IMG/VR virus record: IMGVR_UViG_3300042558_001390
Coordinates: 1-52,961 of that record
From: a virus
Direction: 5' to 3' (one strand)
Length of the DNA: 52,961 nt
In this document: positions 1 to 52,961 of the stretch, piece after piece
How the letters are laid out: every line of letters starts with the position of its first letter
Numbering within the stretch: position 1 is the first letter of the stretch
Notes under the pieces: generated by a model
Databases searched by the model: none
Seen by the model: the letters and a program-made list of their open reading frames with translations, nothing else
Told to the model about the DNA's origin: nothing
Program-made: the position numbers and the translations under genes

Positions 1-1
1 C

Positions 2-295
2 TATGAAGATGATGCCGATATATTCGGGGATTATCCATTGTATACAGACATTCAAAACATATATTTTATATTCAAGAAAGAATATGGATTTATGATTGAA
101 AGAGTAGGCGAAATAAAAGCATTTTCTGAATGGTTATCTGGATTGCCAAGCGTATTGACTGTTCCATTTTACTATAATGAAATGATACAGAACGCAAAAG
201 ATTTTGGAGTAGTTATAAAAGACGAAGACGAATTTTGTGCTACATACTTCGATAGATTATCAAACGCATTTTTCACTTTAAAAAACAACTTATGA
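2..295 (+). CDS. Hypothetical protein, 5' end outside window
   Basis: The reading frame is open from base 2 to the stop at 293-295, so the gene begins before the window. A TTG at 38 could serve as a start, but the codons before it read on without a stop and give an acidic stretch (YEDDADIFGDYP), so truncation by the window edge is more likely. The visible part is acidic and aromatic, with no motif I recognise. Its stop overlaps the ATG of the next gene (ATGA at 292-295), which suggests translational coupling. Confidence 0.6.
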   Translation, partial: YEDDADIFGDYPLYTDIQNIYFIFKKEYGFMIERVGEIKAFSEWLSGLPSVLTVPFYYNEMIQNAKDFGVVIKDEDEFCATYFDRLSNAFFTLKNNL

Positions 296-474
296 AACAA
301 AGTATTTGGGAAGCATGGTTTATATCTTCAGTAGGTATATCCTTCGGACTGTTTATGATTGGCACATTACCTGGAAGTGTAGAGGTATTCCCTTCATTCT
401 TATGGTACTTTATACCATCAATAATCAATTTATTAATCTGCCTATACTACGGCACAAAAGACTCAACACTATGA
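292..474 (+). CDS. Small membrane protein, two predicted spans
   Basis: A 60-residue protein with two hydrophobic stretches, about residues 9-26 and 35-53, separated by a short loop containing Pro and Gly. A helical hairpin in the inner membrane is the likely form. It overlaps both neighbours by ATGA, so it belongs to a coupled run of four small genes. No family is recognised. A role in altering the host envelope is possible but is only inference. Confidence 0.65.
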   Translation: MKQSIWEAWFISSVGISFGLFMIGTLPGSVEVFPSFLWYFIPSIINLLICLYYGTKDSTL

Positions 475-665
475 CAGACATTACACATTATTCAGACCAA
501 GAGTTAAGCCTATTATTTCTAAACGATGAGTTTTTATACAAAGAACTAATTAGGGCAGTTAGATGCGAAAGGTTTAATCACATTAAAGATTTATGCGATG
601 AATTGTTTATATACAGTGAAGAGCAAATGGAGGACTTAATAGAAACTTTTTGGGCAGAGATATGA
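471..665 (+). CDS. Small acidic hypothetical protein
   Basis: A 64-residue acidic, helical protein. I chose the ATG at 471 because it overlaps the previous stop (ATGA); a longer frame that starts at 306 would run antiparallel in frame through the whole preceding membrane protein gene. It starts with MTDITHYSDQELSLLF and has many Glu/Asp pairs near the C-terminus (EEQMEDLIETF). No known domain is seen. Its stop overlaps the next ATG at 662. Confidence 0.6.
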   Translation: MTDITHYSDQELSLLFLNDEFLYKELIRAVRCERFNHIKDLCDELFIYSEEQMEDLIETFWAEI

Positions 666-817
666 GAACAGAGATAACAGACATTGCAAAGTGGCTCAGA
701 GAGTACAACAACCCAACAAGTGAGAGCGAGTGGGTAAAAGCTATGCACAAACTTGAGAGAGTGCATAAAAAATACGGGACAATAGACATAAGTATAATCA
801 AACAATTAATCAATTAA
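662..817 (+). CDS. Small hypothetical protein
   Basis: A 51-residue ORF that starts with an ATGAG overlapping the preceding stop. It reads MRTEITDIAKWLREYNNPTS and continues as a helical, mildly basic protein. The exact coupling and the short gap to the next start (4 bases) support expression. No recognisable domain. Confidence 0.55.
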   Translation: MRTEITDIAKWLREYNNPTSESEWVKAMHKLERVHKKYGTIDISIIKQLIN

Positions 818-821
818 AATC

Positions 822-1223
822 ATGGAGACAAAAACAATTCAATCGTGGAGACACCAAAAAGTGCGTGTAAAAGAAGAGTATATCGTTAAAGAAAAAGAGA
901 TAGATGAAGACGCATCTACTTATGATGATGATTATAATATCATAGAAGAAGTGTATTGTGAAAAAGAGTACATAAGTTCAGATTGTGGACTTGGAAGTGT
1001 ATTAAGTGGTAAAGAGAGGGATATTTTTGAAGTAGCAGCCGACTTTTATGGTGTGGATTTGTATAGATTTCAAAACAAAACCAATGTAGAAGAACTACCT
1101 GAATTAACACATCAAATTATATTGAGAGATTATTCATACCCATATATGTGGAATAGTAAATACTTTGAGGTAGTGACTACTGAAACAATTTATGTAGCAG
1201 ATAAACAATTTAAAACCAATTAA
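822..1223 (+). CDS. Acidic hypothetical protein upstream of amidoligase
   Basis: A 133-residue protein with a charged N-terminal half (runs of Lys/Glu, then Asp/Tyr) and a more hydrophobic C-terminal half. I recognise no domain. It ends 4 bases before the amidoligase gene and is probably in the same transcript, so it could be an accessory or a substrate of that enzyme pair. That is inference from position alone. Confidence 0.65.
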   Translation: METKTIQSWRHQKVRVKEEYIVKEKEIDEDASTYDDDYNIIEEVYCEKEYISSDCGLGSVLSGKERDIFEVAADFYGVDLYRFQNKTNVEELPELTHQIILRDYSYPYMWNSKYFEVVTTETIYVADKQFKTN

Positions 1224-1227
1224 TATC

Positions 1228-2427
1228 ATGACATTAACAGAATTAAAAGAGCTGTTTGAGTTATTAAACGGCAACAGAGCAAATGTAGAGAAAGCATTGG
1301 CATCAATCAAGCAAGGTTATGTGACTATCGATGAGTTATTATCGGAAGAGTATATGAGTGACTGCGATTATTACTATTCAAATGAGGACTATGTAATGAC
1401 GCATAGGGGCGATATTATACATATAGATAATTCGTTTTGGTGCGAAGGAATGGATGAGTACTTCCATATAGACGATATGGTAAAAGTATATGAGGGCAGT
1501 CAGGATATGTGGTATAGCCAAAGGTATATTGAACGCAATAGTGACTACTCTTATTTTGATGGTAGCTATTACGATGAGTCTGCACTTGACAGACACGATA
1601 TTGTTTGGGTTGAGGATACAGGAGAATTATGTTGGAGAGAGGATGTTTTTTACCATGATGGAGATGGATACTACTCTTATCCTGAGGGTGGTGGCTATGT
1701 TCGTTCATACCATAATGGTAGCTATCAATCGTTAAACTTTAACAACAAAAGTAAGTACAAAATCGGCTATGAGATAGAGAAAGAGGATGAAGATGTGCGT
1801 AATAGTATTGACATTGAGGACTTTGAGAGTGCTACAGATGATTTGTGGAGAAAGGAGAAAGACGGCAGTCTTAATGATGAGAGTGGATATGAGCTCATCA
1901 GTCCTACATTTGAGTTCGATATAGACAAAATATTTGAACACATTGAGGGTAATCACCAATTGGTTGCACACATTGAGGCGAATACTAGCACTAGTTGTGG
2001 TGGACATATACATTTATCTGAGAATGGACTAAGTGGTGATGAGTTATTTGAGAAAGTCAAAGGTTATACGCCACTATTCTATGCTTTATACTATGGTCGT
2101 GTGGACAAGAATTATTCTAAAGGTAAGAGTAATAGAGACTTGCAGAATGAGAACGAGAAGTATCAAGCAATCAAGATACACCACGACAGAATAGAGTTTC
2201 GTATCATTAGCGCAGTACCTAACGTTAAGACGTTGAGGTGGCGTACTAAGTTACTCAGAATGATATTAGAGAACCCTACTAATGACATCATCAAGGCATA
2301 CTACAATGTGGATACTAAGTTCACAAAGTTATTAAAACAAACCTATTCAGATGAGAAACTTGTAGAGGTTAAGGAAAGATTTATAAAGTTCACAAGACAA
2401 TTTGAGGGAATAGAAGTAAAACAATAA
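1228..2427 (+). CDS. Putative amidoligase (COOH-NH2 ligase, Amidoligase_2 type)
   Basis: A 399-residue protein whose C-terminal half carries the spaced motifs of the glutamine-synthetase-fold amidoligases: KIGYEIEKE (Glu182, Glu184), KDGSL followed by YELISP (Asp212, Glu222), CGGHIHLS (Cys257, His260, His262) and RIEFRI (Glu323, Arg325). Such enzymes are predicted to use ATP to join an amine to a carboxylate, as in peptide-like modifications. The N-terminal 170 residues are rich in Tyr, Asp and Trp, with isolated Cys residues, in loose repeats of the type C..G.DEYFHIDDM; they look like a binding region. The next gene is a class II glutamine amidotransferase, so the two probably act together. 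The substrate cannot be read from the sequence. Confidence 0.8.
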   Translation: MTLTELKELFELLNGNRANVEKALASIKQGYVTIDELLSEEYMSDCDYYYSNEDYVMTHRGDIIHIDNSFWCEGMDEYFHIDDMVKVYEGSQDMWYSQRYIERNSDYSYFDGSYYDESALDRHDIVWVEDTGELCWREDVFYHDGDGYYSYPEGGGYVRSYHNGSYQSLNFNNKSKYKIGYEIEKEDEDVRNSIDIEDFESATDDLWRKEKDGSLNDESGYELISPTFEFDIDKIFEHIEGNHQLVAHIEANTSTSCGGHIHLSENGLSGDELFEKVKGYTPLFYALYYGRVDKNYSKGKSNRDLQNENEKYQAIKIHHDRIEFRIISAVPNVKTLRWRTKLLRMILENPTNDIIKAYYNVDTKFTKLLKQTYSDEKLVEVKERFIKFTRQFEGIEVKQ

Positions 2428-2452
2428 TATAACAATTTAAAAATCAGAAACT

Positions 2453-3247
2453 ATGTGTATAGCAATTTTAAACACCAAGAAAGCGGGTAGATTACCTAAA
2501 TCACAAATCAAAAACTCGTGGGACAATAACGATATGGGCTCCGGGTTATTGTGGAATGAGAAAAACAAATTAAGTGTATTCAAGACGTATGACTACGATG
2601 AGTACATAGACAAGTACAATGAGCTTAGGGACAACAAAGAGATAGGTAATATTGTACTACACTTTCGTATTGCCACTAGTGGGTACAACGGGGAGCATAA
2701 CCTACACCCATTCTTAGTCAATGATAAGTTAGGGTTTGTACATAACGGAGTTATCAAGGGATTGGGTAACAAGAAATTCTCTGACACGTATGAGTTCAAT
2801 GATATGCTTAAGAAATACAAGCACAACTTTTTAGGTTGTGATATGAGTAAGTATTTCATATCAGAGTATATTGGATATAGCAAGTTAATCTTTTTAGATG
2901 CAGACGACCGCTACACTATCATAAATGAGGAAATGGGCAAGTGGGTTGATGGAAATTGGTACTCAAACGATTCGTACAAGCAGTACAATAACTACAAGTA
3001 CTACGGCAATCAAAAAGTGTATAATGACAAGAAGGTTGACGATAAGGTAGTAGGGTTGTATGTTGATCCAGCTTATACTCTTGAGGACAATTGGATTGAA
3101 GACGAGTGGACAATGTATGAGTACATCTGTGATGTTTATGGATTAGACCATGAAAGTGAGGCAACATTTGAGGACATTGAGTACTACATGGAGTTAAACC
3201 AGGTGGATAACATAACAGACTTATATAGAACATTAACAGACTTATAA
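2453..3247 (+). CDS. Class II glutamine amidotransferase (Ntn hydrolase)
   Basis: A 264-residue protein that begins Met-Cys, so removal of Met would expose the catalytic N-terminal Cys2. The class II amidotransferase signature follows: HFRIATSG (residues 70-77), NLHPF (83-87) and FVHNGVI (95-101), the glutamine-binding and oxyanion region. No synthetase domain is attached; the last 80 residues are acidic and aromatic and unlike known partners. It lies 25 bases after the amidoligase. The family releases ammonia from glutamine, so it may supply NH3 to that ligase; alternatively it may transfer glutamyl groups. Class assignment is firm, pathway is not. Confidence 0.85.
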   Translation: MCIAILNTKKAGRLPKSQIKNSWDNNDMGSGLLWNEKNKLSVFKTYDYDEYIDKYNELRDNKEIGNIVLHFRIATSGYNGEHNLHPFLVNDKLGFVHNGVIKGLGNKKFSDTYEFNDMLKKYKHNFLGCDMSKYFISEYIGYSKLIFLDADDRYTIINEEMGKWVDGNWYSNDSYKQYNNYKYYGNQKVYNDKKVDDKVVGLYVDPAYTLEDNWIEDEWTMYEYICDVYGLDHESEATFEDIEYYMELNQVDNITDLYRTLTDL

Positions 3248-3249
3248 TT

Positions 3250-3378
3250 ATGGAAGAAGCACAAAAATTTTACGAGTGGTTATTAAAAATGAAGAACATT
3301 CATTTAGCAGATAACGAGAGTATGGCTAAAGCATACGGAATAGTAATACAAAATAGTAACAAACTTAAAACAATTTAA
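3250..3378 (+). CDS. Small hypothetical protein
   Basis: A 42-residue ORF that starts 2 bases after the amidotransferase stop and ends 2 bases before the next gene, so it fills the gap exactly. It starts MEEAQKFYEWLLKMKNIHLA and is helical and amphipathic. No known family. Confidence 0.55.
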   Translation: MEEAQKFYEWLLKMKNIHLADNESMAKAYGIVIQNSNKLKTI

Positions 3379-3380
3379 TT

Positions 3381-3953
3381 ATGGAAAACTTTTTATCAAA
3401 GTTTGCTAATGCAGACACACAAGTACAATCAAGCAATGCTAACCTATCAGTAAGTGCTGAGTTTCACGGCACAATAGACATATCTAAGGGTGCATTAAAG
3501 ATGAGTATAAACTTCTTTGCAAGACTATACAAAACAAGATACGAAAACTTCGTATCAATAGATGATTGGGACGTACACGAAACTATGGGCATAGAGTTTG
3601 ACGGCATACCTGTAGATGACATCAATGCTTTAAGACAAAGTATGACAAATAGTGGTCTATCTACATTATCCAAAGGACTAGAAATTAACGATAATCAAAT
3701 TAAAAAAGAGATAGCAATTCAAATAGGTCAATCAAAACTATTCAAGGCTGTGTACGGAAAGACAGCAGTAATGCACGATACCTTGTCTAACGAAGAGAAG
3801 AAAAAAGTATGGTTAAAGTATGCGATAGACAACTATCATAGTAATAACGCAGAAAGAGAGATTAATATGTTTTTAGTTGAAGACGAAGAGGCCAACAAGG
3901 TTGCACCATCATACGAGCAATTAGTTGAAATGTACAACCAATTAAACCAATAG
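3381..3953 (+). CDS. Hypothetical phage protein
   Basis: A 190-residue protein without transmembrane or signal segments. It has a Ser/Asn/Gln-rich N-terminus, a basic aromatic middle (FFARLYKTRYENF) and an acidic helical C-terminus (EDEEANKVAP). I recognise no domain. The leader reads ttaattATGG, as for its neighbours, and it lies in the same closely packed run. Confidence 0.7.
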   Translation: MENFLSKFANADTQVQSSNANLSVSAEFHGTIDISKGALKMSINFFARLYKTRYENFVSIDDWDVHETMGIEFDGIPVDDINALRQSMTNSGLSTLSKGLEINDNQIKKEIAIQIGQSKLFKAVYGKTAVMHDTLSNEEKKKVWLKYAIDNYHSNNAEREINMFLVEDEEANKVAPSYEQLVEMYNQLNQ

Positions 3954-3955
3954 AT

Positions 3956-4126
3956 ATGAGAGACAAGGTTCTTAAAGCAATAAAAGAAAGGTACTTAGGA
4001 TTAAGTACACTAAAGTTAGCAATGTGGGAAGACGAGGACACTGTCCTTGTCAACCTTTGCGATGACTTGAATGATAAGTTCACAGAAGAGGAGATACTTA
4101 AAAGAATTAAAGAGCTATTAAAATAA
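3956..4126 (+). CDS. Small helical hypothetical protein
   Basis: A 56-residue ORF that starts 2 bases after the previous stop. It is rich in Leu, Lys, Glu and Asp and starts MRDKVLKAIKERYLGLSTLK, with an acidic centre (WEDEDTV). It has the look of a small helical regulator, but no family is recognised. Confidence 0.55.
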   Translation: MRDKVLKAIKERYLGLSTLKLAMWEDEDTVLVNLCDDLNDKFTEEEILKRIKELLK

Positions 4127-4133
4127 AGATACT

Positions 4134-4262
4134 ATGGAAGAGATTTATTATTTTTGTGATTGGGTATCATGTACACTTGAACGCTCAGACTATTCAGAAT
4201 TCCAATTAATTAACTACAAAGATTATTATGAACATATACAGAATCAGCACGACAGAATATAA
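4134..4262 (+). CDS. Small hypothetical protein overlapping the next gene
   Basis: A 42-residue ORF (MEEIYYFCDWVSCTLERSDY) that begins 7 bases after the previous stop and overlaps the next ORF by 35 bases in another frame. The spacing fits the operon pattern, but the overlap is longer than the usual 1-4 bases here, so either this ORF or the start of the next may be wrong. Confidence 0.4.
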   Translation: MEEIYYFCDWVSCTLERSDYSEFQLINYKDYYEHIQNQHDRI

Positions 4263-4452
4263 GATAGAGGACTTCTACTTGCATACAGAATTAAGTCAGG
4301 AGGACATCATTGAGGTCATTACACCGATTGTAAACGCAGAACGCGAAGGACTTGATGATTATGATAACGAGGTATTGTTTGATGCCTTACAGAAGAAGTA
4401 TCAACGTAAAAAAATAGAGCTACTTGTGGATATTGACACAATAAAAATATAA
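4228..4452 (+). CDS. Small acidic hypothetical protein
   Basis: A 74-residue acidic protein (MNIYRISTTEYKIEDFYLHT). It is the last gene before a 166-base gap and overlaps the preceding 42-residue ORF by 35 bases. No domain is recognised. Confidence 0.6.
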   Translation: MNIYRISTTEYKIEDFYLHTELSQEDIIEVITPIVNAEREGLDDYDNEVLFDALQKKYQRKKIELLVDIDTIKI

Positions 4453-4618
4453 ATAGAGTGGAAATTGGAATCCTTACTTATCGGTAATGTAGGCCGTTGT
4501 AATGCCATTGGTTAATTCAGCACCCACTCATGTATCGAACTGCAATTAGATACACTCATGAAACTGAAAATTACAATAAGATTGACTGATAGGAAAGACT
4601 ATTTTTAAAACCTAAGCT
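4453..4618 (+). other. Intergenic stretch with several inverted repeats, possible structured RNA
   Basis: There is no ORF here. GAGTGG at 4456-4461 pairs exactly with CCACTC at 4524-4529. Inside lie TTAC/GTAA (4474-4477 with 4484-4487) and a short GGC/GCC pair (4492-4494 with 4504-4506). Beyond them GTATC/GATAC (4532-4536 with 4549-4553) forms a second hairpin, flanked by direct repeats ACTCATG (4526-4532, 4554-4560). A tRNA was considered, but no acceptor-D-anticodon-T layout fits. This may be a small RNA or a leader of the next gene. Confidence 0.3.
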
Positions 4619-5014
4619 ATGAAAAAAATAAAAGAGTTTATGTATGTTTTCTTTTTCTGCGTACCATTCGCAATTATAATTTATACGGGTTGTGTGATAG
4701 GAATATTAATAGTTAATTTAATCAAATTTATGGAAACAAAAAAAATTAATGACATCGAGGTAAAAGAAGAACCTAAAAACCCAAACAATCAAGAAGTTGC
4801 TGAAAGATTATATCCAGGAGTAGATAGACAAATTGATAGAATGTTATTTATTAATGGTGCTAAATGGCAACAAGAACAAGACAAGAATAAGTATAGTGAG
4901 GAAGATATGAAACAATTTGGAGATTGGTGTAGAAATGGACTTTTAAACACCGAGTATGGATTTGAAAAATTAGATGAACATTTAAAACAATGGAAACAAT
5001 TTAAAAACAAATAA
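4619..5014 (+). CDS. Membrane-anchored hypothetical protein
   Basis: A 131-residue protein with a long hydrophobic N-terminus (about residues 8-37, enough for one or two spans) and a soluble acidic C-terminal part. The phrase INGAKWQQEQ followed by YSEEDM...F..W resembles a short module often seen in hypothetical proteins of Bacteroidota phages. An internal ATG at residue 38 (METKKI) could yield a soluble form. Function unknown; it follows the structured gap and precedes the lipoprotein gene by 3 bases. Confidence 0.65.
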   Translation: MKKIKEFMYVFFFCVPFAIIIYTGCVIGILIVNLIKFMETKKINDIEVKEEPKNPNNQEVAERLYPGVDRQIDRMLFINGAKWQQEQDKNKYSEEDMKQFGDWCRNGLLNTEYGFEKLDEHLKQWKQFKNK

Positions 5015-5017
5015 GTT

Positions 5018-5281
5018 ATGAAAAAAGTATTATTACTATTATCATTTGTATTGCTATCGTGTAATCCAGATGACCCAGAACAACCAACGCCACCACAGAA
5101 TTGTGATTGTGATAAAGTGGTAGAGGTGGCAACATTCAATGTCGTTGGAACACCACAGAACCCTGCAATTAACTATTATTCTGTATATACAACAATCAAT
5201 GTATGTACACAGATTCAAAGACAGAAGAACTTTACAACAACGGTGTCAAGTCAGTCGCCACAATTAGGTCAGTGTAGGTAA
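5018..5281 (+). CDS. Small surface lipoprotein
   Basis: An 87-residue protein with a classical lipoprotein signal: MKK, a Leu-rich core, and LLSC with Cys15 as the lipid site. After the cysteine comes NPDDPEQPTPP, an acidic stretch like the lipoprotein export signal that sends Bacteroidota lipoproteins to the cell surface. The mature part is short and contains Cys-Asp-Cys and polar beta-type sequence. Phage lipoproteins often block the receptor and exclude superinfecting phages; that role is inferred from the family pattern. The stop shares its last base with the next ATG. Confidence 0.75.
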   Translation: MKKVLLLLSFVLLSCNPDDPEQPTPPQNCDCDKVVEVATFNVVGTPQNPAINYYSVYTTINVCTQIQRQKNFTTTVSSQSPQLGQCR

Positions 5282-5400
5282 TGGATACGTGGAACAACCC
5301 TCCGGAAGAGAAAGAGAACGAGTGCAATTATTGTGGAGAGCTTTGTGATGGACGTTATTGCTCAACAGATTGTAAGAAAGGATATGAGTCAGACAACTAA
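5281..5400 (+). CDS. Small Cys-rich (zinc-ribbon-like) protein
   Basis: A 39-residue ORF starting on the last base of the preceding stop (TAATG). It has five cysteines: CNYC (15, 18), then Cys22, Cys27 and Cys31, spaced as in small zinc-binding ribbons. A protein start typical of short phage Zn ribbons (ENECNYCGE) supports it. It overlaps the HNH gene by 17 bases and may be co-translated with it. Confidence 0.55.
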   Translation: MDTWNNPPEEKENECNYCGELCDGRYCSTDCKKGYESDN

Positions 5401-5791
5401 CAAAGGTAGTTTTAAAAAAGGACACACCCCTTGGAATTCGGGGCTTAAAGGTATCAGGCTTAGCCCCGCTACTGAGTTCAAGACAGGAGAAAATGTAGGA
5501 GATAAACACCCAAGTTGGAGAGGTGGAGAGCAAAAGTTTACAAAAGATTGCGTATATTTATACGCAGGTACAAACAAGAGAATTCGCAGACCTAAAAAGG
5601 TTTATGAAGACGCTTATGGACCTATACCAAAGGGGTGGATATTGTATCACTTAGACGGAGATAGATACAATGATGACTTGGATAACTTAATTGCAATCCC
5701 TCGTGCGGTACTTGTAAAAATAAACGCAGGAAGAATGAACGCAAACTATCATGAGATAAGTATTGCGGTTGAACAATTTAAAAACAAATAA
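5384..5791 (+). CDS. HNH endonuclease with NUMOD3-like N-terminus
   Basis: A 135-residue protein. The N-terminus FKKGHTPWNSGLKG (10-23) matches the NUMOD3 DNA-binding motif found in homing endonucleases. The C-terminal core KGWILYHLDGDRYNDDLDNL contains the HNH_3 pattern with His89, Asp91, Asn96 and Asn101. I chose ATG 5384; a longer GTG-started frame from 5333 would overlap the Cys-rich gene by 68 bases. It is free-standing, with no intron seen around it, and probably cuts competing phage DNA or promotes its own spread. Confidence 0.8.
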   Translation: MSQTTNKGSFKKGHTPWNSGLKGIRLSPATEFKTGENVGDKHPSWRGGEQKFTKDCVYLYAGTNKRIRRPKKVYEDAYGPIPKGWILYHLDGDRYNDDLDNLIAIPRAVLVKINAGRMNANYHEISIAVEQFKNK

Positions 5792-5793
5792 TT

Positions 5794-6195
5794 ATGAAAG
5801 ACTATTTTGAATTAGAATGCGCCATTGAACAATGGGCAGAAGACAAAGGAATTTTAGCAAATGCTACACCCATCAAGCAAGCAATGAAAACTCAAGAAGA
5901 ATTGACAGAACTATGCAATGCTATCCTTAACGATGATAAGGAAGAAATTAAAGATGCTATTGGAGATATAATGGTAACACTTATTATACAAGCCAAGATG
6001 CAAGGAATGACTATCGAGGAATGTTTGAACGCTGCTTATGATGTAATCAGTAAGCGAACAGGTCAGATGATAAATGGTCAGTTTGTCAAGGATAATGGCG
6101 GAGTAGTAATAACAAGAGAAAGTTGGGAAAAGGCAGACAAGATAAGCCAAGATGGATTTGTCTATGTAAAATACGCAGACCTTTTAATAATATGA
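5794..6195 (+). CDS. MazG-like nucleotide pyrophosphohydrolase
   Basis: A 133-residue all-alpha protein. QEELTEL (Glu35, Glu36, Glu39) and KEEIKDAIGDIMVTL (Glu51, Asp54, Asp58) give the EExxE...ExxD metal-binding pattern of MazG-type NTP pyrophosphohydrolases, and the C-terminal ISKRTGQMINGQFVKD is also typical of phage members. These enzymes hydrolyse NTPs or alarmones; in phages they may adjust nucleotide pools or (p)ppGpp. It starts 2 bases after the HNH gene, and its stop overlaps the next ATG at 6192. Confidence 0.8.
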   Translation: MKDYFELECAIEQWAEDKGILANATPIKQAMKTQEELTELCNAILNDDKEEIKDAIGDIMVTLIIQAKMQGMTIEECLNAAYDVISKRTGQMINGQFVKDNGGVVITRESWEKADKISQDGFVYVKYADLLII

Positions 6196-6260
6196 AAAGA
6201 ATATTTATAAACTTATTTTTTTGGATATTAATATCAATAACAATAATAATAACATTATGA
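6192..6260 (+). CDS. Membrane micropeptide (22 residues)
   Basis: An ORF of 22 residues, MKRIFINLFFWILISITIII plus two residues, made of a basic start and a single hydrophobic span. It is joined to both neighbours by exact ATGA overlaps (6192-6195 and 6257-6260), which is the main support for real translation. A very similar peptide precedes another gene at 11654. It may be an envelope-active peptide or a translation-coupling leader for the following gene. Confidence 0.5.
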   Translation: MKRIFINLFFWILISITIIITL

Positions 6261-6580
6261 CAACAATTAAAAAACATTTAGAGCAATCAACAGATCAATC
6301 AAGAATTGATGAGCTAGATAAAATAGTAAACAGAGGTACTCTTACTATGAAAGAATGGAAAGGAACTGCTAAATTCTTTCCTAAAGATGAATACAAGTCG
6401 GACTTAAAATTAAAAAGCAACTGCGAACAAATCATTGAGTATGCAGGATTGGTTTTAGTACAAGTATTATCTACCGGAGATTTTGTATTTGAAAAATTTA
6501 AAAGCAAGGACATTGACGAAGTAGAGTCATTGGCTTGGATAAGTTCAGCAGAAAAATTTTGGTGCGAGAATTGTCAATAA
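6257..6580 (+). CDS. Hypothetical protein
   Basis: A 107-residue protein. I chose ATG 6257 because it overlaps the micropeptide stop by ATGA; a TTG-started frame from 6221 would add an Asn-rich tail encoded by AT-repeat sequence. The protein is mixed alpha/beta, with two Cys near the end (WCENC). No family is recognised. Confidence 0.6.
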   Translation: MTTIKKHLEQSTDQSRIDELDKIVNRGTLTMKEWKGTAKFFPKDEYKSDLKLKSNCEQIIEYAGLVLVQVLSTGDFVFEKFKSKDIDEVESLAWISSAEKFWCENCQ

Positions 6581-6619
6581 CTTTGTAAAAGAAATGCACA
6601 ATATATAGACATTTTTTGC

Positions 6620-6627
6620 TATATTTG
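6620..6627 (+). promoter_or_regulatory. Bacteroidota -7 box TATATTTG
   Basis: TATATTTG matches the Bacteroidota -7 consensus TAnnTTTG. It lies 19 bases before the ATG of the DnaA-like gene and starts the recombination block. A clear TTG box about 19-21 bases upstream is not evident. The leader TAAAATCAAATCAAATG recurs almost unchanged before the scaffold gene on the other strand. Confidence 0.55.
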
Positions 6628-6646
6628 TGAAATAAAATCAAATCAA

Positions 6647-6949
6647 ATGAAAGAAGAAGTATTTAATCAGTATGTTGAGCGAGTTTGTAGCTTGTTTAAC
6701 ATAAGTAATGAGGAATTTTTCTCTAAATCAAGAAAGAGAAATTTTGTAGATGCAAGGCATTTAGTTTTTTTCTTATGCTCAAGAAGAAACATCTTAGTTG
6801 TTTCAGTTAAGAAATTTATGGACAACAACAATCACGAAATTTTTAGAACATCTATTACTCACGGTATAAAAAATATATCTAAAAAAGTTGAAGAGGATAG
6901 AGACTATAAAGTTATAGTTAATGACATAGAGAAAGCAGTGCATATTTAA
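6647..6949 (+). CDS. DnaA domain IV-like DNA-binding protein
   Basis: A 100-residue protein resembling the C-terminal DNA-binding domain of DnaA: SKSRKRNFVDARHLVFFLC corresponds to the basic loop and helix of domain IV, and SITHGIKNI corresponds to the second-helix region. No AAA+ domain is present. Such stand-alone domains probably bind DnaA-box-like sites in the phage origin or recruit host proteins. The histidine/serine signature (DHT/ST) is degenerate here. A better-preserved relative lies at 17370-17819. Confidence 0.65.
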   Translation: MKEEVFNQYVERVCSLFNISNEEFFSKSRKRNFVDARHLVFFLCSRRNILVVSVKKFMDNNNHEIFRTSITHGIKNISKKVEEDRDYKVIVNDIEKAVHI

Positions 6950-6971
6950 TAATAAAATCAAATTTAATCAA

Positions 6972-7622
6972 ATGGAAAAAACGAAATCAACATTCGATGT
7001 ATTGTCGGCTATTAATCTTAGCGACAAAGTAGAAAAGAAAAGCAACCTTACTTACCTATCTTGGGCTTGGGCGTGGGCAGAAGTGAAGAAAGAATATCCT
7101 GATGCTACTTATGAGGTAAAAGGAGACCCTATTACTCAAAAACCATACTTCTATGATGAGAACCTTGGATATATGGTAATGACAGAGGTTACTATTAAAG
7201 AAGAAACTTTAGAGATGTGGCTTCCTGTTATGGACGGTGCTAATAAAGCTATGCTATCTACACCATACACTTACAAAACAAAATTCGGAGAGAAGTCAGT
7301 TGAAGCAGCTACTATGTTTGACATCAACAAGACTCTTATGAGATGCTTAGTTAAGAACTTAGCTATGTTTGGTTTAGGTCTTTATATCTATGCAGGAGAG
7401 GACTTACCTGAGGCTGAGCCTACACCTGCACCTGCGCCAGTAAAAACTGCTTCTGATTTAGAAGATCTTAAAGTAGGCGATGCTAATTGGAATAAAGTAG
7501 TAGCTTATGTTACAGCAAACAAATCATTAGGTATTGAAGCTATTGGTAAACAACTTAATAGAAAATACAAGATGACACCTGCTGTTAAAAAAGAAATAAC
7601 TAACTTAGTATCAGCAAAATAA
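6972..7622 (+). CDS. DUF1071-family single-strand annealing protein
   Basis: A 216-residue protein with the DUF1071 hallmarks: LTYLSWAWAWAEVKKEYPDA (residues 26-45) and FDINKTLMRCLVKNLAMFGLG (about 117-137). These proteins are Sak3-type or Rad52-like annealing recombinases of phages. A flexible Pro/Ala linker (EPTPAPAPVK) leads to a short helical C-terminal domain. The gene overlaps the exonuclease start (TAATG), the usual recombinase-exonuclease pair. Confidence 0.8.
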   Translation: MEKTKSTFDVLSAINLSDKVEKKSNLTYLSWAWAWAEVKKEYPDATYEVKGDPITQKPYFYDENLGYMVMTEVTIKEETLEMWLPVMDGANKAMLSTPYTYKTKFGEKSVEAATMFDINKTLMRCLVKNLAMFGLGLYIYAGEDLPEAEPTPAPAPVKTASDLEDLKVGDANWNKVVAYVTANKSLGIEAIGKQLNRKYKMTPAVKKEITNLVSAK

Positions 7623-8368
7623 TGGCAGAAGTTAACGCACACGTTCTTGAGTTATTAAAAAATGACCAAGAATACTACGCAGGAGTTGGAAAGAACTACT
7701 TATCTAACTCAGACATTGGTACTCTTTTAAACAACCCAAAAGAGTTTGGAAAGCCTAGAGAAGACAATAAAGCTTTTATGGATGGAAGATACTTCCACCA
7801 ACTAATTCTTGAACCTGAGAAGGCTAAAGACTTATTGTATGTAGATGCAAGTACACGTACTACAAAAATATACAAAGACTTTTGCGAAGAAAACAACGTT
7901 CCGTTCTGTATGCTTCAGAAAGAAAAAGAAGAGATTGAGTCTTTGGTAGCTATTATCAATGGTAACATTGCTTTCTTTGAGGAGTTATATAAAGAAGGAA
8001 ATCAATATGAGATTCCTGCCGTAGCAGAGATCCAAGGTATGATGTGGAAAGGTAAGGCTGATATTGTAACTAATGATGCAATCATTGATCTAAAGACCAC
8101 CTCAGATATTGATAAGTTCAAATGGAACGCTAAGAAGTACAACTATGATTCTCAGTGTTATATCTATCAGATGTTATTCGGTAAGCCTTTAGTATTTTAT
8201 GTTATCGACAAGACCACAGGAGTGCTTGGTATCTTCAGACCAACAGATGATTTTGTGAAGTCAGGAGAGGACAAAGTAGCTAGAGCTATTGAGGTATTCA
8301 ACAAATACTTCGGAGCCAATCCTACAGATGATATAATGAACTATTACATTGACGAATACTTATATTAA
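7622..8368 (+). CDS. PD-(D/E)XK exonuclease (YqaJ/RecE-like)
   Basis: A 248-residue nuclease. Motifs in order: KAFMDGRYFHQLIL with His59, KGKADIV with Asp147, IIDLKTT with Asp156 and Lys158, and a Gln178-containing helix (DSQCYIYQ), as in lambda-exonuclease/RecE-type enzymes (DUF3799 or PDDEXK_1). It resects double-stranded ends so that the adjacent DUF1071 protein can anneal strands. It starts on the A of the preceding TAA. Confidence 0.82.
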   Translation: MAEVNAHVLELLKNDQEYYAGVGKNYLSNSDIGTLLNNPKEFGKPREDNKAFMDGRYFHQLILEPEKAKDLLYVDASTRTTKIYKDFCEENNVPFCMLQKEKEEIESLVAIINGNIAFFEELYKEGNQYEIPAVAEIQGMMWKGKADIVTNDAIIDLKTTSDIDKFKWNAKKYNYDSQCYIYQMLFGKPLVFYVIDKTTGVLGIFRPTDDFVKSGEDKVARAIEVFNKYFGANPTDDIMNYYIDEYLY

Positions 8369-8373
8369 GAGTT

Positions 8374-8655
8374 ATGAATAAAGTATGGTTCAGAAATCAC
8401 GATAATCAATTACTTTTTGTTTTAAACACCTGCAGAGAAATACAAACAGTTCCTATGGTTGGAGATAATATAAAAGTTTGTGATAAAGATTTTACAAAAG
8501 CTACTTTTAGAGTAAAGCCACACGGAAATGTAGGAGTATATTTAGATTTTATTGTAGTCAGCAGGAGCTACGCAACGTATGCAAATGAGTGGGAATTAAT
8601 ATGTGAGCCTACTTCAAGAAGTTTATTATATTTATTACAGAAAGTTAAGAGTTAA
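8374..8655 (+). CDS. Hypothetical protein in recombination block
   Basis: A 93-residue, mainly beta protein with the pattern VGDNIKVCDKDFTKATFRVK, suggestive of a small barrel. No known family. It lies 5 bases after the exonuclease gene and is followed by a leader with alternative hairpins. Confidence 0.65.
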   Translation: MNKVWFRNHDNQLLFVLNTCREIQTVPMVGDNIKVCDKDFTKATFRVKPHGNVGVYLDFIVVSRSYATYANEWELICEPTSRSLLYLLQKVKS

Positions 8656-8659
8656 TTAT

Positions 8660-8713
8660 ACCAATCACAAACTTAACCTCAGAGGTTTGTGTTTGGTTAA
8701 AACAGACTGAGGT
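8660..8713 (+). promoter_or_regulatory. Leader with two mutually exclusive hairpins
   Basis: The first stem pairs 8660-8680 with GAGGTTTGTGTTTGGT at 8682-8697, with a 4-5 base bulge. An alternative pairs ACCTCAG (8676-8682) with CTGAGGT (8707-8713). Both use the same AACCTC segment and cannot form together. The element lies in the 78-base gap before the SSB-like gene and could control its translation, for example by autogenous binding. No T-run follows, so it is not a simple terminator. Confidence 0.35.
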
Positions 8714-8733
8714 AAACTAAAAAATTATTTACA

Positions 8734-9033
8734 ATGGCACAAGAACAAGAAGAAAAGATTTTCGCAGACGGATTTATTTTCAAAAGAAACGAAAAAGCAC
8801 CTGAATTTGTAATTGGTAGAATATCTATCAAAGTAGAAGATGCAGTAGCATTTTTAAAACAACACCAGGATAATGGATGGGTTAACCTTGGAGTTAAACA
8901 AGCAAGAAGTGGAAACTATTACATTGAACTAGATACTTTCAAACCGGGAAATGATAGTGCGGTTGACAAGTATGAAGCAAAAAAACAACCTGCTCCTGCT
9001 GAAGAAGAACCGGTTAGTGATTTACCGTTCTAA
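8734..9033 (+). CDS. SSB-like single-stranded DNA-binding protein
   Basis: A 99-residue protein with a compact beta-rich core and a flexible Pro/Ala/Glu tail that ends in EEEPVSDLPF. An acidic tail with a terminal DLPF/DIPF tip is the protein-interaction peptide of bacterial SSBs, which recruits replication and repair proteins. The core is shorter than a full SSB OB-fold, so this is a diverged or minimal type. A strong terminator follows. Confidence 0.65.
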   Translation: MAQEQEEKIFADGFIFKRNEKAPEFVIGRISIKVEDAVAFLKQHQDNGWVNLGVKQARSGNYYIELDTFKPGNDSAVDKYEAKKQPAPAEEEPVSDLPF

Positions 9034-9045
9034 GCCCAATAAAAT

Positions 9046-9072
9046 AAGGGGAATTAAGTTTCCCCTTTTTTT
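9046..9072 (+). terminator. Rho-independent terminator
   Basis: Stem AAGGGGAA (9046-9053) pairs with TTCCCCTT (9060-9067), with a six-base loop and a T-run to 9072. It closes the recombination block after the SSB-like gene. Confidence 0.8.
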
Positions 9073-9210
9073 AGCTTACGATTATGTCAAAAAAAAATTT
9101 CCCTATTATATATATATAATTTCTATTATTATTATTATTTTATTTTTTATAGACTAACTTTAAAATTAACAGAATTAACAGAAGTATTAATAATCAATTA
9201 GTTAACTAAA

Positions 9211-9243
9211 AATAATCAACATAAAATCAACATAAAATCAACA
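9211..9243 (+). repeat. Three tandem 11-base repeats before the helicase gene
   Basis: TAAAATCAACA occurs at 9222-9232 and 9233-9243, and a variant AATAATCAACA at 9211-9221. They end 5 bases before the primase-helicase ATG. The flanking 9073-9210 holds no gene, is almost wholly A+T, and includes alternating TA and ATT runs. The array may be an iteron-type site or simply an A-rich leader. Confidence 0.5.
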
Positions 9244-9247
9244 TACT

Positions 9248-11641
9248 ATGTCATATACAGTTACAATCTTTCAAAATATACGTGATACAGATACTCCATT
9301 TTACAGAGATGTGAACATTATTCTTGACAGAATCAAAGATGGTGCAGGTTCTACTAAAGATATTGTTAAGCGTATCAGACAAGAGAAAGATAAGTCTGAG
9401 CGTAATGAAATAAAAAAACAATTACCCGCTATTTGCTTTAGTGGTAAATTCTCTAAAAGAGAAGACTCAGCTTTGTCTGAGCATTCAGGACTTATTTGTT
9501 TGGACTTTGATGGATACCAAAAACAAAAAGAGTTATTGCAAGAAAAAGAAACCTTATCTAAAAACAAATATGTTTATTCTGTATTCATATCTCCATCAGG
9601 TAATGGTTTAAAAGCATTGGTTAAGATTCCTTCCGATCCTGACAATCATAAAAACTATTTCAATAGTCTTGAAAAGTATTTCAATTCTCCTTATTTCGAT
9701 AAGACAAGTAAGAATATTAGTCGAGTATGTTACGAGAGTTATGACCCACTTATCTATATCAACCCAAATTCTTCGATTTGGGACACGATTGAGGAGCCGG
9801 AGTACACAGAGGTAAGTAGAGCTAGAGATAAGGCTACAATTCCAATTACAGACGAAAATAAGATAGTAGAGATACTTGTTAAGTGGTGGGAAAAAAAATA
9901 TCCTATGCAAGAAGGACAAAGAAATCAAAACGCTTATGTGCTTGCTATGGCGTTCAATGACTTTGGTATCAACAAAAGCCTCGCTTCGTATGTACTTAAT
10001 CAATTCGCCTCAGCAGACTTTTCGTTGGCAGAGATAGCTACTACAATTGACTCAGCATACCGCAACACAACTAACTTTGGTACTAAGTACTACGAAGATG
10101 AGGAACGTATTAATAACATTAAGGCTAAACTTAGACGTGGTGCTTCAAGAAAAGAGATAGTGTATCAGCTTCAAGAGTCAAACTTAGATGAAGATGTAAT
10201 TGATTCTGTACTGTCTAGAATTGAGGAGGAAAATTCTAAGATGAGTTTTTGGACTAAGAACGACAAAGGTATTATAAAGATAATTCACATTCTGTTCAAA
10301 GAGTTTTTAGAAGACAATGGATTCTATAAGTTTTGTCCTGAGGGAGGAAAGAATTATGTATTTGTAAAAGTAACTAACAATCTTATCGACCATACTTCTG
10401 ATAAAGAGATTAAAGACTTTGTTCTTAATTATTTACTTGACTTAGATGATGTGTCTATCTACAATTATTTTGCAGACAACACAAGATTCTTCAAGGAGGA
10501 ATTTTTATCATTGTTATCAACCATTGAGATTTATTTCATTGCCGATTCAAAATACTCGTCATACTTGTATTATAAAAATTGTGCAGTCAAGATAACTAAA
10601 GATTCAATAACAACTATTGATTATTTGGATTTAGGTGGTTATGTTTGGAAAGACCACGTGATTGACAGAGTATTTAATATCGGAGAAGTTACAGATACTT
10701 GCGACTTTAGAAAGTTTTTATCAAACATAAACGGTTCAGATGAAAATAGAATAAGATCTATGGAAAGTACTTTGGGGTTCTTGATGCACGGATATAAAAA
10801 TTTATCATTCTGTCCTGCCGTGATTCTTAATGATGAGGTTATCAGCGACAACCCTGAGGGTGGTACAGGTAAAGGTTTACTTATGAACGCATTAAGCAAG
10901 ATGAAGAAAGTAGTTACTGTTGACGGTAAGTCTTTCACGTTTGAAAGAAGTTTTGCCTATCAGTTGGTATCAGCAGATACTCAGATACTTGTTTTCGATG
11001 ACGTTAAGAAGCACTTTGAATTCGAGAGACTATTCTCTGTAGTTACAGAGGGTTTAACGCTTGAGAAGAAGAATAAAGATGCTATCAAGATACCATTTGC
11101 TAAGTCTCCTAAGATTGCAATAACAACTAACTACGCAATCAAGGGGTCAGGTAACTCATTTGCGAGACGAAAATGGGAATTAGAGCTACATCAGTATTAT
11201 AATAAAAACTTTACGCCACAGGACGAATTTGGTAAGTTATTATTTGGGGATTGGAATGATGATGATTGGTTTCAGTTTGACAACTATATGATTCAATGTC
11301 TTCAAAACTATTTAGCTACCGGATTAGTTAAGTCTAAGTTTGTCAATTTAAAAATCAGACACCTATCTCAAGAGACTTCTCACGAGTTTATAGAGTGGGT
11401 TGGATTAGTTGATAATATAGATAGAAGTAGTATTATGCCAACAAACGTTAGGTTATACAAGAACGAACTATACAGTAATTTTATTGATGAGTATCCTGAC
11501 TATAGTGCAAGAGGTAGAATGAGTATGAGTAGAACTAAATTCTATAGATGGCTAACAGCTTATGCAGGATTCAAAGAAGGAGTTATTGCAGAAGAAGATA
11601 GAGACCATATCGGTAGATGGATAATATTTAAAGAGATATAA
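9248..11641 (+). CDS. Primase-helicase (BT4734/VirE-N-like primase plus SF3 helicase)
   Basis: A 797-residue fusion. The N-terminal part has LICLDFDGYQ (Asp86, Asp88), SPSGNGLKALVKI (115-127) and a later SRVCYESYDP, as in the VirE-N/BT4734-like primase domains of Bacteroidota mobile elements. The C-terminal part is an SF3 helicase with Walker A PEGGTGKG near 536-543, Walker B ILVFDDV near 580, and motif C KIAITTNY near 622. It should prime and unwind phage DNA. No DNA polymerase is seen in the window, so it probably works with a host polymerase. It is preceded by a terminator, an AT-rich gap and 11-base repeats. Confidence 0.85.
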   Translation: MSYTVTIFQNIRDTDTPFYRDVNIILDRIKDGAGSTKDIVKRIRQEKDKSERNEIKKQLPAICFSGKFSKREDSALSEHSGLICLDFDGYQKQKELLQEKETLSKNKYVYSVFISPSGNGLKALVKIPSDPDNHKNYFNSLEKYFNSPYFDKTSKNISRVCYESYDPLIYINPNSSIWDTIEEPEYTEVSRARDKATIPITDENKIVEILVKWWEKKYPMQEGQRNQNAYVLAMAFNDFGINKSLASYVLNQFASADFSLAEIATTIDSAYRNTTNFGTKYYEDEERINNIKAKLRRGASRKEIVYQLQESNLDEDVIDSVLSRIEEENSKMSFWTKNDKGIIKIIHILFKEFLEDNGFYKFCPEGGKNYVFVKVTNNLIDHTSDKEIKDFVLNYLLDLDDVSIYNYFADNTRFFKEEFLSLLSTIEIYFIADSKYSSYLYYKNCAVKITKDSITTIDYLDLGGYVWKDHVIDRVFNIGEVTDTCDFRKFLSNINGSDENRIRSMESTLGFLMHGYKNLSFCPAVILNDEVISDNPEGGTGKGLLMNALSKMKKVVTVDGKSFTFERSFAYQLVSADTQILVFDDVKKHFEFERLFSVVTEGLTLEKKNKDAIKIPFAKSPKIAITTNYAIKGSGNSFARRKWELELHQYYNKNFTPQDEFGKLLFGDWNDDDWFQFDNYMIQCLQNYLATGLVKSKFVNLKIRHLSQETSHEFIEWVGLVDNIDRSSIMPTNVRLYKNELYSNFIDEYPDYSARGRMSMSRTKFYRWLTAYAGFKEGVIAEEDRDHIGRWIIFKEI

Positions 11642-11653
11642 ATTCAATTAAAA

Positions 11654-11734
11654 ATGAAAAGACAAATTATAAACATATTGCTAAATGTAATTTACTTTAC
11701 AATAATAACATTAATATTAATTATAGCGTTATGA
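11654..11734 (+). CDS. Membrane micropeptide (26 residues)
   Basis: An ORF of 26 residues starting MKRQIINILLNVIYFTIITL, with one hydrophobic span after a basic start. It resembles the 22-residue peptide at 6192 in its MKR..IN start and Ile-rich ending, and like it overlaps the next gene by ATGA (11731-11734). Conservation of both sequence style and coupling suggests it is a real gene. Confidence 0.5.
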   Translation: MKRQIINILLNVIYFTIITLILIIAL

Positions 11735-11991
11735 CACCAAAACAAAAAGCAGAAGAGTTGGTTAAAAAGTATCTTTTAAAAATAAAAATAGATAGTAGAA
11801 TAATAGGAGAATCAGAAGTAATTATATCAAAAGGAGAAATAAGAATAGAGACAGCTAAGCACTGTGCATTAATAGCAGTTAATTTACATTTAGAAGAACT
11901 ATCTAAAATGAAATTGATATTCTCAGATAGGGAGATTCATTATAAGTATTGGAAAGAAGTTAAACAAGAAATAGAAAATTATGGCAAGTAA
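11731..11991 (+). CDS. Small helical hypothetical protein
   Basis: An 86-residue protein with the pattern MTPKQKAEELVKKY, then AKHCALIAVNLHLEEL and YWKEVKQEIE. This arrangement is common in short proteins of flavobacterial phages and prophages, where its function is unknown. The start is fixed by the ATGA overlap with the micropeptide. Confidence 0.7.
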   Translation: MTPKQKAEELVKKYLLKIKIDSRIIGESEVIISKGEIRIETAKHCALIAVNLHLEELSKMKLIFSDREIHYKYWKEVKQEIENYGK

Positions 11992-12106
11992 AAAACACTT
12001 TAAACCCATTACAAGGATAAGAAAAGTAATGGAGTTCTATTACAAGAGAGGAGTAAACTCTGAGAGAATTAATAATTTATATTTTAAAATTTTGAAAGAT
12101 GAGTGA
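11981..12106 (+). CDS. Small basic hypothetical protein
   Basis: A 41-residue basic ORF (MASKKHFKPITRIRKVMEFY) that overlaps the previous gene by 11 bases and the next by 8. Its charge would suit nucleic-acid binding. Nothing more can be said. Confidence 0.5.
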   Translation: MASKKHFKPITRIRKVMEFYYKRGVNSERINNLYFKILKDE

Positions 12107-12278
12107 TATAGCTAAATGCCAGGACGATAAATGTCCTTCGAGAGAAGCGTGCTATAGGTATACAGCACCTGCTTCAGAGTATAGACAATCTTATTGTGAT
12201 TTTAACAGAGAAGAAGATGCTGTTAATTGTGATATGTTTTGGGGAAATAAAAAATATATAGATGGAGAAGAATATTAA
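12099..12278 (+). CDS. Small Cys-rich protein, possible metal binder
   Basis: A 59-residue protein with Cys at 7, 12, 18, 33 and 44 in the pattern C-x4-CP-x4-C...YC.F.....C. Similar small Cys proteins occur widely in tailed phages and are thought to bind metal. The start overlaps the previous stop by 8 bases and the stop overlaps the next gene by 17, within a tightly overlapping run. Confidence 0.6.
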   Translation: MSDIAKCQDDKCPSREACYRYTAPASEYRQSYCDFNREEDAVNCDMFWGNKKYIDGEEY

Positions 12279-12498
12279 AATAACTTTAGAAGCTTGGCAT
12301 TATCAATGTGGAGATGGCTGTTGCGATAATTATGGAACTTATTTATATCTAAATGGTAAAAAATTAGAACACCCTAATCCTGAAATATATGACAATGGAT
12401 ACTTAGGCGAAGATTTAGAAACAGGATTACAAGCTGTACTAAAAGAATTAGGTTATGAAGTTGAAATTGAAAATAAGTATTATGGAGAAGAAGATTAA
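12262..12498 (+). CDS. Hypothetical protein with CGDGCC motif
   Basis: A 78-residue protein with WHYQCGDGCCDNYGTYLYL near the N-terminus and an acidic C-terminal helix. The Cys cluster suggests metal binding or a disulfide. It is of a kind seen in other Bacteroidota phages, with no known role. Confidence 0.65.
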   Translation: MEKNIKITLEAWHYQCGDGCCDNYGTYLYLNGKKLEHPNPEIYDNGYLGEDLETGLQAVLKELGYEVEIENKYYGEED

Positions 12499-12592
12499 TT
12501 TATTAGATGCACAACGAATATGTTTTATTTTACTATTAATAGCAATAGTAATATTTTTTAGAGGATGCAATCCTGAACTACAAATATCTTAG
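12482..12592 (+). CDS. Small single-span membrane protein
   Basis: A 36-residue ORF with a basic start (MEKKINLLDAQRI), one hydrophobic span (CFILLLIAIVIFF) and a short tail with RGCNPEL. It overlaps the previous gene by 17 bases and ends 4 bases before the next. It is the third membrane micropeptide in the plus-strand block. Confidence 0.45.
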   Translation: MEKKINLLDAQRICFILLLIAIVIFFRGCNPELQIS

Positions 12593-12596
12593 AAAT

Positions 12597-12932
12597 ATGA
12601 CAAAAGAACAGATGATACATATCAGTATGGTTAATTCATACAATGTAATTACAGGCAAAGCCAAGGTAGAAGAGATAACTAACTCAGGCATTGGATTATT
12701 TTGCCACTCTCCTGAAGAGAAAGATGGCATGGAGAGCATTAACTTTATAATCTCCTATTTTCAAAACTTAGAGATGTATGAGAAGTGTTCAGACTTGAAA
12801 AACTATATTGACAAAACATTCAATGATGATGGTACATATAAAGAAAAGCTGTGTGAATGTTCTTATCCTGACATACAAAAATATACTCCAATAGTAAAAT
12901 GCTCAATATGCAATTTGATGGTAAAGAGATAA
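12597..12932 (+). CDS. Hypothetical protein with C-terminal Cys pairs
   Basis: A 111-residue protein. The C-terminal CECSYPDIQKYTPIVKCSIC has CxC and CxxC pairs 14-18 residues apart, a plausible zinc knuckle. It overlaps the helicase gene by 34 bases. It may be a helicase partner, but that is inferred from position only. Confidence 0.65.
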   Translation: MTKEQMIHISMVNSYNVITGKAKVEEITNSGIGLFCHSPEEKDGMESINFIISYFQNLEMYEKCSDLKNYIDKTFNDDGTYKEKLCECSYPDIQKYTPIVKCSICNLMVKR

Positions 12933-14398
12933 TAGAAAAGAACCCAGGATTTAACAATCTTGAGATGTGGAATCAATGCGAGATATTAAAAAGCGTTGTA
13001 ACACAGACGATAGATATTAAAGAAGGAAGGGGTAAAAATGTTAGGATATATCAAAAGTACAAACACAATACCCCTCAGCAAGTAATTGATAAGATAATCA
13101 ATAGCTGTGAATACTATAAATCATTACACAAAAAAGATATGGAAGTAAAAGAAGTACTTACAAATGGTTCTATTCAATTTAGAGACTACCAAACCAAGAT
13201 TATATACGAAGGAGCTAAGATTATAAAGGAGAATGGATTCTTGTACCTAGCAATGGAAGTTAGAACAGGTAAGACTCTTACAAGTCTTGGAATAGCAGGA
13301 AGATTAAATGTTTATAATGTTTTATTCCTGACTAAAAAGAAAGCCATATCAAGTATTGAGAACGACTACAAAGCATTAGCTCCGTTCTATGATTTGTTTG
13401 TTATCAACTACGAAAGTATTCACACTATACCTGATACTAAATGGGATTTAATCATTTGCGATGAGGCTCACTCAATGGGTGCGTTTGCTAAGCCAAGTAA
13501 AAGAGCTGTTCAAGTAAAAGACCTAATAGCAAAAACAAAAGCAAAAGTTATACTTCTATCGGGAACGCCAACTCCTGAGTCGTACTCGCAGATGTATCAT
13601 CAGGTTTATGGAATACCAAATAATCCTTTCAAAGAGTTTAAAACTTTCTACAAGTTTTGTAGTAAATTTGTAAATGTAAAAACTAAGATGATTAATGGTT
13701 TAATGATGAACGATTACTCTGATGGTTTACCAACAATACTTGAGGCAATGAATCCCTTTACAATAAACTATACTCAAGCTGAGGCAGGCTTTGTAGCTAA
13801 AACTATTGAAGAAGTTTTTGAGGTAGAGTTAAAAGAGTCAACCTATAAGTTGATTAAGAAACTTACGAGAGATTTAGTTGTACAAGGAAAGGAAGAAGTA
13901 ATTTTAGGAGATACTCCTGTAAAACTAATGAGCAAGGTTCATCAGCTATACTCAGGAACGATTAAGTTTGAGAGCGGTAAGTCTATGGTTATTGACACCA
14001 CTAAGGCTGAGTTTATCAAAGAACAGTGGGAAGGTTGTCAGATAGGTATCTTCTATAAATTCAAAGAAGAATTAGTAGCTTTGCAACAAGTGTTTGGAGA
14101 TGAGTTAACAACTGATTTAGATGAGTTCAATGCCACTTACAAAAACATAGCATTGCAAATTGTATCAGGTAGAGAGGGTATTAGTTTAAAGAAAGCTGAG
14201 TATTTAGTTTATTACAACATTGACTTTAGTGCTACAAGTTATTGGCAGAGCAAGGACCGAATGACCACCAAGGAGAGATTAGAGAACCAAGTATTTTGGA
14301 TATTCTCAAAAGGAGGAATAGAGCACGAGATATATAAGGCAGTATCAAAAAAGAAAAACTACACACTTAATCATTTTAAAAAAGATTTTTACTTATGA
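12899..14398 (+). CDS. SNF2-like superfamily II helicase
   Basis: A 499-residue protein with FRDYQ (Q motif-like), motif I EVRTGKT (120-126), motif II DEAH (188-191), motif III LLSGTPTPES (about 219-228), and motif VI QSKDRMTTKE near the C-terminus. The layout is that of SNF2/DEAD-like ATPases of phages. It may remodel or unwind DNA or RNA during replication. The start could also be the ATG at 12908 three codons on. It overlaps the next gene by ATGA. Confidence 0.85.
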   Translation: MLNMQFDGKEIIEKNPGFNNLEMWNQCEILKSVVTQTIDIKEGRGKNVRIYQKYKHNTPQQVIDKIINSCEYYKSLHKKDMEVKEVLTNGSIQFRDYQTKIIYEGAKIIKENGFLYLAMEVRTGKTLTSLGIAGRLNVYNVLFLTKKKAISSIENDYKALAPFYDLFVINYESIHTIPDTKWDLIICDEAHSMGAFAKPSKRAVQVKDLIAKTKAKVILLSGTPTPESYSQMYHQVYGIPNNPFKEFKTFYKFCSKFVNVKTKMINGLMMNDYSDGLPTILEAMNPFTINYTQAEAGFVAKTIEEVFEVELKESTYKLIKKLTRDLVVQGKEEVILGDTPVKLMSKVHQLYSGTIKFESGKSMVIDTTKAEFIKEQWEGCQIGIFYKFKEELVALQQVFGDELTTDLDEFNATYKNIALQIVSGREGISLKKAEYLVYYNIDFSATSYWQSKDRMTTKERLENQVFWIFSKGGIEHEIYKAVSKKKNYTLNHFKKDFYL

Positions 14399-14814
14399 AA
14401 GAAAATAAAAAATATAAGTTAATAAAGACATATCCTGGCTATGAAATACTTGGAGCTATGGCTTATCAATCAGGAGAGTATTATTATGTAGTAAATCCTG
14501 ATAAAAGTATTGGCGAAAATTACATAAAGCAATTGCCAAAAGTAATAGAAAATAATCCTGAGTATTGGGAGTGGATAATTACAGAAAATAAATTACTTAA
14601 TAAATATTTAGAAGCTACAAAAAAACCTTTTGCAGACATAGGAAGTATGTATGACGTTGATATGGCAGAAAAATGCATAAAAATAGCAGATGAATTAGCT
14701 ATTGACTTTCATCAATGGATGAGAGTGAATGATACTAAGGAAAACGCTGATAAGTATTTTCACTATACAGATAAAGATATGTTAAACGCATTTAAAGAAC
14801 AAAAAGGATTATGA
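14395..14814 (+). CDS. Hypothetical phage protein
   Basis: A 139-residue protein. The first third (KTYPGYEILGAMAYQSGEYY) looks like a small beta domain, and the rest is helical (DFHQWMRVNDT). No family is recognised. ATGA overlaps join it to the helicase and to the HTH gene. Confidence 0.65.
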   Translation: MKENKKYKLIKTYPGYEILGAMAYQSGEYYYVVNPDKSIGENYIKQLPKVIENNPEYWEWIITENKLLNKYLEATKKPFADIGSMYDVDMAEKCIKIADELAIDFHQWMRVNDTKENADKYFHYTDKDMLNAFKEQKGL

Positions 14815-15011
14815 ATTTAGCTAATCAAATACTATGGGATATGTTCCAAAAGAGTAATTGTACGCAGACAGAATTTTGTATAAAACTTGGCTATAAAAAA
14901 CATACTCCAAATATGTCTCAATGGTTGTCAGGCAATATTGACCTATCCTTAGACAAACTTAAAGAGTTCTGTGACAAATTAAACTTTACATTAAAAATAG
15001 AATTATTATGA
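14811..15011 (+). CDS. Cro/C1-type helix-turn-helix protein
   Basis: A 66-residue protein consisting of one XRE-like HTH: TQTEFCIKLGYKKHTPNMSQWLSG contains the turn and recognition helix, followed by NIDLSLDKLKEFCDKL. It is likely to be a small DNA-binding regulator of the phage. It overlaps both neighbours by 4 bases, so it is made together with the replication genes rather than from its own promoter. Confidence 0.7.
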   Translation: MNLANQILWDMFQKSNCTQTEFCIKLGYKKHTPNMSQWLSGNIDLSLDKLKEFCDKLNFTLKIELL

Positions 15012-15292
15012 GAAACAAATTAGCAGGGAAGCACCCCTCTTATGACAAGTTAGGTATGTCAGAAGAAAGAAAGAAAAAGAAGTTAGCTTACGATAAGAAA
15101 TATCAAGCTACTGAGGAAAGAAAAAACTACAGAGTTGAGCTTAACAAAGCTAACAGAGAGGCTGGGACTTATGGTAAAATGACAGCTATGGGTAAAGATC
15201 GTAGTCATAAAAAAGATGGTTCAATGACTTTAGAAGATAAAAGTAAAAATCGTAGCAGAAATGGCGCAAACAAAAAGTCAACTAAAAAATGA
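15008..15292 (+). CDS. Very basic hypothetical protein
   Basis: A 94-residue protein with about one third Lys or Arg, starting MRNKLAGKHPSYDKLGMSEE and ending KKSTKK. Similar lysine-rich proteins with AGKHPSYDKLGMSEER starts occur in other phages, with unknown role. Nucleic-acid binding is likely from charge alone. It overlaps the next gene by ATGA. Confidence 0.6.
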   Translation: MRNKLAGKHPSYDKLGMSEERKKKKLAYDKKYQATEERKNYRVELNKANREAGTYGKMTAMGKDRSHKKDGSMTLEDKSKNRSRNGANKKSTKK

Positions 15293-15594
15293 TAAAGTGT
15301 GTTTGTATAAACGATAAAGATAAACCTTCAAAAATACCTCAGCATAAATGGTTAGAAGAAGGCAAGGAATACACGTTAGCTTTTACTATGACTGTACTTC
15401 CTCAGAAGCAATTAGCTTTTCAACTCAATGAAATCGACCTTGATGATAGTTGCTCTCCCTACACGTGGTTCCTGGCGAACCGATTTGCGTTCAAAGAAGA
15501 GAACCTCGAAAGACTTGTTGAGTTTATTAAGGATTGCAATAAAATTAATTTTTCAGTGAAAGAGTTGATGAAGGAAACAAATATAAACGTATAA
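15289..15594 (+). CDS. Hypothetical protein ending inside an attC-like box
   Basis: A 101-residue protein (MIKCVCINDKDKPSKIPQHK, then KEYTLAF...) of a type seen in Bacteroidota phages, without known function. Its start overlaps the preceding phage gene by ATGA, so it belongs to the phage operon. Its stop codon TAA (15592-15594) lies within the TAAC box of the first attC-like palindrome. The cassette array therefore starts exactly at the end of this gene. Confidence 0.7.
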   Translation: MIKCVCINDKDKPSKIPQHKWLEEGKEYTLAFTMTVLPQKQLAFQLNEIDLDDSCSPYTWFLANRFAFKEENLERLVEFIKDCNKINFSVKELMKETNINV

Positions 15595-15719
15595 CGTTTA
15601 CGGCTTTGCGAAGAAGCCGATTTTGGAAAACAAATATTCAATTAACAACTAAAGATAAATAGAAATGAAAAGATTAAAATTAGCACTAAAGCGGCTTTTT
15701 TGCAAAACTGATGTTAGCG
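15589..15719 (+). repeat. attC-like site 1 (131 bases)
   Basis: R'' box GTATAAC (15589-15595) and R' core GTTA (15713-15716). Arm 15603-15623 pairs with 15688-15708: GCTTTGCGAAGAAGCCG against GTTTTGCAAAAAAGCCG when the second is reverse-complemented, differing only by G-T wobbles and one C-A mismatch. The 60-base spacer is longer than in the other sites. A local hairpin CGGCTT/AAGCCG (15601-15606 with 15614-15619) lies within the left arm. Confidence 0.55.
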
Positions 15720-15874
15720 GCAGTTTTTCTATCGGCGAGATGGGTGAAGATAGATTTGCACCTGTTCTAAAAGATGGAAAAGAAACTAACTGCCGAATAT
15801 ACTTATGGGATGCAGAAGATGTCAAAAGGTTACAAGCTATCGGTGATGAGATACATCGTCAAAATTGCCGCTAA
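15665..15874 (+). CDS. Hypothetical protein of cassette A
   Basis: The ORF encodes 69 residues from ATG 15665, or 44 from ATG 15740. The long start lies in the spacer of attC-like site 1, outside the proposed cassette (15714 on); the short start is fully inside it. The long form begins MKRLKLALKRLFCKTDVSG, which looks like a normal start preceded by an A-rich leader, so I list it, but the short form MGEDRFAPVLKDG suits a mobile cassette better. The stop TAA lies inside the next TAAC box. No known family. Confidence 0.45.
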   Translation: MKRLKLALKRLFCKTDVSGSFSIGEMGEDRFAPVLKDGKETNCRIYLWDAEDVKRLQAIGDEIHRQNCR

Positions 15875-15945
15875 CGTTTGTCGCTTGTACTAGGCGGCTA
15901 TGCGGTTGCGTATATTCTGCCGCTTAGTACAAACGATTGTTACCT
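15869..15945 (+). repeat. attC-like site 2 (77 bases)
   Basis: R'' CGCTAAC (15869-15875), R' GTTACCT (15939-15945). Arm GCTTGTACTAGGCGGC (15883-15898) pairs with GCCGCTTAGTACAAAC (15919-15934) in 14 of 16 positions, the others being one C-A mismatch and one G-T wobble. The loop is 20 bases. Unpaired bases GTTTGTC and GATT separate the R and L boxes, as in attC sites. Confidence 0.65.
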
Positions 15946-15993
15946 GCTGTTTATTTTTTTTGTAAATATTTTAATATTTTTCTATAAAATGTA

Positions 15994-16023
15994 TTGTTTA
16001 TATAAATATTAGTTGTATATTTA
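15994..16023 (+). promoter_or_regulatory. Bacteroidota promoter inside cassette B
   Basis: TTG at 15994-15996, a 19-base spacer, and TATATTTA at 16016-16023 match the Bacteroidota consensus TTG-N19-TAnnTTTG except for the last base. It lies 38 bases before the first ORF of cassette B, so this cassette can be expressed on its own. Confidence 0.55.
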
Positions 16024-16061
16024 CACCATGGAAATAATAACAACCCTAAAAAATAGAAATT

Positions 16062-16250
16062 ATGGCAATTCAATTCTACATTATCAAAGAAAACGAAATA
16101 GGCGAAGATGTAAAACAAATAGTTGCTCCAGAGCCATCTGAATTAAAAGTAGGCTTGTCAAATCAAAAATGGATAGCAAAAGGAATAGTTTCAATGGTAA
16201 AACCACTAAGAACTTCAACCCTATATTACGAAACAATATAGGGGTTTGAA
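16062..16250 (+). CDS. Hypothetical protein, first ORF of cassette B
   Basis: A 62-residue ORF (MAIQFYIIKENEIGEDVKQI) after the cassette promoter, with the leader aaaATAGAAATTATGG. The protein is mixed beta/helix with no recognised domain. Its last codons form a hairpin (16218-16248), so the 3' end of the gene may be structured in mRNA. Confidence 0.5.
16218..16248 (+). other. Inverted repeat at the end of the first cassette B ORF
   Basis: AACCCTATATT (16218-16228) pairs with AATATAGGGGTT (16236-16247) with one bulged G and a 7-base loop. No T-run follows, so a Rho-independent terminator is unlikely; it may slow readthrough to the downstream ORFs or stabilise the mRNA. Confidence 0.4.
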
Positions 16251-16349
16251 TCGATACAAAAATAAATCAATTTAACCAATGTTTTCAAGGCTTTACAAGG
16301 TATTTTTTAATATTTTTTTTAAGTTTTGGAGCGTTAAAAAAACAAAAAA

Positions 16350-16544
16350 ATGGAAGATATTTTAGAATACTTGCTTTACAATGAAGAATTAACATTAAGA
16401 AATGAAAACAATATGAGAGAGGTTAGTATGTCTTTAAATTTAGACGATGGATGGTGTGTTTATGCCAATGGTGATAGTATGAACCCTATTTTAGAATCAT
16501 CAAATAAAGATGCTATTTTGGATTGTATGAATTTTGAATGTTAA
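16350..16544 (+). CDS. Hypothetical protein, second ORF of cassette B
   Basis: A 64-residue acidic ORF (MEDILEYLLYNEELTLRNEN) preceded by 99 bases of A/T-rich gap. It has no recognised domain. A 4-base gap separates it from the third ORF, so the two are probably co-expressed, as small pairs such as toxin-antitoxin genes are; no family supports that here. Confidence 0.5.
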   Translation: MEDILEYLLYNEELTLRNENNMREVSMSLNLDDGWCVYANGDSMNPILESSNKDAILDCMNFEC

Positions 16545-16548
16545 TATT

Positions 16549-16719
16549 ATGCAAAGACAAAGTATAATAATACTAACCAAACCACTTAACGAGCCAATAG
16601 CAAGGGGTAATTTTAAAAAGCTATGTGAGGAGTTTAATTTTCCTTATCATAGCTTAAAGATGCTAAAATTCCCAATCACTTACAAAGATTCGGTTATTTA
16701 TAAAGTTGAGTTTAAATAG
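16549..16719 (+). CDS. Hypothetical protein, third ORF of cassette B
   Basis: A 56-residue basic ORF (MQRQSIIILTKPLNEPIARG), start chosen as the ATG after the previous stop rather than the in-frame ATG 15 bases earlier inside that gene. It has a beta-strand start and a helix with KKLCEEFNFPYHSLK. Its stop TAG (16717-16719) overlaps the inverted AGCAGGTAAC end of the cassette. Confidence 0.5.
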   Translation: MQRQSIIILTKPLNEPIARGNFKKLCEEFNFPYHSLKMLKFPITYKDSVIYKVEFK

Positions 16720-16720
16720 C

Positions 16721-16798
16721 AGGTAACGTTTCGGTGCTTGTAGATGCCAGCCTACACGCATTTTATTTTCGGCTGGTATTTACAAACACCTGTTATAA
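16721..16798 (+). repeat. attC-like site 3 (78 bases)
   Basis: R'' AGGTAAC (16721-16727), R' GTTATAA (16792-16798). The 20-base arm 16733-16752 (GGTGCTTGTAGATGCCAGCC) pairs with 16771-16790 in 17 of 20 positions; the exceptions are one C-A mismatch at the same relative place as in sites 1 and 2, and two G-T wobbles. The loop is 18 bases. Confidence 0.65.
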
Positions 16799-16827
16799 GA
16801 AGTAGCGGGTAATTAAAACTAAATATT

Positions 16828-17043
16828 ATGAAATTAAAAGAAGATTTTGAAAAAGTATTAAAAAATTCTAAACCTCATTTTTTAAAATTTGACACAAATG
16901 ATTGTATAGAAATATGCGATAATTTTGCCATTAAATTTGCAGAATGGTTAGTAATTCAATATAATGAAGATATAATGTATACCGAATATAACACTAAAGA
17001 GTTATTAGAAATATTTAAAAAATCTTATAAAAACAATTCGTAG
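16828..17043 (+). CDS. Hypothetical protein of cassette C
   Basis: A 71-residue acidic helical protein (MKLKEDFEKVLKNSKPHFLK) that occupies nearly all of cassette C. The two Cys and central aromatic residues give no family. The stop TAG (17041-17043) lies at the beginning of the cassette's inverted end. Confidence 0.6.
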   Translation: MKLKEDFEKVLKNSKPHFLKFDTNDCIEICDNFAIKFAEWLVIQYNEDIMYTEYNTKELLEIFKKSYKNNS

Positions 17044-17050
17044 CTATTTC

Positions 17051-17126
17051 TTATAACTGCCGTATTGTTGCAGTTTTAAAAGTAAATAATCAAGTAATAT
17101 AAAATTGCTACAATACTTAGTTATGA
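17051..17126 (+). repeat. attC-like site 4 (76 bases)
   Basis: R'' TTATAAC (17051-17057), R' GTTATGA (17120-17126). Arm GTATTGTTGCAGTTTT (17062-17077) pairs with AAAATTGCTACAATAC (17101-17116) in 14 of 16 positions. The R' box contains the ATG of the following VRR-NUC gene, so the array ends exactly at that gene's start. Confidence 0.6.
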
Positions 17127-17365
17127 AGGAAAGTCAAATACAATCAAAGAAAATTAAAGAGCTTGAAGCCAAGGGATACTATGTTATTAAGTTAATAAAT
17201 ACAAACAAGCCTGGAATCCCCGACCTTATTGCTATACCTAAAGGGTCAGATGTTCTTTTTATAGAAGTGAAAGGCCCGAAAGGAAAAACTTCTCCTTTGC
17301 AAGATTGGAGAATGGAAGAATTAAAACAACACAAATTAAAAGTAGAAATACATAAACCACTTTAA
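17123..17365 (+). CDS. VRR-NUC domain nuclease
   Basis: An 80-residue minimal VRR-NUC nuclease of the PD-(D/E)XK fold: GIPDLIAIPKG gives Asp34, VLFIEVKGPKG gives Glu48 and Lys50, and SPLQDWR gives Gln60. Phage members are thought to resolve branched DNA. I prefer ATG 17123, in the R' box of attC-like site 4; an in-frame TTG at 17105 lies in the palindrome arm. It ends 4 bases before the DnaA-like gene. Confidence 0.8.
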   Translation: MKESQIQSKKIKELEAKGYYVIKLINTNKPGIPDLIAIPKGSDVLFIEVKGPKGKTSPLQDWRMEELKQHKLKVEIHKPL

Positions 17366-17369
17366 TCAA

Positions 17370-17819
17370 ATGGATTCACTCAAGAACATAATAAACTTAG
17401 TATTTTTTGTTAATATAGATGACCAAACTCGAAAAAGAAATATAGTAGATGCAAGAAGAGCATACGCTAAAATACTTAAAGATGCCGGATTTTCGTATCA
17501 GCATATAGGAGGTAGCATAAAAAAAGACCACGCAACTATTATTCACTATGTAAAATCTATAGATTCTCTACTGAAATATGATCCTATATTTGAAAAAAAA
17601 TTTATATCAGCTAAGAAAAATTTCTTAGAAGAAAACAAACACTTAATGTTAAACTCAAAAGAGGACATTTATGCTATTGCAATTAGCTTGGAGAATAGAC
17701 TTAACGAATTGATTTCTAAAAGAAAAAAAATAGACAGTCTTTTAGATGAGTATGAAAAAGAAAATAAAGGAGGGGTTGATTTTTGCAGAAAAGTAATATT
17801 GCCCTTGTTTGATTCTTAA
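17370..17819 (+). CDS. DnaA domain IV-like protein
   Basis: A 149-residue protein with TRKRNIVDARRAYAKILKDA and HIGGSIKKDHATIIHYVKSI, which follow DnaA domain IV closely, including the basic loop and the DHxT helix that reads DnaA boxes. No AAA+ part is present. The C-terminal half is a charged helix, likely coiled coil. It may bind the phage origin or compete with host DnaA. It is the better preserved of the two such proteins. Confidence 0.75.
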   Translation: MDSLKNIINLVFFVNIDDQTRKRNIVDARRAYAKILKDAGFSYQHIGGSIKKDHATIIHYVKSIDSLLKYDPIFEKKFISAKKNFLEENKHLMLNSKEDIYAIAISLENRLNELISKRKKIDSLLDEYEKENKGGVDFCRKVILPLFDS

Positions 17820-17830
17820 AAATTAAAGTT

Positions 17831-18010
17831 ATGGAAGAAGAACAAAGAGCCGAGAGAATATCTCGAAGAATAGAAGAGTACCACATAGTACTTACGGACA
17901 TCTATGAAAAATTAGTTGACCGAGAATTTAAGTCTGTCAAAAAGGATGCTCAGTTCTTAATCATGGAATTACGTTACATATTAAAATCAATAGAAGAAGA
18001 TGACTTTTGA
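17831..18010 (+). CDS. Small charged helical protein
   Basis: A 59-residue ORF (MEEEQRAERISRRIEEYHIV) rich in Glu, Arg and Ile, predicted to be wholly helical and possibly coiled coil. It overlaps the next ATG by 11 bases (start 18000). No known family. Confidence 0.6.
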   Translation: MEEEQRAERISRRIEEYHIVLTDIYEKLVDREFKSVKKDAQFLIMELRYILKSIEEDDF

Positions 18011-18395
18011 TAAAAAGAAAAAAGCCATAGATATATTTGTAAGTTTGTTCGGAGGCTCATATAAAAAATTAGACCCTAATGACATTGACTACAAAGTTTT
18101 TGACAAAGACAATAAACTCATAGCTTACGCTGAGGTTGTTGTTGTAGTTAAAACAATTTATAATGCCTACCCTCTTTCTGTCGAAGCTAAAAAATTAGTA
18201 AAACTAATAGACAAGAGATTAGCACCTGTAGTTATATGGGCCTGTGAAGATGGAATTATCTATGGTAAAGCCAATAAATTAAAAGGAGAAATCAAGTTTG
18301 ACAGTAAATCCGAACAAGATAACTCCTTTTATAACTCTGAGCTTATGGTCTATTATGAAAAAGCAAAAGAACTAAAGTATGTAAGATTTAGTTAG
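18000..18395 (+). CDS. Possible degenerate PD-(D/E)XK-type protein
   Basis: A 131-residue alpha/beta protein, last of the plus-strand genes. DPNDIDYKVFDKDNKLIAYAEVVVVVK, followed by LVKLIDKRLAPVVIWACEDGIIYGK, resembles a class of small phage nucleases in which the region after the strand carries Asp and then Glu-x-Lys. Here the Lys position is Val (AEVVV), so catalysis would be lost or moved. Similarity is judged by eye. Its end overlaps the convergent giant gene by 8 bases. Confidence 0.5.
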   Translation: MTFDKKKKAIDIFVSLFGGSYKKLDPNDIDYKVFDKDNKLIAYAEVVVVVKTIYNAYPLSVEAKKLVKLIDKRLAPVVIWACEDGIIYGKANKLKGEIKFDSKSEQDNSFYNSELMVYYEKAKELKYVRFS

Positions 18396-21300
18396 ACTGC
18401 TTATTTTTTTTGTAATTTTTAAGCTGTTTTTCTGTCATATCTACAGGTCTTAATTCTTGAATTTCTTTGTATGATTTTAATTTAGCTTGACCTTTTTTTA
18501 TTGAATTTATAATTCTTTTAGCGCTATCTCTGTCTAAAGCTCCTGATTTAATTGCAGACTTAAATTGACTTTTAAATCTAGTCATCTCTTCTTCGTTAAT
18601 TTCTTCCATAGCACTTCTAGTAAATACATCATATATTAAATCTAATTGTCTTTGTTCAGGCTTACTTCCAAAAAATGATTTAACAAAAGGCAATCTTCTT
18701 AAAGATAATTTATCTTCATCTTTTATCTCTTTACCACTTATAGCCGAAGAAATCTCTTCTTTAGCTGCATATCCTGTAAAAACAGTATTTGATAAAAATC
18801 TACCTGTACCTCCAGTAAAAGCATCGTAGTAATGGTCTAGTATTTCAGGACTAATATCTATATAACCTGATTCTACTGCGCTCCCTCCTGTTATTTCGTT
18901 TAGTTTTTTAGATGCCCATTTTGATGAAGGTCTAACAGATTCAAAATACAAACCACTTTCTTTTACTTGAGGTCCAAATTTAGGTTGCTCAGTTTTTATA
19001 GGGTTGCCTAACCAATTTTTATTCTCTAACTGCTGAACTATTGGATCAAACATTGTTGGAGATATAGCCTGTCCAGCTGTAGGCCCTTGAAATGGAGATA
19101 TTTGAGTATATATTGATTTAAACAATTTTACAGAAGCATCAAGAGGTTTTTTTCTTCCTGTAGCTACGTCATATGTTAAGTTTCCTGCGTGTTTAAAAAC
19201 GTTAATACCATAAGCTAAAGGTATCAATAAAGGTTCTTTTTTAGGGTCTAATGGATTAACTACAACTAAGTTTCTTTCTTTAATACCATCATCTATCAAT
19301 TCATCATCATCATCTCCTTGCCCTATAGCATTATTCATAATAGACTCTAGTATTCCATACACAAATATACCTCCCGCTATCTGTCTTGCTCTTTTTGATT
19401 TTGCAAGAGAATATGCAGTTCTTGCAGTTCCACTCAATCCTGCTGTAGCAAATAAATATAAACTATCTACAAACCCACTCCAAGTACCTTTATTCTCAAA
19501 GTTCACTGTTATATTTTTAGCTTCTCTTGCTGCTTCTTCTAGTGATACTCCTGCATCTTTTAATGCTTTAAAAGTGTTAAGTCTTATAGATTGCTCCGCT
19601 ACTGATTGAGCTAATAGCAATGTATCTTTAGTCTTATTTAATATCTTGCCAAGTATCTTATCTCCTTTTTTTATTCTTAAAATATCTTTCTTTAAATCAT
19701 TAACATAGTCGTCTAAGTTATCTCTTTGAAACCAAGATACTACTCCGCCATTTTCTGCTAATTCTCTTGCTGCAATAGCCCATTCAGAACTAAAATCTCC
19801 TTTGTTAGCATCTATTAATCCTTTACCTGCTTTAGCTATATTTTTAGGATTAACTATTTTTCTTGTTATATTTTTTACATCAAGGTCTTTCATAGACGAT
19901 TGTATATTAAAAGCAGAACCTTGAATATCTCTCGCTATATTAGTAAATATAAAGTCAGGATTTAATAGTGTAGCTGTATTTCTAAGCCAGTTGTTTATAA
20001 TATAAAAACCTCTAATACCTCTTACTATTCCTTGCTCATTAATGGCGTCTCTCATAGCCTTATCTTTAATCTCTACAAAAACAGGCTTACCTTTAACTTT
20101 TAACTCAACTGAATCATTTTTTATTTTTTGCGGTGTTGTCGGAAATAAATAATTTACATCGCCATTAGCGTCTAAAACAGCTATATATTTAGGTTTATGA
20201 ATTTTAAACACATCATTATTTTCATCCATTTCAGCAAGATTTATCAACGCTTGAGATGCTATATTTCTTTCTCCTCTTATTATAGTATTGTCATAAGCAA
20301 ACATTGAAGAGTATATTGGATTATATCTATCTGTGTACTTATATAAATCACTACCTTTTGCTTTGAATATATCTTTACCCTTAACGCTAGCTCCTATTAC
20401 TCCTGCTCCTTTTTTTCTATCTAAAGCCTTTTCAATTACTTGTAAAGGAACGTAATTAGTGTATTTGTTTTTTACTAAATCATAAGTCTCTTGATTTATT
20501 AATTCATACTTTAGCATTTCATCTAGGTTAGGAATGATAACTTTTTCTCTAAACTCTTTAGCATATTTATCATACAAATCTTTTTTACCTGATTGTTCAA
20601 CAAAATCTATTATATCTTGAGCTTGTTCATTAGTCATTCCGCTTCCTGCACCTTTCAATAAAGTTGCTTTTCCTTTTCCTGCTATAAGACTATTTAGTTT
20701 ATTTTGGTATCTTGTTTTTAATGATTGGCTATTAGCATTTTTTATTTTATCATTTAATACTCTAACTTCATTATCAAAATCTTCTTGTCTTTCATTAGCT
20801 ACAGCTTCATTTCTTTCAGGAGCGTGTAAAGCATACATATACATTCCTAATTCATCAACATCTCCTTTTTCAGAAATAAGTCTACTAAACAAAGAGTTCT
20901 TATTTTTTCTATCAAAAATTTCTTTATTTTTATTTTCAATTACATCTATAGTCTTACCTATTAACAATTCAAATTTAAGAGCAACGTTAGCTTGATTTAG
21001 TATCTTAACTCCTAATGTGCTTTCTATTTGTTCTTGCACATCTTTAATTCGTATCATTTTATTTTGGAAAGTAGTAATTAACTTTTTAAGCCAATTTTGG
21101 TCTTTAAGGTCTATTATTTTCCCTGCTTGTTGTGATTGATTTATAGCTTGTGATGTAGAGAAAGTACTTACTGCATTATAGTAAAATGATTTTTTTTCAT
21201 CTTCTGATAAGTTATTAAACTCTTCATTGTTTGACATATAATCAAAGAAATCCTCCATATTAGAATAACCTTCTGAAATAGCTTGTTGTCCTTGCTCGTC

Positions 21301-24300
21301 AACATTTTCTTTTAATTTATCGAAGCTATTTCTAAAAGTATCTTCTACAGTACTTTTTGTATTATCATCTAATTCTTTATACCAATCAGTATTTTTAATA
21401 GCTTCTAGACCATCTGAAATAGCTTGAGCAATATCTCCAGTTACTTCAATAGACTTAGCTACAGCTTCAACACCTAAATCCCAAGCTAAACTACCTGGAG
21501 TAGCCGAGCTAAAAACATCAGGCTTTATAACCTTTAACTCACGAACTTTATCAGCAAGTTTTTTGGTTGCTTCAGCTATTTTTTTCTCAGCAGAAGCTGT
21601 CTCTTGCACAACAGGTGCTGTTTCCAAATCTTCAATAGATTTCTCTTCAAGAGATAAAACAGGAGTTGCTTCTTCTGACACAGCTTGTGGTTCAGCTATT
21701 TTAGGTTCTCTAACCATAGGCAATCCTTCTGATTCGTTCTCTAAAACATAATCAATAGCTTCTTGTTCAGAACCAAAATCAAGGTCTTCTAAATATTGTT
21801 TATCAACTTCAAATCCATTCTTTTTATAAAACTCAATCAATTCTTTTTTACCAAGACCTTCTCTTCCAAAAGGTTTTGCATCCAATGTAAGGGTAGTACC
21901 AAGTTCATCAGCAGATTTAGTTATATCAGTCATAGCTTCTTTTCCTAAACCTTTACCTTTATCTAAAGAAGTTATACCTTCTAATGATACCTCATTCTTA
22001 TCGCCTTTATCGAATCTATTAAATTCCAAAGATGCTTTATCCCCATATACAAAAGACTTATTGTCAATAGGATTTTTTTGAAGAGGGTTTAAGCTATTTA
22101 ATTTATTTAAAAAATTATTAAGAATAGTATCCTTTGAAAATTGAACTCCCTGTGGTTCTTCTGCTACAGTTTCTTCTGCTACAGTTTCTTCGATAGGAGC
22201 TTCTTGCTTCATTGACTCTTTTTTTCTTCTAATCAATTCATCAGTAGCTTCTTGTTTTGTATCTCCCAATATGTCTCCATATATACGCTCAAAAGACTCA
22301 GGGCTGTATTTACTCTTGTCAAAATTTGGATCTCTCCAAGCCTTTGAACTTCTATCGTAATACATTCTTCCTGCTTCTTCTCCATTTAAACTAACTACTT
22401 GTTCCGCATCATTGATAAAGTCATCTGACTTTTTAACTTTTACTACATCAGGTTGCTCCTCGATGATAGTTTGCGGTGCGGTTACTTCTTCTTGCGTAAC
22501 TTGTTCTGTTTTTTGATTTGTTATAAAATCATTTTGAGAAGGTTGTCTAATACTTAGCCCTAACTTATCAGCACTTACTCCGAATCTATCATCTATGGCT
22601 CCTATTTTTTTTCTTTTTAAAGGAAACATATTTTCAGATACTCTTTCTTCATTACTTCTTAATACACCTTTCTCTATTCTAACAGGTATTTCAGTAAATC
22701 CTAATTCCTTAGCAGCAATTATTCTGTGATTTCCTTCTATAATAGAAGCTTCTCCTCCATTACTGAATTTATCATAAACTAAAACTATAGGCTCTTTAAA
22801 TCCATTTTTAGAAATATCTTCTTTTAATTTATCTATATTTTCTCTTGATGTTTCTGTTTGAGCTTCTCCAATTCGATCTTCTCCAATAAAATCATCTAAT
22901 TCAGATATAGGTATAATTCCTTTTCTGTTTGAATCATCTTCAACGTCTATAGAATCACTTAAAGATATTGTTTTAGTTTTTGGTGCGGTTACTTCTTCTT
23001 GCGTAATTTGCTCGGTAATGACTTCAGGTTCTGGTTGGGATATTCCTTCCGCCACCGTTTCGCTAATTCCGGTTTCTGACTGAACAGGAATCTCTGTTGT
23101 GCTTTGCTCTTGAACGGCATAATCTTTTGCTTCTTTACCTGTTAATGAATATACATAGGCTTCAGGTGTTTTAACGGTTTCTTTTTTACCTAAAGGAAGT
23201 CCTAGTATTAATTTTCTTGTTTCAACGTCTTGTCCTCCTATTTTTTTAGCTTTATCTCTAAATTGCTCAGGAACTTCATCCAATGTTTTAACAGTGAATG
23301 TAACAAGTTCATTGTCATTTAGATTTGCTATTTCCTCAGGAAGTTCTATGCTTTGCTCTTGAACGGCATCTGTTTCGCTTAATTTAGATTTATTATATAT
23401 GTTTTTAATTTCTTCTCTTTTAGATTTTATTTGCTCGTCAATACTCTCGTGAAAAGAAGCGTCTAAAGATTTCTTTTTATTTTCTAAATCTGAAATTTCT
23501 TCTAAACCTCTCGCTAAATCCATAACCAACTCCGGTTTAGTATCAGTAGGAATTTTAGATTTATTGTTGCTAAGTATTCTTACATCTGTTTTAAGTTTTT
23601 CGGCAGAATTATTATCTATAACACCATTATTTACAAGGTTTTTTAAATCTTGTTCAAACTTAGTGTAATCTTGACCTAAAATATTTAATGTTCTTAATTG
23701 CTCAACAGCATTATTTTTAAACAAAGTAGGTGTTTTCATTTGAGAAATCAAACCTGCAGATGCAAAAGATAAAATAGACGTATTTACAAACTCATCTACA
23801 GAAATACTATCTTTTAATATTTGAGACCCTGCCTGCTGATTGGTTTCTTTATTTATTAAAAACATTTCTCCTGCCTGTTGAATATTTTCTTGAAAAACTT
23901 CTTTCAATCCTTCTTCAGTCATTTCTGTTCCGGCTTTTGCTAACTTAGGAATACCATTTCTTAAAGTTTCAACAAAACCTTTTTTACCAACTTCTCTATA
24001 AGATAAAACAGCTTTCTTAATTAAATCTTTTTCTGCATTACCAAATAATGCTTGAGTTGCTTTTGTTTGAGGAGAAATAGGTGCTGTGACAGCATATAAA
24101 ATACCCATTCTTTGAGCCGCATCATTAGCAAGCATTTCCGCTTCCTCGGTAGTTAATCCTGTATCTTTAGCGGCCTTCATAGTTTCTTCTAATCCTTGTG
24201 AATACCCTAATGAAGACTGAGCAATAATAGCACTTGATATATTTTTAGAAATAGGTATCTTTGAAAGTTTTGAAGCAGACAATAATTCTGTTCCTAATGC

Positions 24301-25923
24301 AGAAGATGTAGCTCCTCCAACACCTCTTGTTAGAGCTACCTGAACAATCATATCGCCTAAAACACCTCCAAGTTGTATAGACGTTCCTTGTGGACTAAAA
24401 ATCCAATCTCTTGTTCCTTTTTTAGACTCATTTACAATAGCATCGTATTGAGGTTTAAAAAATAAATCAGTAACTCTTATTTTTTTATCTTTATCATAGA
24501 TTTGACCATTGTCATCTACAATATATTCAACTCCATCATATTTTGTTGATTTTCCCGAAACATATCCAACTTCTCTTGTGTCAGGCTTTAACATTTGGTT
24601 TTCTTCGTGCAACATTCTAATCTCTTCAGCAGTTTCGTCCATTCCAATTTTATCGTAAACTGTTGCCGAAAGATTATTTATTCTATCTACAAATCCATTC
24701 CAACCTGATTTAAGAGTGTTTTTAGTTCCATACCAAACCCCTGCTTCTCCTTTATTGTGTTGCTCCAATATTCTTCTACCTTCATCATCTCTTTCTTTAA
24801 GCTTTTTAGTAAGTAATGGAAATTGTTGCTCTAAATAAGATTCAACTTTTGCAGGTTCAAAAAGAGTTGTTTTTTCAACTTTTATTGCATTAGAATTGCT
24901 TCTGTCTAAATTTTCTTTTTTAGCTTTTAGTGAGTTTAATTTAAAATTTCTATTATTTTGTTCAGCAATATAATTAGCTAATAGTTTTTGTTTTTGAATT
25001 TCTCGTGCTAATTGAATATCGGCTCCTGAAAGATTTCTGCCTTTACCTTCAAACAATCCTTTTTCTTCTTTTTTTAAAAAGTCTTTTTTAAATCCTTTTT
25101 CGTTTAAATAACCATCAAAATCAGCAGGGTCAATTCCTATTCCTATTAACTTTTCATCACCAAACTCAGTATCTACAAATGTATCTTTTGGAGTCTGAAT
25201 AAAAATCCCTGTAGCAGGATTATACTTAGGTTGTTTGTCGTATGTAGAATAGAATTTAAAAGGAGTAGGATTGTTTAAATCTTCTTCATTGATTTGAGTG
25301 TCAATATCTGATTTAATTAACTCTTTATCTTTAGCAAAAACTCTTTTTTTTTCAGTAACTAAATTACCATCAATAAATTTTTGTTTTTCTTGCTCTGTAA
25401 AACCTTTTTCTTGAAAATCTTTACTTATTTTAGCATTCCTTACATTCTCTTCTCCTTGAGTATAAAAACCTTTAGATTCTTGTTTTTTTACTAATGGTAA
25501 ATTCTTTTTCGGTTGTTGAATTACTTTTCCTGTATTACCTTCTAAATCATATTCAACCTGTTTTGATTTAGGTATAGCACGATTTGGAGCAATAGTCCCT
25601 TTTTGTTGACCTTGCTCAAAATCTTGTTCTGTAAGAAGTCTAAATGTCTGCTTTTGTTCAGGAGGTTTTGGCAATTCCGATGAACCAACTTCCGAAGATG
25701 AATCCAAAGCGAATTTTTTTTTTTGAATAGGCTTTGATTCGTTTATAGATACAAGTTTAGAAAAGTCATTAAAACTTCCTAAAGTTGATTCTCCAAAAGA
25801 CTTATGGAAATCATTTTGATAGCTTTTATCAGTAGATATTAAATTCTGAAAATCTTCAAAAGAACCAAATTTTGCTTGACCGCCTAATTGATTATATAAG
25901 TCTTGGATATATTTCTTGTCCAT
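18388..25923 (-). CDS. Giant polyvalent protein (2511 residues)
   Basis: The largest gene of the window, last in the virion operon. The first 65 residues have two similar copies of GxFxDFxxLIS-type sequence. A ParB/Srx-like domain spans about 985-1100, with EGNHRIIAAKELGF near 1062. A GNAT-like region lies near 1290-1385 (KGLGKEA, then IEFYKKNGFEV). Long acidic repeats such as TQEEVTAP separate these. The C-terminal third (about 1970-2400: NNWLRNTATLLNPDF, FTNIARDI, a hydrophobic segment near 2190) resembles the large polyvalent protein-associated domain LPD38. Such proteins are delivered with the DNA and act on the host. Exact boundaries are estimates. Confidence 0.75.
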   Translation of the reverse strand: MDKKYIQDLYNQLGGQAKFGSFEDFQNLISTDKSYQNDFHKSFGESTLGSFNDFSKLVSINESKPIQKKKFALDSSSEVGSSELPKPPEQKQTFRLLTEQDFEQGQQKGTIAPNRAIPKSKQVEYDLEGNTGKVIQQPKKNLPLVKKQESKGFYTQGEENVRNAKISKDFQEKGFTEQEKQKFIDGNLVTEKKRVFAKDKELIKSDIDTQINEEDLNNPTPFKFYSTYDKQPKYNPATGIFIQTPKDTFVDTEFGDEKLIGIGIDPADFDGYLNEKGFKKDFLKKEEKGLFEGKGRNLSGADIQLAREIQKQKLLANYIAEQNNRNFKLNSLKAKKENLDRSNSNAIKVEKTTLFEPAKVESYLEQQFPLLTKKLKERDDEGRRILEQHNKGEAGVWYGTKNTLKSGWNGFVDRINNLSATVYDKIGMDETAEEIRMLHEENQMLKPDTREVGYVSGKSTKYDGVEYIVDDNGQIYDKDKKIRVTDLFFKPQYDAIVNESKKGTRDWIFSPQGTSIQLGGVLGDMIVQVALTRGVGGATSSALGTELLSASKLSKIPISKNISSAIIAQSSLGYSQGLEETMKAAKDTGLTTEEAEMLANDAAQRMGILYAVTAPISPQTKATQALFGNAEKDLIKKAVLSYREVGKKGFVETLRNGIPKLAKAGTEMTEEGLKEVFQENIQQAGEMFLINKETNQQAGSQILKDSISVDEFVNTSILSFASAGLISQMKTPTLFKNNAVEQLRTLNILGQDYTKFEQDLKNLVNNGVIDNNSAEKLKTDVRILSNNKSKIPTDTKPELVMDLARGLEEISDLENKKKSLDASFHESIDEQIKSKREEIKNIYNKSKLSETDAVQEQSIELPEEIANLNDNELVTFTVKTLDEVPEQFRDKAKKIGGQDVETRKLILGLPLGKKETVKTPEAYVYSLTGKEAKDYAVQEQSTTEIPVQSETGISETVAEGISQPEPEVITEQITQEEVTAPKTKTISLSDSIDVEDDSNRKGIIPISELDDFIGEDRIGEAQTETSRENIDKLKEDISKNGFKEPIVLVYDKFSNGGEASIIEGNHRIIAAKELGFTEIPVRIEKGVLRSNEERVSENMFPLKRKKIGAIDDRFGVSADKLGLSIRQPSQNDFITNQKTEQVTQEEVTAPQTIIEEQPDVVKVKKSDDFINDAEQVVSLNGEEAGRMYYDRSSKAWRDPNFDKSKYSPESFERIYGDILGDTKQEATDELIRRKKESMKQEAPIEETVAEETVAEEPQGVQFSKDTILNNFLNKLNSLNPLQKNPIDNKSFVYGDKASLEFNRFDKGDKNEVSLEGITSLDKGKGLGKEAMTDITKSADELGTTLTLDAKPFGREGLGKKELIEFYKKNGFEVDKQYLEDLDFGSEQEAIDYVLENESEGLPMVREPKIAEPQAVSEEATPVLSLEEKSIEDLETAPVVQETASAEKKIAEATKKLADKVRELKVIKPDVFSSATPGSLAWDLGVEAVAKSIEVTGDIAQAISDGLEAIKNTDWYKELDDNTKSTVEDTFRNSFDKLKENVDEQGQQAISEGYSNMEDFFDYMSNNEEFNNLSEDEKKSFYYNAVSTFSTSQAINQSQQAGKIIDLKDQNWLKKLITTFQNKMIRIKDVQEQIESTLGVKILNQANVALKFELLIGKTIDVIENKNKEIFDRKNKNSLFSRLISEKGDVDELGMYMYALHAPERNEAVANERQEDFDNEVRVLNDKIKNANSQSLKTRYQNKLNSLIAGKGKATLLKGAGSGMTNEQAQDIIDFVEQSGKKDLYDKYAKEFREKVIIPNLDEMLKYELINQETYDLVKNKYTNYVPLQVIEKALDRKKGAGVIGASVKGKDIFKAKGSDLYKYTDRYNPIYSSMFAYDNTIIRGERNIASQALINLAEMDENNDVFKIHKPKYIAVLDANGDVNYLFPTTPQKIKNDSVELKVKGKPVFVEIKDKAMRDAINEQGIVRGIRGFYIINNWLRNTATLLNPDFIFTNIARDIQGSAFNIQSSMKDLDVKNITRKIVNPKNIAKAGKGLIDANKGDFSSEWAIAARELAENGGVVSWFQRDNLDDYVNDLKKDILRIKKGDKILGKILNKTKDTLLLAQSVAEQSIRLNTFKALKDAGVSLEEAAREAKNITVNFENKGTWSGFVDSLYLFATAGLSGTARTAYSLAKSKRARQIAGGIFVYGILESIMNNAIGQGDDDDELIDDGIKERNLVVVNPLDPKKEPLLIPLAYGINVFKHAGNLTYDVATGRKKPLDASVKLFKSIYTQISPFQGPTAGQAISPTMFDPIVQQLENKNWLGNPIKTEQPKFGPQVKESGLYFESVRPSSKWASKKLNEITGGSAVESGYIDISPEILDHYYDAFTGGTGRFLSNTVFTGYAAKEEISSAISGKEIKDEDKLSLRRLPFVKSFFGSKPEQRQLDLIYDVFTRSAMEEINEEEMTRFKSQFKSAIKSGALDRDSAKRIINSIKKGQAKLKSYKEIQELRPVDMTEKQLKNYKKNKQSN

Positions 25924-25928
25924 ATTTT

Positions 25929-27566
25929 TTATTTTTTACCTTTTCTTTTACTTGCATTAAGATTAACACCACTTCCAGTTTGAGTTGGTTTATTTGTTCT
26001 TTCATCAGGAGTAGTTATAAATTCATCTCCTGCTAATTGAATTGCATATTCTTGAAGCGCCCTTGCATCCTTAAATCCAGCTCTTCTAGCATACCTTCCT
26101 ATTTCTGTTGAATTTTTACCGAAGTCTAATAAACTAACTACAGGTTCTGATGTTGTTATTGGAAGACCATATTCGTCTATAGCTCCTGTTTTTGTATAGT
26201 TAGGTTTTGATATTTGAAGATAAATTTTACCTCCAGGAGAAACTATAAGAGCTTGTGCATTTTGGTCTTTTTCACTTGGACTATCTCCTAATGTAAGATT
26301 TGATATAGGAAAAGATTTAGATCCGTCCTGAACTAATACTGCTCCTTCTATTTTTTTTGTATCCTCATTTAATTTACCTCCTATAGATATGTTGTTAAGT
26401 ACTGAATAACTAGGAGTTATTTCAGGCTGAGGTTCTTTTTTATCTCCACCTGGCCCTCCTCCTGAAGGAAATCTTCTTTGGTCGTTTGGCTGTGAAATAG
26501 CTTCTTCCTTTATAACTCTATCATACTTAGCTCTCATATTTGATCTGATAAAATTCTCAGCGTCCTGTGTTTGAGCATCTGTTATTCTGTAAACAACACC
26601 TCTTGTTGCAGGATCATATTCTTTTAATATGAAATTTACTCCTGTAGCAGCTTCTTTAGGGTCGTTTGTTAGCTCATAAGCTTGTCCATTAGGAGCGATT
26701 ATAGCGCTATCCATAAGAAGTCTTGCTTTGTCAAAATCAGTTCCTACTATCTCTTTAACTTTATCATTTTCTGCCTGTAAATATTTAATTAATACAGGTT
26801 TGTCTCCAGGTAAAATATATTCTCTTTTTGTAATATCTTCTATTGTAGTTCCTATGCCTTGTCTTGAATATGTGCCAAGAGCAATTTTAGTTACTTCGTC
26901 TTTACCTAAGGCATCAACAAAAGAATCTACTTTTTCTTCATATTTATATCTATCTACATCGCCTACAATCAGTTGGTTTATAGCATCTATATTTCTTAAA
27001 TTACCAGGAGTTTGGTCTAACGTTCTTACTTTTTTACCATCTACTTCTTTCTCTATAGTCTTTCCTGCCATAACGACTCCATTGGCGCCAATATAAAATC
27101 CTGTATCTTCCCATCTACCAAACATCTCAGCATCTTTCATCCTGTCAGTTTCTAATGCTGAACTTATACCATCTCTACTTCTTTGCATTTTACGAGCATA
27201 TTCTTCTTGATATGCTTTATTTGCATTAAATAATAGATTAGTACTGTCAGTTAAATTTTGTCTGAATATAGTGTAATCCTTAACAGACATTTGACCTTGT
27301 TCCATAAGTTGCTTAGCAATTCTCATTCTATTTGAAGCTTGGTCGGCATATTCTAAAGCAGCCATTCTTGCACTTACATCTTCTCCATTTGGGGTTTCAG
27401 CAAGATAATTCATTGTCTCACGCTGAGCGGTATCTAAGGCATCTCTTTTCTCTTGTCTGACACGGTTGGTTTCAGCCAACATATCACTAAGGCCTTTGCC
27501 AACTTCAGCCCAATTTACCTGTGAGTCGGCATCGCGTTCTGCATATTTATAGTAAGTAGCTGCCAT
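25929..27566 (-). CDS. Probable internal virion (ejection) protein
   Basis: A 545-residue protein with a helical, Gln/Arg-rich N-terminal half (many Ala, Glu, Arg, likely coiled coil), a central globular part and a basic Gly/Ser-rich end. No domain is recognised. It lies between the gp14-like helical protein and the giant polyvalent protein, as ejection proteins do in podoviruses. The start overlaps the previous stop by one base (TAATG). Confidence 0.5.
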   Translation of the reverse strand: MAATYYKYAERDADSQVNWAEVGKGLSDMLAETNRVRQEKRDALDTAQRETMNYLAETPNGEDVSARMAALEYADQASNRMRIAKQLMEQGQMSVKDYTIFRQNLTDSTNLLFNANKAYQEEYARKMQRSRDGISSALETDRMKDAEMFGRWEDTGFYIGANGVVMAGKTIEKEVDGKKVRTLDQTPGNLRNIDAINQLIVGDVDRYKYEEKVDSFVDALGKDEVTKIALGTYSRQGIGTTIEDITKREYILPGDKPVLIKYLQAENDKVKEIVGTDFDKARLLMDSAIIAPNGQAYELTNDPKEAATGVNFILKEYDPATRGVVYRITDAQTQDAENFIRSNMRAKYDRVIKEEAISQPNDQRRFPSGGGPGGDKKEPQPEITPSYSVLNNISIGGKLNEDTKKIEGAVLVQDGSKSFPISNLTLGDSPSEKDQNAQALIVSPGGKIYLQISKPNYTKTGAIDEYGLPITTSEPVVSLLDFGKNSTEIGRYARRAGFKDARALQEYAIQLAGDEFITTPDERTNKPTQTGSGVNLNASKRKGKK

Positions 27567-28330
27567 TATTGAAAAGGATTAAATGCATTATAGTTAGATT
27601 GGTATTGTGGGTTTGAAAACAACATTTGTCTTTGTTTATAAATACTGAATGGATCATACATTGCAGTGGTTCTATTCTGATACAATGGTATCATAGGAAG
27701 ATTAGCCGTAGGTTTTTGAGGAGCAGAACTTACCACTCCTTGTGCAGTAAGTGGACCTATTGACTCTGCAGCATCTTCTCCAAAAAACAAAGGAACCATA
27801 TCCAAACCTTGTTGAAGAGTAGATGTTACTCCTTGGTATGCTTGTTCTGTAGATGCTGCTGCAGCTTCCTCGGCATCTCTTGCTGCTAATTGAGCTCCTT
27901 CAACTTCTCCTAAATCTAACTGCACGTTTAAGTCTCTAAGTCTGCTATCTTCATTTATAATATCTTTCTCAATATCAGTCATCTCTTGACCCATAGCACT
28001 TCTAATGTCTGCTTGTCCTTGATTCATAGCCATTTGAACTTTACCAGCTGTAACCTCCGCACCTCTATCGCTCTCAACACCTTGCTGAAGAGCTTGTGCT
28101 CCTGATGATAAAATAGCTTCTCTAGCAAGTTCGTATGGTTCTTTTTGAATAGAACGATTTTTAGCAAAATTAACCTCAAGTTTTTTTCTTGCTTCAGCCA
28201 TTGCTTGTGCTGCTTTAGCTTCCGCTGCTCGTTGAGCCTTTTTTTGTTTACCTGCCTGAATAAATGAATTTGTAGTTGATGCTGCTGTTATAGCTAAACC
28301 ACCTATTGCTACCGCTGTTGCTACTCCCAT
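27566..28330 (-). CDS. Probable internal virion protein with N-terminal membrane segment
   Basis: A 254-residue Ala/Gln/Glu-rich helical protein. It begins with a hydrophobic small-residue segment (GVATAVAIGGLAITAASTT), followed by basic and then coiled-coil sequence. The T7 gp14-type ejection proteins have the same style. Its stop and the next start overlap. It is a likely channel-forming or ejected protein, judged by layout and composition, not by similarity search. Confidence 0.55.
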   Translation of the reverse strand: MGVATAVAIGGLAITAASTTNSFIQAGKQKKAQRAAEAKAAQAMAEARKKLEVNFAKNRSIQKEPYELAREAILSSGAQALQQGVESDRGAEVTAGKVQMAMNQGQADIRSAMGQEMTDIEKDIINEDSRLRDLNVQLDLGEVEGAQLAARDAEEAAAASTEQAYQGVTSTLQQGLDMVPLFFGEDAAESIGPLTAQGVVSSAPQKPTANLPMIPLYQNRTTAMYDPFSIYKQRQMLFSNPQYQSNYNAFNPFQ

Positions 28331-28331
28331 A

Positions 28332-28736
28332 TTATAGTATTTTTATCATTTCACTTGTGTATGAATCTCCTTTAATATAACCAAGGCTTTCATACGTTTT
28401 AATTAAACTATCGTTTTTTATTAGAGCGTAAGCGTATTTGCTTCCCGACATTTTACTAAGATTAGTTAAAGTGTCTATAAGCATTGTTATAGCTTCTCTT
28501 CTTTTCTCTCTATATTCTTTATTTGAAATTATCCAATCAACCCAAGCTACTCTTGAATTGGTTATATAAATAAATCCTGCACAAACAGGAATATCTCCGT
28601 CATATACAATATATCCTCCCTTTCCATCATCAGGAAGAAAGTCTTTCTTAGGTGCTATCCAACCCCAATCTTTCCACCAACCAACAAGTATATCTTGGTA
28701 GTCGTTTTCGTTAAGTTGTCTAATAGTTAATTCCAT
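28332..28736 (-). CDS. GNAT-family N-acetyltransferase
   Basis: A 134-residue protein with the GNAT outline: MELTIRQLNENDY at the N-terminus, a beta-rich centre (AGFIYITNSRVAWVDWIISNKEYREK) with the acetyl-CoA-binding turn after IISNKEYREKR, and a C-terminal YESLGYIK. The usual Q/RxxGxG/A loop is weakly kept. Single GNATs occur among virion genes of many podoviruses, where the target is unknown. A -7 box lies just upstream (28744-28751). Confidence 0.7.
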   Translation of the reverse strand: MELTIRQLNENDYQDILVGWWKDWGWIAPKKDFLPDDGKGGYIVYDGDIPVCAGFIYITNSRVAWVDWIISNKEYREKRREAITMLIDTLTNLSKMSGSKYAYALIKNDSLIKTYESLGYIKGDSYTSEMIKIL

Positions 28737-28743
28737 ACAGAGA

Positions 28744-28751
28744 CAAAGATA
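28744..28751 (-). promoter_or_regulatory. Bacteroidota -7 box TATCTTTG, GNAT gene
   Basis: On the minus strand TATCTTTG matches TAnnTTTG and lies 7 bases before the GNAT ATG. The transcript would be leaderless or nearly so. No strong TTG box is seen at the proper spacing. Confidence 0.4.
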
Positions 28752-28757
28752 ATAAAA

Positions 28758-29591
28758 TTAAGGGAAACTTTTCATTACTTCAGATTCAACTGCAAATAAT
28801 TCAATTTTTGAGTTTAAAGAATTTGTCAGAGTGAATACGCAATAATGTCCTAAAACCCCGTGAGACTCAGCAACTGAGTTCTTAATGTAGAAGAAAAAGT
28901 TAACATTCCCCGGAATTGGAATTGAGACAGGAGAAACCATTGCGTTGTTTATAACTATTTGGTTTATTCCATTTGGTAAGTCTACATTTATAGCTGTAAC
29001 TTGACCTGCAAAACTTGGATTGGGATGTCCGAAATAAACATAATCTCCAATACTAATGATATTACCAATTGATATTAGTGGAGATACGCTAAAGTTTATT
29101 GTGGCAGAAGTAGTACCTGAACCTATTACGGTTAAGCTATTTCCTACACCATTCAAACTTCTTAGTGCAAACTCTCCAATAGTATTATTTCTAACAAACG
29201 CATAATAAGAGGCTTCTTTCTTCTCAAGCCAAGATTGATTAATAAATCCTGAAGCCTGTAAATCAGTTATTAATGTAGCTCCCCAAGGTGCGTCTCCCTC
29301 TATATTTATGGTTTTAAATAACTTGTTTTCAAGAGCAGCATTATTAAAAACACTCTTAATACTCGTTGGAGTAAAAGCAAGTGGAGATGGGTCAGGATTA
29401 ATAATATCTACAATGTCCCACCAAGGTTGATAGAATGTATTTCTCGCTTGGTTTACATTATGTCTGTATATGTTTCCACCCTTAAATGTGTAAAAATAGT
29501 TATTCATTCCAATCATCCAATCAGGATAATAAGAATAGAAAGATACCCAACCGGCAACCCCTTCGCTATATGATAAAGTATAATTTGACAT
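28758..29591 (-). CDS. Tail-associated structural protein
   Basis: A 277-residue beta-rich protein with Asn-, Gly- and aromatic-rich sequence (MSNYTLSYSEGVAGWVSFYS) and no signal or membrane segment. It sits directly after the Cys-rich tail protein in the operon. It may be a tail spike or appendage component. No family is recognised. Confidence 0.55.
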   Translation of the reverse strand: MSNYTLSYSEGVAGWVSFYSYYPDWMIGMNNYFYTFKGGNIYRHNVNQARNTFYQPWWDIVDIINPDPSPLAFTPTSIKSVFNNAALENKLFKTINIEGDAPWGATLITDLQASGFINQSWLEKKEASYYAFVRNNTIGEFALRSLNGVGNSLTVIGSGTTSATINFSVSPLISIGNIISIGDYVYFGHPNPSFAGQVTAINVDLPNGINQIVINNAMVSPVSIPIPGNVNFFFYIKNSVAESHGVLGHYCVFTLTNSLNSKIELFAVESEVMKSFP

Positions 29592-29592
29592 A

Positions 29593-30561
29593 TTAAATAC
29601 AATTTGTTATTGCTACTACTACTCCGTTATTCACTTCTATTACGCCATTTGGCGATGCTACATTTGTAGTACGATAATAGCCATTTGCCAATGGAAATTG
29701 TCCGTTTACATCTGTAAATACATAATCGTATAATCCAACAAAAGTATCTGCTGCTGTATGAACTTTTGCAAAATAAAAAGTATTAGGAAGAGCTGTAGCG
29801 CAAGGAATAGATGCCGATGCAAACAAATTAGAAGCAGGGAAAGTTGGCAATGCTGCCGGACAAGCTGCTGAAAAACTCCAACCGGTACTTGTACAAGGAC
29901 CAATCATCTCGATTAATAGTGCACTTGGTGTTGCTGTAGGTTTTGGTATTACCATTATACATTGACTCATATTTGACGATGTTATAAAGTAATCAGGTAG
30001 TAAAGTAGGGGCTGATGAAGTTCCTACTATTACATCTGTTTGCGTGCCTCCTGTAAGAGCAAAACTACTTGTTGCAGGATTATATAAGTACACGGGATTT
30101 GTTTGTGTTGTACCTGCCGGATACCAAGATGTACAAACACTTGTAAAACTTGCAGTTCCTATAATTGCAAAGTGCCCGGGGTTAGGACATTGGAATGGTC
30201 CATTAACAGGAGAAGATATTTTGTTATACACAACTCCATTATAAGTAGCTCTAATTCCATCAGGTACACTTTGTGGGTTAAACATAATGATAATAGCACC
30301 TGTTCCTAAGCTACCAACATCTAAATTAACTTGGTAAACACCGGTGCTTCCACTACCACTAATAGATGTTCCGCAAGGTGTAGGACAAGGAGATACACAA
30401 GGCTCAGAAGTTAAAAGTATTCCTGATGACTGCTCTCTTGTTATTGTTCCATCTCCATAAAATCCATCGGGAGCTATATTTGATAATGATAAGTCTAAAT
30501 ATACAGCTGTAGCTGTAGCTAAATCAGCGGAATCTAAAAAAAAGGGTGCATTTATTGCCAT
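29593..30561 (-). CDS. Cys-rich tail protein
   Basis: A 322-residue beta-rich protein with many Thr, Ser, Pro and Cys. Near the N-terminus it has APDGFYGDGTITREQSSGIL followed by EPCVSPCPTPC, the same module as at the C-terminus of the 1619-residue protein upstream. The end carries a third variant (DVNGQFPLANGYYRTTNV, then a terminal Cys). It is probably an adhesive tail component. The match in domain between neighbours suggests duplication. Confidence 0.55.
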   Translation of the reverse strand: MAINAPFFLDSADLATATAVYLDLSLSNIAPDGFYGDGTITREQSSGILLTSEPCVSPCPTPCGTSISGSGSTGVYQVNLDVGSLGTGAIIIMFNPQSVPDGIRATYNGVVYNKISSPVNGPFQCPNPGHFAIIGTASFTSVCTSWYPAGTTQTNPVYLYNPATSSFALTGGTQTDVIVGTSSAPTLLPDYFITSSNMSQCIMVIPKPTATPSALLIEMIGPCTSTGWSFSAACPAALPTFPASNLFASASIPCATALPNTFYFAKVHTAADTFVGLYDYVFTDVNGQFPLANGYYRTTNVASPNGVIEVNNGVVVAITNCI

Positions 30562-30575
30562 ATTGTTTAATTAAA

Positions 30576-33500
30576 TTAAGTTATACAATCGCATTCGATA
30601 TTAGTTATGGTTATGCTTGTCGTAGAATAAGGAGCTCCAACAGAGCAATATACAACATTTGTTGCTGAAGCTAATAGTGGTAAACTTGTCAATACTCCAT
30701 TTTGGTCATAAAAGAAAACTGTCGTATTAAAAGCTTCGTTGTTTGTTACTTGATAGTAATTGTATGGCGTTGTACACGTTAAATCACAACTACAACAAAC
30801 ATCAAGTGCACTTGTTCCAAAACATAAGTCAACTTCAACACCACAAGGAGCACAAGGTTGTTGAGGTAATAATATTCCATTTACAAGCTCTCTTACTATA
30901 CCATCAGCAGAATAGAATCCATTTGACGCAAATGTAGTCATATTTATATCTGTAAATATTGAAGTTGAATTTGCAAAAGAAGCATTTAAGTAATAGTTGC
31001 CCGGAACACAGTTACAACAAGAATCAATTCTTGTAGTTCCAAAACAAAGTTCAGCCGGTATAGCATCTCTCAAGTCCCAAATTAAATATAAGAACTCTCC
31101 GTTTGCGCTTGGAGGAACTATAAAGTCCGCATAAAACAAAGGCGTACTTCCTAAGTTTGGAGTAGCTGTAGTTGAAGCTGCTAATAAAGACTGAATGTCG
31201 ATGTCGTTATTATCAAATAATACAGGGCTTCTAAAGTATTTAAACTTATCTTGAGCTAAATTAAAATCAAAAGTATCAGGTACTATCTTATTGGTAGATA
31301 GCCTCATAGTGCTTGAATCAGTAGGGAATCCTCCTGAACCTACAAAACCTGAAGTTATATTATATCTTGATACAAGCGGAGTATTTGTGCCACTTCCAAA
31401 AACAACTAAATTAGATAACAATGGACCAACAAAAGCTCCATCAATATATCTGTATTGCGTATGAATAGTTTTACCTGCTTCGGAATTATTAGTAAGCACA
31501 ACCTCTACAATGTTTAAAATTTTTGCCTGACAACAATCAGCTAAAATAGAAACAACCATATCTCCTGTATAAGTAAGTGTTATCTGTGCCGTTTCAACCA
31601 AGACATTGTCTTTATCAAAGAAAATGTTTCCATCAACATTTGTATTTCCCGAAGAAACTATTGTTCCATTATAATTCACTTCAATATTTAAAACAGCACC
31701 TACCTCAATATTTGTAAACATCCAACTAACTTTAGATGAACCAACAAGAGGTCCTAAATTAACACAATATGTAAACTGTTTAGATTCCTCATCTACTGAC
31801 AATGTAAATGTCTGACTTACACCACAACTTAAACACTGAGGATTTGAAGGAAGCAACTCTTCGTTCACACTTAAAACATACTCATTCATATAAGGGTCAA
31901 ACCCTCCAAGTTTTTGAGTATTGAAAGAATTATTAAAGGTATCTCTAAACCAAGTTCTCATACTTTGTTCAGATATTACTACCAATTGGTCATTTGAACT
32001 TGAGTTTCCTTTTAATTGAATCACAGCGCCACGTTTTACATCTGTAAAATATCTATCATATCCCCATTGAACATAACTCTCAGGATTAAAACTAATACCG
32101 TACTTTTCAGTACGAGCTATTTGCGTTCCTAAAACCTCAGGAGTCGCTGTAATTATATTTCCGGCACTTGCATCAGATAATAAATTTTTACCTGCTAAAA
32201 CATAAGATATTTTATCTTCCTGTAAAGTAAGTACATCTGTCTCTCTTCCGTCTAATATAAATATCTCTCCAAAAGAAGCCTCGCAGTTTTTGTAATTAGA
32301 TAATCCTTTATTGAACTCATTAAGTCTATTTACGTTGGTTTCCTGATTATAGTTACCACTATAGGTAATATCAGAAAATCTGTCTGCTTCTTTGTAATCC
32401 TGTTCTGCCACTGTAGTAACGCGCTCTCCTAAATTGAAACTTCTTCCAACTATAGAGTCATTTATTTTATAACTTTCAGCACCGTTACCAAAAGAGTAAC
32501 AGTTGTAAAATCCTGTGTCAATAATACCAGGGACTAGATTAGTTTGGTCTTGAACATTTCCTAAATGGTATCCGTAGGCATCAATAGCAAATGATAAATT
32601 ATTCTCAAAGAATACGTCAGGTAAAGCATCAGATGGTTGTGTTTCAAATATTATAGTATCTAAAGCTCTAAATACTTGAATATTAGCATATACAAAAAAC
32701 CTCCTTCTATCTCTAGTGCCTCCTCTACAACTTTGCCCTGACGTCATATTCAACCAAAGTCTATTAGTTGCAGTATCTCTATTGAATTGAAGATGACAAA
32801 TATTAAAAGAATAGGTAGGGTCACCAAACCCAGGTATAAAATTAATACTTGCACCATCTGTAGTTGCACGAGTTAATGTTGTACTAATATTATCTCCAAT
32901 CCACCACTCATACATATTATCATAATTTCTTGATGATGTAAAAGTACTTGAATATTCAGCATATAATCTCTCACATTTACCAGCTACACCTGCCCTCTCT
33001 CCTTTTAAATATATTGTTATCTTACTTCCAGCAGGAACACTATAATCTTCATACTCCCAAGTAGGGTGCAAAGGGTCATATCCTAATGTTTTTTGAATAT
33101 TCATAGGATATTGTAACGTAACATAATAAACATTATCATAACTTACTGATGTTTTAGCAGAAAGTTCTCCAGGAGCTATAGTGGAAAGAGGATCTATTAC
33201 AAGATTAAAAGTGCTTGGATTTATTTTCATATAAATTCCAGCAAGAACTACTACATTTTCTTTTGGCGTTATAAAATTAGAAGCTTGAGCTGTTTTTTCA
33301 AGAACTGTAGCTATAGCACAAGTTTGAGAAGGTCCGTTTGTATCTGCTTTAACTAATAACTTATCTCCGTTTTCTACTTTTTTCATATTCTCCCCTTCTA
33401 ATAAAAACCAAGCAAAGTTAGTTTGAGGATCTGTAAAAAATATATTAGAGTAAATTGTTTCGTAATTCTCTTGGTCAGGTTTTATTACAAACTTATATCT

Positions 33501-35435
33501 TTTAGCCCAAGAAGGAGCAATTTGAGTAGGGGGTATTGTAACTCTGATACTATTCTTATTTGCAGAATAACCACAAGGTACAAACACAGTATTATTTTGA
33601 CTCACTAAAGCCGTTGTAGCTCTATTAAACTCATCCATATAGACAATACCAACTTCATAACCTCTATTACTATGAAGACTTGATGGTGTTGCTATTTTTT
33701 GATAAGTAGCATCTGCAAATACACTAGAATAGTATTCATACACAGTTTGAGTAGGCGTAACAATATCATCTACATACTTCATTGCAGGTACTTGGAAACC
33801 TATAGAACTACTAGCTGGTGTAGTTATTATTTTAAAAGGCTCTGATATATTGTTAATTCCACTTGCTATCTTTGTAAATACACCTAAATTAATAGGAACT
33901 ACACAGTTAAATTGGTCTGTAAATGTGGTTCCTGTACAAGCTGTTGACACAGGCTCTATATTTGCTACAGTACCTATTGCTTCAACAAATTCAGGACTTG
34001 ATGCTAAAGCATATACAGATGAATAATTTGTGCTTAAAAAGAATGTAAAATCTAAGTCAAATACATCAGTTGTTTCGGTAGGAAAAAGTGGATCTCCTGT
34101 AAATGTTGAATGTTCAAATGAAATTTGAAGGGTAATTGAAGAACCTGCAATTAATTCTAATCCTGTTAAATCAATATAAACAATAGAATTAGGTATAGAT
34201 TCTCCTACAGCCGAAGGGTCTATATTATAAAGTCCGCTAGTTGCAGAATCAGGAATATCTTCATTTCCTATTTGTTCTGTTATTAAAGTAGTGATGTATT
34301 CAAATTTTACAGGAACTTTATTCTTGTCAACTAAATCATAACCCTCAACATAGTTTCCATACATCAACCTATTACCCATAATAGTTTGAGCTTTGGCAAA
34401 ACGTGGAACATTATCATAAAGTCTTAAAATTTCAGCTTCATTTAATACTGTAAATATTTTACTATTATTGAATGAATATTGTAAAACTTGATTATTTACA
34501 CCCCCTAAATCCTCTGCCTTATTAAGTTTTTCAATAATCTTAATAATATTCTTATTTGACTCTTTAAACAATAAATCAATACCAACTACAAGAGGTCCTC
34601 CTGAATTGTATTTTATAATAGCTGTATTACAGCTATTTTTCATACCTTCATTAAGCATACTATTGGTACTAAACTCAAAAGTCCCTGGTATAAATGCAGG
34701 TTCAGACCATTGAGATGTAGCTGAATATTCTCCATCTGCATATTTATATCTATAGGCAAAACATATAAACCTTGTTTCTAAGAAATTCTCTTGACCACTT
34801 GTTATAATTGGGGTCACAATAGGAGATTCTGTCGGTGGTTTTTTAATTACAAGAATAGATTCTTTTAATATCTCAGGAAAAGACGCTGATAAAGATGGTG
34901 TATAGTAGTCAATGTTGCTCGGAGATGGATTAGCATAATTTTTTTTAATGTTAATTACTCTTGGAGGATTATAATCGTCTGTAAAAAATAATAAATCTTC
35001 AATTATGTTTACACCTGTGATTAAATATGCAGCATTAAAGTTTAACGTAGTATTTATACCACCCCCATCGTCTATACTTACGATATGATAAGTAAGAACA
35101 TCGAAATAAACGTTGTATGAAACTATTAAATCAAGTTTGCCTGTAGCTCCAACTGTAAAAGTTGGATCGTGAACAAACCAATAAATGGTTTCTCTTGCAC
35201 TATCTTCTATAGCACCAATACATCTTGCATTTACGCTAAGAGGAGTTCCATCTATATACGATAATTCAGTTAATGGAGAATTCCCTTTTGTATTAGATAT
35301 AACACCAACCTCAGAATTTTCGGTTGACCCCATTCTGATATTCATAGCGTCAATATACTCTCCATCAGGAACTAATCGTTCATCAACGACTTTGTTCATT
35401 CTCCCTGATATAAAATTTCTTGTTACGTTTGCCAT
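30576..35435 (-). CDS. Large tail protein (nozzle or stabilisation type)
   Basis: A 1619-residue protein. The N-terminus (MANVTRNFISGRMNKVVDER, then LVPDGEYIDAMNIRMG) resembles starts of tail-nozzle or stabilisation proteins of podoviruses that infect Bacteroidota. The middle is beta-rich with many Asn, Thr and Tyr. The last 157 residues hold two Cys-rich modules starting LCFGTTRIDSCCNC and LCFGTSALDVCCSC. It is encoded after two connector-like proteins, which fits a tail assembly protein. The assignment is by layout and general similarity. Confidence 0.6.
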   Translation of the reverse strand: MANVTRNFISGRMNKVVDERLVPDGEYIDAMNIRMGSTENSEVGVISNTKGNSPLTELSYIDGTPLSVNARCIGAIEDSARETIYWFVHDPTFTVGATGKLDLIVSYNVYFDVLTYHIVSIDDGGGINTTLNFNAAYLITGVNIIEDLLFFTDDYNPPRVINIKKNYANPSPSNIDYYTPSLSASFPEILKESILVIKKPPTESPIVTPIITSGQENFLETRFICFAYRYKYADGEYSATSQWSEPAFIPGTFEFSTNSMLNEGMKNSCNTAIIKYNSGGPLVVGIDLLFKESNKNIIKIIEKLNKAEDLGGVNNQVLQYSFNNSKIFTVLNEAEILRLYDNVPRFAKAQTIMGNRLMYGNYVEGYDLVDKNKVPVKFEYITTLITEQIGNEDIPDSATSGLYNIDPSAVGESIPNSIVYIDLTGLELIAGSSITLQISFEHSTFTGDPLFPTETTDVFDLDFTFFLSTNYSSVYALASSPEFVEAIGTVANIEPVSTACTGTTFTDQFNCVVPINLGVFTKIASGINNISEPFKIITTPASSSIGFQVPAMKYVDDIVTPTQTVYEYYSSVFADATYQKIATPSSLHSNRGYEVGIVYMDEFNRATTALVSQNNTVFVPCGYSANKNSIRVTIPPTQIAPSWAKRYKFVIKPDQENYETIYSNIFFTDPQTNFAWFLLEGENMKKVENGDKLLVKADTNGPSQTCAIATVLEKTAQASNFITPKENVVVLAGIYMKINPSTFNLVIDPLSTIAPGELSAKTSVSYDNVYYVTLQYPMNIQKTLGYDPLHPTWEYEDYSVPAGSKITIYLKGERAGVAGKCERLYAEYSSTFTSSRNYDNMYEWWIGDNISTTLTRATTDGASINFIPGFGDPTYSFNICHLQFNRDTATNRLWLNMTSGQSCRGGTRDRRRFFVYANIQVFRALDTIIFETQPSDALPDVFFENNLSFAIDAYGYHLGNVQDQTNLVPGIIDTGFYNCYSFGNGAESYKINDSIVGRSFNLGERVTTVAEQDYKEADRFSDITYSGNYNQETNVNRLNEFNKGLSNYKNCEASFGEIFILDGRETDVLTLQEDKISYVLAGKNLLSDASAGNIITATPEVLGTQIARTEKYGISFNPESYVQWGYDRYFTDVKRGAVIQLKGNSSSNDQLVVISEQSMRTWFRDTFNNSFNTQKLGGFDPYMNEYVLSVNEELLPSNPQCLSCGVSQTFTLSVDEESKQFTYCVNLGPLVGSSKVSWMFTNIEVGAVLNIEVNYNGTIVSSGNTNVDGNIFFDKDNVLVETAQITLTYTGDMVVSILADCCQAKILNIVEVVLTNNSEAGKTIHTQYRYIDGAFVGPLLSNLVVFGSGTNTPLVSRYNITSGFVGSGGFPTDSSTMRLSTNKIVPDTFDFNLAQDKFKYFRSPVLFDNNDIDIQSLLAASTTATPNLGSTPLFYADFIVPPSANGEFLYLIWDLRDAIPAELCFGTTRIDSCCNCVPGNYYLNASFANSTSIFTDINMTTFASNGFYSADGIVRELVNGILLPQQPCAPCGVEVDLCFGTSALDVCCSCDLTCTTPYNYYQVTNNEAFNTTVFFYDQNGVLTSLPLLASATNVVYCSVGAPYSTTSITITNIECDCIT
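30579..31049 (-). repeat. Two tandem Cys-rich modules in the tail protein gene
   Basis: The two modules, each about 75-80 residues, begin LCFGTTRIDSCCNC (residue 1463) and LCFGTSALDVCCSC (residue 1537). The first continues NGFYSADGIVRELVNGILLP, matched by the neighbouring gene's APDGFYGDGTITREQSSGIL. They define a shared domain of unknown function with paired cysteines. Confidence 0.5.
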
Positions 35436-35436
35436 A

Positions 35437-36360
35437 CTATTTAATTATCTTGTCCATTCCTCTTAAATTCATAAGAAGTCTTCCCGGGTGGATATTGCTA
35501 ATTCTTATTTTTGCATTTCTAAACAATGCCGTCTTTTCTTTTCTTGCACGAGCAACAATATATTCTTGCACTCCAAGTTTTGAATTAAGTATTTCGTAAG
35601 TAATGTAAGCGTAAACATATTTTTCAAACAACTTATTTACACTAATTAAAGAGTCGTCTCCACTTTCCATTCCGTCAGAAACATACTCAAGAATACAAGA
35701 GTGTCCTGCCATACTTGAATCAAAATTAATAACTCCTGCCTTTTTATCAATATTGAAAGTAGGATTGAAATTTGCTGTTTCGGTATTTAACCCAAATCTA
35801 TCTCCAATACCTACTTCAAAATACCACATACCATCATAATTCCAACCATACTGACCATTAAATTGATTGCCTTGATTTAGGTATATACTTTTTTTACTTC
35901 TTGTAAGTCTATCGTAATCAATATTAGAGTACTGAGGCTCAAGAATATTTCCGTTTTGGTCAAATAAAATGTTACCACTTTGGTCTTGAAGATACGCTTT
36001 TGATGACATTACCTGAATGTTTTCCGTTAATGGTCTTAACCAACCATCTTTATACAAAGATATTCTTACCCAATTAACAAAGTCAGAAGGCAGAACAAAT
36101 CTAAGTGCATCAGATACAGTTAGTTCTAAAACTTTTACTTCTTTAAAAGCATCATAATTAAGCTCTTGAATACCACGTTTTGCGTGAAACAAAATTTTGT
36201 AACGCTCTTCATTGTTTATTAAAGAGTGGTTTCCATAATACATCAGCATATAGTTATTAACTATATCTTCAAGACTTATATATTGATAAGAACCCCAATT
36301 TGCATCTTCAGGTTGATTACCATTATTGTCATAATATTCGTATTGAGATAAATAAGCCAT
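35437..36360 (-). CDS. Head-tail connector or tail-tube-like protein
   Basis: A 307-residue protein with N-terminal acidic sequence and a helical C-terminus (EKYVYAYITYEILNSKLGVQ). Position between the portal/capsid genes and the large tail protein, and its size, fit an adaptor or tail tubular A-type protein. Two near-repeats DQSGNILFDQNGNILE occur near residue 130. The annotation is by context. Confidence 0.5.
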   Translation of the reverse strand: MAYLSQYEYYDNNGNQPEDANWGSYQYISLEDIVNNYMLMYYGNHSLINNEERYKILFHAKRGIQELNYDAFKEVKVLELTVSDALRFVLPSDFVNWVRISLYKDGWLRPLTENIQVMSSKAYLQDQSGNILFDQNGNILEPQYSNIDYDRLTRSKKSIYLNQGNQFNGQYGWNYDGMWYFEVGIGDRFGLNTETANFNPTFNIDKKAGVINFDSSMAGHSCILEYVSDGMESGDDSLISVNKLFEKYVYAYITYEILNSKLGVQEYIVARARKEKTALFRNAKIRISNIHPGRLLMNLRGMDKIIK

Positions 36361-36371
36361 ATCTTAAAAAA

Positions 36372-37328
36372 TTATTGTAAATTGTTTTGTTGTTCTTGAA
36401 CCATACTAAATTGAGTAACTTCAGCCTCTCTAATTGATATACCACAATATTGTAATATCTTCATTACTAACCTATATGTATCTTCGTATGGAAGTTCAAA
36501 ATCTTGATAATCAGATTGTGATTGGTCAAAAACAGGTTCTCCATTTGCTAACGTAATATATGTCCATTTTGGCGGTAAAGGGTGTCTAAAGTAAACTGCT
36601 TCAACTTGTCCAAATTGATTTATTGTTTTAGGATAAATATTTATATAATCTCCTTCTAATGTATATGAAGGAAACATATTGTTTGGCTGAGTTAATAAAG
36701 AGCTATTTAGCATAGTTATTTTACCAACGCTTACTTTTTCTGCTTCTTTTGCTGCTTGAGAAATTATAAGATAATTTACAGGAGCCGTTAAGAAGATATT
36801 AGAATCCAATACTATTGTTGTATCTGAAGATACAAAGACAACTCTTGCTGTCTTTCTTGTATTTACATTCACCACTATGTCACCCGGTGTAATTTCAAAA
36901 TCAGTAAATTGACCTGAAGAAGATTTAAGAACATTTAGCCCAACCACATCATTAGTTCCTGCGCAAATAATATTTGTATGACAAAGCATTTTTAAAATGT
37001 AATACGCTGTGTTTCCTGTAGTTGTAACAGAAGGAACAGAAAAAGAATTACTGCCTGGAAGTGAAGGAGTGGTCGCAGGATTAGACAAAAAGTTTGTAAC
37101 TAAAAACCCCTCTATTGTTTCAGCAATAGGACCTTCAACTTCAGCATAATCACTTCCTGCGGCACGGGCATTTTCAGCATTTATAGCTTTATTATAACCA
37201 CTGAAGTAATCTTCAAATATCTCCATTTGTGCATTTAAAGCATACAAATTAAAATCAGATGGAGATATATATCCATAATTATTCTTATTTAGAACGGATA
37301 ATACTGTATTTCTAACTTCGTTTATCAT
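36372..37328 (-). CDS. Connector or head-completion-like structural protein
   Basis: A 318-residue protein. The N-terminal helix-rich part (MINEVRNTVLSVLNKNNYGY, ALNAQMEIFEDYF) precedes a beta-rich centre and a C-terminal YRLVMKILQYCGISIREAEV. It has its own -7 box (37344-37351) and follows a terminator. Structural role inferred from place in the operon. Confidence 0.5.
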   Translation of the reverse strand: MINEVRNTVLSVLNKNNYGYISPSDFNLYALNAQMEIFEDYFSGYNKAINAENARAAGSDYAEVEGPIAETIEGFLVTNFLSNPATTPSLPGSNSFSVPSVTTTGNTAYYILKMLCHTNIICAGTNDVVGLNVLKSSSGQFTDFEITPGDIVVNVNTRKTARVVFVSSDTTIVLDSNIFLTAPVNYLIISQAAKEAEKVSVGKITMLNSSLLTQPNNMFPSYTLEGDYINIYPKTINQFGQVEAVYFRHPLPPKWTYITLANGEPVFDQSQSDYQDFELPYEDTYRLVMKILQYCGISIREAEVTQFSMVQEQQNNLQ

Positions 37329-37343
37329 CTTAAATCTTTTTTA

Positions 37344-37351
37344 CAAATATA
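37344..37351 (-). promoter_or_regulatory. Bacteroidota -7 box TATATTTG
   Basis: On the minus strand TATATTTG lies 15 bases before the ATG at 37328. The terminator for the previous gene occupies the adjoining upstream region, so this appears to be a restart point within the virion cluster. Confidence 0.5.
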
Positions 37352-37354
37352 CAT

Positions 37355-37383
37355 AAAAAAAAGCACAGAAATAAATCTGTGCT
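37355..37383 (-). terminator. Rho-independent terminator
   Basis: On the minus strand AGCACAGA (37383-37376) pairs with TCTGTGCT (37369-37362), a perfect 8-base stem with a six-base loop, followed by at least seven T. It ends the transcript of the accessory head gene. Confidence 0.8.
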
Positions 37384-37413
37384 AATTTCCGATCAGGGAC
37401 AGCCCAATCCAAG

Positions 37414-38157
37414 TTATTCGCTAAGAATAGCCTCTAACATTTTTAATGCGTCTAATCCTTCATCACTTTGAAGATAATGTCCTGCCATTTCATAAGGGTC
37501 TTCCCCGAATGGTATTGATAACATTTTCTTCTTGTTAGTTGAAGTGTTAAACCAAACTTCTCTGTCGTTATTTCTTAATGCTAATAGTTTACTCTCGAAG
37601 AATAAACGAACTTTAGCTTGGAATTGTAACTCAGGGTCGTTCAATATATTTAGAAAATCTCTCGGTTCTGATTTAGCATAAACCAAAATATCTCTCTTCA
37701 GAATATCTGACGGATAAATAGAAGGGTCTTTACCAAACATTACGCGTGTAAGTGTTTCAATTTGTTCAATAGAAAGTTCTCTTGCTGCAATTAACGCATC
37801 TATTTCAAGATTCATATCTGCAACTTCTTCTTCTGCTTCTTTTTGTTCGTCCACTTCAATAAACACATTCCCATTTAAAGGGTGGTAGTGAAGAAACTCT
37901 TGTAGCACAGGATTTGTTTTTGAAACACTCAAGAATCCATCTTCAAAGATAATTGGTTCTACTATAGCGTTTCCGTCTTGTTCGTCCTCAAAAGGACTTT
38001 TTTGGTTTACAGCATATCTTAATGCTCTGTTTTGTTGCTTGTCTTCATCAAACCACATTAAAGGAAAACGTGGGTGGTTTCTTGATGCTAAACTATAGGA
38101 AAGTGGACTTCCTGATTTCAATTTATAGACCTTGTCTACTAATTTTAATTTTGCCAT
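37414..38157 (-). CDS. Capsid-accessory protein
   Basis: A 247-residue acidic protein (MAKLKLVDKVYKLKSGSPLS) with a central helical region (EEEVADMNLEIDALIAARELS). It lies alone between two terminators, directly downstream of the major capsid gene, as head decoration or auxiliary proteins often do. No motif is recognised. The context supports a head or assembly role. Confidence 0.5.
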   Translation of the reverse strand: MAKLKLVDKVYKLKSGSPLSYSLASRNHPRFPLMWFDEDKQQNRALRYAVNQKSPFEDEQDGNAIVEPIIFEDGFLSVSKTNPVLQEFLHYHPLNGNVFIEVDEQKEAEEEVADMNLEIDALIAARELSIEQIETLTRVMFGKDPSIYPSDILKRDILVYAKSEPRDFLNILNDPELQFQAKVRLFFESKLLALRNNDREVWFNTSTNKKKMLSIPFGEDPYEMAGHYLQSDEGLDALKMLEAILSE

Positions 38158-38190
38158 TTTTATAAATATTAAATTCGATTTGATTTACTT

Positions 38191-38228
38191 TAAAAAATAT
38201 AGAGAGCGCCATTAAAGACACTCCCTAT
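38191..38228 (-). terminator. Terminator after major capsid gene
   Basis: On the minus strand ATAGGGAGTG pairs with CGCTCTCTAT through two G-U wobbles, followed by ATTTTTTA. On the plus strand the same arms would have two A-C mismatches, so the direction fits the capsid gene. Confidence 0.65.
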
Positions 38229-38242
38229 TTTTTATGCTTCTA

Positions 38243-39673
38243 TTAACCGAAACGGAATAATACGAAGTTATTTGCACCTAAAGTACATACACATCTTTCA
38301 GATAAGAAGTTAACTTCCATTGCATCTAAGTCAGATGTTTGAGCGCCTCCGGCAGAACCTGTAATCCAAGTTTTGTAACGTCTGTCCTCAGCTTCAGAAG
38401 CTCTATATCTTACGTGTAAGAATGGACGTTTAGCGTTTTTACCTAAGATTTGGTCATACACTGAAGTAGAACCAGCAGGAACCATCAAACCTGTAATTGT
38501 ACCTGTAGCCGTAGCAGCAGTAGTATTTAAACCACCACGCATAGTTGGATCGTTCAAATATTTCCAATCAGATTTGTAGAAATCGTAACCTCTACGGAAT
38601 CCTGTGAAACCTAAGTTTAATGCCATATCAATATCATTGTCAAATAAACCAAATGATGCAGACTGAGCAACACCACCTGAAGTGTATCCATTCAATGTAG
38701 CTAACATATTGTCGATGTCGAAAGACAATCCACGGTTAACAAATAAAGCATTTTCTTCAATAGCACCTTGTTTATCTAAACGAGAAACGATAGAATCCCA
38801 ATCAGTTAAAGTAGTTGGTGTACCACCTCCCCAAACGTTACCTCTATTGTTTACAACGTAGAAGATACCTTCAGACCCACCTTGACCATTTCCACCTAAT
38901 ACAGCAGAAGCTCCTGAGTTGTTCTCAGCAGGAACAGCCTCAATCATTGCAGTCTCTAAATAGTCTTCAAAACGCAAACGAGTTTCGTGCTCTGATTTTA
39001 AGTACCATAAGTAACCTGTAGCACCATTCTCAGTGGTAACTTCAACCCAACCGATTTGAGCCATGTCAGAACCATTAACAGCATATTTATCTTTAATGAT
39101 AATAGGCTTGTTAGAGAAGATTGTATCTTCTGATTCTAAAGAACCAACCATTCCATTAGTTCCTTTTTTGAACTCAGAACCGTAAATAAATACAGTACAT
39201 TGAGTAGATACAGCAAATGCTTGACCTGCTGCTTCGTAGTAAGCTACCGTAAAAGTAGTTGCAGAAGGGACAGCAGTTACAATTCCTTTGTTGAAAACAC
39301 CTGAAGCGTTGTTTTGAATCATTACAGTTTGACCAACTCTAATTGCGATGTAAGTAACACCTGCATCAGCAACAGCAAAAGTAGCAGTCGGTGAAGCTGC
39401 TGCTGCATTTGAAGTACAGTTAGTGTACTTAATGTGAAGACGACCTTGTTCTGCCCATTTGATTTGGTCAGAGTTAGAAGGCATCTCAGCACCTACCATT
39501 CTCAAGAATGATGCGATGGTTCTATTACCATAACGCTCAAATTCTTTTTCGTAAGTATCAGGAAGATACTGATTTAAGAAGTTGAAGTTGGTAATGTAGT
39601 TTGTCTGTAACGCTACTTGCTCAGCCGCTGGCTGTAAAGCAAAAGTAGGATTAGATAATAATGTACCTGCCAT
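38243..39673 (-). CDS. Major capsid protein
   Basis: A 476-residue protein, Ala/Gly/Thr-rich, without signal. N-terminus MAGTLLSNPTFALQPAAEQV, then NRTIASFLRM; the C-terminal end FLSERCVCTLGANNFVLFRF resembles the end of major capsid proteins in crAss-like phages. It lies after the scaffold and portal genes and has its own terminator. HK97-like fold is expected from the class of phage, not shown here. Confidence 0.75.
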   Translation of the reverse strand: MAGTLLSNPTFALQPAAEQVALQTNYITNFNFLNQYLPDTYEKEFERYGNRTIASFLRMVGAEMPSNSDQIKWAEQGRLHIKYTNCTSNAAAASPTATFAVADAGVTYIAIRVGQTVMIQNNASGVFNKGIVTAVPSATTFTVAYYEAAGQAFAVSTQCTVFIYGSEFKKGTNGMVGSLESEDTIFSNKPIIIKDKYAVNGSDMAQIGWVEVTTENGATGYLWYLKSEHETRLRFEDYLETAMIEAVPAENNSGASAVLGGNGQGGSEGIFYVVNNRGNVWGGGTPTTLTDWDSIVSRLDKQGAIEENALFVNRGLSFDIDNMLATLNGYTSGGVAQSASFGLFDNDIDMALNLGFTGFRRGYDFYKSDWKYLNDPTMRGGLNTTAATATGTITGLMVPAGSTSVYDQILGKNAKRPFLHVRYRASEAEDRRYKTWITGSAGGAQTSDLDAMEVNFLSERCVCTLGANNFVLFRFG

Positions 39674-39693
39674 TTTTTTTTAATTTTTAAGTT

Positions 39694-40812
39694 TTACATT
39701 TTTTTAATACTACGGATTTTAAGGCTTCTACCCGAATCAGGGTTTACCGCTTTTACCTGAATACCTTCTGTAACTCTCCCAACCTCAGGTGCTCTATTTT
39801 CAGACATTTGGATGTTTTTAATACTCCTCATTGTGCCGTCAACAGCATCTGCTTTACCTTGCTCATAAAAGAAATCAGCAAATTTATCAGGATTCATTGC
39901 TACAGCTAATGCTCTGTGGTATCCTTCTGCGTCTTTCATTAAACCTTGCTCATCTAAAAACCTATTTATAAAGTTTGCAGGAGTAGATTGTAATTTTCTC
40001 AACTCATTTCGATCCCCAGGATTAAAAGAGACTTTTTTGTCTTTCAGAGCAAATTCAAAACCTTTGAATTTATCTGAGAAAACTTCGTCAGACTTTTGGT
40101 CAAACCATTGTCTTTTTCTTTCGCTCTCTTCTTCATAGCTATTAGCCTGCTCGGTATATTGCTTATACTTTTCGTAAATTTCTTTCTGCTCTTCAGAAAT
40201 AGATTCTACTCTTGACTCAAGAGGTATTCTGTATTTTTCTTTCTGAGCATTAAAAAACTTCTTAGCTTCAGCAACTGCCTTTTTCGTTTCTAATTTTATT
40301 TTTCTAATTGCTGATTCATCATCAATGTCTTCATCATATCTATAGTCATCCATTAAAACATCTATATCATCTGCGTCAAGACCTTCTTGCGTAGAACTTA
40401 AATACTCTCTTAAAAGAGTTTCAGGTTCCATAGAATCAACATCTCTATTTAGTTGCATAAAGTCATTTATGCCTCTACCTGTTTCTTGCTTGTATTTTAA
40501 ATAAGCAACAACATCCTCAGGTAAAGCCTCAGACTCTTCTCTTTGTGCTGTTAATTCGTCTAATGAATTAATCTGCTTATTATATCTTTTTCCAATATAT
40601 GAAAGAACTTGATCTTCTGACAACTCATAAGAACTATCATCATCTGCGGGCGACACATCAGCAGGTGTCGTTTCAACAGGTGGCACATCAGCCGGTTGTT
40701 GATTACTAACATCTGCAAATTGTTGCTCGTGTCTATCAAGCAATTCTTGCTCTACTTGTACGGCACTTTTTTGCTCAGCACCGTCTAAAGATCTTACTGT
40801 AAATTTTTCCAT
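39694..40812 (-). CDS. Capsid scaffolding protein
   Basis: A 372-residue, very acidic, Gln/Glu/Lys-rich helical protein with coiled coils (about 165-240) and a basic C-terminus (GRSLKIRSIKKM). Acidic, coiled and placed directly before the major capsid gene, this is the pattern of a scaffold that guides head assembly, its basic tail contacting the shell. A strong -7 box lies upstream. Confidence 0.6.
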   Translation of the reverse strand: MEKFTVRSLDGAEQKSAVQVEQELLDRHEQQFADVSNQQPADVPPVETTPADVSPADDDSSYELSEDQVLSYIGKRYNKQINSLDELTAQREESEALPEDVVAYLKYKQETGRGINDFMQLNRDVDSMEPETLLREYLSSTQEGLDADDIDVLMDDYRYDEDIDDESAIRKIKLETKKAVAEAKKFFNAQKEKYRIPLESRVESISEEQKEIYEKYKQYTEQANSYEEESERKRQWFDQKSDEVFSDKFKGFEFALKDKKVSFNPGDRNELRKLQSTPANFINRFLDEQGLMKDAEGYHRALAVAMNPDKFADFFYEQGKADAVDGTMRSIKNIQMSENRAPEVGRVTEGIQVKAVNPDSGRSLKIRSIKKM

Positions 40813-40833
40813 TTGATTTGATTTAATTTGCTA

Positions 40834-40841
40834 CAAATATA
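40834..40841 (-). promoter_or_regulatory. Bacteroidota -7 box TATATTTG, scaffold gene
   Basis: On the minus strand TATATTTG lies 21 bases before the ATG. The leader that follows ends TTAAATCAAATCAAATGG, nearly the same as before the DnaA-like gene (TAAAATCAAATCAAATGA). The shared box and leader suggest common regulation or a shared origin. Confidence 0.55.
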
Positions 40842-40859
40842 TAATATTTTTTTTATTTT

Positions 40860-43295
40860 TTATCTAGGCTCAAATTCTGACAAATCAAAGCCGTCTAAAC
40901 TATCCTCATTTGATTCGAAATTCAATGGTGGAAGATTGTTCTTTCTTTGATTTATTAGTTTTGATTGTTCAGTATTTTGCTGACTTATCCTTTTGGCTTT
41001 AGCAGTTTCTCTTTCTTTCTCTCTAACACTAAGACTTTCAACTTCCATACCATTTAATTGCTGATTATAACTAAATTCTTCAGCCATTAATTGAGATTTA
41101 AGTTCAGATTGTCTTTCAAGTAATTGCATATCAAAAGCAACTTCAGCTTGTTTTAACTGCATTTTAGCTTCTGTCTCTAATTGTATTTTTTGCATAGCAG
41201 TCTGTGAAGCCATCTGTTGAGATTGCATTTGCATCTGAGCGGTCATTTGTTGTTTTTGCATTTCCGACTGCTCTTGACGCTCTTGCTTCTTAACTCGTTT
41301 CAATTTTAATAATTGGTTTGCAAGTTTAAGATTTTTAATCTCACGAATATCAATAGCATCTTCAAGATTAATATCTCCTTTAGATAGCGCCATTTGAATA
41401 TTTCCTTCAAGCTGAGCTTTTTGTTCTTCATCAGGAGAAATCTCAATAAAGATACCAAAGTCATAAATGTAAAGGTCTTTAATCTCATTTAATATTGACA
41501 CATTAAATCTACCTATTTTATTTATAAAGTCTTCTTTAAAATCAGAGTACTCTAAAATATCAGCAACTCTATAAGTAAGAGCTTCAGATAAAGTTTTGTA
41601 AATATAAAGACCACCTTCAAGGATATGTCTTGTAGCTGTATTTGAATTTAACGCTGCTAATTTTTGAACACCAACTAAAGAGTTAGGATCGGGAGTAGAG
41701 CCATCTCTAGCTTCATTTAATCCGGTTACTGACCTAATCATATCTAAATAATGATTATAGTTAGCAATCAACATCTGTGTTTTAGATGCTCCTGAATTTG
41801 AAGTCAGTTGAGTAATAGGCACTCTCGCATTATTAAACTCTCCATCTTGAGTATAACTACGTCCAATAACAGAACCCGTTTGGAAATATAATCTTAATGC
41901 ATCTTCAGGATTATAGGCAGCGCCTGTACCTAAATCAACTTCATTTAAACCATCGGCATCAATGAACACTCCGTCAGGAACTGTTCTATTAATAACTTGT
42001 TGAAGTTTTAAGTGTGTAAGTTGAATAAGGTCAGCAAAAGGAATCATTCTACGAACCAAAGACTCAATAACTCCTTTATACATACGTGGAGCACACGCTA
42101 CGTAATTTGGTATTGCGTGTTGAGAAGAAGACTTAGGTCTAACCATGTTTTTGGAAAGGTCCCATTTTAAAAGAATATTAGTTCCCATAACCATAACACC
42201 TTCATACCAAACGTCAATAGTTTTTTCTATCTTCTCAAAACCACCTTCTTCCATCATTTCTGAAGGAGGGTTGAAAGTATCATCTTTCTCAATAACTCTT
42301 GAATTTCCATTCTCAAGTTTTTTCTTTTTATAAACTACTTTTTTACTAGTCTTATAGTTGAAGTACAATAAAGTACAAGTATCTCTTGAGAATACACTAT
42401 TTTGATAAAACTGAGCAACATTAAAATAATCATACCAAGCTTGACTATATTGAGATATTTCTTGTAAATCTTCTTTAGTAATTGATTGGTCTATCTTATA
42501 TAACTCAGTAATAGGTACTGTTTTAATTTCTCCCCAATAAAAACAATCTTTAAAAAACGGATCCTCAGTATAGCTATAAACAACATTAGCAGGGTCCACA
42601 TAAGAAACTTTAACACCTGAACCTTGTAAGAACTCGTGTTTAGCGACACCTATACCAAGTACAGTCGCGTCATAATCAATTCTTTTTCTTATATCGTAAT
42701 AATTGTTTTCTTCAAAAATTGTGTTAATAGCCTCTTCTTCAGCTATTTCAATAGCAGGCTTATAGTTGAGCTGCATATATAAATTCAATTCATCATCATT
42801 ATTCGGAAGCTCATTAGGGTCCATAATAAATGGATTAACTCCTGAAAGCTCTTGAATTTGAGAAAGTATTTCTTTACCGGCCACTTGAGACTCAAGCATT
42901 TCTTGATACTTATTTCTTTTAGATTGAGACATAGCATCTTGTGCGTATGCTTTTACCTTAAATAGTCTATCGCACATTCCGTTAACGACAACATCAACAA
43001 ACTTAGGTATAATAGGCACAGGTGTCCAATCTAAGTTTAGATAAGATAAATCTCCATCTATTGCTAATTCATTTTTATATTTAGCTACAGATTGCTCTCC
43101 TCTTGCGTAAAGTCTTAATTTGTTAAATTCTGCCCATTGGCTGTAATACCTGCAAGATGTTCCGTCTTTTCTGAACCACTCATATTGAATAGCTTGCCCA
43201 ACTTGTAAACCAAATTGAGAAGACGCTTTTTCCGAATCAGAAGCTAACTGAGTTGGAAATGCTGACGATGTAATATCTATTGTTATGTTTTTCAT
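40860..43295 (-). CDS. Portal protein
   Basis: An 811-residue protein with the large portal core of podovirus type. LDWTPVPIIPKFVDVVVNGM near residue 90 resembles the portal proteins of crAss-like phages, and a long Gln-rich coiled coil (about 680-780, many MQ and KQ repeats) forms the C-terminal barrel-like tail. It starts 4 bases inside the end of the terminase gene and precedes the scaffold, as in a packaging module. Confidence 0.75.
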   Translation of the reverse strand: MKNITIDITSSAFPTQLASDSEKASSQFGLQVGQAIQYEWFRKDGTSCRYYSQWAEFNKLRLYARGEQSVAKYKNELAIDGDLSYLNLDWTPVPIIPKFVDVVVNGMCDRLFKVKAYAQDAMSQSKRNKYQEMLESQVAGKEILSQIQELSGVNPFIMDPNELPNNDDELNLYMQLNYKPAIEIAEEEAINTIFEENNYYDIRKRIDYDATVLGIGVAKHEFLQGSGVKVSYVDPANVVYSYTEDPFFKDCFYWGEIKTVPITELYKIDQSITKEDLQEISQYSQAWYDYFNVAQFYQNSVFSRDTCTLLYFNYKTSKKVVYKKKKLENGNSRVIEKDDTFNPPSEMMEEGGFEKIEKTIDVWYEGVMVMGTNILLKWDLSKNMVRPKSSSQHAIPNYVACAPRMYKGVIESLVRRMIPFADLIQLTHLKLQQVINRTVPDGVFIDADGLNEVDLGTGAAYNPEDALRLYFQTGSVIGRSYTQDGEFNNARVPITQLTSNSGASKTQMLIANYNHYLDMIRSVTGLNEARDGSTPDPNSLVGVQKLAALNSNTATRHILEGGLYIYKTLSEALTYRVADILEYSDFKEDFINKIGRFNVSILNEIKDLYIYDFGIFIEISPDEEQKAQLEGNIQMALSKGDINLEDAIDIREIKNLKLANQLLKLKRVKKQERQEQSEMQKQQMTAQMQMQSQQMASQTAMQKIQLETEAKMQLKQAEVAFDMQLLERQSELKSQLMAEEFSYNQQLNGMEVESLSVREKERETAKAKRISQQNTEQSKLINQRKNNLPPLNFESNEDSLDGFDLSEFEPR

Positions 43296-45556
43296 CTAAT
43301 TAATTGACTGTTAGTTCCATCATTTGAATACCTTGCGAAGTTAAGAATAATTTTTGAATCTTTTTTCTCAGGTAGATACAAATGCTTTTGATTAGCCATA
43401 ATAGCCAATCCAGAGCTAATTGAAGCGTCAAATTTAGTTCTGTCATTTATATCAAACCTCGCCCAATCCTCTAATGTTCTTATAAAAGGCATATTTCCAA
43501 TCTCATCAGGATCTCTATATATGCCCCCCATATCGAATCCAATATATTTTTCAATATAAGATTCAATAGCAGATGCGTGAGACTGCTTAACATCTTCAGA
43601 AGAGTTTGGTATTCCACCAAGTTCGCGTTCTGTTTTTGTAAGTTTATTGTATTGTTTGTCAGGTCTGTTTAGCGAAAACCCTCTATACCCTCTGTTTTTG
43701 AAATGATATAAAAGTCTTGGCTTATTGTTCTCTATAAGAATAGGCATACCATAAAAAACACAAGCCATAAGAACGTCTTCAAAAAATATCTCAGCGGTTT
43801 GAGGTCTAGCTATGTATTCTAAAAAGAACTCATTAGAAGGAGCCTCGTCCATATTAAATTTTGTCAATCCATGAAGAGAACCATTCGATCCTCTACCGCC
43901 AACTACGGCAGAAATATCATAAGGGTCGCAACCGAATGACCCTATATGTTCATTTCCAGGATATTTAATACCTCCTCTTATATGAACGTTATTTTGCAAA
44001 TGCTTTGCAGGCGTCCAACTAACTAAGAACCTGCCCCTGTTATCAGGAGTAAATATAACCTTAGTATCTTTCATTCCGTCTAACCAATGAAACGAACCTC
44101 TTGTCGTGTAGTGCTCTTTAATTAAACTGTCGTTATAATCTATCTGTTGGTATATCTTTGTAAGGTTGAATAAAGATTGTTTACTCTCATCTCTAAAAGC
44201 GTGAGATTCTGTTCTTGGAAACTGACGATAAAACTCATTAAGTGCATCAGCATCATTCTTTAACGAATCAACCTCTGCCTCCCAATAATCAATAGCTCCA
44301 TTTTTTATCCAAGAATTATCAACTCCCATTATTAGTTCCTTTGGTTTATAGAATACAGGCATACCATATTTATCAATAAAACCTTCCATATTCCACTCCA
44401 TAGGAATAAATAATGAATATAGCCCTGATTTAGTTTGTCCATTGGCATTTCTAATTGTAACATTAGAATCCTCATACATATCCTTGTAGTTTTGACCACC
44501 TTTTGATAAAGCATTTGAGGTTGAACCCATCATACACTTCCCAATAATCTTAGAACCTAATCGAAGACACGTTTTAGTTACTCGCCAATTCTCTTTAATA
44601 TTGTTTGGCTTAGTCCATTTACCACTCTCATCGTGAGCTAAAAATAAAAGTTTTTCCCCGTCATACGAGTTATCTTCTGTATTCTTCCAATCTATTGATG
44701 TATCTAATCCCTGTATTATTTCAGCCTCTGAATCATACATATTTTTCTTTGTAATCTTAGAAGCAGGCACTCTAAACGCTAATTCTGTTTTAGGTTTATC
44801 CATACCGTCCATAATAGGTTTAAAGAAAAATGGCAGTCTGCTATTTATAGGAACAACTTTGTCTGTAAACATTTTTTTAGCATCCGCTCCTGTCTTAGAC
44901 AATATACCAATTCGGGAGTCTCTTGCAAGAGTACCAATATTTATAGCCTCTGAAGAAGACATAAAAGAAAAACCTGAACGTCTGATTTTTAGATATATCA
45001 TTCCGAAACATCTCTCATCAGCTTTGCAGGCTTCCCAAAATAACCAATAAATTCTATTTGCTTCACGAAAGTCAGGATAACCAACGTCAATACTTGACCA
45101 TTGAAGATACATATAGTGAGAACCTGTTATGTAGGTTTTTACCCCATTATTCATAAACCAAGTCCCCTGTTCTCTAAAATCGAACTCCTGTTCAATGTAA
45201 TCTACCCATCTGTTTTTAAATTCAGAAGGCGTTTCATTCCATTGGAATATTGATTGTATTCTTTCTAAAGATTTAGGCAATGGTTGTCTTTCCCAATATT
45301 GCTCAGCTTTAGCTTTGTCTCTTTGGAAACATTTTTCAGGAGCAAGTGGTATTGCTATGTAGACACCTGAAATATTTATCACATCTCCGATTTGTCCTGT
45401 TTTAGAAATAACTACTACATTGTATTGCTCATTATAACCATATAGCCAAGACTTATTTCTATTTTTATTAGAAATAACTGCCTTAGGTATATAGTCATTG
45501 ACTACAGTGTATAAATTATCTTGACCTTCTTTCAGCAAACCCTTGTTTTGTATCAA
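43292..45556 (-). CDS. Terminase large subunit
   Basis: A 754-residue terminase. The ATPase has a variant Walker A around RRSGFS (192-197), Walker B LLFLAHDE (Asp309-Glu310) and a coupling motif GSTSN (344-348). The C-terminal nuclease has SFGCDPYD with Asp544 and an acidic Glu near 609. Size and motifs fit the large terminases of Bacteroidota podoviruses. Together with the 94-residue protein before it, it packages DNA into heads through the portal. Confidence 0.85.
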   Translation of the reverse strand: MIQNKGLLKEGQDNLYTVVNDYIPKAVISNKNRNKSWLYGYNEQYNVVVISKTGQIGDVINISGVYIAIPLAPEKCFQRDKAKAEQYWERQPLPKSLERIQSIFQWNETPSEFKNRWVDYIEQEFDFREQGTWFMNNGVKTYITGSHYMYLQWSSIDVGYPDFREANRIYWLFWEACKADERCFGMIYLKIRRSGFSFMSSSEAINIGTLARDSRIGILSKTGADAKKMFTDKVVPINSRLPFFFKPIMDGMDKPKTELAFRVPASKITKKNMYDSEAEIIQGLDTSIDWKNTEDNSYDGEKLLFLAHDESGKWTKPNNIKENWRVTKTCLRLGSKIIGKCMMGSTSNALSKGGQNYKDMYEDSNVTIRNANGQTKSGLYSLFIPMEWNMEGFIDKYGMPVFYKPKELIMGVDNSWIKNGAIDYWEAEVDSLKNDADALNEFYRQFPRTESHAFRDESKQSLFNLTKIYQQIDYNDSLIKEHYTTRGSFHWLDGMKDTKVIFTPDNRGRFLVSWTPAKHLQNNVHIRGGIKYPGNEHIGSFGCDPYDISAVVGGRGSNGSLHGLTKFNMDEAPSNEFFLEYIARPQTAEIFFEDVLMACVFYGMPILIENNKPRLLYHFKNRGYRGFSLNRPDKQYNKLTKTERELGGIPNSSEDVKQSHASAIESYIEKYIGFDMGGIYRDPDEIGNMPFIRTLEDWARFDINDRTKFDASISSGLAIMANQKHLYLPEKKDSKIILNFARYSNDGTNSQLIR

Positions 45557-45800
45557 TTATATTTCCTCCTTTTTCAGACAGCTCTATACTCTCTTTCTCA
45601 GCTTCAATTCTATTTAGAATTTCAAACGCATCAAATATAGCTAATTTCTTCGTTGCTGCTGCATTTTTTAGCTTATCAGCAGCCAAGTCATCTCCTTCGC
45701 TATTTGGGTCCAATATGGAATCCTCAGCAACCTTGATTAGTTCTTCTACAGCTTTATGTCCTGCTGCTATGATTTTCAGCTTTATATCTTTTGTGCTCAT
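45516..45800 (-). CDS. Probable terminase small subunit
   Basis: A 94-residue helical, charged protein (MSTKDIKLKIIAAGHKAVEE), directly upstream of the large terminase and overlapping it by 41 bases. Position and size are those of a DNA-recognising small subunit. No HTH is clear, so the assignment is by context. Confidence 0.5.
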   Translation of the reverse strand: MSTKDIKLKIIAAGHKAVEELIKVAEDSILDPNSEGDDLAADKLKNAAATKKLAIFDAFEILNRIEAEKESIELSEKGGNIIDTKQGFAERRSR

Positions 45801-45803
45801 ATA

Positions 45804-46370
45804 CTATCTGTAAAACATTACATAAACCATTCTTCCTTCTTTCCAACCTGTGTTTGGATACTTACTATGAAAATAATTCGATGGATACATAACCGCTCTA
45901 TTAGGTCTATAACCAACTACAGAGTGTAAATCCCAATTATCTAAAATATTAGCTTCTTCTAAAAGAAATCTATTAGCTTCCTCGTCAGAAGTATCTAAAG
46001 GCATTTCATACCCAACTTCTTTATGTTTCCAAAATGCAGTACCGTGAAGACCTTCTTTTGTTGATTCAGATATATATAATACTAAAGCTCTCTCAGGTCT
46101 AATATCCCCTACTTTTGAATCAGCGTGTATTCTCCAATCAGTATCTAACTCTTCTGTTGCTACTCTAAAGAAACCTAACAAACACTCTCTCTTGACACCA
46201 TCTATTTCACTTAATTTATCAAGAACTAAGTTATCAAATTCCTCATTAGTATATTGGACCCAAAAAGGTTTATCTCCAACTTCTACTCTGATAAATTCAT
46301 TCTCAGATAAGTGTTTATAAACAGATTCGTAAATTTCTTCTTCTAAAAAATTATCTACAACATTTATCAT
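45804..46370 (-). CDS. 2-oxoglutarate/Fe(II)-dependent oxygenase
   Basis: A 188-residue protein with the metal triad His82 and Asp84 (IHADS) and His168 (FHSKYP), plus Arg180 (EGRMVYVMF) for 2-oxoglutarate. It resembles the prolyl-4-hydroxylase branch. Phage members are thought to modify proteins or nucleic acids; the substrate is unknown. It overlaps the preceding gene by ATGA and lies among assembly genes. Confidence 0.75.
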   Translation of the reverse strand: MINVVDNFLEEEIYESVYKHLSENEFIRVEVGDKPFWVQYTNEEFDNLVLDKLSEIDGVKRECLLGFFRVATEELDTDWRIHADSKVGDIRPERALVLYISESTKEGLHGTAFWKHKEVGYEMPLDTSDEEANRFLLEEANILDNWDLHSVVGYRPNRAVMYPSNYFHSKYPNTGWKEGRMVYVMFYR

Positions 46371-46930
46371 ATCTTCATTGTTATTTGATGGTCATACATT
46401 CTATACATCTTTTCTCCTTCGATAGTAAATTCATATTCGCTATCAGGCTTAAAACATACAAGGTCTCCTGAGTTTATTCCTTGACTAATCAAGTATTCGT
46501 TTGGATACACCATCTTAGCCATAAGAGGTTCTTCTTTGAATGGTTTTTTTATATACGATTCAATTGCTGGAATTGGCTTTACAAAACAATATCTATCGTA
46601 TGCAAACCACTTGTCTTTCTTGTTATACATAAAGAATTGGTCAGTCTCAATAAAGAACAAATCGTCTTTAAAAAAACTTTTTCCGCTCTTTTGACGACCT
46701 CGCATATCATTATAAAACTTAAAAGCGTTATGATGAACAAGTAAGGTGTCTCCTATTTCTATAGGACCGGTATAGCCTAAAGGTAATTCTACAACTTCAG
46801 CGTATCGGTTAGAATATCTATAGTCCTCTTCTGAGGTACTAAGTATAAATTCCACTCCAGCTATGTCTTTTGTGTTGTCGTATCTTTTACCTTTTTTTGG
46901 CTTTGCAATAAAGTAAAAAGGAGATTTCAT
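46367..46930 (-). CDS. Possible GroES-like co-chaperonin
   Basis: A 187-residue beta-rich protein. IGDTLLVHHNAFKFYNDMRG, then FFMYNKKDKW, resembles GroES-like proteins of Bacteroidota and marine phages. Such proteins may help the host GroEL to fold the capsid. The mobile loop cannot be defined with certainty, so the call rests on pattern only. ATGA overlaps the oxygenase. Confidence 0.5.
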   Translation of the reverse strand: MKSPFYFIAKPKKGKRYDNTKDIAGVEFILSTSEEDYRYSNRYAEVVELPLGYTGPIEIGDTLLVHHNAFKFYNDMRGRQKSGKSFFKDDLFFIETDQFFMYNKKDKWFAYDRYCFVKPIPAIESYIKKPFKEEPLMAKMVYPNEYLISQGINSGDLVCFKPDSEYEFTIEGEKMYRMYDHQITMKI

Positions 46931-47157
46931 TAAAAATTTATATTATATTCGATTGAAATTGGAACTGTAAAGGTAAACTCTTTCCACAAAACTACCTCTT
47001 TTTTTTCGTTAATAATGTAAATTAATATGTCTCTTGTGTTTGGAATCCTCTTAATAAGATGAACCTCATTTGAGTCTCCAAGTACTTTTTGACCAATTAT
47101 ATAGTGCATTGCGCCACTTTTATAGTCAGGTCCAATTGATATTTTTCTTATATCCAT
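46930..47157 (-). CDS. Small hypothetical protein
   Basis: A 75-residue beta-rich protein (MDIRKISIGPDYKSGAMHYI) of a type that recurs in Bacteroidota phages next to the GroES-like gene. Function unknown. Its stop and the next start overlap by one base. Confidence 0.6.
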   Translation of the reverse strand: MDIRKISIGPDYKSGAMHYIIGQKVLGDSNEVHLIKRIPNTRDILIYIINEKKEVVLWKEFTFTVPISIEYNINF

Positions 47158-47160
47158 AAA

Positions 47161-47487
47161 TTAAAGAATAAATGTTATAAACAATAAAGATGCCGAAATC
47201 CCTCCCCACGCTCCTGCAAAAACATCGTTCCAATCAAATACAGCTCTCCCTCTATCTTCAAGATAACTTTCTCTAATAAGATTACCTGTATACACTAAGA
47301 ACCAACCTGCTACTAAAGCTATTAGAATTATTGGATAGAATGACATAAGAGCAAGAACAATACCTAGAGTTAGAAAAAAATGCAAATAATACCTATTCTT
47401 TATGAAATTATTTCCAAATATTCTTGGAGGACTGACTAAGAAGTTAATTGCGTTTTTTACTAAATTTTTAAATGCTGTTGATTTCAT
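47161..47487 (-). CDS. Small membrane protein, about three spans
   Basis: A 108-residue protein with hydrophobic segments near residues 31-48, 50-67 and 88-107, and a polar loop (DRGRAVFDWNDVFAGAWG). The layout is like small VanZ-type or holin-like proteins, but the lysis genes lie elsewhere. It may affect the host envelope; the sequence does not settle which. Confidence 0.55.
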   Translation of the reverse strand: MKSTAFKNLVKNAINFLVSPPRIFGNNFIKNRYYLHFFLTLGIVLALMSFYPIILIALVAGWFLVYTGNLIRESYLEDRGRAVFDWNDVFAGAWGGISASLLFITFIL

Positions 47488-47924
47488 AGTGTAATTGAAT
47501 TTGATTGTATAAATATTTGATTAACCTCTGTATCAGAAAGCCCTAGATATGATTGAAGAAATCCAATTGTAGCAGAGTGTCTGTCAATGGAGTTTCCGTA
47601 ATTCCAAATGTAATTAGCTGCTGTTTTTTGAGGCTCCGGCAATGTTTCCAACGCTGCAGAAACAGACTGCTCAAGATTCATTTGAGAGAGAATAAACCTA
47701 AGTTTCCATAAAGCCACTTCAGAAGGTATATCAACAGCATTATAGTTATCGACATCTTCATCAGTAGCTCCTTCATATATCTCAAGTGTCTGTAAATTTA
47801 TAAATGGTTTAATAAAGCCATCTGTAGAAACAAAATCTATTTCCATTTCATTTTCTCCAAGTTCAACTTGTATAGCTGTTCCAAAAAGAACTTCTCCTGT
47901 GTTTTTATTTATAATCAATTTCAT
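47484..47924 (-). CDS. Tail fibre accessory protein
   Basis: A 146-residue protein; its C-terminal half SEVALWKLRFILSQMNLEQS, then IDRHSATIGFLQSYLGLSDT and QIFIQS, follows a pattern common in small proteins encoded after phage tail fibres (helix, then LGLxxxxV...F). Such proteins aid fibre assembly. It follows the fibre gene by 12 bases. Confidence 0.6.
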   Translation of the reverse strand: MKLIINKNTGEVLFGTAIQVELGENEMEIDFVSTDGFIKPFINLQTLEIYEGATDEDVDNYNAVDIPSEVALWKLRFILSQMNLEQSVSAALETLPEPQKTAANYIWNYGNSIDRHSATIGFLQSYLGLSDTEVNQIFIQSNSITL

Positions 47925-47936
47925 TATTGCATATTT

Positions 47937-50150
47937 TTAAAATTCTCTTAAAAAAGAATATTGATGAAAAATATTGTCAGTAGAAACATTTAACTGTGCT
48001 GTAACAATCCAATAGTATCCGTTTGTTGGATTGTATGAATAATCCTGTTTAATTGCTGTAGTAGTAGTTGATGTAGGACTGGATGCTGTAATTGATATAC
48101 CAGATAATAAATTATTTTTTAATAACATATATCTATCTAACTGCAAAAAACCTGTGTTAGCGCTAATAGTAAATACAGCAATATTGGTTGCTCCAACCAG
48201 ACTATTACTTGTATTAACATAAACTCTGTAACTAGCTATACCTGTTCTCACGTTTCTGTAAATCATACTATTAAAATACACAATGCTATCATTTGTAAGA
48301 CTATTGGCTGGTGCAAAGTTAGATGATATAACAGTTTCTATTGACGTACCTGTTACAGAATTGTTTATAGTATTTAGAAATATATTTTGGGGTTTATTCT
48401 CCCAAATATTTAAGGTTGAATTGTAAACTAATCTATCATTGTTCTGTGGAGATGTAATCTTTACGTTATGTAGTTCGTCAAGCTCCCAACCGTTCATAAT
48501 TTTAACGTAAATCTTGCCGTGAACTGCGTGAGCATATTCCACATACCCAATAATTACAATATGTCCGGGTGCAGTAGGTTTTACTTTAGTTAATGCTCCA
48601 GGAGTAGTAGGAGATAAATAAATAACATCACCATCATTCCAAGTTTCTCCTTGTAGTGATCCTGTTGTGTTTATACCTTCTAATTGACCTACAGTTAATA
48701 TGAATCCTTCTTGGTTAGTTGGTATTGTTTCACAAACTAATCCGATTGTATCTGCACTATTATTATCGTTGTTTGCTTGAGCGTATGCAACAGCAAGTCT
48801 TTGTCCTTGAGCACCACTTATTCTTACAGCTTGATAAGCTGCTTTTGTCAATGTAGCATTTGGCGTAACCTTATTAACCACCCTTGCAACTAAATCTACT
48901 CCATTTTTTAAAATAACACTACCTCCTTTTAATAATGTTTGAGAACTACCTATAGTATTGTTCCATTGAGTTGTTCCTATAGAAGCAACTCCCGTTGGCG
49001 TAGTATCCAAAGTCATTTGACCTGCTTTTACTTCATATTCTCCTAAATCAAGATTAGTAGTAGCTCCTGTATACGGAACATATCCTGATAGAGAAGGTAT
49101 ATTAGAAATCAAAGCAATAGTCCCTGAGGCATTAGGAAACTGAAAATTTCTTGTACTTGTTAATAAAGCCGAAGAAAAATTAGCAGCAATAGCTCCTGTG
49201 CCATTATATAATGAAAACTCAGAGTAACCAACTGTAAAAATATTACTACCAAGATTATTTTTAAATAAAAACATCTCATCATTAGCAACTATTCCATAAT
49301 ATTCTAAAATAGATGAGTCATAAAGTCCTATTCCACCGACAAACGCACTAAGCTCAGAATAATTTCCTTCATTAAGAACTTCATCTAATGTAGGTACAGT
49401 AGCACTTCCTCCTGAGTAATTAGGAATATTTAAAGTACTACCAATAAGAGTAGCAGGTCCTGAACTACCAACAGTAGTTAATTCAATTTCATCTGGTATA
49501 TCTTGCAAATACGCTACAGTACCTGATGTATCTTGAAAAAAAGCAGTATGATTATTTGATAAAGTAGTTGGTTTTTTAATATTAAAAGAATAAAGAGAAG
49601 TTGAATCTATTAACGATATAGTATTTTGAAAAATATGAACATACTGTTTTCCTAAATCATCTGTAAAAATAAATCTTCTATTTTTTACTGATATAAATGA
49701 ATAAACAGTAAACATTTCATCAAATAAATATATCCTACCAACTTTAGCAAATCTCTGAGAGGTATCTCCTTCTGCAAGAACCTCATCTAATGTAGGATAT
49801 ACAATAGGCAAATCAACCCAGTTGACACCGCCAGCGGCTTTACTTAGAAATTGAAATGTAGTTCCTTGACTACCAAGTACGTCCTCAATTTCATCAGGCT
49901 TTATAACAGATGTTGTTATAGTACCTGTCAATGTAATGTTTTGAGTAGCAGTATTTCCTGTATCTAAAACAGCCTGCAATGATGCAGCAGGAAATTCAGA
50001 GGAGAATAATTGTAGTAATTCTCCTAATGAAAAGTTTTTAGTAGCAAGCGGTGTTGCAGATGGAGTTGGTCGAGGAGCCTCTGTACCTATCAGCCTATCG
50101 CTTAATTGTAACGGCTCATCAGCTAATGAGTAACTAGATATTTTCGACAT
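47937..50150 (-). CDS. Tail fibre protein
   Basis: A 737-residue protein with a virion-anchor start (MSKISSYSLADEPLQLSDRL, then ATKNFSLGELLQLF) shared with the 77-residue protein upstream. Repeats PTLDEVLAEGDTSQ and PTLDEVLNEGNYSE occur near residues 117 and 255. The rest is beta-rich with Asn/Thr/Gly, typical of receptor-binding fibres, and the C-terminus ends in aromatic and polar residues. No catalytic domain is seen, so it probably only binds the host. Confidence 0.75.
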   Translation of the reverse strand: MSKISSYSLADEPLQLSDRLIGTEAPRPTPSATPLATKNFSLGELLQLFSSEFPAASLQAVLDTGNTATQNITLTGTITTSVIKPDEIEDVLGSQGTTFQFLSKAAGGVNWVDLPIVYPTLDEVLAEGDTSQRFAKVGRIYLFDEMFTVYSFISVKNRRFIFTDDLGKQYVHIFQNTISLIDSTSLYSFNIKKPTTLSNNHTAFFQDTSGTVAYLQDIPDEIELTTVGSSGPATLIGSTLNIPNYSGGSATVPTLDEVLNEGNYSELSAFVGGIGLYDSSILEYYGIVANDEMFLFKNNLGSNIFTVGYSEFSLYNGTGAIAANFSSALLTSTRNFQFPNASGTIALISNIPSLSGYVPYTGATTNLDLGEYEVKAGQMTLDTTPTGVASIGTTQWNNTIGSSQTLLKGGSVILKNGVDLVARVVNKVTPNATLTKAAYQAVRISGAQGQRLAVAYAQANNDNNSADTIGLVCETIPTNQEGFILTVGQLEGINTTGSLQGETWNDGDVIYLSPTTPGALTKVKPTAPGHIVIIGYVEYAHAVHGKIYVKIMNGWELDELHNVKITSPQNNDRLVYNSTLNIWENKPQNIFLNTINNSVTGTSIETVISSNFAPANSLTNDSIVYFNSMIYRNVRTGIASYRVYVNTSNSLVGATNIAVFTISANTGFLQLDRYMLLKNNLLSGISITASSPTSTTTTAIKQDYSYNPTNGYYWIVTAQLNVSTDNIFHQYSFLREF

Positions 50151-50167
50151 TATATGTTTTTTAAATT

Positions 50168-50401
50168 TTAAACAACAACTCTAACCTCGCCAGCAGACGT
50201 TTTGTATAAATCGCCAACAGCTAGACCACCTGATATAGCAGCAGCATTATTAGCAAAAGGTAAAAGAGTACTTCCTATAAGAGAAATAATATCTGATAAC
50301 TTAAAGTTTTTTGTCGCATTATTATTTACTATATCTGTACCTATCAAGACATCATCAAGAGAAGGAACGGATATTGCAGGATATGAACTAATCTTTGCCA
50401 T
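50168..50401 (-). CDS. Short fibre-anchor protein
   Basis: A 77-residue protein matching the N-terminal anchor of the fibre (MAKISSYPAISVPSLDDVLI, TKNFKLSDIISL). Its end AAISGGLAVGDLYKTSAGEV is a module often seen at fibre ends. It has an anchor and an end piece but no shaft, and may occupy the same place in the virion or be the remnant of a duplicated fibre. Confidence 0.6.
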   Translation of the reverse strand: MAKISSYPAISVPSLDDVLIGTDIVNNNATKNFKLSDIISLIGSTLLPFANNAAAISGGLAVGDLYKTSAGEVRVVV

Positions 50402-50406
50402 ACTTA

Positions 50407-50664
50407 TTATTTTTTTGTTAATTCTCCTGTTTGAATATTAATAACAGCATCAGCTCCGTATTTATTAATTAATAATTGTTCGTGCGCAGAAAAATTAACT
50501 TTTAGTTCTTCAATATGACGTAAAATGTTTTGCTTTTGCATTTCAATATCTCCAATAGCCAATTTTGCTTTATTAAACTCTGCGTTTAATTCATTAATTA
50601 AAGCAAGCTCTTCTTGCGTTACTGATTGAACTTGATCCTGTGTAAATTTGTTTTTGTTTTCCAT
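50407..50664 (-). CDS. Small coiled-coil protein
   Basis: An 85-residue helical, Glu/Gln/Lys-rich protein (EELALINELNAEFNKAKLAI) with heptad-like spacing, ending INIQTGELTKK. Short coiled-coil proteins of this type sit near fibre genes in Bacteroidota phages. A promoter box lies 20 bases upstream. Confidence 0.6.
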   Translation of the reverse strand: MENKNKFTQDQVQSVTQEELALINELNAEFNKAKLAIGDIEMQKQNILRHIEELKVNFSAHEQLLINKYGADAVINIQTGELTKK

Positions 50665-50683
50665 TTTATTTAATTTAGTTATG

Positions 50684-50691
50684 CAAATATA
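50684..50691 (-). promoter_or_regulatory. Bacteroidota -7 box TATATTTG, late operon
   Basis: On the minus strand TATATTTG lies 19 bases before the ATG of the coiled-coil gene, in the gap after the lysis genes. It is the same box as at 6620 and 40834, so it probably drives the fibre and assembly genes. Confidence 0.5.
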
Positions 50692-50713
50692 TTAATTTTA
50701 TTCGTTATTTATT

Positions 50714-51181
50714 TTAAAACAACTTATATTCAAAAATTAACCCATACATTGATGGATTATTCTGTTGTATAAAGTACTGACCTCCTATACTAAACTTAGG
50801 AAACTCTAACAATAGGGTTCCATATAAATACGGATTGACTAATGTAACATTTATAGTTTGAACTCCTAAATAACCATGTAGCTCAGGTTTTTTCCACCAA
50901 CCAATAGCTTTATCTTGAATAGTAATGATTTCGTCTTTCTTAGAAAGAATACTATCTTTTATTGCTATAATTGAATATAACTCAGTATTTTGTTTTTTTA
51001 AAACATCATTTTTTTCTTGAGCAAGCACTAAAAGTTGTTTACAAACATCTCCTTTTATAAGATCTTTTACAACTTCTCTACCAATTTTTTCATCTAATAC
51101 TATCTTTTTTATTGTATCTGTTTGTGAAATACTTTTGAAGCTCACTAACAGACATAGTATCAATAACCTTAATTGTGTCAT
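50714..51181 (-). CDS. Outer-membrane spanin-like protein
   Basis: A 155-residue protein with a signal peptide (MTQLRLLILCLLVSFKSISQ), coiled-coil residues 40-90, and a beta-rich end of about four strands finishing ...FEYKLF. Gene order (holin, endolysin, overlapping inner-membrane protein) matches a spanin pair. There is no lipobox Cys; the C-terminal strands with a final aromatic residue look like an outer-membrane beta anchor. It overlaps the previous gene by 92 bases. Confidence 0.5.
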   Translation of the reverse strand: MTQLRLLILCLLVSFKSISQTDTIKKIVLDEKIGREVVKDLIKGDVCKQLLVLAQEKNDVLKKQNTELYSIIAIKDSILSKKDEIITIQDKAIGWWKKPELHGYLGVQTINVTLVNPYLYGTLLLEFPKFSIGGQYFIQQNNPSMYGLIFEYKLF

Positions 51182-51425
51182 GTTGTATTTGTATTAATGT
51201 TTTTTCTTTTTCAATTATAGTGCTTTCGCTAACTTTTAAACTGTCAAGTTTACTCCAATGCAATAATTCTTTTTGCTCTAATAATTCAATGTCTTTTTCA
51301 AGTTTTTGTTTTTCTTTTTTCAATTCATTATTTTTTCCTATTCCATACAATAGAAATAGAACAAATAACACAATTAGAAAACTACCCAACCATTGTTGTT
51401 TTATAAACTTACTTATATGGTACAT
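51090..51425 (-). CDS. Inner-membrane spanin-like protein (Rz-type)
   Basis: A 111-residue protein (ATG 51425; a TTG at 51443 is less likely) with an N-terminal span (FLIVLFVLFLLYGIG) and a long Lys/Glu/Gln/Leu coiled coil. This is the layout of Rz-type inner-membrane spanins. The end overlaps the outer partner by 92 bases in another frame, and the start overlaps the endolysin. Together they would fuse the two host membranes after wall degradation. Confidence 0.55.
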   Translation of the reverse strand: MYHISKFIKQQWLGSFLIVLFVLFLLYGIGKNNELKKEKQKLEKDIELLEQKELLHWSKLDSLKVSESTIIEKEKTLIQIQHDTIKVIDTMSVSELQKYFTNRYNKKDSIR

Positions 51426-51870
51426 AGCTTGTTTTTCCTCCAACTTTTACAGCTTTTAGAATTTGCTTTCTTTGTTTACCTGTTGACTCATAAGATACAT
51501 GAACCCAATCAGGATTTTTATCAGTACCAAATTCCCAAATCATTTGATCAAAGTTTAAGTTCTCTTTAATGAAATTAAATACTTGTGCATTAGTTATTGA
51601 TGTGCCATCCATATCGATGTCAATTGCTTCACCCTGGCAATGCTGCGAGGATAAACTACCTCCAATAGCAGTATTAAGAGCCTTGCTTCTGTAACCTGAT
51701 GAGATATGAATAGGAACCCCAAAGTGTTCTCTAATTGGCTGGAATATATTCTCAGCTAACTTTTTAAAATTTTCAATATGTTCAGGAGTTGGCATATTGC
51801 TAATTCCTTTTCTCTTTGCAGTTTCACTTCTTGTAACTTCTGCTAGCGCTAAATTTTTACTCAGTTGCAT
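51409..51870 (-). CDS. M15-family peptidase endolysin
   Basis: A 153-residue M15 D,D- or L,D-peptidase: HISSGYRSKALN, SSQHCQGEAIDID with His77 and Asp84, and WVHVSY with His124 give the zinc ligands. It cleaves peptidoglycan cross-links at lysis. No secretion signal is present, so it should wait for the holin. It overlaps the holin-like gene by 14 bases and the spanin start. Confidence 0.85.
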   Translation of the reverse strand: MQLSKNLALAEVTRSETAKRKGISNMPTPEHIENFKKLAENIFQPIREHFGVPIHISSGYRSKALNTAIGGSLSSQHCQGEAIDIDMDGTSITNAQVFNFIKENLNFDQMIWEFGTDKNPDWVHVSYESTGKQRKQILKAVKVGGKTSYVPYK

Positions 51871-52108
51871 CTTTTTCTTGTTTTTTGTTATTAAAAATTT
51901 TACCTGCTGTAGCTATACCAAAAGCTACCGATGTTAGCATTAAGAAACCATTGAAAATAAATTCTTCAACTACTAACTTGACACCCCATATTCCTGTAAC
52001 TATATCTACAAAAAATGCAAGTACCATCATAAAAAAAGAAATAACACCAACGAATGATTTTTCATTTATGTTATTGTTATCACTAATTAATTCTCTCCAA
52101 AATCCCAT
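51857..52108 (-). CDS. Holin-like membrane protein
   Basis: An 83-residue protein with two hydrophobic spans (FVGVISFFMMVLAFFVDIV and FNGFLMLTSVAFGIATAG) and a basic-acidic C-terminus (NNKKQEKDATE). Size, spans and position before the M15 endolysin fit a class II holin. The DNA-translation order is holin, endolysin, spanins. Confidence 0.65.
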   Translation of the reverse strand: MGFWRELISDNNNINEKSFVGVISFFMMVLAFFVDIVTGIWGVKLVVEEFIFNGFLMLTSVAFGIATAGKIFNNKKQEKDATE

Positions 52109-52110
52109 AA

Positions 52111-52959
52111 CTAAGTTGTTTTATTATTATTACTATTTTCTTGTGTGGCATATTTAATACCCATAATTGTACCTACTATTGAAAATGCATTAGTTAATAA
52201 TACACTAAACATGTTACTCCAAGTTGATCCAATTATTTGAGTTTCTTTATTTAATACAATAGCCATCCAGTATAATGCAGTTGTTACAATACCAACTCCT
52301 ATTATAACTGCTAAAGCACACTTAACAATTACTTTTATTAACTCACTTTGACTTTTCTTCATCATTACATCTAAGTCATTTAAAGCTGCATCTTTCTCTA
52401 TCTCTATTGCATTTTTAAGTTTTTGAGAGTTATCAAGTTCTATTTGTAAATTCTTTGAAAGATCCTCTATCTTCTTCTCATTGTTTACAGCTTCAGTAAC
52501 ATCAGTTGCAATCTTAACTACGTCAGTGATATTTCCTTTACTGTCTAAAACAGGATTATAAGATGCTTGTAAGTAAACAGTAGAACCATCTACTTTTCTT
52601 CTTTCAAATATTCCATCAAAGTATTTTCCTTTTCTTAAACTTTCCCAAAACTTAGTATACTCATCAGACTTAGAATACTCATAACTTACAAAAACACTGT
52701 GATGTTTACCAATGACTTTAGTTTGATCATTAGCTTTATAACCCATTGTTTCTAAGAATACAGAATTTACTTCTGTTATAAACCCATCAATGTTAAAATT
52801 GATAAGAGCTGTACTTCTGTTGATTGCGTCTATTTGTTTTTTGCTATTGACAATTAAACTAATGTCAGTAGCAATCTTCATTACTTTAGTAATCTTACCA
52901 TCCTCATTAAAGATAGGATTGTAAGTTGCTTGAAGATTGATAAGACTTCCATCCTTTCT
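52111..52959 (-). CDS. Tandem PAS-domain membrane protein, 5' end outside window
   Basis: The frame is open to the window edge. Visible: RKDGSLINLQATYNP, the end of one PAS domain; a full PAS-PAC domain with INFNIDGFITEVNSVFLETM and RKVDGSTVYLQASYNP; a coiled coil; then two spans (IVKCALAVIIGVGIVTTALY and VLLTNAFSIVGTIMG). The PAS domains resemble those of redox or energy sensors of the Aer/BdlA kind. No kinase, HAMP or signalling domain is seen. It lies 2 bases upstream of the holin gene; its role in lysis is not known. Confidence 0.65.
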   Translation of the reverse strand, partial: RKDGSLINLQATYNPIFNEDGKITKVMKIATDISLIVNSKKQIDAINRSTALINFNIDGFITEVNSVFLETMGYKANDQTKVIGKHHSVFVSYEYSKSDEYTKFWESLRKGKYFDGIFERRKVDGSTVYLQASYNPVLDSKGNITDVVKIATDVTEAVNNEKKIEDLSKNLQIELDNSQKLKNAIEIEKDAALNDLDVMMKKSQSELIKVIVKCALAVIIGVGIVTTALYWMAIVLNKETQIIGSTWSNMFSVLLTNAFSIVGTIMGIKYATQENSNNNKTT

Positions 52960-52961
52960 TC

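What the first reader, a model, noticed from the sequence alone, without database searches (positions are those of the whole stretch)
15589..17126. Integron-type cassette array inside a phage operon
Four imperfect palindromes split a 1.5 kb stretch into three cassettes (226, 853 and 328 bp) in the same orientation, each with small ORFs and an attC-like site just after the last stop. In each cassette the starting bases are the inverted complement of the bases before the following site: 14 of 15, 10 of 10, 14 of 15. This matches what established knowledge of integrons predicts: when a cassette circularises, its TTRRRY start completes its own attC. Chance palindromes would not give matching cassette ends three times. 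No IntI is present in the window, so it resembles a cluster of attC sites lacking an integrase. A phage carrying such an array may move cassettes between Bacteroidota.
Basis: partly seen in the sequence, partly recalled or inferred. Interest (0 to 1): 0.92.

Follow-up and report, generated by a model that had tools for sequence, protein, structure and literature searches.

The report
Phage gene cassettes from hidden integrons
This phage carries three swappable gene cassettes of the kind bacteria keep in integrons, and they belong to a large, apparently unrecognised branch of integrons in Bacteroidota bacteria and their phages that uses a different recombinase from all known integrons.

Summary
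Cassette ends are complementary 14/15, three times. A covariance model trained only on Bacteroidia chromosomal sites hits sites 1-3 (E=3e-18, 9e-7, 6e-8) and nothing else significant; site 4 fails (E=0.48). Related phages have this locus empty, or filled with other cassettes. The window has no recombinase, but of 76 viral loci encoding relatives of one found beside such arrays, 75 have sites upstream (361 upstream, 4 downstream over 116 loci), usually ending at a conserved attI-like motif about 52-104 bp before a compact tyrosine recombinase. Homologues head arrays in Bacteroidia chromosomes; 275 of 395 genomes have such sites. These recombinases lack the additional domain that defines IntI and form a separate clade. 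Best reading: an orphan cassette array (CALIN) of an unrecognised integron family, mobilised in trans. Cassettes in phages were already known (Qi 2023); the recombinase, attI and extent seem new in the open-access papers searched. Activity is inferred, not shown.

The parts
15592..15716 (-). Site 1: attC-like hairpin (attC orientation on the minus strand), 5' end of unit 1; array left boundary, abutting the stop of gene 15289-15594
   Evidence: scanner 16.8; covariance model R1 96.9 bits, E=2.7e-18
15593..15872 (+). Unit 1 (280 bp): hairpin plus downstream gene; ORF 15665-15874 (69 aa, starts inside the hairpin loop)
   Evidence: 5'-edge exchange rule; end arms 15713-15727/15861-15875 pair 14/15
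15872..15942 (-). Site 2: attC-like hairpin
   Evidence: scanner 19.3; R1 41.7 bits, E=9.4e-7; fold z -4.2/-4.4
15873..16724 (+). Unit 2 (852 bp): hairpin, leader, ORFs 16062-16241 (59 aa), 16350-16544 (64 aa), 16549-16719 (56 aa)
   Evidence: ORFs; end arms 15939-15953/16713-16727 pair 14/15; same unit recurs in other viral contigs and Moomin phages in other neighbourhoods
16724..16795 (-). Site 3: attC-like hairpin
   Evidence: scanner 19.3; R1 47.4 bits, E=6.1e-8; fold z -2.8/-3.3; 85% identical hairpin in F. psychrophilum phages
16725..17054 (+). Unit 3 (330 bp): hairpin plus ORF 16828-17043 (71 aa)
   Evidence: end arms 16792-16806/17043-17057 pair 14/15; ORF
17054..17123 (-). Site 4: weak hairpin at the right boundary, where attI (and, in other phages, the recombinase gene) would lie; not a proven attC
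   Evidence: R1 14.4 bits, E=0.48; fold z -2.9/-3.7; nearly identical element is the right boundary of a different array in L255
15289..15594 (+). Left flanking phage gene (101 aa), next to the VRR_NUC gene in relatives without the array
17123..17365 (+). Right flanking phage gene, VRR_NUC nuclease (ORF listed as 17105-17365; relatives align from the ATG at 17123)
   Evidence: PF08774 E=5.9e-9
17370..17819 (+). Downstream phage gene with a DnaA C-terminal-like helix-turn-helix domain, part of the fixed backbone
   Evidence: PF08299 E=3.1e-7, 30.8 bits, just under the Pfam cut-off of 31.5

Best explanation
The 1.5 kb stretch is an orphan array of three integron-type cassettes (a CALIN) inserted between two fixed early genes of a probable Bacteroidota phage. 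Each unit is a folded attC-like hairpin followed by one to three small genes. It belongs to a Bacteroidota integron family whose cassettes are moved by a compact Xer/XerA-like tyrosine recombinase without the IntI-specific domain. Some phages encode that recombinase beside their own attI, and many Bacteroidia chromosomes have a longer homologue heading the array. Inferred mechanism: the recombinase recognises the folded single-stranded hairpin (attC bottom strand, here the gene strand) and exchanges strands at the AAC/GTT core on the 5' side of the hairpin. This excises circular cassettes and inserts them at attI or at other attC sites. The window phage has no recombinase of its own and would gain or lose cassettes when one is supplied in trans by a co-infecting phage, a prophage or the host integron. 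Genes are presumably read by the phage operon's upstream transcription, so in phages the ORFs point toward attI, opposite to canonical integrons. Shown computationally: sites, end pairing, exchange at site edges, empty and filled loci, association with recombinase and attI, chromosomal relatives. Inferred: that this recombinase acts on these sites, the strand chemistry, and supply in trans.
For: Scanner finds only these sites. Covariance model from chromosomal sites alone hits sites 1-3 and 190 phage sites, all on one strand. End arms covary over 307 cassettes. Of 103 unique exchange breakpoints, 65 lie at the 5' edge of hairpins in both sequences and 10 in one, 6 at the 3' edge. The locus is empty or differently filled in relatives. 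75 of 76 recombinase loci have sites upstream, 361 up against 4 down. attI motif after 59 of 77 last cassettes and 0 of 370 others. Chromosomal arrays with the same recombinase family and a similar attI core. Gene strand more stable in 309 of 374 phage sites.
Against: No recombination was observed. The window and the complete Moomin phages lack the recombinase, so supply in trans is assumed. Site 4 fails the model and site 1 does not fold better than shuffles by minimum free energy. 22 of 103 breakpoints are at neither edge and 6 at the 3' edge. The window's host is unknown. The scanner is home-made and also chose the training sites of the model, so the two are not fully independent as methods.
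Confidence: 0.8

Rival explanations
1. Ordinary CALIN: cassettes picked up from classical IntI integrons of the host and moved by a classical IntI; the compact recombinase beside other arrays does something else.
For: Qi et al. 2023 (PMC9892861): attC2 of Polaribacter phage P12002L recombines with IntI1; that phage has one site matching the model here (E=0.002). The scanner also recovers class 1 attC sites, so the core architecture is shared.
Against: IntI above the NCBIfam cut-off in only 1 of 395 Bacteroidia, and that genome has no site of this family. The model does not match class 1 attC sites. The compact recombinase, not IntI, sits beside the arrays.
Confidence: 0.08
2. No site-specific system acts now: phage mosaicism by homologous or illegitimate recombination reuses conserved linker hairpins between genes.
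For: The window phage has no recombinase. Some breakpoints are not at site edges, and 6A/2A phages share one exchange inside a hairpin.
Against: Exchanged units share only about TAACGTT at the edge, short for homologous recombination. End arms of each unit match each other, which requires circularisation-type pairing. Recombinase and attI lie beside many arrays.
Confidence: 0.06
3. Static structured elements such as terminators or RNA regulatory hairpins between phage genes, resembling attC by accident.
For: Hairpins lie between genes; Rfam has no match to say otherwise.
Against: Loci empty or filled with other units in relatives; end arms covary over hundreds of cassettes; chromosomal model recognises three of the four sites.
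Confidence: 0.02
4. Host XerC/XerD recombine the folded sites, as in IMEX phages (from own knowledge of CTX-type phages).
For: Recombinase-less phages keep diverse arrays; XerC/XerD-like genes were found in all five genomes searched.
Against: A dedicated recombinase, separate from XerC/D in the tree, is consistently adjacent to arrays and attI.
Confidence: 0.03

Closest known systems
CALINs in virulent phages (Qi et al. 2023, PMC9892861), e.g. Polaribacter phage P12002L
   Same: Cassettes with attC-like sites and no integrase in a virulent phage; DNA methyltransferases among the cassettes; P12002L has one site of the family described here.
   Different: They name no recombinase other than IntI, and Flavobacterium or Bacteroidetes are not mentioned in the text. 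Here arrays are long and common in Flavobacterium phages, with a phage-encoded non-IntI recombinase and attI in relatives.
Class 1 and other IntI integrons
   Same: AAC..GTT core, imperfect hairpin, complementary cassette ends, attI next to a tyrosine recombinase, hairpin at the attI-distal end of the cassette.
   Different: Recombinase lacks the IntI additional domain; end arms pair over about 14 bp with a fixed G.T at position 11; the model does not match class 1 attC; in phages the ORFs read toward attI.
Treponema integrons with intI read toward attI (PMC3607928)
   Different: Treponema intI is treated there as a true IntI; the Bacteroidia enzyme is not one by the domain and score tests.
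XerA/XerC/XerD recombinases
   Same: Best family scores of the phage recombinase (XerA_Arch 173-191 bits); similar compact length.
   Different: Below the equivalog cut-offs, in its own clade with the chromosomal homologues, and linked to cassette arrays.

Membership tests
Integron cassette array (attC sites) | Imperfect inverted-repeat sites with AAC..GTT core (consensus RYYYAAC..GTTRRRY) | tested here: met
   AAC..GTT core and arms in sites 1-4; covariance model significant for 1-3 only. The flanking RYYY/RRRY letters fit only partly.
Integron cassette array (attC sites) | Cassette start complementary to the end of the same cassette | tested here: met
   14/15 in all three; covariation over 307 cassettes
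Integron cassette array (attC sites) | Folding of the single strand better than expected, attC bottom strand more stable | tested here: inconclusive
   Better than shuffles for sites 2-4, not site 1; gene strand (= attC bottom strand) more stable in all four and in 309 of 374 phage sites
Integron cassette array (attC sites) | attC at the 3' end of the cassette gene | tested here: not met
   Unit is hairpin plus downstream gene; ORFs inverted relative to attC
CALIN | At least two attC sites with no integron integrase nearby | tested here: met
   Sites 1-3 by model R1, no PF00589 in the window. IntegronFinder's own model was not available.
Complete integron (IntI type) | IntI with its additional domain | tested here: not met
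   None in the window; recombinases of related phages and chromosomes lack the domain and score 145-152 bits where tested, against a cut-off of 265
Complete integron (IntI type) | attI next to the recombinase gene | tested here: not met
   No such motif or recombinase in the window; present in relatives
Complete integron (IntI type) | Recombinase-dependent excision and integration of cassettes | not testable with these tools
   Needs an assay or raw reads
XerA/XerC/XerD (phage recombinase of relatives) | Equivalog score cut-off | tested here: not met
   XerA_Arch 173-191 of 220; XerC 152-156 of 335; XerD 150-156 of 330

The most novel reading that the evidence does not exclude
A second, IntI-independent class of integrons is pervasive in Bacteroidota and their phages. 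A compact Xer/XerA-like recombinase without the IntI additional domain moves cassettes with its own attC family and attI (CATATA a few bases before GTT). Phages carry both complete units and orphan arrays and use them to exchange accessory genes such as methyltransferases.
Probability: 0.6. Interest if true: 0.93.

Novelty: new variant of a known kind. Interest (0 to 1): 0.87.

Why it matters
The additional domain of IntI is described as defining and necessary for integron recombination (PMC9668308, citing Messier and Roy 2001), and very few integrons were reported in Bacteroidetes (PMC9024848). If the reading is right, integron function evolved with, or survives without, that domain, and most Bacteroidia genomes sampled carry attC-like sites that surveys built on IntI would be likely to miss. 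It also gives a concrete route by which phages gain, lose and share small accessory genes as cassettes, testable with a two-plasmid assay and existing Flavobacterium phage collections.

Tried and rejected
Rfam gave no family. Pfam, PHROGs and PADLOC gave no function for the cassette ORFs tested. Static terminators and chance palindromes were rejected by empty loci and covarying arms. Classical IntI was sought in Bacteroidia: one strong hit in 395 genomes. I expected the first cassette start to reveal attI at the 5' end of phage arrays; it did not, and attI turned out to be at the 3' end next to the recombinase. An alignment of phage sites (A3) was not used for a model, to keep the test on the window out of sample. 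The cassette-2 protein is almost absent from genomes (2 loci among 84,980 species), so that cassette seems to circulate mainly in viruses. Other integrases of phages (L048-L050, L055) have no sites around them and were set aside as probable prophage integrases. Structure prediction was not run, because the sequence alignment already shows the missing domain.

Full report
1. The observation. A scanner that looks for AAC, two complementary arms and GTT within 50-150 bp, and knows nothing of the reported coordinates, finds four sites on the + strand of the 52,961-bp window, exactly the four reported; shuffled windows give 0, 1, 0 and 1. The ends of the three intervals are complementary at 14 of 15 positions each. 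In all three the mismatch is at position 11 (G at the start, T at the end). Folding of single-stranded DNA beats shuffles for sites 2, 3 and 4 but not for site 1, whose loop is long and A+T-rich. The window has no tyrosine recombinase.

2. The same thing elsewhere. Similar DNA in the phage collection is found mainly in Flavobacterium phages: the Baltic 'Moomin' phages (lillamy, mumin, filifjonk and others) and F. psychrophilum phages 6H, 2A and FPSV-D15. They carry tandem arrays of up to 14 such sites, most with end complementarity of 12-14 of 15. Cassette 2 recurs in other viral contigs in other neighbourhoods. Over 424 non-redundant sites and 307 cassette bodies, a hairpin arm pairs far better with its own partner than with that of another site (18.1 against 7.2; the scanner selects for pairing, so this number alone is partly built in). 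End arms, which the scanner does not use, match their own partner at 11.4 of 15 on average against 7.3 for random partners. In the 218 best, positions 4-9 stay 94-100% Watson-Crick while using several different pairs, position 11 is nearly always G.T, and positions 12-14 pair about 90%.

3. Polarity. Near-identical Flavobacterium phages differ by whole units. Among 103 unique breakpoints, 75 lie at the 5' edge of a hairpin (65 in both sequences, 10 in one), 6 at the 3' edge and 22 at neither; blocks typically start at TAAC and end at AACG or AACGTT. The unit that moves is therefore the hairpin plus the gene downstream of it. The window units are 15593-15872, 15873-16724 and 16725-17054.

4. 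The locus in the window's own lineage. Relatives of the window's helicase show that the genes flanking the array (15289-15594 and the VRR_NUC gene) lie 3-36 bp apart in several relatives (L256, L259-L261, L276, L281) and next to each other with no site found in others. They are separated by other cassettes in L255 and by one site in L263. In L255 a different cassette abuts a nearly identical copy of site 4. So the array is an acquired insertion with variable content, and site 4 is the fixed right boundary. None of 69 relatives with at least 5 kb downstream has the recombinase described next.

5. A recombinase. Four viral contigs with such arrays encode a 265-277-aa tyrosine recombinase just after the array. 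Searching with these proteins gave 116 viral loci, selected without regard to arrays. Of 76 with at least 2.5 kb upstream, 75 have sites upstream and 61 have end-linked pairs. Counts are 361 sites in 587 kb upstream, 4 in 766 kb downstream and 4 in 1.44 Mb of shuffled DNA. In 77 of 93 arrays the end of the last cassette could be located by its complementary arm. In 59 of these it is followed by TAYTATATRT (up to two mismatches), against 0 of 370 other cassette ends; the distance to the recombinase match is mostly 52-56 or 94-107 bp. This is the expected place and behaviour of attI. The Moomin phages whose whole records were searched lack the recombinase but share a conserved TAAC|TACAATATTACATG boundary with different cassettes abutting it.

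6. Chromosomes. Of 395 Bacteroidia genomes, 186 have a homologue of this recombinase at E<=1e-60, often in frames of 350-440 aa. In 20 larger regions fetched, sites lie downstream of the recombinase and none upstream (little DNA upstream was fetched); three regions whose DNA ends soon after the gene show none. Long arrays have end pairing mostly of 11-14 of 15. Where the start of cassette 1 could be located, it mostly lies within about 120 bp after the recombinase match and follows a CATATA-like stretch a few bases before GTT, similar to the phage attI read from the recombinase side. In one genome sites run from the recombinase at 3,224 kb to 3,299 kb. A covariance model built only from 34 chromosomal sites hits window sites 1, 3 and 2 with E=2.7e-18, 6.1e-8 and 9.4e-7, and site 4 with E=0.48. 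All are on the minus strand, and nothing else in the window is significant. In 25 phage loci it gives 190 hits, all on the strand opposite to the genes, and none in three class 1 integrons. In the class it finds sites in 275 of 395 genomes at E<=1e-4, with only eight candidates scored per genome. The one genome with a strong classical IntI has none. Model E-values are rough.

7. What the recombinase is. Its best NCBIfam match is XerA-like (173-191 bits, cut-off 220); the integron-integrase model scores 145-152 bits against a cut-off of 265. The alignment shows that the segment present in IntI1 and in the Bacteroidia IntI between the two conserved catalytic parts is missing from both the phage and the chromosomal recombinases. 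In a maximum-likelihood tree the phage enzymes form one clade (100/99; one genome-derived row, L185, nests inside), grouped with the chromosomal ones (99/96) apart from IntI (100/99) and from XerC/XerD. PMC9668308 calls the additional domain a defining characteristic of IntI. By that test the enzyme is not IntI, although the system is laid out like an integron.

8. Orientation. As in classical integrons, attI adjoins the recombinase and the hairpin lies at the attI-distal end of each cassette. In phages the recombinase is transcribed away from the array, as IntI1 is, but cassette genes read toward attI. In the chromosomal array inspected in detail the recombinase reads toward the array and genes read away from it, an arrangement described for Treponema (PMC3607928). 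Folding agrees: the strand corresponding to the attC bottom strand is the more stable in 309 of 374 phage sites (there the gene strand), 26 of 34 chromosomal sites and 8 of 9 class 1 sites.

9. Mechanism, with confidence. Shown by sequence: cassette structure, exchange of whole units at site edges, a variable acquired locus, the recombinase and attI association, chromosomal relatives. Inferred: that the compact recombinase recombines folded single-stranded sites at the AAC/GTT core, and that the window's cassettes are moved in trans by an enzyme from a co-infecting phage, prophage or host integron. I put this at about 0.8. Cassette ORFs in the window have no known function. In the Moomin phages many array genes are annotated as DNA methyltransferases, which would fit protection from restriction.

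10. Novelty. Orphan cassette arrays in virulent phages, including a Polaribacter phage whose attC2 is active with IntI1, are known (PMC9892861), and that phage has one site of the family described here. The Moomin phage paper does not mention integrons. The open-access library, which lacks preprints and most subscription papers, holds no description that I found of an integron family with this recombinase. I therefore call it a new variant of a known kind and stress that the literature check is incomplete.

Noticed in passing
window 15665-15725; L031-L034: ORF 15665-15874 starts inside the hairpin loop, so the site encodes an N-terminal peptide (FCKTDVSGSF) that is shared with different genes in other phages; the homology ends just after the right arm.
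   Followed up: partly
window 15940-16068 and 16549-16719: Unit 2 keeps its leader and its last ORF in many viral contigs while the DNA between them changes; the last ORF's protein has relatives in 21 viral loci but only 2 loci among 84,980 genomes.
   Followed up: partly
G217:C1 3,224,068-3,298,611: A Bacteroidia chromosome with sites of this family spread over about 75 kb after the recombinase, resembling a superintegron.
   Followed up: partly
L043 (G144:C40:3592-4530): A rare classical IntI in a Bacteroidia genome (421.9 bits over TIGR02249), which has no site of the family described here.
   Followed up: partly
L004 5001-5118 against L008 5001-5054: In F. psychrophilum phages 6H and 2A one hairpin is a chimera: the left half matches window site 3, the right half continues as a different site, so some exchanges happen inside hairpins.
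   Followed up: no
L019 4966-5737 and 7177-7948: The same site and cassette pair occurs twice about 2.2 kb apart: a tandem duplication, or an assembly artefact.
   Followed up: no
table: Many chromosomal recombinase genes lie within a few hundred bases of a contig end, as expected if assemblies break in the repeated sites next to them.
   Followed up: no
L087, L089, L104, L121, L154, L168: The recombinase with upstream sites is also in very large viral contigs (about 208-465 kb), so the system may extend to jumbo phages.
   Followed up: no
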